38,465 bases of DNA from Pseudozyma flocculosa PF-1 (taxonomy: Eukaryota; Basidiomycota; Ustilaginomycetes; Ustilaginales; Ustilaginaceae), in contig NW_006920883.1 of the NCBI RefSeq assembly GCF_000417875.1, forward strand, positions 618,654 to 657,118. Direction: 5' to 3'. How positions within the stretch are numbered: the first letter of the stretch is position 1; each line of letters starts with the position of its first letter. The position numbers and the translations under genes are program-made. The notes beneath the pieces were generated by a model. The model did not search any database and was not told the DNA's origin. It saw nothing but the letters and a program-made list of their open reading frames with translations. This document shows, in pieces, positions 1-38,465 of the stretch.

Positions 1-3000
1 GTAAGGAGTCGACCCTTTTTCTGTTCGACCGGGACCGCCTCCGCTGCTGTTCGTCGCTCGCTCAACGGTGCCGCCGTCGCTCGCACCACGGCGGCTCGCC
101 TCCGCCTTCCGCGACGCCGGCACCGTCTCGCGCGCACCCGCATCCCTGGCCGCCGCGCTACGGCTCGCCAGCGCCGACGGATCCGTGATGTCGAGCACCG
201 ACGCCGCCGCCTCGCCCGCGTCGACGTAGCTCTGCTCCAGCCCGCCGCGCCCGCCCCTGGCTCCGCCCCTGGCGCCACCACCGCCACCGCTCGACGAGGC
301 CCTGACGCCATCCCGCCCGGCGTCCTGCCGCGCAGCCTTGCCCGGCGCAGCGCTGGCGTACGACTTGCTCGAGCTCGCCTTCATCGGCTCCAGCAGCTGC
401 ACCAGCTGGTCGTAGTCGACGCCGCCAAACGACAGGTCCGCGATCTCGGCCTTGCCCCCGTGGTTGGCGTGCGACCGTGACCCCAGGCCCGGGTGCGACA
501 CCATCTGATGCAGCAGCCGCAGCCCGCTGCCGCCCGCAGACACCAGGTCCACCTTGACCCCCTGCGTCGCCGCCAGGTAGGCGATGTCGTAGCTCAGCAT
601 CACGAGCGCCGCGCAGAAAGCCCGGGCCGCCTGCGTCCCCGGATCGGTGCGCTGCGATCGGTGGTTCGATCGGCCGCCGCTGTTGCCGGCGTCGCTGGTG
701 TCCTTGGCGGGCGGCGACGCCTCGTCAGGCTTGTCCCGGTCCCGGCCGCCAGCCTCTTTGGCAGAGGCGCCGCCAGTCAGCGTCGAGGCACGGCCCCACG
801 ACAGGTGGCTGCGCGGAGGCAGCTGGATGAACGACTCGAGCGTCGAGAGCGTCGAGGCGCCCAGGTTGAGCGTCGACTCGGCCAGGCTGCCCATGCCGCC
901 GCCCCCGCTGCTGCTGCTGCTGCTGCCGCCGTGCTCTGTCCCGGCGGGAGGCGCGCTGAGAACGGCGTAGGCGGCGCTGCTGAGATGGAGCGCCTGCTTG
1001 CTCGACCCGCCGCCGCCGTCCCACAGCGGATTGGGACGGATGCTGACCTTGCCGCCCTGGATACCGATGGCAAACGGCAGCGAGATGCCCAGGTAGCCCG
1101 TCAGCAGCTGCAGCAGGTGGACCGTGTGGGCGATGGCGCCGTTGATCGAGTCGCGTGGGAAGCGCCGCACATCGCTCGGCAGCGGCAGCACCAAGCCGGC
1201 GATCGTCCAGTCGTTGGAGCCGGGCGAAGGAGAGGTGCCAGCCGCGGCCGATGCAGCGTCGCCGCCGCTGCTGCCGCCCTTTGCGCTCGAAGACCACAGC
1301 TGACCCTCGCCGACCGTGTCCAGCAAGGTGCGGTGTCCGGCTGACGGGCTCGAAGGCGTCGCCGTTGCCGAGAAGCGGTCCGGGTCGCGGCCAAACGCAA
1401 AGGCGCCCGGCATGTAGCGCTCCGTCAGGCTCGTCGTCCGCGCTGCCAGGCTGGGCCTCCTGTTGCCTGCCGCCGCCGCCGATGACATGGCAAACAGCCC
1501 GACGTTGGCGGCCGATTGGCCCTGCTGGTGGTGGTGCTGCTGATGCTGCTTGGCGTCCGCGCCAGGCGGTGGTTGGACGGCAAAGATGGCAAAAGCCTCC
1601 TTGGCCAGGATGGCCCGCGTGCGCTGGAGCTCCTCGGATGCGCCGGCCTTTTCCGCCTCGAGGCGCCGGATGTCGCTCCGCAGCCACTCGACCAGGGCGC
1701 CTGCACCGAGGCCGGACGGGACGCCGCTGAAAAGGGGTCGAGCAGCGCCAAGCGCAGAGTCCATCGCCGTCGCAGCAGTCCCGTCGCCGTTCTGCCGTGG
1801 GTCTGCGCCCATCTGCGCCTCGTGGCGCTCCCACGTCGGGTAGATGTCGGTGGACCACGCCTGGCCGTCGTAGGCGTCGATGTTGAAGCCGTTGGCGTCG
1901 TCGCCTGGCCATGCACCGGGGCTCGGCTGTGGCCGCCAGCGATCTCCGACGCGCGCCGATCGCGGTACCGCGGTCGCCGCCTGTGCCGGAGGGTGAGCGG
2001 AGTGCGGGCCGTCGATGCTGCCTCCACCCCGGAGATTGGCCCACGCCTCGTCGAGGTTGCGACGGCGCCGCGTGACAAGTGCGCGCCGTTCTGCGAGGGC
2101 TTCTGAGCGGCTGGCCCGTTTCGCCCTGCTTTCATCGGCGATGGTGCGCAGCTCGTTGATGCGGTCGGTCAGCTGAGCAGCGCGGGCCCGCAGCTTGACA
2201 GAATTGAGAAGATCGAGGTCGGGGACAGGCGGAACGGCGACAACAAGCGCAGGCGGTACGGGTGCGACCACTGGAGGATCCGTCGCATCGCCATCTGCGA
2301 CGAGGCTGTGCCGCGGGCTGGATTCAGGCTCCTCGCCAAATGGATCTGGCAGCGCTTCGGGCGGTGGATGGAGTTGTGATGGCGGACGTCGCCTGCCGTC
2401 GTCCTCGAGGATCTTCGGAGCAGGTGTGCCACGGCTGGACGACGCGGTCTGAAGTGGCAGGGCATCGGTTTGGGGTGCCGTCGATGCTGGCGATGCGAGG
2501 TCGACATGGTGGATGCCGAGCAGGCGGGCTGCGGCGGCTTTTGCCGTGTTGCGCGCGAGCGAGAGGCGGTGCATCTCGCGGTGGTGGTCTGCGATGCGGC
2601 GTGCGATGCAGCGCTCGCAGTAGAATCTCGACTGGGGTGCGTGGCACTGCGGGCATGGCTGCGGGTGGAGGGGAGGATGGTGTGGCGACGGGATGCCTGG
2701 GAAGCCGGGCGTTACGGGAGCGGTGGCGGCATGTCGAAGCTTGGCCCTTGTTGGCTGGCTGGCGGGCGCGGACGAGGTCGAGGGGTAATGCGATGCAGGC
2801 CTTGCGCTGCCAGTGTGGTGTTGAGGGAGGTGGGCTGCCTTGCGGGTGAGGGGCGAGCGGGACGAGGACGAGCCCGAGTCCGAGGGGTAGCGATGCGCTG
2901 GTGCGTAGGTCGACGTGGCGGTGCGGGCAGCAGGGCGATTGGGGTCGTTGGCGGAGCGGAGTGACGCAGAGGTGGTAATTGCCGGTGTGCGAGAGGCGTT

Positions 3001-3129
3001 GCGGGAAGGCTGAGGAGCAGCGAGGGGCGAGCTCGAGGAGGAAGCGAGGGCTGCGCGGCGGCTGGAAGTGGAGCCTGGTCGAGAGTGGGTCTTGGGATCG
3101 AGCCGCGGCTGAGCTTGGCGGTCTGACAT
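1..3129 (-). CDS. ATG14: Atg14/UVRAG-family subunit of the autophagy PI3-kinase complex (3' part beyond window)
   Basis: An open frame of 1043 codons runs from the ATG at 3129 to the window edge with no stop; it is the first ATG after an in-frame upstream stop. Visible: a Cys cluster C159-x2-C162-x8-C171-x2-C174 (CPQC...YCERC) like the N-terminal cysteine repeats of yeast Atg14; charged, helix-prone, probably coiled-coil stretches at about residues 310-380 and 470-510; and the family core near residues 640-700 (FPRDSINGAIAHTVHLLQLL, then GYLGISLPFAIGIQG) and again near 845 (MLSYDIAYLAATQGV). Known of the family: Atg14 joins Vps34, Vps15 and Atg6/Beclin to make PI3P at the autophagosome formation site; Vps38/UVRAG is its endosomal counterpart. 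The Cys repeats favour Atg14, but Vps38 is not excluded. Low-complexity Ser/Ala/Gly insertions make it much longer than the yeast protein (344 residues, from memory). No intron is needed within the visible part. Divergent from RBX1. Confidence 0.8.
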   Translation of the reverse strand, partial: MSDRQAQPRLDPKTHSRPGSTSSRRAALASSSSSPLAAPQPSRNASRTPAITTSASLRSANDPNRPAARTATSTYAPAHRYPSDSGSSSSRSPLTRKAAHLPQHHTGSARPASHYPSTSSAPASQPTRAKLRHAATAPVTPGFPGIPSPHHPPLHPQPCPQCHAPQSRFYCERCIARRIADHHREMHRLSLARNTAKAAAARLLGIHHVDLASPASTAPQTDALPLQTASSSRGTPAPKILEDDGRRRPPSQLHPPPEALPDPFGEEPESSPRHSLVADGDATDPPVVAPVPPALVVAVPPVPDLDLLNSVKLRARAAQLTDRINELRTIADESRAKRASRSEALAERRALVTRRRRNLDEAWANLRGGGSIDGPHSAHPPAQAATAVPRSARVGDRWRPQPSPGAWPGDDANGFNIDAYDGQAWSTDIYPTWERHEAQMGADPRQNGDGTAATAMDSALGAARPLFSGVPSGLGAGALVEWLRSDIRRLEAEKAGASEELQRTRAILAKEAFAIFAVQPPPGADAKQHQQHHHQQGQSAANVGLFAMSSAAAAGNRRPSLAARTTSLTERYMPGAFAFGRDPDRFSATATPSSPSAGHRTLLDTVGEGQLWSSSAKGGSSGGDAASAAAGTSPSPGSNDWTIAGLVLPLPSDVRRFPRDSINGAIAHTVHLLQLLTGYLGISLPFAIGIQGGKVSIRPNPLWDGGGGSSKQALHLSSAAYAVLSAPPAGTEHGGSSSSSSGGGGMGSLAESTLNLGASTLSTLESFIQLPPRSHLSWGRASTLTGGASAKEAGGRDRDKPDEASPPAKDTSDAGNSGGRSNHRSQRTDPGTQAARAFCAALVMLSYDIAYLAATQGVKVDLVSAGGSGLRLLHQMVSHPGLGSRSHANHGGKAEIADLSFGGVDYDQLVQLLEPMKASSSKSYASAAPGKAARQDAGRDGVRASSSGGGGGARGGARGGRGGLEQSYVDAGEAAASVLDITDPSALASRSAAARDAGARETVPASRKAEASRRGASDGGTVERATNSSGGGPGRTEKGSTPY

Positions 3130-3919
3130 GGTGACGGCCGGCTGCAGGGCTGCCAAGACGGGCCGGGGCGAAAGACCGAGCGAGGCGAATGCCGGGCGGT
3201 CTCTGGGTCAATGAAGCGGGGGACCTGGTGCTTGGGCTGCGGGAGGGGCTGGCGGGTGGTCAATCTGGAGTGGGGGATCGGGTTGAGATGGTGCCGTCGC
3301 TGGGCGAGAGTGAGAGCATGCTTGCGCTGTGGCGTTGCGGAGCGTTGCGGTGGGTGGGCAGAATGGGCGGGCAGAGAATCGAGGGCTATGCGGTGGTCGG
3401 GTAGCTGGGTTCGGTGTGGTGAGGCTGTGCGGGCATGGAGCTCGAGGGAGGAGTTCTGGTGCGCGCGTGGGTGGTCAAGGCAGCGTTCACTGTTGAAGCG
3501 AGTGACGTGGCAGTCAGGGGCGCATGGCTAGAAGAGCGAGGGAGGATGGTGGTGGTCGACGACGACGAGGGAGCGATGAGGTGTTGCTCGCTGTCAGTCC
3601 AACGCCGTTGCGCCCGCCTTTTGACTTTGGATTTTGGGAGCGCGCAGCCCATTCCAGCCTCCACATGGCGGGCCAACACAGCGCAGCGCAGCGCTCGGGC
3701 CCGCCTGGCCGCCTGCCTGGCCTTGGTCAATCAGCGCAGCCCAGCGCAGCCCAGCTCAGCCTGGCAGCCAAACCAACGCCAGGGCAGGGCGTGATCGACT
3801 CACCTTCCTCGCCACCACCACCACCACCACCCATCCTCATCCTCTTCGCCATCCCTCACCGCACCTCGCAAACAGCCACAGCCACAAGCCACAGCCACAG
3901 CCACAATCGACAACCGACA
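3130..3919. promoter_or_regulatory. Divergent intergenic region ATG14 / RBX1
   Basis: This 790-bp stretch lies between the ATG14 and RBX1 starts, which point away from each other, so it should hold both promoters. It contains direct short repeats of GCGCAGC/CAGCCCAG type (about 3677-3765), a CCA-rich run (3817-3832) and a GCCACA repeat (about 3876-3903) directly before the RBX1 start. No TATA box or convincing gene was seen. Confidence 0.5.
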
Positions 3920-4860
<941 letters not shown>

Positions 4861-5120
4861 ACATCGTCCATGCACGCCTCTGCAGCACCAGCGGCAGCAG
4901 TTGTCGCCGCTTATCACCATCTTCGAATCGCGGCTCTCGCGTTTGTTCTTGCCATTCTTCGTCCGCCCGCCCGCGAACGTGCGCGCGCGCTTGCAAACGC
5001 CATCCAACGTTGTACCATAGTCCCCCCCCTCTCGTGTCCCACCAGACCCGTTCCGCTCGGCCCACTCCAACGAGGGCCATCTCGACCCATTCAACCACCG
5101 TGACGGTGGTGTCCCGGTGT

Positions 5121-8100
5121 CTAGACGCCGCAGATGGCGAGGATGCGCACAAAGCCATCCTCGCTCGCGAGCGCCAGCGTGACCTCGTCGTCGCTCTGGT
5201 CCTCGAGGCGGGGAGGACGGAAGGCGAGTTCGTTGATGGACTCCTGTGCCACCTTTCCGCTCCATACTTCAGTCCATCCTTCCTTGTCGCCGTCGGAGAA
5301 GGAGGAGGAGGAGGGGGAGAGGGAGGGGGACAGGATACGAATCGACCCGTCCTCGCCTCCGATGGCCAGGACGGATCCGACGCCGAAACACACCGATGTG
5401 ACGGCGACGGGGAGCTTGATGGTCGAGAGGAGCTCGTAGGGCTTCCCCTGCCCCTCGCCCTCGCTGCCGGCCGTGTCGTTGTCGGTGTCGTTGTCGGCGG
5501 TGTTGCTCGAGGGAGAGACAGGGCTGGGAAGGAGACGCCAGATCTTGACAGTCTTGTCCCTCGATGCCGTCGCGAAGACGTGGGGGTCCGCCGCGTCGGC
5601 GGAAAAGCACACGTCCCATACGATGCGGGCGTGTGCGCGTTCGCCCGTCAGTGGGATGAAGGCTGGCGAGTCACGGGATGAGTTGGGATGCAGAGCGAGA
5701 GCGAGAGCGAGAGCGGGAGGGGAAGCAAGGACGAGACGGCGTCAGTCAGTGGCCCCCACGACGTCGCAGCATCTCGCTGCTGGCCAGCGCTGAAACGGTA
5801 CCGCCTTGATCTTCGCCACCGCCCCCACGTCACAGGGTACACTCACAGGTCTGGCCCTGGCGCAGTACACGCTCAAACACCCTCCAGCTCCGATCCTTGG
5901 ACACGCTCACGACGAAGCGCGCATTCCCGCTCCAGCGGATGCGCGACACGCTCGACTCGTGGCCCGCGAGCACGCCCACCTCTTTCCAGTTTTGCAGCCG
6001 GTCGTGCACCCGCACCACGGCGTGCTCGGCCTTGGTCGCCCGGCAGCTGCTCGCAACGTACCGCCCACCGCCCTGCGACGACGACGACAACGCCGGACTG
6101 GCAGAGAGCCAGAGCAGCTCGTAGCCGTGCCCGTACACCTTGTCCAGCTCCGGCCACAGCGTCTCGACGCTCAGCTGCTCCTCGGTCGGCGGCCGCGTCA
6201 GCACGCTCGACAGCGACTCGCGCGCCGACCCGATCGGCTGGCCGCTCGCAGACGGCTCCTCGACAATCGAGGCCGCTCCCTCGGCATCCGTCGAAAAGAT
6301 GGCGCGGTTCGACAGGCCCAGCGGCGGCACGCTCGCGCCCACCGGCCGCGCCGAGAGGTCGGCCTCGCCGTCGTTGCCAATGTCGTCGTGGCCGCCCGCT
6401 GTCGACGCATCCGAACCGTCCTTGCCAGGTCGCGCAGCGTCGTCCGGCGCAAACGACGCGACAAGACGGTCGAGCTGGTGCTGCCTCGAGCGGAGCAGCG
6501 TCGCCAGCGCGTGCGCCCGCCGCGCACCCTGCGCGCGGATCCACTTGCGGATGGCCGTCGAGCCGACCTTGCTCTCGGCCAGCGCCTTTGCGTCGCCGCG
6601 CAGGTCCGTCTCGCCCTGGCTGCCGAGCACGCCAATCACCCAGTCGTCGAGCGGCCGCAGCCCCTTTTCGCGCCGCATCTTGTCGATGAACTCGGCGCCG
6701 GACCGCGTCTCGTCGGTCAGCACCAGCGCCTCGACGTCGGCGTCGGTGCCGGCGGGGCCCGCCACGTCCGACAGCTCCACCACCTCCTGCCTCAGCGGCC
6801 CGAACGCCAGGCGGAATAGGCGCAGGAAGGCGTCGACCCGCGCGCGCCGCTGCGGCAGCGTCTCGAGCAGGTCGGCGTTGCTCTTCTTGGCGATCATGGC
6901 ATCGCTCGTCACGCCGACAATCAGCCGCTCCGACGCCACCAGCGCCGCCATGCTCAGCAAGATCTTGTGTCCGGCGTGGAGGTGGTCGAACGTGCCCCCG
7001 AGCGCGGCGACTCGATACGTGCGGAAGCCCTTGCTGTCGGCATCGTCGTCTTCGTCAGTCGTGGTCGAGGCATCCGCGGCGGCAGTGGCAGCCTCGTTGG
7101 AGCCGCCGTCCTTGGCAGCGGCGATGGTCGCAAATCTGACCCGCGCATTGTCCAGTGCCGGGCGCAGCGAGCCGATCGACGCGGCGTCGACCGAGACGCT
7201 GTCCGAAGCCGCCGCCAGCCGGGGCAGCATCGTGCCCAGCCGGCTCGACGGCACGAGCAGCACATTGATGTCGACAAACAGCTTGCCGCGCTCGACGGCC
7301 ACCGCCCAGGCCTGCGCGTACATCCACTTGAGGTACGACTCGAGACGCCGGAACGAGTAGCGCCGCGCGTTGGCATTGTCGGCCAGGTCCTCGAAGCGGT
7401 CCGAGGCAACGACGGCCGTCAGGCTCCCCTCGTCGCCGTCCTGGCCGCTGCAGACTCGCTCCGCCAGCTGCCGCATCAGGTCGCCGTGGCGCGCGGTGCA
7501 GGCGGCCAAGTCGCCCGCATCGTCGCAAAGCGCCAGCAGGCAGCGCCGATCCCGCCCGCGGGCAGCGCGCAGGCCGAGCCTGGACTCATCCTCGGTCCCG
7601 ATCGAGGCGCATGCCAGGCCGCGCCTGCCGACGCTGCCGACGAAGCCGCGCGGCGCCGCAAACACGCGGACCACCTTTTCGTCGGCGGCCGAGGCGAACG
7701 CGAGCCGGTCGAGCCAGGAGACGGCGTGCAGGTCGTAACCGTGCGATTGAGGGCGCGCCACCTCGTGCCAGGTCGACGCGGCACCTTCGTTGTTGGGCTT
7801 GGCGTGCAGGCGCGTCGTCTGGTCGACCGAGCAGCTTAGCAGGTACTCACCGCAAGGCTCCCACGCCACGCTCTTGGCTGGACCAAAGTGACCCGTTACC
7901 GGGTTGGCGATCCGCCACTGAGGAAGCAGCGAGGGCAGCGTCCCGGTCGCCGATGAGGAACTCGACGACGGGGCATCGAGTCGCCAGATGTGGGTGCCTC
8001 CGCCCCAGCCATGCGCCATGACGGCCTCAAAGCCTTCGCTGTCGGCGCCGTCGGCTCTGTCGGCGCTGCTGCCAGACGGTTTCCAGAGCGCGCCAAAGAA

Positions 8101-9597
8101 GCCGAGGTTGCTGGCACCGCCGACCTCGCCAAAGCGCTGGCTTGGCAGCCAGATGGAACTGGCGATGTGATGCGCCGAGGGCCCGCGGGCCCGCTTGGCC
8201 CCTCCCGTCGAGACGAGCGAGTGGTCAAACAGAGGGAACGGCGAGGTCGGTGCGGCAGGCGATGGCGGTGCAGCTGGCACGGTGCCCGTGGGCGTCCAGA
8301 GGATGAGGCTGTTGTCGGCCGACGAGGTGAGGAGCGCTGCCGGCTGGACCAAGGCGGGCCCTGCGACGCCATCTGCGCTGTCGCTCTTGTGCGACGGCAC
8401 CGCCGGATGCCACCTGACCCCGGTGACCCAGTTGTCGTGGCCGATGAGGAGGGCGTCGAAGGTGACGGCCCAGCGGTCGGCAGCGTGGCCATCGCCGCCG
8501 CCGCCGGCAGCGTCAAAGTACTGGGCCTTTGTTGAGATCTCGCCGTCTGCCTTTGTCATGTCGCCCTCGATCTTGGACACCATGGCCTCGAAGTCGTCGG
8601 CTCTGAGCGGCTGATCCGAGGCTGTTTGGCGTTGGCCGTCGCCGCCGTCGAGCTGGTCGTCGTCGGTGGCGGCCCTGGCAATCTTCCACAGCCTGACGCT
8701 GCTGTCCTGCGAGCCGCTGGCTAGCATGATGATGTCCGAGACGGCGGTGTGGCAAAAGTCGATCGACTTGACCCAGTCCTCGTGGCCCTCGAGCGCGAGC
8801 TTGTGGACGAAGGTGGGTCGGGCGGCGGTGGTTGAGGCGAGGTCTGCGGCGTAGAGGTCGATTTTGCGCGTGGTGGTGGCGACGGCCATGAGGAGCTTAC
8901 CAGGGGGCTGTGGAGAGGACGAGGAGGTCGCGGTGGATGCGGGAAGGGGCAGCAGTGCGACGTCGAGCGGGAAGCGGCCGTTGAGGTCGATGGTCTGGGC
9001 CAGATCGAGCTGGTCGTTGGCGTCGTCGTTGCCGTCGCCAGAGGTGCGAAGGGTCCAGACCTTGAGCAGACCATCGGATGCGCCCGTGACGATGACCTCG
9101 GAGGGATAGGCGAAGGAGGAGAGGTCTGCAGTGGGTCTGAGCACGCCGATGGCCGAGATGGAGCCGGAGTGAGCGTCGCTGACGGTTGCGGTGCGGGTCC
9201 AACCGGGAGCGAGGGATGGTGCGTCTATGGAGGGGCGATGCTTCCACACGGCGAATGCGCCATCACCTGCGCCGGCTACGATGCTTGGCGTGGGTTGTTG
9301 TGATGCATGGTTTGCATGGTCGTGAGGTGGTGGCGGTGCGCTGAACTTGAGGGACGAGATTGGCTTTGTGAAGGGGGTGACGATGAGCTGGTGGATCTGG
9401 GTGGATTGGGTGTGGGCGGGGCGGGACCAGACTGCGATGGACCTGTGGGCTGCGAATGCGATGGTGCTGTGGGGAGCGTCTGCCCAGTCTGCGACGTGGT
9501 TGAGGCGGTTGACGGCGGCAGAGGTGTATACGTTGGATGCGGTGGCCCGGGGTGGTGGTTGCCGGTGGTGCGGCTGGGTTGGTAATGTGCCGGCCAT
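5121..9597 (-). CDS. ELP2: Elongator subunit Elp2 (WD40) with an in-frame internal phosphopantetheine adenylyltransferase (Cab4-like PPAT) domain
   Basis: Exon 1 is 9597-5847 and exon 2 is 5662-5121; the intron has a GTGAGT donor and CAG acceptor, and the predicted product is 1430 residues. The N-terminus (VYTSAAVNRLNHVADW) and WD repeats such as GHEDWVKSIDF and GHDNWVTGVRWHP are Elp2. The hallmark VPPLGLSNRAIF lies near residue 1090, and the C-terminal repeats (HARIVWDVCFS, FATASRDKTVKIW) are in exon 2. Between VRVFAAPRGFV (about residue 641) and VPPLGLSNRA sits about 435 residues with a complete fungal PPAT. Its N-terminal part is about 680-858. Its catalytic part is about 860-1030, with GGTFDHLHAGHKILLS (HxGH = H874-H877) and STAIR (1013-1017). 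PPAT converts 4'-phosphopantetheine plus ATP to dephospho-CoA. Elp2 scaffolds Elongator, which modifies wobble uridines of tRNA. There is no dephospho-CoA kinase domain. The frame stays open through both junctions and I saw no GTRAGT donor around the upstream one, so fusion is likelier than a nested gene. Confidence 0.9.
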
Positions 9598-9621
9598 GTC
9601 GTCGTCGTCGTCGTCGTCGTC
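9598..9621 (-). repeat. (GAC)8 trinucleotide repeat abutting the ELP2 start
   Basis: Eight GTC units on the + strand (GAC on the coding strand) end directly at the ELP2 ATG, so the transcript would carry them as its last 5'-leader bases. Confidence 0.85.
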
Positions 9622-10024
9622 GTGGAGGCTGGCAAGGGCTGTCTAGGGGATGGGAGCGAGAGAGGGGCGTGCAAGTGGAAGCTGCGATGCGAGTCAGCGG
9701 CCCAGAGCGAGTGGCGAGACAGCAAACGAGGGAGTGAATGGTCGAGGAGCGGAGGGAAGGCGTCGAGATTTTTGAGCGGGCCAGACGGCGTGTGCCAGAC
9801 GAGATGATGGCCGCAACCCGAGCCCAAGCCGTCCTTTTGGCTGCCTCCTCTTGACAGCCCTCTGACAGGCCGTGTTGAGCGCTGCTGGTTGGCCCCACCG
9901 CCGCCTCCACACGCCTGCGGTGGGGCCACCATCGTTGTTGGACCTCTTTGCTCTGCTTGCCCCCTCGTCGTCTTTTAGCCCCCACCACCACCACCAATAC
10001 CACCAACGCCACCCACCCGGGATC
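9598..10024. promoter_or_regulatory. Divergent promoter region ELP2 / ATE1
   Basis: This 427-bp region separates the two starts, which point away from each other, so both promoters should lie here. The ATE1 side has a CCACCA-rich pyrimidine leader (about 9979-10018). No TATA box was seen, as is common for housekeeping genes. Confidence 0.5.
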
Positions 10025-12326
10025 ATGGCCACGCATTCCAGCAACGACTCGAGCGGCAGCAGCAACACCGCCCGCAGCCGCTACCTCTCCATCATCTCGC
10101 CCGTCGCCTACAGCGCCTCGTCGTGCGGCTACTGCCCTCCCCCCTCGTCGGGCAGACGCTCCGCCGCAAAGACCTCGCAACACTACGGCATATGGGCCCA
10201 CCGAATCAGCCCGCACTACTACCAGCGCCTCATCGACGCAGGATGGCGCAGGTCCGGCGACTACATCTACAAGCCCGACCTCGACCGCACCTGCTGCCCG
10301 CAGATCCCCATCCGACTCGACGCCGCCACCTTTGCGCCCGCAAAGCGCCACAAGAGGGCGCTCACCAACCTCCTCTTCCACGTCAGAGGCAACTCTACAA
10401 AGCCCGCCAGGTGGAAGGGCAGATGGAGCAGGGGCCGCGACTGGCACCTCCAACGCAGGTGGGACCTCGTCGAGTGGTCACCCCACCCCGTCACCACCGT
10501 CGACAAGGGAAAGCAGAGGCAGCACAGCGACGACCACAACGACAACCACGACAACACCAGCCAAGATGCAGCCTGGGCCAACACCGTCGCAGGACCAAAG
10601 ACCAAGAGGCTCGAGGTACGTCTCCCTCCGCGTCTGGCTGGCCAGGGACATCGAGCCATCGGCAGCACCCACTCACCGAAGTCCATGCGCCCTCCTCCCC
10701 CCTCGCCCCTCAGACCACGCTGCGCCTCTCGTCGTCGACCGACGAAAAGTACCGCCTCTTTCGACGATACCAGTCACGCGTCCACGGCGAGCCAGACGAC
10801 AAGATCAGCTCGCGCAAAGGCTGGGAACGCTTCCTCGTCGACACCAGCCTCATCCCCGTCTGGCCGGCCAGCGGAAAGATGCTCGACGACCGCCAAGAGG
10901 CACGCTGGCGCGCAGGCGAGCTCGCAGATCCATACGACCCAGACCAGCCCATACCCTATGGCTGCTACCATCAAGAGTACCGACGTGAGTGGCCGTGGCC
11001 GCGTTCATCGTGGCGGCCCCAAAGACGCTGGTTATCCGCCACCACTGCCAAGTTAGTCTAAACACCGCCAATTTCACTCACCTGCTGCCTCCTCTGTCCT
11101 CGCTTCCCATGCCGCCGCCGCAGTCGACGGCCAGCTCATCGCCGTGGGCGTGCTCGACGTATTACCCGCCTGCATCAGCAGCGTCTACCTCTTCTACGAC
11201 CCAGACTTTGACCATCTCGAGCTCGGCAAGATCAGCGCCCTCCGCGAAATCGGCCTCACCCGCCAGCTCTCGCGCAAGCCTGGCATGGAGTCGATACGCC
11301 ACTACTACCTCGGTGAGTGGCCCGCGCGCTGGTCGGCTCTCCTCTTGTGCCGACGAGGCTCGCACCATGCCGGCCAAGCGTCGCGTCGAGCCGAGCCGAG
11401 GCTGACCGCAGCTGTCCCGCCCCTGGACCTCTCACCGACGCCGCTGTCGCCGCCAGGCTTCTACATCCACAACTGCCAGAAGATGCGCTACAAGGCCGAG
11501 TATCGCCCCTGCGAGCTCCTCGACTGCGTGAGTGGACGGCCCCAGGTTCCTTGGCTGCGGCCGCGGTTGTCGATGGGCGAGGGCGAGGCAAGAGCGAGAC
11601 ACCCAGCTGATCCGCGCTTGACTGTGCCCCCTCACCCTGTAGGCGGCCGACGAGTGGCGTGCCTTCTCCGACATTCGGCCCGCGCTCGATGCGGGCGTGC
11701 ACCACAGCTTCGAAAAGTGGCAGGCCAGGTCGGGAGCACCGGCGGTGCCGAGTCACACGGCGGCGGACGCAGCACAGCGGTCGAGCAATGACAGCAGCAG
11801 CGTCGAGGGTGATGAGCAAGCTGGCAAAGAGAACGGCGACGACGATGACGGCGACGGCGAAGAGGAGGAGGAGCGGCGGATCCCCACCGAGCCCGCGCCA
11901 CCGCCGGGCATGCTGGATCCGACCGAGATGCTGGACGGCCTTCGAACGCTCGCCTCGAGCCGCGGCGGAAACCCGGCATCCGCCGCCGCGTCAAGTGGAA
12001 GCCTCGAGGTGTTGGGCCGCGCGCTAACTCTCAACGCGAGCCGGCAGTTCGAAGGCATCCAGCCGCTTCTCGTGAGTTGAGCCCCGCTCCCGTCTGCCCC
12101 GATGGTCGTGGCACCCTCGACGTACACCACCGACCGACGGACTGACTGATTCACGACCTCTCGCACGCTCCTTTTGAACGCTCGCGCCGCCCTGCTGCAG
12201 ATGTCGACGTTCGCGCGGGCCTACCTCGAGACGGGGCAGAGCAAGGAGATGGTGCAGGCCGTTGAGTGTCTCGCTGCGCTGGGCGGCGACGAGGACCTGT
12301 GCGGATCCTGCGTGTTGTTCCTGTAG
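10025..12326 (+). CDS. ATE1: Arginyl-tRNA-protein transferase (N-degron pathway)
   Basis: Six exons: 10025-10615, 10714-10984, 11124-11312, 11457-11527, 11643-12071 and 12201-12326. All have GT...AG introns with phases that fit, giving 558 residues (yeast Ate1 is about 500). The N-terminal domain shows SSCGYC (C34, C37), YGIWAHRISPHYYQRLID, GWRRSGDYIYKP and TCCP (C90, C91), the conserved Cys pairs of the family. The C-terminal domain shows YRLFRRYQSRVHG, the exon-junction sequence EYRLDGQLIAVGVLDVLP, then SSVYLFYDPDF and GFYIHNCQKMRYKAEYRP. Known role: it transfers Arg from Arg-tRNA to N-terminal Asp, Glu or oxidised Cys, creating an N-degron read by UBR-type E3 ligases. A strongly acidic, low-complexity insert (within exon 5, about 11810-11880) precedes the C-terminal helix. 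The start was chosen as the first ATG compatible with the Ate1 N-terminus. It converges on SEM1, 202 bp away. Confidence 0.95.
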
Positions 12327-12528
12327 TGCGCCTGGACGGGACAGAGGCAAGGGTCGTAAGCAGCGCGGACGTCGTGGCACAGAGTGCAAATCGCGCATGC
12401 GGCAGAGTCGATGGCATGACTGCGCGCGATCAAGAGGAACGGAGGATGTCATTGTGCTGGTGTGTGGGATAGAGAAGAGCAAAAAGGCTGGGCCGTGCCG
12501 GTTGGTGGAGCGGAGTGAGGCAGAGCGC

Positions 12529-13224
12529 CTATGTCGACATTGCCTGTGCGCCATTCTGCTTTTCCAGCTCGGCCCTGATTGGCGATGAGAGAGTGTGGGG
12601 CGAAGGGGGGCAAGCGAAGAGTGGTCAGATCGAGGGCTTGAACGACCAGGCTCTCCTCACTTGCGCCACGGATCGGGCAGAGGCGAAGCGCGCGCACAAC
12701 GTACCTGAGGGCCTTGCTAAAGTCATCCTCGACGGTATCGTCGTCCCACGAGTCCTGCCAGAGGTGATCGCCATTGGCAGCTGAGTGTGAAGCGTTTGCA
12801 CCAGCGCCTGCGCCAGCACCCGCGGCGGCGGCAGCGGCGGCGGAACCGGCGGGATGGGTCGAGGACGCCGAAGAGGTGGTGAACGAGCCCATGGTGAGTC
12901 CTACGCTCTGGCCGACGGTGGCGGCGGCGTTGTTGGACGACGTTGCGCCGAACTGCGATAGGTCCGTTGCGGATTCTGGCCAGTCTGTCGGTGCGACCAT
13001 CCAGATCACGGCGGGCGGTGAGCGTCAGTATGGGATGGGGTGAAGTGGAGATCCAAAGAGGTGAAGGAGCACTCACCCTGCTCCTCGAACTCTTCAAACT
13101 CGTCATCCTCATCGAGCGCTCCGAGCGAGGGAAGAGCATTCTGCTGCTGCTGCTGCTGCTCGGTCGTAGAGGCGGCGGTGGTGTTGGATGCCTCGTTGGG
13201 CTTGGGCGTCGTGGAAGAGGACAT
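12529..13224 (-). CDS. SEM1: Sem1/Dss1, 26S proteasome lid and TREX-2 subunit
   Basis: Three exons: 13224-13077, 12984-12705 and 12574-12529, with donors GTGAGT and GTACGT and CAG acceptors; the product is 157 residues. The two acidic Dss1 blocks are clear. Block one is LGALDEDDEFEEFEEQDWPE, formed across the first junction. Block two is HLWQDSWDDDTVEDDFSKAL, followed across the second junction by RAELEKQNGAQ. Known role: an intrinsically disordered acidic protein that stabilises the proteasome lid through Rpn3/Rpn7, and also works in TREX-2 mRNA export and with BRCA2-like proteins. Yeast and human forms have 89 and 70 residues. Here a Ser/Thr-rich N-terminus with six Gln and a roughly 65-residue Ala/Gly/Ser linker between the blocks account for the extra length. 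The match of block order and tryptophans is convincing. Confidence 0.95.
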
Positions 13225-15330
13225 GCTGCCTGTGATTGTGTGTGCTTGTCGCTTATGCGGGTGTGAGGGTGTGCGGGTGCGTATAAGCGGGGAACGATGT
13301 CGGCGGGTGTGCGTGAAGGTGACAAAGGAAGGTGTCGAGGTCCAGGCCAGGTCGGTCCTGGCGCGAGTGAGCGAGCGTGGCGCGGCCCTGGCCCTGCAGC
13401 CATGCCCAAAGTGGAGAGACTGCACAATTCTCGGAAGCCGGAATCGCAACCCCACCGAGCGGGCGAAGGAGGGGCGCTGACGACGTCCGCACCCTCGCTC
13501 GGATGCTCGATCAAATGGCCCCAGCCTCGTCCAGAGAATTGGAATTTTCTCTCGCCCGGCAGAGGCAGAGACCGGCGCTGACAGACACCTGCCCAGCCAC
13601 GCCAGCAAAGGCCAGCGGGAAAGCCCGAGTCGCGATGCATCACTTTTTGCCTTGCCCCGACCTCGTATGACCCGACTGGCTGGAGATGAGCCTCCTCGCC
13701 ATCGTCTTCTAGTTTCAAGACCAGCCACGTCTGAAGCTCGTCGATCCGTCATGCCTTTGGCTGGCCCAGCCGCGGCCAAGAGAGGGGCGATGCCGACGCC
13801 CAGGGGTCGACCCCCCCCAATTTTCTCGCAGCGGCAGAGCCCCCACACCAGATCGTGCCGTGATCGGAATCGGCAATCGACGAGCAGGCTAGAGGACCGA
13901 CGCTGGGCATCGGGCGACGGGCGCTCGGCGCTGACCCGACGGACCGAAAGAGAGGTGGGGGCAGCGTTCGGAATTCGGGTCGGTCGAGGCTCGTTGCACG
14001 TTGGGCGAGCGAGAGAGGATCGAAGTTCGATAATCGGTGGGGCTCGTCTTCGCCGCCGAGATGAGCACCAAGCGCCGAGGTCTCGGCCTCACTTGGTGGA
14101 TGAGGCTCGTCCGCCCCGGCATCGTTGCATGCGGAGGCGAGGACACGAAAATTCGCCTGACAATTCATTTGAAATGCGCGATTTTGGGGTCTGCCCTCGC
14201 CCCGACGTGGACCCCGGATTTTCGACCTCGACTTCGACCTCGACTTTGGGTTTCTCTTCGGGATGGGACCAGCCTGCTTGCGCCCCGAGGGCCGCCCGGT
14301 GTCCCACTCCGCTCCGGCTCGGCCTCGCCCTCGCCCTCGACCCTGTGCGCCTTCGCAGCAGGCGACCCGGCCTAGCCTCTCGGTGCGACCCTCGGACCCT
14401 GCATCGCTCGCTCCTCGATCTACCTCGAACCTCGAACGACAGCCAGCGGAACGGTCCAGAGCCGCACGATGGCATGCTCCCCCACCCTCGACTCATCGCG
14501 GACGGAGCATGGGCTGGCACACCTCGGTCGAGACGGCGCAACGCCAGGATGAGCGGGTCGGTGGGGCCGGGTCGAGAGGTGCAATCCGGCCACCTCGCCT
14601 CGACAACTGCCGTCCCTTCACCGGTGCCTCCTCGAATGAAACGCCGCCGCCTTCCTCGAGGTAGCGGAGCTGCAGGTGCCATGCTTCGAATGGCCCCCTG
14701 GCCTTTGTTTGCATCTCGTCTTCCTGGCGATAGGGGCTGGTGGGGACCTTGTGGTTCAGAGCCGTTCGCACGTATCATTGATCCGCCGCTCGGGGCACGA
14801 GGCAGGGGCGTCGCCACACACATACGGCAACGCAGGTGGGGCGAGTGCAGTCGTCCGAGGGGGAGCCCGTGTTTCGTCGCCTGCGGTACAAGGGGGTGAC
14901 GGGAGGTATAAGATGGATCGTGTGCTCGTCGTCCGCTGCCTCCATTGCCCTCGATCCCTCGATCCTCGTTCCGCCTCGACCTTTGCGCCATCTCGTGCGA
15001 GCGTCCGACTCCGACCCTCGTTTGCCTCGACTCGACCCGACCCGATCCGACCACGACGCTTCCGCCACTGCCTCGTTCCCCCGGTACCAGCACCTCGCCT
15101 CGTTTCGCCACGTCGTCGTCTTCCTCTCCGAGCTCGCCATCAATTCCTGAATCCCAGACCCGTGCGCTGTGCGCTACGCTGCAACGTCCATCGACTGGAC
15201 CTTGTACCTTTCTGTCCCTCCTGCTCCTGCTCCTGCTCCCGCTCTCGCCCGTGCTCGTGCTCTCGCCTCCCGCCCTCGCCCTCGCCCTCGCTCTCTCTGC
15301 CTCGACCCCGTCCCGCAACTGCAATCAGCC
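13225..15330. other. Intergenic region between SEM1 and the secreted-protein gene
   Basis: About 2.1 kb without a convincing gene. Long open frames exist on both strands (for example 13652-14899 + and 14089-15324 -) but their products are Arg/Pro/Ser-rich and resemble nothing, as expected of random GC-rich DNA. A TATA-like GGTATAAGA occurs near 14904-14912, about 420 bp before the downstream start. CTCGAC/CTCGCC-type short repeats occur around 14219-14245 and 14322-14340. Confidence 0.5.
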
Positions 15331-15682
15331 ATGAAGCCCGTACCTCGCCCAGCCTCGCGCCTGATGTCCGCGCTCCCGGCTCTGCTCCTGCTCTCGGCGC
15401 GCGCTCCGGCATCGGTGGTGGCGGCCAGCACGGCGCCGTCGGCGATCAAGGTGCTCGAAACGTCCCAGGTGCTCAACTACGACATCGGCGGCGTCGGATC
15501 CCTCACCCTGACGGCGCTCCTGTACCTCGAAAAGCTGCCGGAAAACCCCGCTTCGAAGGGCGACGCCGCCGCCAAGGCTCCCATCGAGGTGGCGGTCCGC
15601 GACGTCTTCAATTTGTGCTTCGACGGCGTGGTGCGCTGGCGCTTCGGTGATCCCAAAGGAAAGCCGCTCGGTCTTCGATCCC

Positions 15683-15714
<32 letters not shown>

Positions 15715-16126
15715 GGCAACACGGCTAGTTTTGTCGATGCCAAAGTGTGTGGACAGGACCTCACGGACCACACAAACTGCCTCGTCGGCGACCTGTCCAC
15801 GCCAAACGCCACCATCGCCGGATGCGCCACGATCAACCGTGACCTGGCCATCTTCGAGGCGCTGAGCGAGACCAACTTCGATGCAAAGATCGGCGTATGG
15901 GGTGAGTGTGCTTGCTGCAAGCATTCTTCGTGGCCGAGAGCGGCGCAGTTGTGATTCGGCACGGACTGAGGCTGACCCGCTCCGTCTGTTGATCCTTTCT
16001 GATGTCGGTCCGGTGCAAGCAGCTGTCCAGCGGCCAAATGAGCAGGAGGTGTTCCACCCGCTGTACCAGATGACCAAGCAGAGGGATCTCCCTACTTTCG
16101 TAGATCAGGCAAGCCTGTCGCCATAG
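15331..16126 (+). CDS. Predicted secreted protein of unknown function
   Basis: Exon 1 is 15331-15901 (GTGAGT donor at 15902) and exon 2 is 16023-16126; the product is about 224 residues, or 225 if the AG ending at 16019 is used. The N-terminus has basic residues, then a hydrophobic core (ALPALLLLSA) and small residues near 30-33, a typical signal peptide. The rest is soluble with no membrane segment. It has four cysteines in the mature part (FNLCFDG, KVCGQD, TNCLVG, AGCATI), which could form two disulfides, one N-glycosylation sequon (NAT) and a run of nine Ser encoded by (TCG)9 at 15688-15714. I recognise no domain. The start is an ATG giving a good signal peptide; an upstream in-frame ATG at 15169 would bury it. 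The exon 2 assignment rests on splice signals only. Confidence 0.7.
15688..15714 (+). repeat. (TCG)9 microsatellite coding for poly-Ser
   Basis: Nine TCG codons in the secreted-protein gene encode nine consecutive serines. Pure-codon repeats of this kind are length-variable between strains. Confidence 0.9.
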
Positions 16127-16774
16127 TGGTTACAGCAACGTTTCTTGTCCACCGTCAATCCCATCCTCGTGCAGAAGACAGACACAGTCTGAAGAGCAAG
16201 AAGACCCGCTGTGTCCCGAGAGCAAGGCGCTGCTTGCAAATCGTTCTGAACTCGGCGTACGGCCCAGGTGCGTTACGCGAAGAGGCTGGAGCACTGGTAG
16301 ATGCCGACTGAGCTATGCATGAGCGAGAGGCCCTGTCCGCATGGGCAATTCAACCTGCAGACTGATGGGGGACGGAGGGGCTTGCGAAGGCGTTGAGCGG
16401 CCTGTCCAACGATTCGAGAGGATGTTTCGAGCAGCACGAAACCCAGCTTCAAGTCTCGGTCTCTCGAAGGAAGCGGCTCTTTTCGTCGCGGGCCTGCGTT
16501 CGGGCCGGCTTGGAGAGGCCCTTCAGAATGGAGGTTCCGCCCAGCCTGTGCCTGGTCAAGGGAGGGGCGGTCGAAGTAGAGACGGCGCACGCTGTGCAAG
16601 CTGGCAGCGGCTAGGGCCTGGGGAAAATCGCGCGACCCGGACCGGGTAGCATACATCCAGCAGCAACGGCCACCGCTCGACAATTTGCTGCACGGCGAGG
16701 CTCGGTGCGCCGACGAGGCCAAACGGCGGGTCGCAAGAGACAGCACAGGCTTCCCTCCAAACCACATCTTCACC
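16127..16774. other. Intergenic region, nothing recognised
   Basis: These 648 bp separate two + strand genes. I saw no RNA gene or conserved protein; short open frames on both strands give unconvincing products. It should contain the terminator of the upstream gene and the promoter of the downstream gene, but no clear TATA box is visible. Confidence 0.4.
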
Positions 16775-17419
16775 ATGTCTACTCCCACCACCGCTACCTG
16801 GCGTGGAGGCGTCGCCGACCTCGTCTCGGCCTTGGCCGGCGCCGACATCAGCGACGACTCGTCGCCTTCGTCCCCGCCTCCCCCCTACCGTCCCTCATCG
16901 CCGGATAGCCAGGCTTTTGCCACCTCGGCTGCGAGCTCCCCCTCCCGCATCACGTCCGACGAGGCCAACCCAGCCGACCCCATCCTCAGATCCTCCTCGC
17001 CCCACTCACATCCCGACAACGAGGCGACAATCTCCAACCCTAACCCTCGCCCCTCGCTCGACCAGGGCTCGGACGACGCCGACGCCGTCCCCAACCCCGG
17101 CCCCTCATCTCGCACTTCGAACGAGGGCATCCCCGTCGCCGCCGCCCACGGCCGCTCCCCTCGCTCTTCGTTGGACAACAGCAACCCGCCCGCCTCGATC
17201 CCCAGGCCTCAGCCCTCGGACGCCGATGTCAGCCCGACCGCCGCCGTCCCGGGCCCCTCATCGCGCCCTGCGCTCGACACCCAGGCGACCTCGCAAGCAT
17301 CCACAAACAACGCCGCCGCCCCGGGCCTCTCGGCGAAGACCAAACTCTCGAGAAGCGACTGGGCTCGCATCAAGCCCCGCGGCCCGGACGGCCGCTTCAT
17401 CAAGAGTCCCGCGGAGTGA
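16775..17419 (+). CDS. Small disordered Ser/Pro-rich protein, unknown function
   Basis: A single 214-residue frame starts at an ATG with a good context (CACCATG). The protein is almost wholly low complexity (Ser, Pro, Asp, Ala). Related motifs recur: PGPSSR twice (in NPGPSSRTS and VPGPSSRPA), and PRPSLD and PRSSLD. The first about 25 residues (TWRGGVADLVSALAGADI) and the last about 25 (KLSRSDWARIKP, RGPDGRFIKS) look ordered and could be short interaction motifs. No signal peptide or membrane segment. A GTGAGT donor-like site begins three bases after the TGA (17422), suggesting a 3'-UTR intron or an alternative C-terminus. I do not recognise a family. Codon use and composition match neighbouring real genes, but expression is unproven. 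Confidence 0.6.
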   Translation: MSTPTTATWRGGVADLVSALAGADISDDSSPSSPPPPYRPSSPDSQAFATSAASSPSRITSDEANPADPILRSSSPHSHPDNEATISNPNPRPSLDQGSDDADAVPNPGPSSRTSNEGIPVAAAHGRSPRSSLDNSNPPASIPRPQPSDADVSPTAAVPGPSSRPALDTQATSQASTNNAAAPGLSAKTKLSRSDWARIKPRGPDGRFIKSPAE

Positions 17420-18530
17420 AGGTGAGTCCCTCGGCCTTGGCCTCTCGATGCTCCTGTACCAGTCTCTCTCTCTCCCTCTCTCTCTCTCTCTCTGACGCTG
17501 ACTTGCTCCTCGTCGACGCTCCCGGAGCAGCCACGACGTCCTCACCCGCATGCGCGTTCGCAACCGAACCTCGATTGCTCTTTTCCTGACCGCATTCAAG
17601 CAGACGTGACCTTCCTTCGCCCTCGATCCTGCCCTGTCCTGCCGTGGCGGTCTCTTTCCCCCGCTCTCTGTCGTTTCGTCCTTCTTCCTCTACCACTTTC
17701 TCCCTCGCTCTGCCCCCTTTCTGTCGCTCCTCGTCGACGCTCCTGGAATGAGCCTTGATCCTGCCCCCTCCTCGCCATCTCTTCCCCTCGCTCTGTCATT
17801 TCGTCCTTCTTCATCTACCCCTTTCTCCCTCGCGCTTCCCCCTTTCTGTCTCTTCGTCCCCGTCTCCAGGATCCCCCTTTGTCGTCGATCCGGAGGCGTT
17901 TCGACCCGTCGTTGCGTCGTTCCATGGCCCGTTGGACGCTGGCAGTCTGACGGGTGGTAGCGTCTAGCCACGTCGAGACCTGATTTCGGGTCGGCAATCG
18001 ATGACTTTTGAAAGGTGGCAGGATGCGTAATTCGATGTCCCCGCTCCTCAAGGTCATTGATACGCCCACCCATGTCGTCCTCTTCAAGATGGTCCGGGCT
18101 AGGTCGGCGCGCATGTCTCGCTCCGGACGCAGAGTCAAAGTCTATTCGGCCATCGCGTTCCCGAAGCAGCGCGTCACGTTCGGAAGAAAAAGATAAAAAC
18201 TACCTTGGCGATGTCCGTCGTGTTTGCCTCGAAAACCAGCCGTGACTGCCCCCACGCGTATGCGCAGAGTGCACCACCGTCGCTACCGCTCCCCTCACTC
18301 CAGTAACGATGGCGAAAAAGCCTTGCCATCCAGCCAAACGACGAGCTGGGGCTTGGGATTCGTACGGGTCATTCATTGCGTCATTACGATGCTACCATCG
18401 CAGCCGCCGCCGCTGCTGCTGCTGCTGCTGAAAGAGTGAGAGAAAAAGGTGGTGGAGAGAGAGAGGCGGGGGGGAGGGAGAGAGGGCTGAAGGTCCGGGG
18501 AGAAAGGAGCGACGACGGCTACTACCCGGA
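17420..18530. other. Gene-poor pyrimidine-rich region between convergent genes
   Basis: The + strand is strongly C/T-rich from 17440 to 17870, with a CT microsatellite near 17465-17495 and an imperfect direct repeat (listed separately). A CCG/CTG run lies at about 18402-18432. The rest (17940-18400) shows no gene. It holds the 3' ends of two convergent genes. Confidence 0.5.
17621..17870 (+). repeat. Imperfect direct repeat, period about 132 bp
   Basis: Two diverged copies start near 17621 and 17753. Shared words in the same order include GATCCTGCCC, TTTCGTCCTTCTTC, CTTTCTCCCTCGC and CCCCCTTTCTGTC. This looks like a local tandem duplication in a C/T-rich 3' flank; no coding role is apparent. 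Confidence 0.65.
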
Positions 18531-19875
18531 TCAACGAGCCCAGAGGCTGACAAACATGGCGCTGAGCCACTGGAGCACACCGAGGGCCGGGGCAAAGGCC
18601 GGTTCCGCGATACCCAGCACGCTCGGCGTCGACGGCGGCGCGAGCGGAAGACCGCCAAACGATCCGCCCGACGCTGCAAAGCTACTGAAACCCGACATGC
18701 CAACGCCGCCGCCACCGCCGCCGCCGTACAGCCCACCGAAACCGGCAAGCGGGTTGGAGGAGAGCGGCGTGCCGTGGCCGCCCGGTCCAGAGTCGCCGGG
18801 CATCTCGGTGTCGCCCGTGTTGGGCGCGAAAAAGAAGCCCGCCACCAGCACGACGTACGACAGGATGCAGATGCTGCCGCGGTAGTAGTTGCTCCTCGCC
18901 TCGATGTAGGTGTAGGTGAGCAGGAAGACGGAAAAGATGATGGCGATGACGTCCCACCGCGGGAAGATGAGGGTGAAGCTCTGGTGGACGACGTTCTCGG
19001 GCACGTCGTTGACGCCGTTGTAGTAGGCCGAGAAGGCCACCATGGCCGGGATCTGGATCAGGCACACCTGGAGCGCGTACGCCGACCCGATCTCCATCGA
19101 GAGCGCAATGTTGCCGTTGATGGCAAACGACATGGCGTTCATGAACTCGGTCGTGTTGGGCACCAGCGCAAACAAGGTGATGCCGAGGAACTTTTCGTCG
19201 ATGCCCGAGCCGTCGAGGACGACGTCGACGACGTCGACGAGGATCTCTGCAACGATGGCGTACAGCACCGTGCAGCCCAGCAGCACGCTCACCGAGGTGC
19301 CACGGCTCCACGACGGCGCATCGTGGCCGCCGTGGCCGCCATCGTCGTCGCCGCCGCCCGACTCGTGCTGCAGCTGGCCCGCGGNNNNNNNNNNNNNNNN
19401 NNNNNNNNNNNNNNNNNNNNNNNNNNNNNNNNNNNNNNNNNNNNNNNNNNNNNNNNNNNNNNNNNNNNNNNNNNNNNNNNNNNNNNNNNNNNNNNNNNNN
19501 NNNNNNNNNNNNNNNNNNNNNNNNNNNNNNNNNNNNNNNNNNNNNNNNNNNNNNNNNNNNNNNNNNNNNNNNNNNNNNNNNNNNNNNNNNNNNNNNNNNN
19601 NNNNNNNNNNNNNNNNNNNNNNNNNNNNNNNNNNNNNCGTCGGCCTGCGGGTACGACTGCCTGGCGCCGCCGCCGGCGGCAGCGGCAGCGCGCTGCTCGC
19701 GGTCCTGCTGCAGCGCGGTGTGGAAGGCGCTGGCGGTGAGGGCGACGGCGCGCTCGTACTCTTCGCGGCTGAACTGCTCCGGCACGCGCAGCTGCGATCC
19801 CGCGTCGTTGTTGGCCGCTTCGGATGCCGTCCTGCCGGTGGCCGATCTGCCATGGCCGTGGCCGGCATCGCCGCG

Positions 19876-19918
<43 letters not shown>

Positions 19919-22900
19919 GGAGGACCGCCCTTGATGGTCCCCTGCCCGGCGCTGCCACCATAGCTGATCTGGCTCGGCGGACGCGCCTGCTGGCTGCCCT
20001 GGCTCTGACCTTGAGTGTGACCGCCGTGCTGGCCGGCGCCGCCACTGCTGTGGATGGTGGGGAGGAGCTGCTGCATGACCGAGGGCGGCACGAGGCGCTT
20101 GTAGATCGAGGCTCGCTGCGCCGAGGGCAGCGTAGCGACGTTGTGGGCCGTCGTGACGCCGCCGTGCTGGGCCTGGTGCTGGTGCTGGTGCTGCACCGGC
20201 TGGCCGGGCTGCGGGTTCTGCCAGATCTGCGAAGCGTGGGTGCGCAGCGAGAACCACAGGCCGATGCCGTACGACAGCACCAGGATGACGGTGCAGGTGT
20301 ACATGAGGCCGCGCACGTTTTGCTGGAAAAAGGGGTCGGTGGCCGGGTCGACGTGCTCGTAAAAGCACCGCTTGCACGTCCACGTGTCGCCGGGCTGCGA
20401 GCCGCCGCGCGGGCAGCCCTCGCAGGTGAGCTGGAAGGTGCCGTAGATCTGGTAGAAGAGCGTCGGCGTCAGGATGCCAATGATGGCCATGATGAGCATG
20501 GTGCTGGTGACGCCGGCCGAGCGGGCGTTGAAGCGCTGCTCCTTGCGGCGGGTGGCGCCCGAGCACATCGAGAGGCCGGGCATCAGGAGCACGCCGGCCA
20601 GGATGGATCCGATCAGCGACCCCTCGACCAGCCGCGCCTTTTGCTGGGTGAGGGCGATGGCATAGAGGATGATCTCGATGATGGAGCCGAACGTGGCGTT
20701 GATGACGGCGCCCATGCCGATGCTGCTCTGGGCGCTGATGCTCGCGACGGCCATGCCGATAAAGTACGACAGCGGGATGACGGACGCCAGCGCCAGCAGG
20801 AAGATGACGCCCTGGCCGCTGATGAGGCCCAGGAAGCCGCCATGGATGCCGTGGCGCTCGACGTAAGCCTCGATGACGAAAAAGTCAAAGATGGTGAAGA
20901 AGACGAGCGGCAGCGTGTTGACAAAGAGGATGTTGACACCGCCCACGGTGTACTTGTAGTACTGGGAGCCGACGGCGCGGTAGGTGCACAGGAGGATCTT
21001 GCTGCGCCGGTGCACCTTGGCCTTGCCCTTGCCCTGGCTGAACGATTTGGAGCGCGGCGCGATCTGGCCCGGCTTGAGCGGCAGGAAGAGGTTCCTGGCC
21101 GCGCCCCCCGCGCCACCCTTCTTGCCGTTGCCGCCGTCGGCCCGGTCGCCGACGTCGTCCTCGTCGTCGCCCTCGTCGCCGCTGGGCCGCTCGATGCCTG
21201 GGGCAGAGCGGAAGTGGAGCGCGAGAGGACGCATGGCGAGGTTCTTGATCAGCGCCCAGGTCAGTTTGGCCATCGGGATGGAGAACACGCCGCCCCAGCA
21301 CGCGAGGCAGACGAGGCCCATGAGCGGAAAGACGACCAGGCCGTAGACGAGCCCGAATGCCAGCTTGCCGCCGGCGCGGCGCGCCACGCCCACCTCGTTG
21401 CCGTGGTCGTCGTGCACGTAGCCGTAGATGGCCGACTCGGCCTCGATGCGCTCCTGTTCTGTGAAGTTGGACAGGGCATCGGCGCCGTCCTCGCCCAGGT
21501 CGTCGACGGCGCCGTAGCCGCCGCCAAGCTTCGACTTGCCCTTGAGCGAAGTCGTCTCCCCGGCATCGCCATCGGCCTTGCCGTCGGCACGCACGCCGTA
21601 ATCCTCGGCGTGCGAGGTACGGCTCGACTCGCCGCTATGGGAGCCCGAGGCCAGCGAGCGGCGTGCAGCGGCATCGCTGCCTCCCGAGGAGCTCTCATCA
21701 GCAGAGCCGCTCTGGCCCGCGGCGCCCGTGGTGGAAGCTGCCACAGCATCGCTGGGTCGGAGCGTGTCGGCAGAACGGTTCTCGGACGCCTGCCTCTGCT
21801 GCTGCTGCTCGAAGGTCTGGTCGACCGCCGACGGCGGCACCGTCTCGTAGGCTCCGTCGGACGCCTGGCGAGCCTGGGCTCGGAACTCGCCGGCCGGCAG
21901 GCTGCGGTCCGCACTTTCCGGGTCCACCTCGACCTCGACGTACTTGCCAAACGGCCAGAAGAGGTAGCCGCCGAGCTCCCAGATGACGCGGGCGTAGCGC
22001 GAACCGCCGACCGGCACAAAGTTGATGAGGATGGCGCACACGTAGCACACGGCCGCGAGCCACCAGCCGAAGAAGACCGTCCAGAGGATGTTGCCGGGCA
22101 GCAGGTGGCGCTCGGCGGCCGCGCTGGGGATCAGGTGGAGCGCCGACTCGGCATTGCGCGTGACCGAGCGCGACTTCTTGTATAGCGCGGGCTTCCAGAT
22201 CGGCAGGCCAAAGGGGTGTTCGACGTTGATGGCGTCCTGCCGGTCCTTGAGCGTGTACTCGACGTCGTCTCCGTCCTCGAGGTCCTCGTCGTCGTCGTCG
22301 TCGTCTTCGTCGTCGAGCTGGCCCTCCTCCCCGCCGTCCTGGCGCTGGCGTCGGCCGGTGGGCGTGCCATCACCGCCGTCTGCTCCGTCGTAGTCGCCAT
22401 AGCCGCGATCCTCGCCGTTGTGCTCGTCGTCGGTCTCGCGCTGGCCCCGGCGGTCGGCCAGGCTGACAATCGTATCGCGCTCCTCGTCGTCGTCATCGCC
22501 ACCCTCGTGCTCGCCCTCGCCAGATTCGCGGACGCTACCGGCCACGCTCGACCCGGCATCGGTCGACGCCTTGCCCGCGGCCGATCGTGGACGCAAGCTT
22601 TCGGCGAAGACGTCGAGGCTGGCCGCCTGCTGACCTCCGCCGCCGTAGTAGGTGGTGCGAGCGCCGCTCGGTGTTCCCTGCAAGGAAGCCTGGTACTGTT
22701 GCTGCTGCTGCTGCTGCTGCTGCCCGTACGAAGAAGTGGTGGCATAGCTCGCGCTCGGCCTGCGGATATGGGCGTGAGGCGACGGGTAGCTGGGCGCGTA
22801 GCTGGAGCGCGGCCCGCCTCCAGGGCTGGCAAGGGGCGGCTGGGAGCCCGGCGACAGCGCGCCGTGCTGAAGGCTCTGGAAGCCGGCCGATGGCGGCAGC

Positions 22901-24078
22901 ATGATGGTCGAGGGCCTGCCTGCGCGATCGAGGCGCGGCGAGGGCGAGACCGGTCTGCCCGCCGAGAAGCCCGAGCCCGGGCCCAGACGGGGCGAGCCGG
23001 GCGACGTGACCGACTGCGCCTGCGACGGCACCTGCGACTGGCGGTTGCGTTCGCGCTCGGCCTGCTTCTCGCGCTTCTTGCGGAGCGCCTTTTCGCGCTG
23101 GCGGGCCTTCATCCGGCGGCGGACGAGCTCCTCGCCGCGGTCGTGGATCTCGACCTCGTCGTCCTCTTCGTCGAGGGGACCGTAGCGGTCGTCAGTGTCG
23201 TCGCCGTCGTCGTTGGCGTAGCCTCGGTCGCCGCCGCGGGGTGCTTGGCTGTGTCGGCGAGTGCGGCTGCTGTCGCGGGTCGTGTTGGTCGCCGAGGGAC
23301 GCCGTGTGCCGCCCTTGTTGCCGGTGCCCTGCTGCGCAGCCGGCGAGGCAGTGTCGAGGACGTATCGCCCAGCGCCTCCTCCGCCGGTGCCTCCTCCGCC
23401 TCCGCTGCGGCTGCCAGCTGCGCTGACCTGGCGTGCACCATGATCGGGCATTCTACCCCTACTGCGGCTGGTGACTGACCGCGACATGGCCTCCTGGTCG
23501 TCCTCGTTGCCGGAGCTGTACTCGGAGACGGAGGCGCCCGAGACGGTGTCAAAGTCGGAGGGTGCATAGCTGACGGAGCGCTGCGACTGGGACGTGTCGC
23601 GGTCCGGGTTCTGCGGCCGGGAGAGGGCCGGCCTGGGCGTGCCTGGGCCTGCACCCCCAGCCGACGAGGGCGGGGGCGGCTGACCTCGGCCAATCGTAGC
23701 AACGTGGCTGCTGTCCTCGAGGCTAGGGTCTCGATAGACGCGCTGGACGGCTGATCCGGGGCGGCTCTGCTCGGAGGCGGACGAGGCTGGGTGGATGGAG
23801 CGCTGCCACGCTTCGAGGTCGAGGGGCGAGGACTGCGCGGCGGCGGGTGCGTCGACGCTTGCGGCGGTTGCTGGGGCGTTGCGGACGGTGCCCGAAACTG
23901 CCGCGGCGGCAGTCGATGACGATGCGGTGGATGCATGGCCGAGGCCCTGGATGTGGCTCTGGGTAGGCGTGGTGCTGAGCGAGGCCTCTTGGGAGTGGAA
24001 GCTGTCGCTGCTGTCGGTGCGGTGGCGCTGGGCAGGGGGTGGCGCTGCGCCCGGCGGTATGTCTCTGTTGTCGCTCAT
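18531..24078 (-). CDS. VNX1: Vnx1/CAX-type vacuolar cation/H+ exchanger (interrupted by assembly gap)
   Basis: The frame from the ATG at 24078 is open to the gap at 19637 (about 1480 codons); past the gap the same protein continues to the TGA at 18531 (about 283 residues). Residues 1 to about 640 are disordered and Ser/Gln-rich. Two YccF-like hydrophobic segments follow (about 658-690, PGNILWTVFFGWWLAAV; and 913-955). The exchanger core starts near 1023, with repeat alpha-1 GAVINATFGSIIEIILYAIA (about 1122-1143) and, after the gap, alpha-2 PNTTEFMNAMSFAINGNIAL and MEIGSAYALQV. A CEGC...CKRC pair (about 1216-1240) and a poly-Gln run (about 1390) lie in loops. This order matches yeast Vnx1, a vacuolar Na+/K+/H+ (weakly Ca2+) antiporter; a Ca2+/H+ role is possible. 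A probable 5'-UTR intron (donor 24212, acceptor about 24101-24106) supports this start. The frame does not carry through the gap as drawn (253 N), so gap length is approximate. Confidence 0.88.
19385..19637. other. Assembly gap (253 N)
   Basis: A run of 253 undetermined bases lies inside the exchanger gene, between the long loop and the second exchanger repeat. The flanking coding frames differ by one base if 253 is taken literally, so the true length is not 253 or it includes an intron. Confidence 0.98.
19877..19918 (-). repeat. CAG/CTG trinucleotide repeat coding poly-Gln in the exchanger
   Basis: Fourteen TGC units on the + strand are read on the - strand as a run of about 13 Gln codons in the loop between exchanger halves. 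The tract is pure and so probably length-polymorphic. Confidence 0.9.
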
Positions 24079-25414
24079 TGCGGCAGAGGCAGCAGTGGAT
24101 CTGGACTGTACGCTCGCGGGGGGTGTAACAGGGGAGTGAATGGGTTTAGGAGCAAGGTCAAGCGGACGACGGCGGCGGCGATGGCCGATGTCGGGCTGGC
24201 GAACGCACTCACCTGTCCTGGACCTGTTGGGCTGCAGCCTCAGCCTGGACCTCGAGAGAGGGCGTCGAGGTGGACGAGGGGTCGGATCCGTCGATGAAGT
24301 GGGTTGAAAAGGAGCAGCTTGCGATGCGTGGGTGGCGGTGGTGGTCGATGGTGGCCGTGGTGGTGGTGGTGGTGAGCGCAGGAAGCAGGTGCAGAGTGCC
24401 AAACGAGGTGATGGCTGTGGAGACGAGACGAGGCTCAGGGGGTGGATGAGGGCAGAGAGGGGGGCGCTGCTCGACTCGAGGAGGCCAAGACGAGGTGGGG
24501 TCGGCCAACAAGCAAGCCAGCCAGCCAAGGACAAGCTAGGCGGCGGGCAAGGGGCACAAAAGGGCCTTTCGTCGTCGATGGATCGCAGAAAGTCAGGGGC
24601 CGCCTGCTTTGCCTTGCCCTGCCTTGCCTGCCGTTGCTTGGCCTACCTGGCCTCGGTTGGACTGCGCCATTTTCGACGCCTTCGCCTTCACCTCGCCCGG
24701 CCCTCTGCCGGTTCGCTGCATGCGTGCCTGTCTGCTTCCCCTGGTCTGGCTGCCTGCCCGCCTGGTCGGCCGGCTGTGGGGGCTGCGAGTCGAAAATCCC
24801 TCGCCTGCGCGCGTGCGTGCGTGCGTGTTGTGTTGTGTTGCTCTCCAGCCCAGCCCCGCCCAGCCCCCAGGCCAGGCCACGCCATCCGAAATCTCCCCTA
24901 GGGGGCTGGATCTGCACAGGCCAGCCCGGCGCAGCCAGGGCTGCAGGGTGATGATACCCTGCCTGCCTGCCTGCCCAGGCCTGGCCCAGACGAGCGAGGC
25001 GGCCCCACCAGCCAAGCCATCTTGCTTGAGCTCGAGACCAACACCGACTTCCGACGCCACCCGCCCTAGCTTCTTTTCCACTCCGCCGCTGCCGCCGGCG
25101 TAGAGGCAAACTTCTACCCTCTTGCCTCCGCGCCCGCGACGCCGCCTTATCCCGTCGTCACCCAACATATTGACACGCGGCACCCGCGAGGACGGCCTTG
25201 GGAGAGAGGGGTCAGGGGTAGCTCGATGAATTGTCCAGAAAGGCGGAAATAATAATGGTGAAATGGGGAGCTGAGAAGCTGCCGGCTGTGGAGACCAGGT
25301 GGCTGGCATCATGAAACGGGGCCGCTGGCAATAAGCGCAATGCGATACGATGCTGGAGCAGCAAAGAGGATGCCGGATAGGGAGGGAGAGAGAGCAACGA
25401 CGGGCTGCCCCACG
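24079..25414. promoter_or_regulatory. Upstream region and probable 5'-UTR intron of the exchanger gene
   Basis: This 1336-bp region separates two - strand genes. A consensus donor (GTGAGT at 24212-24207) and acceptors (AG at 24106 or 24101) predict a 5'-UTR intron of about 107-112 bp ending about 23-28 bp before the ATG. Further upstream are short tandem tracts: GCGTGCGTGCGTG then TGTTG units (about 24815-24840) and CCTGCCTGCCTGCC (about 24958-24975). The - strand frame open to 24534 upstream of the ATG is low-complexity and probably not translated. Confidence 0.5.
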
Positions 25415-28400
25415 TCAACGCTGCGGCATGCCACGCAGGAACGCCTGCCGCCCCACGCCATAGCCGTCAATGTGCAGGATCGAGTAGCGCCCGCTGCCAC
25501 CCGTCACTGACGACATCGGCTCCACCCGCTTCGACGTCGACGTGCTCGACGACGGCTGCTGCTGTCCGGGCATGCTGAAGCCGTTGGTGGCCGAAGGGAC
25601 GGGCCTCTTGCGGCGATACACTGGCCGAGGCGTAGAGGCCAGGCTGTTGGGGTCAAAGTCCGGGATCGCGTACTCCCACTCTTCGGCCTCCGAGTGGGGG
25701 TGACGCTGCGGCAGCGCACCTCCATCGTTGCCGCCGGTCATCGACGACGACGACGACGATGATGCCGCACTCGCGCTCGACGTCGAGTTCGCAGCAGACG
25801 ACGACGACGAGGAAAACAGGCCGCCCATCCAGCCCGTCGCGTCGGTCCAGAGGCTGGCCACGTCCGACAGGAACGGAATCGAGCCCGCCAGCGAAGACGG
25901 TGGCGACGAGGCAGCGGCGCTCATGGACGTCGCCGCAGTAGAGGGCGCCACTGCGCTCGACATGCCAAAGAAACGCAGCAGGTGCTGCGGCAGCAGCGGC
26001 ACCAGGCTCAGCACGCCAGCGCTGGCACCGCCCTTGTCCGAGGAGGCAACACCATCGGCAGCGGGGCCGTCGGCATCATCACCGCCGCGCAGTGCGAGCG
26101 GCCTGGGTCCGCCAATCAGGCTGGCACCGATCCGGCTCGAGCCCGCCAGAAACTCGATGAGAACCGTGCCGCCCTGCATGTACGGAGCCGGCGCGCGCTT
26201 GCCGCCCTGGCGCACCACGGGCACCTCGCCAGGTGCGCACAGCTCGAACTCCTGCGGCGCAGCTCGATCGGCGCCCTTGCCGACAAACGAAGGCAGGAAG
26301 GTGGAGCCCACGCCGCCCCGAGCTGCGAGGTGCGTGTAGGGAGCGTCGAGCGGCAGGTCGCCCGACTCGAGCGCCTCGCGCCACACCCGGTCCTCGATGG
26401 TCCGCACGTCTTCCGTGCGCAGCTGGGCGCGCGAGCAGTGGCCCAGCCTCCGCGCCTCCTCGACCGCCGCGTCGCCTGCTGCCGCCGCTCCGTCGCTGTC
26501 AGCCCGCTTGCTGTCCTCTTCTCCGCCTTTTCCGTCTTCTCCTTCCGTCTCTGCGTCACGGGCGGCGGCGTCGTCGTCCTCTTCCGTGTCCTGCTCCGCG
26601 CCTCGCGATGCCGTCTCTTCCTCGTCGTCTTCGTCGTCCTCGTCGTCGCTCATGCTTTCGGCGGCCGTCTCGGCTCGCGAGGTCCTGACGCTGGCCTCTG
26701 AGCCGACGCGAGGCGGCCTGGCGGTGGTGGGGCCAGCAGGCGCGTCGACGGCCGGCTGCGGATGCTTCTTCTTCTTCGGCGGCTTGCCGCGCACCTTGCG
26801 CCACATCTTGAAGGCTGGGCCGCCCACTGTGGTTCCGCTGACGTCGCTGCGAGCATCGTCGTCGTCGTCGCCTTCACCGTGGGCATTGCGGCGAATCAGA
26901 TCCCGAAGCAGGTCGGGCCGATGCGACTCGATGCGGTGAGCGTCCCCGCCGCCGCCGATCGACACAAAGTTGGCCATCATTGCTCGCCTCGCGCGCGCCT
27001 CGTCGTCGTCGTCACCGTCGTCTTCGAGACCCTCGTTGGCGCTGAAGAAGGCGGCAGACGCTACGCTGGTCCTGGCTGATGGCGAGGCGTCGCCGGGCTT
27101 TCCTCCGGCCTTCGGCGGCGGCGGAGGTGGTGCGAAGGTGTCGTCGCCCAACAGACTCTCGGAGCGCGACGGCTGGCGCCCGTGGTCGGGATCGCGGTAG
27201 AGGGATGTGGGCCGATGAATGAAGGCGGAAGGCTTGGGAGTCGCCTGGTCCGACTCGGAGCGGGAGTCCTCCTCCGCCTCCTGTTTCTGCTGTAGGCCCT
27301 GGTCTAGCAGATCCTCGCGTAGACCGCCACCGAGGTCGACCTCATCGACCGGCGTGACCAGCTCGTCCAGCTCGTCCCGCTCGTCGTCCTTCTTCTCTTG
27401 TGCCGCATCGTCGCTCCTGGTAGGCGAGAGGGGCGGCGTGGCCGACTGCTGATCGAGGCGTACGTCGGACGCCAGCACGCCGACGATCTGGCCAGTCTCG
27501 TTGTCGACGGCGATCAGGCTGTGACGGTAGTCGGGCGCGCGGGACGGCAGATGGCGGGAGAGGTTGCGCAGCGTGGTGCCCGGTACCGGCTGTGCGGTAG
27601 ACTGGTCTTGGGTCGCGGCCGCTGCATCGAGCTGAGGCTCAGAACGGGTTTGGGCCTCTGCCGGTGCTGTTGAAGGCTCGGGCAGCTGCAGGGCAGGTGC
27701 CTCGCCGACGGCGGCGTTGAGCTCATCGGTCTCGGCGCGGATGCGGTCGTAGCGGTCGAGCTGGCCGTTGGGCGTGAGGTGGCCATGAGGGAGCGGCGAC
27801 TCCTGGGAGATGGCGCGGAGAGGCTGCGGACGCGGGTCTTCGGGCTGGTCCACCTGCGGAGTTGCCGACGCAGCTTCCGCCACAGGGTGCAGCATCGGTG
27901 CCTCCTCTGTTGCCGGCGACACGGGTGTGTAAGCGGCGGCGTCGGCGTCAACGGTGCCCGCGCTGCCATCGGACCGCGGCTGTCGGCGGGGAAAAGAGAC
28001 GCTGCGAAGCACCTCGGGCTTCTTTGGCACGGGGGGCAAGGGTCGCGGGCCTGCCAGCTTGACATCCACGTCGACGTCGACGTCGGCCGCAGCGGTGGGC
28101 GACTGCTCGAGATTGCCGTCGGGCTGATGCTGTTGCGGCTGCTGGGCGATGTCGAAGGTAGCAGCTTCCGAGTTGGCGAGCGGCAATGTTGCGTAGTTGT
28201 CCCTCCACGGCATGGCGGCAGGGTCGCGGAGGAAGGGAGGGAGCGGAGGGACGGGCTTCGGATGGTGGAGGAGGAGGTCGCGGGCATAGTCGACGACGGG
28301 AGCGGGGGCGCCGAGGAGCCAGACGGTCCAGATTGCACGCCTTCCGACCTTGTTTTCCTCCCAGCGCTGCCGGTCGAGTGCGCCCTCCTCGCCGATATCT

Positions 28401-28834
28401 TCAAAGAACCAGAAGCTGCCGCCGTGCTGGCCGTGGAGGCCGGCGCCGAGGCCTTGGTAGATGGGGCGTGCGGCCGAGTCGAAGCCGGCGACGTTGGGAC
28501 GCGAGAGGGGTGCGCCGTCTTGCCCGAGCTCAAAAGAGCGAAAGGGGAGGACAAAGCGCCTGGCCGCACCCCACTGTTGCTCGTCGAAGCCGACCGAGAG
28601 GACGAGGGTGGAGATACTTTCGTTGAAGGGGTCGGGGACGACGGTGATCTGGAGGGGGCCGTTGCAGTCAGCGAGGACTGCGTGGGTGGGAGCGAGGGTG
28701 CCTGCGCCGATCGAGTCGGCTGGGACGGCGCCGTTGATGCGCTTGGGCGGCGGCAGGGGTGCGACGGTCTTTACGAGGCGGGTGGATGGATAGGAAAAGA
28801 GGAGGGTGGGGCTGCGGTTGGAGATGGACGACAT
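25415..28834 (-). CDS. Large protein of unknown function
   Basis: One uninterrupted frame of 1139 residues, ATG at 28834 and TGA at 25415. Residues 1 to about 205 look like a folded domain (QITVVPDPFNESISTLVLSV, FVLPFRSFEL, GSFWFFEDIGEEG, RAIWTVWLLGAP). Residues 205-700 are Pro/Ser/Gln/Asp-rich and disordered. A basic patch (RKVRGKPPKKKKHP, about residue 690) may be a nuclear signal, and is followed by an acidic tract (about 725-775). A second ordered part (about 805-920) contains LRTEDVRTIEDRVWREAL, GSTFLPSFVGKG and GTVLIEFLAGSSRIG. The C-terminus has a hydrophobic stretch (GVLSLVPLLPQHLLRFFG), a Ser run and an ordered end (YSILHIDGYGVGRQAFLRG). No signal peptide. I do not recognise the family. 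Frame length and conserved-looking ends make it a real gene. Confidence 0.8.
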   Translation of the reverse strand: MSSISNRSPTLLFSYPSTRLVKTVAPLPPPKRINGAVPADSIGAGTLAPTHAVLADCNGPLQITVVPDPFNESISTLVLSVGFDEQQWGAARRFVLPFRSFELGQDGAPLSRPNVAGFDSAARPIYQGLGAGLHGQHGGSFWFFEDIGEEGALDRQRWEENKVGRRAIWTVWLLGAPAPVVDYARDLLLHHPKPVPPLPPFLRDPAAMPWRDNYATLPLANSEAATFDIAQQPQQHQPDGNLEQSPTAAADVDVDVDVKLAGPRPLPPVPKKPEVLRSVSFPRRQPRSDGSAGTVDADAAAYTPVSPATEEAPMLHPVAEAASATPQVDQPEDPRPQPLRAISQESPLPHGHLTPNGQLDRYDRIRAETDELNAAVGEAPALQLPEPSTAPAEAQTRSEPQLDAAAATQDQSTAQPVPGTTLRNLSRHLPSRAPDYRHSLIAVDNETGQIVGVLASDVRLDQQSATPPLSPTRSDDAAQEKKDDERDELDELVTPVDEVDLGGGLREDLLDQGLQQKQEAEEDSRSESDQATPKPSAFIHRPTSLYRDPDHGRQPSRSESLLGDDTFAPPPPPPKAGGKPGDASPSARTSVASAAFFSANEGLEDDGDDDDEARARRAMMANFVSIGGGGDAHRIESHRPDLLRDLIRRNAHGEGDDDDDARSDVSGTTVGGPAFKMWRKVRGKPPKKKKHPQPAVDAPAGPTTARPPRVGSEASVRTSRAETAAESMSDDEDDEDDEEETASRGAEQDTEEDDDAAARDAETEGEDGKGGEEDSKRADSDGAAAAGDAAVEEARRLGHCSRAQLRTEDVRTIEDRVWREALESGDLPLDAPYTHLAARGGVGSTFLPSFVGKGADRAAPQEFELCAPGEVPVVRQGGKRAPAPYMQGGTVLIEFLAGSSRIGASLIGGPRPLALRGGDDADGPAADGVASSDKGGASAGVLSLVPLLPQHLLRFFGMSSAVAPSTAATSMSAAASSPPSSLAGSIPFLSDVASLWTDATGWMGGLFSSSSSSAANSTSSASAASSSSSSSMTGGNDGGALPQRHPHSEAEEWEYAIPDFDPNSLASTPRPVYRRKRPVPSATNGFSMPGQQQPSSSTSTSKRVEPMSSVTGGSGRYSILHIDGYGVGRQAFLRGMPQR

Positions 28835-30368
28835 GGTGAGCGGCGCTTGGCGAGCGGAGCGCTGCCAAAGGTGGGGTATGGAATGGTTGCCAGGGCGGCA
28901 GCAGGGATGTCGAGCTGGTAGGGTATTATGCTTTGCGGAGAGAGGGGGGGTCGTTGTTGATGTCGTTGTCGTTGTCGATGTCGTGGCGGGGGCGTTGGGT
29001 GGGTCGTAATCGAGGGTCGTAGCAGAGTATCGTTATTGGAGCGAGCCGGGTGGCAGACTTTGTCCGTCCAGGAGATGGGATGACCGTGGTGGTGATGGTG
29101 GTGGTCGGAAGGAGGAGAGCCAGGCGGGCCATCGACAACGAAGCCGGACAGGCCAGCAGGCCAGCATGACGAGGCCATCCCATCCGGCTGGCTGGCTCGA
29201 TGCCCGCAGGGGTGCAAAGAGGCGGGCACCACGCACGCAAAGGCAGGCAGCCAAGCCCCTGAAGCTCGGCAAGAAGCAAGCAAGGCAGGGCAGACAGGCA
29301 GGCTAGGGCAGGTAGCCTGGCCGCCAACGCCCAATTTGGCGCGTGGACCCTGCATGCACTCGCCGGCTGGCTGGCTGGCTGGCAGCTGGCCCACACCCCC
29401 TGGCCAGGCGAACGGCACACCTTCCACGACCGCCTACCTCGTCCTCGCCCTCGCTCCCTCACCGCCACCACTCCGGATGTCGCCCGATACAGTTATAACA
29501 TTGCCCCTGGCCACCATCATAGCCACCCTCCCAGCCACCATCCCAGCGCCGACAGCTGGATGACCCTGCAACGACGACGGAACACACGCTCCGAGCCTCA
29601 CGCCAACCCCATCCTCGCCCTCGTCGTAGCCCGCAGCCCATCCGGCTTGTTGCCTCGCCGCCCATGTCGAACACATAGCGACGCTCTCCGCTCCCCACCG
29701 GATCCAAGCCTCCCGAGCCGAGCATCCTCGCCTTCCACGTACGTCTCTTTTCGCACTCTTTCTCTGTTTCCTCCCAATCTCCTCCGCTTGACGTCGGAAC
29801 ACCGTACCAGCGCGGCATGGCCTCCACGGTGCCGTCCCGTGTACCCCGCGTCATCTTCGATTCCCACGGGCTGCGATCCGGTGGCCGTAGGCTTGGCCTA
29901 CAGCCGCACCATCTTCATACCTACTGTATGTACGTATATACACGTACTTAAGCGGACCGGGACGATCGGCTCGGTGTCGGCCGACCAGGTGGGGCCGTGC
30001 AGCGGCGCGGGCAGCACGCCCCACCCATCGCAACCCACTTCGGAAGCCAACACCCGTCGGCTTGCCTCCCTCCGTGCTCGCACTTCGGCAAGGCCAAGCC
30101 GGGGGCGTTCGAGGTCAGCGCATGCTTTCGACTCGCCCTCGCCGTCCCATGGCGAGCGCGAGCCGTATAAAGGCCGCCTCGTTCTGCCATCACTTCGCCC
30201 CCCGCTCAACGAAATTCTCTCCTCTTTTGCTCCTTTCAGCCGCGCACTGCGACACAGCCGCACAGTGAGTGCCGCCAGTCGCTTCCTTGACTCTGGCAGT
30301 ACGGGTCCGTCTTTCCGCTCTCTGACAGGCACCCTTTCGACACCCGCCTTTGCACGCATCGCCACCAG
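28835..30368. promoter_or_regulatory. Divergent intergenic region upstream of the secreted-protein cluster
   Basis: About 1.5 kb between the unknown - strand gene and the first small secreted protein, which point away from each other. It contains GGCTGGCTGGCTGG tracts (about 29365-29385), a GTGGTGATGGTGGTGG tract (about 29088-29105) and an AT-rich near-palindrome (29930-29947). A TATA box lies at 30166-30171 and a probable 5'-UTR intron at 30265-30328. No gene was recognised; the Ser/Arg-rich frames seen here are unconvincing. Confidence 0.5.
30166..30171 (+). promoter_or_regulatory. TATA box of the first secreted-protein paralogue
   Basis: TATAAA, followed by GG, lies 203 bp upstream of the ATG at 30369. 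A pyrimidine-rich stretch suited to initiation follows, then a predicted 64-bp 5'-UTR intron (GTGAGT at 30265, AG at 30328). The second paralogue has a TATA-like box at exactly the same distance. Confidence 0.7.
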
Positions 30369-30695
30369 ATGAAGACCTCGTTCACCGTCCTTTCTCTCGG
30401 AGTGGTGCTACTGGCCTGCACCTCGTCCGTCGAGGCCTGGAGGTTCTTTGACACGAACGGCTCCTTCTGCAGCACCCCCGAGACGGGCGCGGGCCCGTCG
30501 ATCACCAAATGGAGCGACCACCGCTGCAGCGTCCGCACCGGCGCCTCTGGTGCAACGAGCGACTACACCTGTCCCGGCCTCACGAGCAGCAAGAACTACT
30601 GCGCCTGCGTCAGGCGCGGCCAGGGTTCTACCTTTAGCGTCAACATGCACATCCCATGCCCCCAGCACCGTCAACCACCGCCGGCATTGGCTTAA
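30369..30695 (+). CDS. Small secreted cysteine-rich protein, paralogue 1 (candidate effector)
   Basis: 108 residues with no intron in the coding part; start context CACCAGATG. A classic signal peptide is visible (basic MKTS, hydrophobic VLSLGVVLLAC, probable cleavage after VEA near residue 23). The mature part begins WRFFD and has six Cys in the pattern C...C...YTCPGL...CAC...C. The next gene shares WxFxDxxGSxC, TP, AGP, W, (N/H)RCS, YTCPGL, CAC and the final Cys, so they are clear tandem paralogues. Small, secreted and disulfide-rich fits an apoplastic effector or surface protein of a plant-associated fungus, but this is inference and no known family is recognised. After the TAA the same frame stays open for 71 more codons and contains octapeptide repeats. 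Confidence 0.85.
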   Translation: MKTSFTVLSLGVVLLACTSSVEAWRFFDTNGSFCSTPETGAGPSITKWSDHRCSVRTGASGATSDYTCPGLTSSKNYCACVRRGQGSTFSVNMHIPCPQHRQPPPALA

Positions 30696-30776
30696 TTCCT
30701 CGGTCACGAGCCCGTCCTCTTCGCACCAGACCGATCTAGGATCGGAGCAATCGGTGCTTCATTACGGTGGGAACCG

Positions 30777-30872
30777 GACAGCATGTCGTCGGTCAAGCCC
30801 GATAGCATGTCTCTGGGTCAGCTAGATAGCACGCCGTCGGTCCAACCAGTCATCACGTTGTCTCCTCAGCCA
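30777..30872 (+). repeat. 24-bp tandem repeat (three clear units plus one degenerate)
   Basis: Units at 30777-30800, 30801-30824 and 30825-30848 all begin GA(C/T)AGCA; a weaker fourth is at 30849-30872. Read in the frame of the upstream secreted protein they give DSMSSVKP, DSMSLGQL, DSTPSVQP and VITLSPQP. Confidence 0.8.
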
Positions 30873-31462
30873 GACGAGTTCGCCGGCTTGTTGTTCCTTT
30901 GTCTGATGTGATCTGGCTCAGCATGCACACCTAGCAGTGAGCCTGTCGGTGTGCATAGGTCCGCCGTGATGCCGACGGGAACGCCCAAGCGACGGCGACG
31001 CCTTCAGCCTCGGAAGGAGTGAAGAAAGTTGATCTGCCTCGGTGTGGGGTGGACCTCAGCCCTCTTGACCTGGCCTCGGCCGCCATCCCGCAAACGCTCG
31101 AGACCATGCGGGCGTCGTCGAGGCGCATCACGTCGCAGCTCGTTGCCAGCTGCCGGCCCTCCCTGCCGTTGTTGGCCGTTGCCTTCTGGTGGATCGAGCC
31201 TAGAGGCTGCACCTCGAGGGGGAAAAGAGAAAACCGAGAGGTGGGGACGGCAAGCACAGCGGCAGGGCCGGTGGCCGGTCGCCCACTCTGCTTTGTCTTC
31301 GACCGGTTGAGGCGAGGCTATGTAGGTGATGCGCCAGAAGCAAGGCAGGCGATGCGTGACCGCCGATCCGCATCTTCCCGTTGGCAGGGAGCGCAGCGTG
31401 TCGACCCGGGCCGGCACGCCAAGGCGGCTGCCTCGATCCACCTCGAAGAGTCGCGACGTAGA

Positions 31463-31469
31463 TACATAA
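31463..31469 (+). promoter_or_regulatory. TATA-like box of the second secreted-protein paralogue
   Basis: TACATAA followed by G lies 203 bp before the ATG at 31666, the same spacing as the TATAAA box of the first paralogue. It deviates from consensus at one position and so may be weaker. Confidence 0.5.
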
Positions 31470-31665
31470 GCGCAGCTTCGAGCGGCGCCCACCCCTTCTC
31501 TTGCTCTCGATCGACCATCAGTCGCTCTCTCCCCTGCGCTCTTTCGTTTACGGCATTGCGCCACAAAGCTCGCTCCTCTTACACAGCGACGCAAGACGCA
31601 AGGCTCATCCGCTCACCTGTCTTCGCGCTTCCTCGCACTCTGATCACCGAACACCTCTCCACCAG

Positions 31666-31971
31666 ATGAGGCCATCGTCCAACGTCCTGATGATGCTCAG
31701 CTTCGTGCTGCTCGCTTGCACCTCAAGCGTTCAGGGTTGGAAGTTCTTGGACGACGACGGTTCGCACTGCACGACGCCAGACAGGGACGCGGGTCCGCCG
31801 AATCCAAGCTGGTTCGGCAATCGCTGCAGCAGGGGCAAGCTGCCCGGCGAATACACGTGTCCCGGCCTCTCGCGCGACGCGAACAAGTGCGCCTGCACCA
31901 TGAGCGGCGTCGATAGCCGTTTCAGCATCCCCGACCTCGGCGACACCTGCGCCCAGGTCCATGCACATTGA
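31666..31971 (+). CDS. Small secreted cysteine-rich protein, paralogue 2 (candidate effector)
   Basis: 101 residues in one exon; start context CACCAGATG is identical to paralogue 1. Signal peptide: MRPSSN, hydrophobic VLMMLSFVLLAC, probable cleavage after VQG near residue 24. The mature protein starts WKFLDDDGSHC and keeps all six Cys of its neighbour, with YTCPGL and CAC unchanged. The loop between the second and third Cys is about five residues shorter. The identical Cys framework with strong divergence elsewhere is the usual picture for duplicated, fast-evolving effector genes. No predicted domain, membrane anchor or repeat tail. It ends shortly after the sixth Cys, which suggests the extra residues at the end of paralogue 1 are not part of the core fold. 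Confidence 0.85.
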   Translation: MRPSSNVLMMLSFVLLACTSSVQGWKFLDDDGSHCTTPDRDAGPPNPSWFGNRCSRGKLPGEYTCPGLSRDANKCACTMSGVDSRFSIPDLGDTCAQVHAH

Positions 31972-34105
31972 CTGTGGCGGTCGCGCTGATCTACATCGAC
32001 CTCTTCGAACGATGCCACAAGGAGCCGCATTGTGGTCGAGTTCTCGTCCACGATCCTGGCCTCGCTGCGCCTGTCCTGGCGTAGCACGAACGCCCGCGTT
32101 GCTTTCGCTGTTCCCCCTGTTGTGGCTCTGCTCGCCTAGCCTCGTTTTGGTCCCTTCGCTCTCCCTATCTTGCTCGCTGAAGCCTGGTGCGACAATGGAC
32201 CGCCCCCACCTTGGCACCGAAGGGGCGCTCTCTGATACGATTCCCCGTCGTCGACTTCGGTCAATCTCGCAATCACACATGAGACCGTCATATCTTTGCG
32301 AAGCAGGCTGAGGGAGCGAGGCTGCGTGAATTCCAATGTTGTCTCAAGTCGCTGCTTCTTCCCCGTCCAGCTTACCTCGACAAGGCAACAACCTCTGGGT
32401 CGCCGTCGGTGACAAAGATGGGCCTTCTGTTGGCGCTCTACCCATTTCCGAGTCCTGTGCTTTGGCCAGTGCTGCAGCGGATGTCGAGAGGCAAAGGACA
32501 TGCTTCGAGCGTACATTGGGGCTCCTGCGTCTGCAGAAGAATAGAGTTTAAGGGTGCCCGCGATACATTGCCGCATGGGGTGGGCGCCTCTATCATCATA
32601 GCTTCCAGAACGCGTGGTGGCTGTGCGATGGCCCCGAGCGGCCGTGCAGATGAGCGGAAGCGATGACAAGGCGGGTCGGCCAAGCGGGAGAAACTTGGTG
32701 TCCGCGTCGGTGACGAGTTGCCGCTAGGGAGTGCAGAAAGGACGGCTACAGCGGGGCAAGAAGCTATAACAGAGGGAGGAGACGTGCTGCTCCGACCCCT
32801 CTCTGCCCCTCATCGCCCTCTCCTTTCTGCTGGCTCGTACCAAGCAGCCCCACTCCAATCCTCCGCATCAGCGATCATCATCGTCGTCATGTCTCAACTC
32901 CTCCTCTGCAAGCAAGCAAGGTGAGTCTGGCCCGGTATCGCCCGCTCCGATGACTGCATTACAGTAGGAACAGTCGTCTCTCCTAATTTCTCGTCGTTGG
33001 GTGGCAAGAACGTAGGTGGGGGCGCGATGCTTTGCAGGTGGGTCGATGTCACTGAACGTAATGGCGAAGGGTGGGGGCCGAACGAGTGAAAGACGCAGCG
33101 AACCACCCGCCGGCGAAACAGGTCCTCGAGATTGCGCACCGGGACAAAGGAGCTTTGTTAGAGGAAGGTGGGGCAGGATTACCTGGCGGTCTAGGGATCG
33201 GGCCGTGACTGCCGCAATAGGCGCCGTTGGCGTCGTCGCTGCGCCTCTTGGCCTGGTTTGACGGACGAGAAGCGTACGTCGCCGGGTCGCCACCGCCGCC
33301 GAGTCAGCCAGCCTTATTCTCCAAGGAGACGAAGTGTCGCGGGTCTCTTTCCGCTCTACTGATACGCGGTCATCGTTCGAATGGCTGGCCGCCTTTCGGA
33401 GAGGTGGTGGGTCGTCGGTCGCGACGGCCCCACCGACCGCGATTGCGCCACAGCCGTGCTGGGCGAGGCCGGCGCTGACTTGCCGACGCGGAAGTGGCTT
33501 GACCCAAGCGGGGAATCCGGGGTAGTCGCAGCATTCCTGTGCCGGGGCGCTCCTCGAGCTGTTATTCTGTCTGTCTGGAGGGACAAGGACATTTCCCGCT
33601 TCGCCTTGCAAGGCAGCGTGCCCTGAATACGAATTCGCCCTCGTACAATAGGCTTTCTAAGGACGGGACCGGTGCAGCATGGTGGGGCGAGCTCGTTGTC
33701 ACAAGTTGTGGGTCGCATTCCGTTCAGTCCGGATGATGAAGTGCCAGCAGGCCTTGGCGCTGATGGGACCGCCGATGCCGTGCAGGCGGCCGGGTAGGGG
33801 CCCGAGAGGCTCTCTCCTCGCCCGTTTGTTCCAGAGATCTTGCGTCGAGGCCTCTGTCCTGCCGCCAACTGATGCGGCAGAAAAGAAGGATAAGAGCTGG
33901 CTCGTCGCTCGCCGTCTCCATCGTCTTCATTGCCCATTTCTTCATCCAAGGTGACCCTCGTCCAACCGCTTCACCAAGCACCCTCAGCAAACAATCAGCA
34001 GCACGGTGAGTCGGGCCGCACAGCCCTTTGTGATTCGGCGCGCGCATCCGGCTCACGATGTGCTCGACCTTGCTCGCCTTTGCCTCGCCCTCGTGACGCC
34101 GACAG
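31972..34105. other. Intergenic region within the secreted-protein cluster, with a possible gene remnant
   Basis: About 2.1 kb without a convincing complete gene. Around 32765-32930 there is a promoter-like layout: TATAAC (32765-32770), a C/T-rich stretch, an ATG at 32889 with eleven codons and then a consensus GTGAGT donor (32921). I could not find a downstream exon giving a plausible protein. The last part holds the promoter of the next secreted gene: GATAAG near 33889 and a 5'-UTR intron (34006-34105) ending at the ATG. Confidence 0.4.
34006..34105 (+). other. Predicted 5'-UTR intron of the third secreted-protein gene
   Basis: GTGAGT at 34006 and CGACAG ending at 34105 define a 100-bp intron whose acceptor directly abuts the ATG at 34106. 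This arrangement supports that start codon. Confidence 0.65.
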
Positions 34106-34456
34106 ATGAAGTTCGCAGCGCTTTCACTCACCAATGCCGTGGCACTGGTGGTGCTCGGAATGTCGGCGTCGGCCGAGCTCATCAACTTTGTCCCCCCTTA
34201 CGCCGATGTCACGCAAGTCCCCTGGTGCAAGGCCCCGGGTCCGGCTAAGCTCCCTGACGTGCTGAACTGGTACGGCTTGATCTGCCGCCGACTTTCGGTC
34301 GTCCGCGCGTACGTGTGCACCTCTGATAATAATCTTGCCACCGAGTTTCAAGATGCCTGGGAGGACTTTTGCACGGGTCATGGTGGCAAGATTTACACCC
34401 CAACCGCGAACGACCTCCCCAGCTCGTCTGGTGGAGCTGCCAAGATTCATTGGTGA
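34106..34456 (+). CDS. Small secreted protein with four cysteines (candidate effector)
   Basis: 116 residues. Signal peptide: MKFAALS, hydrophobic NAVALVVLGMSASA, cleavage expected after residue 23. The mature chain (ELINFVPPYADV...) has four Cys (PWCKAP, LICRR, YVCTS, DFCTG), enough for two disulfides, and a Gly/Ser-rich C-terminal end. It does not share the six-Cys framework of the two upstream secreted proteins, so it is a neighbour rather than a clear relative. No domain is recognised. Location beside two other small secreted cysteine-rich genes, and the same promoter style (TATA-like element plus short 5'-UTR intron), suggest a common setting such as host-induced expression; that is inference. 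Confidence 0.8.
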   Translation: MKFAALSLTNAVALVVLGMSASAELINFVPPYADVTQVPWCKAPGPAKLPDVLNWYGLICRRLSVVRAYVCTSDNNLATEFQDAWEDFCTGHGGKIYTPTANDLPSSSGGAAKIHW

Positions 34457-36090
34457 TCGCCCGGAATGGCCGTGCTTACGAGCCAAAGGCTGCCATCACA
34501 CGGGATGCGACAAGATCGACGCTGGGTCCCCGCAAGTCAGCCGGCCAGTCGCGTATGGCGTCTTGCCGACATCATCGCTATCCAGTTTCTTGGCTGTCTA
34601 TCTTGCCAGGTTTCTCTTGGTCCTCCCTTTGCGAAACGCTGTCCTCTCGCCTTGGCTCCTCATTTCCTCTCCAGACGTTCAACACCGGTAACTCTCGTCC
34701 CAACTGATAGCAGGGCTGTGCAGGGTGCGTCTGTGTGCGAGGCGAACGGCCAAGGCGCGGTAACGACCGGACAGGAGGCTGGCGCTTTTGCGGTATCGGC
34801 TCAAGGGTGGCATACGAGCCGATCAGCCCCCACACCCTCCCTTCTCCGTCGCTCACCCTCTTTCGAACGTGCACCCGTGCAAATCGATCAAACTGCTTGC
34901 TCAGCCTGAAGCTTCGGATGCTGCGGCCCCACCGGCGTTGATCGACGCTCGTGCCTTGTCTAGAGCTGTCCTTCTCGACATCGAGCTCGCCTCTCGACCA
35001 GGATTTGAACCGCGACCGTGCCTCTGCTCGCTGTCTCTTTGGCCACGAGTTGACGGTGGGTCGTCTGACGGGCGCAAGGGCTCTGCAGGCTGGTCGATGG
35101 CTCTGGAGGTGAGAAGCCCGAGCGAGACACTCTAGCGATTTGTCTGACGTGGCATGCGGTCGGTTGCTTGCCCTACGGTTGTTGGTTCAACAAGGCGGAT
35201 GACAGCTGCGGTTTGGCTCGAAGTCGAGGACGGCCTTCGACGCTCTGAAGGGCGCTGCAGTCTCGCCCCATGTCGCGGTCCCGTCTCGGCCTCTGTCGTG
35301 CCGTGAAGTCAGCCGAGCGGCGCGCGAGTACGCGTGGGTGGTGCGGGCGAAGAGCGAGTCGGTGGGATGGTCGAAGTCCGAGTCAAGGCCGTCATGAATG
35401 GCGATTCGTATCGACCGAGGCCGCCCCTCGACTCTGCGATGCGTTGAAGGTCGTCTGGGGTGGGGTGGTGGCGGTGGCGTTCGAGGATGATGTTGGCGAG
35501 CATACGAGCCAGACTGGTGTGTATCGCGGTGCGGTGCCGTAGCAAGAGTGGGTCGTTGAACGAGGGGCGGCGACGCGGAAAGACGTGGCGGCGGTGGCTT
35601 TGGTAATGCGGGGGGAGAATGGTGCTGAGGCGCGGCGAGGCGCGGCGCGGAGGAAGCCGAGGCGGTGCCGCAGAAGGTGCGAGAAGGCGCAGCCGGCCGG
35701 CCCGCTTGACGAGGCTGCCTGCCACGTTGTGCGAAATCGGGCGCGGGGCCTGGCAGCGCGGGCGCACCTCATCTAATCTCCGGTGTGCTTTGGCCTGCTT
35801 GCCTGCTTGCCTTCAACCGAAGCCACGCCGGTCAGAATAAAGCTCGCCTTTGACCCCCCCTCCCCCTCACCGCCGCCACCACCCTCCCCCGCAACCAACA
35901 CCACCACCATCCCGGCTCGACACTCAGCAGGATACCCCCCACAGGCATCGTACGTCACTCGCAAGCTCAGCCTCAGCCTCAGCTTCAGCGCTACCCTGCC
36001 CTGCCATGCACCCCGCATCCTAGACGCCCACACTCCGCCACCCGCCCAGTCCAATCGACAGTCGCACCCACGCCATAGCAATCCCTCGAC
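34457..36090. other. Intergenic region, nothing recognised
   Basis: About 1.6 kb upstream of the RING gene. Arg/Pro/Ala-rich frames on the - strand (about 35309-35772) resemble no protein I know. A TTTGAACC motif near 35005 recalls a tRNA T-loop but the stems do not pair. C-rich tracts (35855-35930) and an AATAAA (35837-35842) precede the RING gene start. Confidence 0.4.
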
Positions 36091-38448
36091 ATGGACCCCG
36101 AACACCAGGCGCAGCGTCACGAGGAGCGCCTATCGGCACGCACCGGCGTCGCACTCGAATCAGGCTCAGCATCCCCTTACCCGCCCACCCTGCGCAGAAC
36201 CATCGACCACGGTGCATCACCGCTACAGGAGTCATCCCCGCCCTCTCCCCTCGACGGCAGCGACGGCCAAGGCGGCAGCATCTCCGGGTCCTCATCTTCG
36301 GCCTCGCTCCAGGATCACTCCATGGATCTCGCCGCAGAAGAAGGTAGAGACGGACACCACCACCAGCAGCCGCAGCAGCACCACCACGCCGCCGCATCAG
36401 GCCCAGCATCGACCAGCGCAGCCGCGGCAGCACCGGCAGCCCCGCAGCAGTCGCCGTCAGACGCTGCCTCTCTGCCACAAGAGACCCCATCGCAACCAAC
36501 GCCGCCGCCGCCGCCGCACGCACCGCCGGCCGAGCAGTCGGTCGACGATGCCACGGCTGCGACAGCCCCGACCGTAGCCGACGCGGCAGAAGACCCGCCC
36601 GAAGTAGCTCCCACCACGACGACAACCTCAGCGCCATCTGCAGGCCAGGTCGACGCTCCAGCTCAGCAAGGCCGGGACGAAGCAGCTCCATCACCCGCGC
36701 AGACCGGCCTAGCACACCTGCTCACCTCGGTGCTCCACAGCATGCGCAGCATGGTACCCGGCGGCGACGCATCACAGCCGCAGCCGCAGCAGCAGCAGCC
36801 GGACGAACGACCCGCGGGCAACGCCACCTCCGGCACCACTGCATCCGAGACCGGCGCAGAAGGTACGGCGCCCCAGCAAGGGCAGGCGGCCGCACCCGGG
36901 CCCCCTCCCGTCCTCTACTTCCGCATGCCCTTCAACGGCCCCGACGGCAACCCGGCAATGCTCGCCTTCCATCCGACACCTCTGCCGCACGCACCCGCGA
37001 ATCGACAAGCGCCGGCGCAGGGACAGCAGCAGGGCCAGGCAGGTCAGCAGAACCAAGAACAAGCACAGGGTCACCCAGCAACCAACGCTACGCCGGCACC
37101 CGGCATGGAGGACACGGGGTCGATGCCGCACCCCGCTGGCCACGTCCCACGTGCGCCGCTCTTTGTCCCGCTCGGAGCATCGCCGCTCCCCTTCAGCTTC
37201 ATCTACGACGCACCCACCGCCACGGCCTGGCCCATCGCCCACGTCGTCCCAGGTGTCCCTCCGGGCGGACCTGGACCCGACGCTTCAGCGGCGGGAGGCG
37301 CAGGTGCGGCAGCAGAAGACCAGCAGCCTCGACTCGTGGCCGGCCCGCCCTTCCGCATCCTCCTCGACCTGCACTTTGTCCCGAACGGCGCGCCGCCCGA
37401 GCCGGAGCGGCCGGATCCGGAAAAGGCCAAGGCGTACGTCAAGGCTCTCGAGCGCGCCGACGCCGAGCTGCGGTCGAGGATGGCCCGGCTGCACATGGGC
37501 GAGGTCGGATCGTTTGCCGGCGGGGGCGGCAGCGATGGCGACGGCGAAGGCGATGCGCTGCTGGGCTGCGGCGTGTGCCTGGATAACTACGAGGAAGAGG
37601 ACCGCCCCGAGTGGATTGGCGGCGAGAGGAGCGAGGATGAGGCCGTGGTGGCGCTGCCGTGTCCCGGCCACCACAGCCTGCACTCTGGCTGCCTGCGCGA
37701 CTGGCTCGCCAAGACGCCGCCCAGCCAGTGGACGTGTCCCTTCTGCCGGGCCTCGCTCGACGCCGCGCACCCGACGCCAACGCTCGCCACGGCGTCGTCT
37801 GGGAGCAAGCTGGCGGGCCAAGAGGCGGCGGCAGCCTCGACCCGGACGACGCTGCGAGAGGAGGTGCGGCGGCGCGAGCGCCAGCGCGGGTGGCGGTGCG
37901 ACGCGCCCGCCTGCCTGCCGCGCTACCCGGCTCCCGTCCAGTCGACGAGCGGCGCGGATCGCCGACACGCTGCGCTCAACGACGAGACCGAGGAGATGTC
38001 GACGCGCCTGGTCGACCTCGCGCCGTGCCACCATCAGGTTCATCTCGACTGCCTGTGTACCAGCATGCGCATCGAGTCCGGCGATGTCGGGTGCGACTTC
38101 CAGGCCGACGACGAGGGGCTCGAGGACGACGGGGACATCGGCGAAGACGAAGAGGAGCAACGGAATTCGGCGGGAGGCGAAGAGGTCGAAGAGGTCGAAG
38201 AAGTCGAGGAGGAGACGACGGGCAAGTGGGTCAGCTGTCCCGCCTGCCGCAAGGAAACGTGGGCGCGCCTGCCCATCCGTCGACGTCCGCGCAGCGTCCG
38301 TCCGCAGGGGGACGGCGACGACACCAAGACGAAGGCGAACGCGGTGGCGGCGGAGGAGGGAGAGCCGTCGTCGATCAGCATCATCGCGGGGGGCGAGAGC
38401 GAGGGCGAGGGCAAGGATGAGGCAGCGCCCGCCCCCGTTTCCGCTTGA
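36091..38448 (+). CDS. RING-H2 finger protein with a second irregular RING-like zinc site (putative E3 ubiquitin ligase)
   Basis: A single frame of 785 residues. Residues 1 to about 270 are low complexity (Ser, Pro, Ala, Gln, with HHHQQPQQHHH). A more ordered Pro-rich section (about 275-440) contains VLYFRMPFNGPDGNP and PFRILLDLHFVP. A RING-H2 domain follows with C493-x2-C496, C524, H528, H531, C534 and C549-x2-C552 (GCGVCLDNY, PCPGHHSLHSGCLRDWL, WTCPFC). A second cluster, C603-x4-C608, C646, H648, H651, C654 and C716-x2-C719 (RCDAPAC, APCHHQVHLDCLC, WVSCPACRKE), has RING order but a wide first pair and an acidic 61-residue insertion before the last pair. Known: RING domains recruit E2 enzymes. 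Substrate and pathway are unknown. No membrane segment or signal peptide. The start is the first ATG in frame. Confidence 0.85.
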   Translation: MDPEHQAQRHEERLSARTGVALESGSASPYPPTLRRTIDHGASPLQESSPPSPLDGSDGQGGSISGSSSSASLQDHSMDLAAEEGRDGHHHQQPQQHHHAAASGPASTSAAAAAPAAPQQSPSDAASLPQETPSQPTPPPPPHAPPAEQSVDDATAATAPTVADAAEDPPEVAPTTTTTSAPSAGQVDAPAQQGRDEAAPSPAQTGLAHLLTSVLHSMRSMVPGGDASQPQPQQQQPDERPAGNATSGTTASETGAEGTAPQQGQAAAPGPPPVLYFRMPFNGPDGNPAMLAFHPTPLPHAPANRQAPAQGQQQGQAGQQNQEQAQGHPATNATPAPGMEDTGSMPHPAGHVPRAPLFVPLGASPLPFSFIYDAPTATAWPIAHVVPGVPPGGPGPDASAAGGAGAAAEDQQPRLVAGPPFRILLDLHFVPNGAPPEPERPDPEKAKAYVKALERADAELRSRMARLHMGEVGSFAGGGGSDGDGEGDALLGCGVCLDNYEEEDRPEWIGGERSEDEAVVALPCPGHHSLHSGCLRDWLAKTPPSQWTCPFCRASLDAAHPTPTLATASSGSKLAGQEAAAASTRTTLREEVRRRERQRGWRCDAPACLPRYPAPVQSTSGADRRHAALNDETEEMSTRLVDLAPCHHQVHLDCLCTSMRIESGDVGCDFQADDEGLEDDGDIGEDEEEQRNSAGGEEVEEVEEVEEETTGKWVSCPACRKETWARLPIRRRPRSVRPQGDGDDTKTKANAVAAEEGEPSSISIIAGGESEGEGKDEAAPAPVSA

Positions 38449-38465
38449 AACAACAAGGACAACCC

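What the first reader, a model, noticed from the sequence alone, without database searches (positions are those of the whole stretch)
5121..9597. A complete CoA-biosynthesis enzyme (PPAT) is embedded inside the Elongator subunit Elp2
Seen: one uninterrupted reading frame (9597-5847) carries N-terminal Elp2 WD40 repeats, then about 435 residues with the fungal PPAT signature (GGTFDHLHAGHKILLS; later VEALVLTDET and STAIR), then the Elp2 hallmark VPPLGLSNRA and further WD40 repeats, finished in exon 2. Known: fungal PPAT (Cab4) is normally a separate protein of about 300 residues and Elp2 about 800; Elp3 of the same complex uses acetyl-CoA to modify wobble uridines of tRNA. Inference: the enzyme was inserted into a variable loop of the second Elp2 propeller, and the fusion may place dephospho-CoA synthesis at Elongator. 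I know of no description of this arrangement.
Basis: partly seen in the sequence, partly recalled or inferred. Interest (0 to 1): 0.93.

Follow-up and report, generated by a model that had tools for sequence, protein, structure and literature searches.

The report
CoA enzyme embedded in Elongator subunit
In many smut fungi and their relatives, a complete enzyme for making coenzyme A is encoded inside one subunit of Elongator, the machine that modifies tRNA, so two basic cell processes normally served by separate proteins appear to be joined in one molecule.

The parts
7636..9597 (-). Exon 1, Elp2 part before the insert (residues 1-654): first propeller and start of the second
   Evidence: WD40-type matches; Elp2 chains 8ptx_B and 8avg_B align to 480-654 and 480-655; ends checked
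6340..7635 (-). Insert: complete PPAT with short linkers (residues 655-1086)
6964..6999 (-). PPAT nucleotide-binding motif GGTFDHLHAGHK (residues 867-878)
   Evidence: every letter but A875 kept in 30 of 30 fused proteins; coordinates checked
6547..6570 (-). Second PPAT motif KVGSTAIR (residues 1010-1017)
   Evidence: K, S, I, R in 30 of 30 and T in 29 of 30 fused proteins; coordinates checked
7666..7668 (-). Arg644, equivalent of human ELP2 R462, at the contact with the Elp3 radical-SAM domain
   Evidence: alignment; role from PMC8113450 passages; R in 37 of 37 fused proteins examined
5847..6339 (-). Exon 1, Elp2 part after the insert (residues 1087-1250 plus 1 nt)
5663..5846 (-). Intron (GTGAGT...CGCCAG), proposed from sequence, no RNA data
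   Evidence: exon 2 beyond it matches WD40
5121..5662 (-). Exon 2: last Elp2 WD40 repeats and stop codon

Best explanation
The locus encodes one bifunctional protein. It is a two-propeller Elp2 with an entire PPAT, motifs intact, in the linker of the second propeller just before the GASVPPLGLSN motif; that linker is 19-31 residues in eight unfused Elp2 proteins. PPAT is step four of CoA synthesis (4'-phosphopantetheine + ATP to dephospho-CoA; established knowledge). It is the only PPAT found in this genome, so CoA synthesis should run through the ELP2 gene product. The Elp2 part should still assemble with Elp1 and Elp3, hanging one PPAT on each lobe of Elongator close to the Elp2-Elp3 contact (inferred). 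Dephospho-CoA would go to a kinase encoded elsewhere. The insertion most likely happened once, early in Ustilaginomycotina, with loss of the free gene; Tilletia probably split it again (inferred, not proven). Shown: reading frame, recurrence and motif conservation, one copy found, confident predicted fold of a relative. Inferred: splicing, translation as one chain, activity, assembly into Elongator. The simplest consequence is that PPAT amount and location are tied to Elp2. Direct coupling of CoA supply to tRNA modification is possible but so far unsupported.
Against: No transcript, proteomic or activity data. NCBIfam's PPAT model PRK00777 matches at E 2.7e-25 but below its curated score (89.2 against 104 bits). 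Of the 49 conserved PPAT columns, 15 vary in the fused forms. The whole insert, linkers and N-terminal domain included, is less conserved than Elp2 in 5 of 7 comparisons (40-51% against 42-62% identity over the seven). Tilletia does without the fusion. The PF01467 search lists only two loci in the genome and probably misses other nucleotidyltransferases, so single copy rests.
Confidence: 0.87

Rival explanations
1. Functional coupling (an extension of the best explanation): the fusion was kept because holding PPAT on Elongator links CoA supply, or CoA sensing, to acetyl-CoA-dependent wobble-uridine modification.
For: One insertion site across several orders with intact catalytic motifs. The site follows by about ten residues the Arg whose human equivalent R462 contacts Elp3. 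[quoted passage not shown]
Against: PPAT makes dephospho-CoA, two steps from acetyl-CoA, and the kinase is encoded apart. Tilletia lives with separate genes. Long conservation is equally expected once the free gene is lost. No data on activity or levels.
Confidence: 0.3
2. Passive tethering (the other version of the best explanation): a chance insertion put the enzyme into a tolerant linker, the free gene was then lost, and the fusion persists because reversal needs two steps; the two activities do not influence each other.
For: The host linker is short and variable in eight unfused Elp2 proteins (19-31 residues). Insert length varies (337-432 residues in 30 fused proteins). Tilletia may have reverted. 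The model keeps the Elp2 fold around the insert.
Against: Apart from Tilletia, no named Ustilaginomycotina with separate genes was seen among the listed hits, which are a capped sample.
Confidence: 0.55
3. Nested gene: PPAT is made separately, from an internal start or transcript, or is spliced out of the ELP2 message.
For: Cannot be excluded without RNA data. 28 of 30 fused proteins have at least one Met between insert start and the catalytic motif, so a truncated catalytic part could in principle start inside.
Against: Same frame with no stop. Only two GTRNGT sites in exon 1, at 7850 and 6061, neither at a junction (other splice forms not scanned). 17 of 30 fused proteins have no Met between insert start and Tyr760, and no upstream Met column is shared by more than 7 of 30.
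Confidence: 0.04
4. Assembly or gene-model error joining two genes.
For: PPAT is joined to unrelated proteins in P0044 and P0048, which look like single-species gene models.
Against: PPAT lies inside, not beside, Elp2, and at one site in the 12 proteins aligned.
Confidence: 0.01
5. The insert is a dead enzyme kept as a structural part.
For: Activity not measured.
Against: Catalytic motifs kept in 30 of 30; no other PPAT found in the genome, and the pathway needs one (established knowledge).
Confidence: 0.02

Closest known systems
Elp2, Elongator subunit of yeast and human (PDB 8asw_B, 8ptx_B)
   Same: Both propellers, the Elp3-contact His and Arg, the GAxVPxLGLSN motif
   Different: In the human chain the same residues are joined by about 19 residues (472 to 492) with no enzyme between them
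Free fungal PPAT (Cab4 type), for example Tilletia P0051-P0055
   Same: N-terminal domain plus nucleotidyltransferase core and the catalytic motifs
   Different: Own gene of 344-364 residues in Tilletia. Fused forms share Thr961 with Tilletia (30 of 30 and 5 of 5) where 102 of 102 other free ones have Ser
Human CoA synthase COASY (PPAT with dephospho-CoA kinase; PMC8494682 passages)
   Same: PPAT as one domain of a larger protein
   Different: There the partner is the next enzyme of the same pathway; here the host is a tRNA-modification subunit, PPAT is inserted into it, and the kinase is elsewhere
Yeast CoA-synthesising protein complex scaffolded by Cab3 (PMC8494682 passages)
   Same: PPAT works inside a larger assembly
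   Different: An assembly of CoA enzymes held by Cab3; the passages seen do not mention Elongator

Membership tests
Elp2 (Elongator subunit 2) | Sequence match to solved Elp2 chains on both sides of the insert | tested here: met
   8ptx_B E 2.9e-65, stretches at 480-654 and 1083-1243
Elp2 (Elongator subunit 2) | Two WD40 propellers in Elp2 arrangement | tested here: met
Elp2 (Elongator subunit 2) | Residues at the Elp3 interface (human H206, R462) | tested here: met
   H and R in 37 of 37 fused proteins examined, of 44 in hand, found by pattern with one mismatch allowed; roles from PMC8113450 passages
Elp2 (Elongator subunit 2) | Partner subunits in the genome | tested here: met
   Elp1, Elp3, Elp4. 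Elp6 search inconclusive as no control rang; Elp5 not searched
Elp2 (Elongator subunit 2) | Physical assembly into Elongator | not testable with these tools
   needs pull-down or cryo-EM
PPAT (phosphopantetheine adenylyltransferase) | Cytidylyltransferase-like domain | tested here: met
   PF01467 31.4 bits, cut-off 21; solved PPAT 3do8 at E 1.9e-9
PPAT (phosphopantetheine adenylyltransferase) | Curated PPAT model over its cut-off | tested here: inconclusive
   PRK00777 E 2.7e-25 but 89.2 bits against 104; the library serves bacterial and archaeal annotation
PPAT (phosphopantetheine adenylyltransferase) | Catalytic motifs HxGH and KxxSTxIR (motif roles recalled) | tested here: met
PPAT (phosphopantetheine adenylyltransferase) | Enzyme activity | not testable with these tools
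   needs assay or complementation
CoA synthase (COASY-type fusion) | PPAT and dephospho-CoA kinase in one protein | tested here: not met
   CoaE matches lie at G000:C4:440332-440987, none in the window gene

The most novel reading that the evidence does not exclude
Elongator in Ustilaginomycotina doubles as a station for CoA synthesis: the PPAT built into Elp2 makes CoA production depend on, and report to, the tRNA-modifying machine, so translation and CoA level are coupled through a single essential protein.
Probability: 0.25. Interest if true: 0.88.

Novelty: new variant of a known kind. Interest (0 to 1): 0.74.

Why it matters
Gene fusions usually join enzymes of one pathway or parts of one complex (general knowledge). 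Here an enzyme that is essential in yeast lies inside a subunit of a tRNA-modifying complex, at one site, in three classes of fungi. It predicts that ELP2 is essential in these fungi and that PPAT amount follows Elp2. It offers a natural experiment, fused lineages against Tilletia, on whether CoA metabolism and wobble-uridine modification influence each other. It also explains why a search for a free PPAT in such a genome fails and why database names mix the two genes.

Tried and rejected
Structure prediction of P0042 without an alignment was useless (pLDDT 34.5); the alignment-based job on P0168 replaced it. PanK (PF03630) and ELP6 (PF09807) searches found nothing, but no control rang, so they show nothing. 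The PF01467 search lists two loci, the other resembling choline-phosphate cytidylyltransferase (that name is from recall of its motif), and is probably incomplete. The Elp2 profile search (120 of 352 hits listed) was filled by bacterial WD40 proteins, so unfused Elp2 of other basidiomycetes is under-sampled. The free-PPAT search listed 120 of 171 hits. Whether Tilletia never fused or split again was tested three ways (Elp2 tree, AU p 0.102; PPAT tree, p 0.072; concatenated, p 0.142): the free trees nest Tilletia inside the fused group, but a single fused clade is not rejected. In some searches I dropped 14 of 44 fused proteins as near-duplicates, incomplete or probably contaminant; two rows were cut at a wrong place and mended.

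Full report
What is there. The minus strand from 9597 to 5847 is open for 1250 codons, with 18 and 9 stops in the other two frames. A 184-nt intron inferred from sequence (5846-5663, GTGAGT...CGCCAG) leads to exon 2 (5662-5121), giving a 1430-residue protein. WD40-type matches lie before and after a CTP_transf_like domain at 866-924. The solved human Elp2 aligns to residues 480-654 and 1083-1243 and skips what lies between; in human numbering the break is between 472 and 492. The insert is 432 residues. GC at third codon positions is 0.80-0.98 per 50 codons through it, as expected of coding sequence here.

What the insert is. NCBIfam's PPAT model PRK00777 matches 862-988 at E 2.7e-25, though below its curated score, and the solved PPAT 3do8 matches at E 1.9e-9. 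I aligned 30 fused inserts with 107 free PPATs, those of the 120 listed hits that have 290-440 residues; five of the 107 are Tilletia. In the 102 others, 49 columns are at least 98% conserved. Of these, 34 are kept in at least 29 of the 30 fused proteins, with G867-H874, G876-K878, K1010, S1013, I1016 and R1017 in 30 of 30. Against this, 15 of the 49 vary more; the sharpest is residue 961, Ser in 102 of 102 but Thr in 30 of 30 fused and 5 of 5 Tilletia. The distance from insert start to the conserved Tyr760 (76-105 residues) resembles that of free PPATs (Tilletia 78-89; others 65-102 for the middle four fifths, extremes 43 and at least 125), so the reading frame with its N-terminal domain went in whole.

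How widespread it is. Searching with the insert while allowing only long proteins gave 49 hits. Forty-three carry an Elp2 landmark next to PPAT, 38 of them on both sides by patterns that allow two mismatches. The other six (P0044-P0049) have no Elp2 landmark by those patterns; five of them carry other Pfam domains. A 44th fused protein, from Malassezia cuniculi (P0168), came; fragments of fused genes (P0050, P0058, P0173, P0174, P0179) were not counted. Named carriers include Kalmanozyma, Ustilago, Pseudozyma hubeiensis, Sporisorium, Testicularia, Violaceomyces, Tilletiaria, Parajaminaea, Jaminaea, Microstroma, Exobasidium and Malassezia. Those looked up fall in Ustilaginomycetes (Violaceomycetales), Exobasidiomycetes (Georgefischeriales, Exobasidiales, Microstromatales) and Malasseziomycetes. 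The insertion site is the same in the 12 aligned. One carrier labelled as a fern (P0037, Adiantum) is 63% identical to the unnamed fused protein P0032 over 487 residues and is most likely fungal contamination. The window's own protein appears as P0001, 'related to ELP2', with an organism name cut off after 'Pseu'. With a 23-Mb genome and 66% G+C in the window, I take it for Pseudozyma flocculosa (Ustilaginales); this is inference, partly from recall.

The exception. Tilletia has a free PPAT of 344-364 residues (P0051-P0055) and an unfused Elp2 of 893-985 residues (P0169-P0172) whose linker is 23-31 residues. NCBI places Tilletia in Exobasidiomycetes, the class of the fused Tilletiaria. In both gene trees Tilletia falls inside the fused group, and in the concatenated tree too. 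The alternative of one fused clade without Tilletia is not rejected (AU p 0.102, 0.072, 0.142). One gain and one later split is favoured but not shown.

Only copy found. The insert finds one place in the 23-Mb genome. The free PPAT of Tilletia controversa, which should find a free gene if there were one, finds the same place at E 5.4e-55 and nothing else below 0.1. Elp2 also gave one place. Dephospho-CoA kinase lies on another contig, so this is not a COASY-type fusion. Elp1, Elp3 and Elp4 are present.

Rivals. Separate expression is unlikely: only two GTRNGT sites occur in exon 1 and neither is at a junction, 17 of 30 fused proteins have no Met between insert start and Tyr760, and no Met column before GGTFDHLH is shared by more than 7 of 30. 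But only 2 of 30 lack Met altogether before that motif, so a truncated internal product is not excluded. A dead insert is unlikely given the motifs and a catalytic core more conserved than Elp2 in 7 of 7 comparisons (52-68% against 42-62%). The whole insert is less conserved than Elp2 in 5 of the 7. Whether the fusion is adaptive or passive is open. PPAT's product is two steps from the acetyl-CoA that Elongator uses, and Tilletia manages without the fusion, so I lean to passive tethering with linked expression and keep coupling at about 0.3.

Literature. Seven searches paired Elongator or Elp2 with PPAT, CoA synthase, dephospho-CoA, Ustilago maydis or Malassezia, gene fusion with Ustilaginomycotina, and PPAT with WD40. 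I saw listings and the beginnings of abstracts; nothing listed points to this fusion. Of the hits I looked inside two: in PMC7924180 the two terms stand only in separate references, and in PMC13315578 the CoA synthase mention is a reference on another enzyme. The library holds open-licence papers only. The domain order is implicit in public annotation, since several fused records carry Elp2 names together with PF01467. From PMC8494682 (abstract beginning, passages): CAB1-CAB5 are essential yeast genes, Cab4 and Cab5 are monofunctional, mammals have a bifunctional CoA synthase, and Cab3 scaffolds a CoA-synthesising complex.

Noticed in passing
P0001 (public record of the window's protein): The deposited model has 1366 residues, 64 fewer than my spliced reading, and skips a stretch of exon 2 that the genome reads openly; probably a wrongly called extra intron.
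   Followed up: partly
P0051 and P0054 (Tilletia horrida): Free PPAT proteins of 358 and 364 residues are named 'Elongator subunit elp2', presumably because their best database hits are the fusions.
   Followed up: no
P0046, P0047, P0049; P0048; P0044: Other PPAT joins: with a PF15612 domain in three unnamed proteins of 895-962 residues, behind a PF05183 (RNA-dependent RNA polymerase; name recalled) domain in Termitomyces, and with PF00795 and PF00153 domains in a Microbotryomycetes species. The PF15612 one recurs and may deserve a look.
   Followed up: no
P0037: Elp2-PPAT fusion filed under the fern Adiantum nelumboides, probably fungal contamination.
   Followed up: partly
window 4-3156, 11144-11788, 18685-24534, 36091-38445: Neighbouring frames: ATG14/Vps38-like, arginine-tRNA-protein transferase C-terminal domain, a 1950-residue frame with YccF and Na/Ca-exchanger domains, RING finger.
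   Followed up: no
window 19385-19637: A run of 253 N, outside the gene studied.
   Followed up: no
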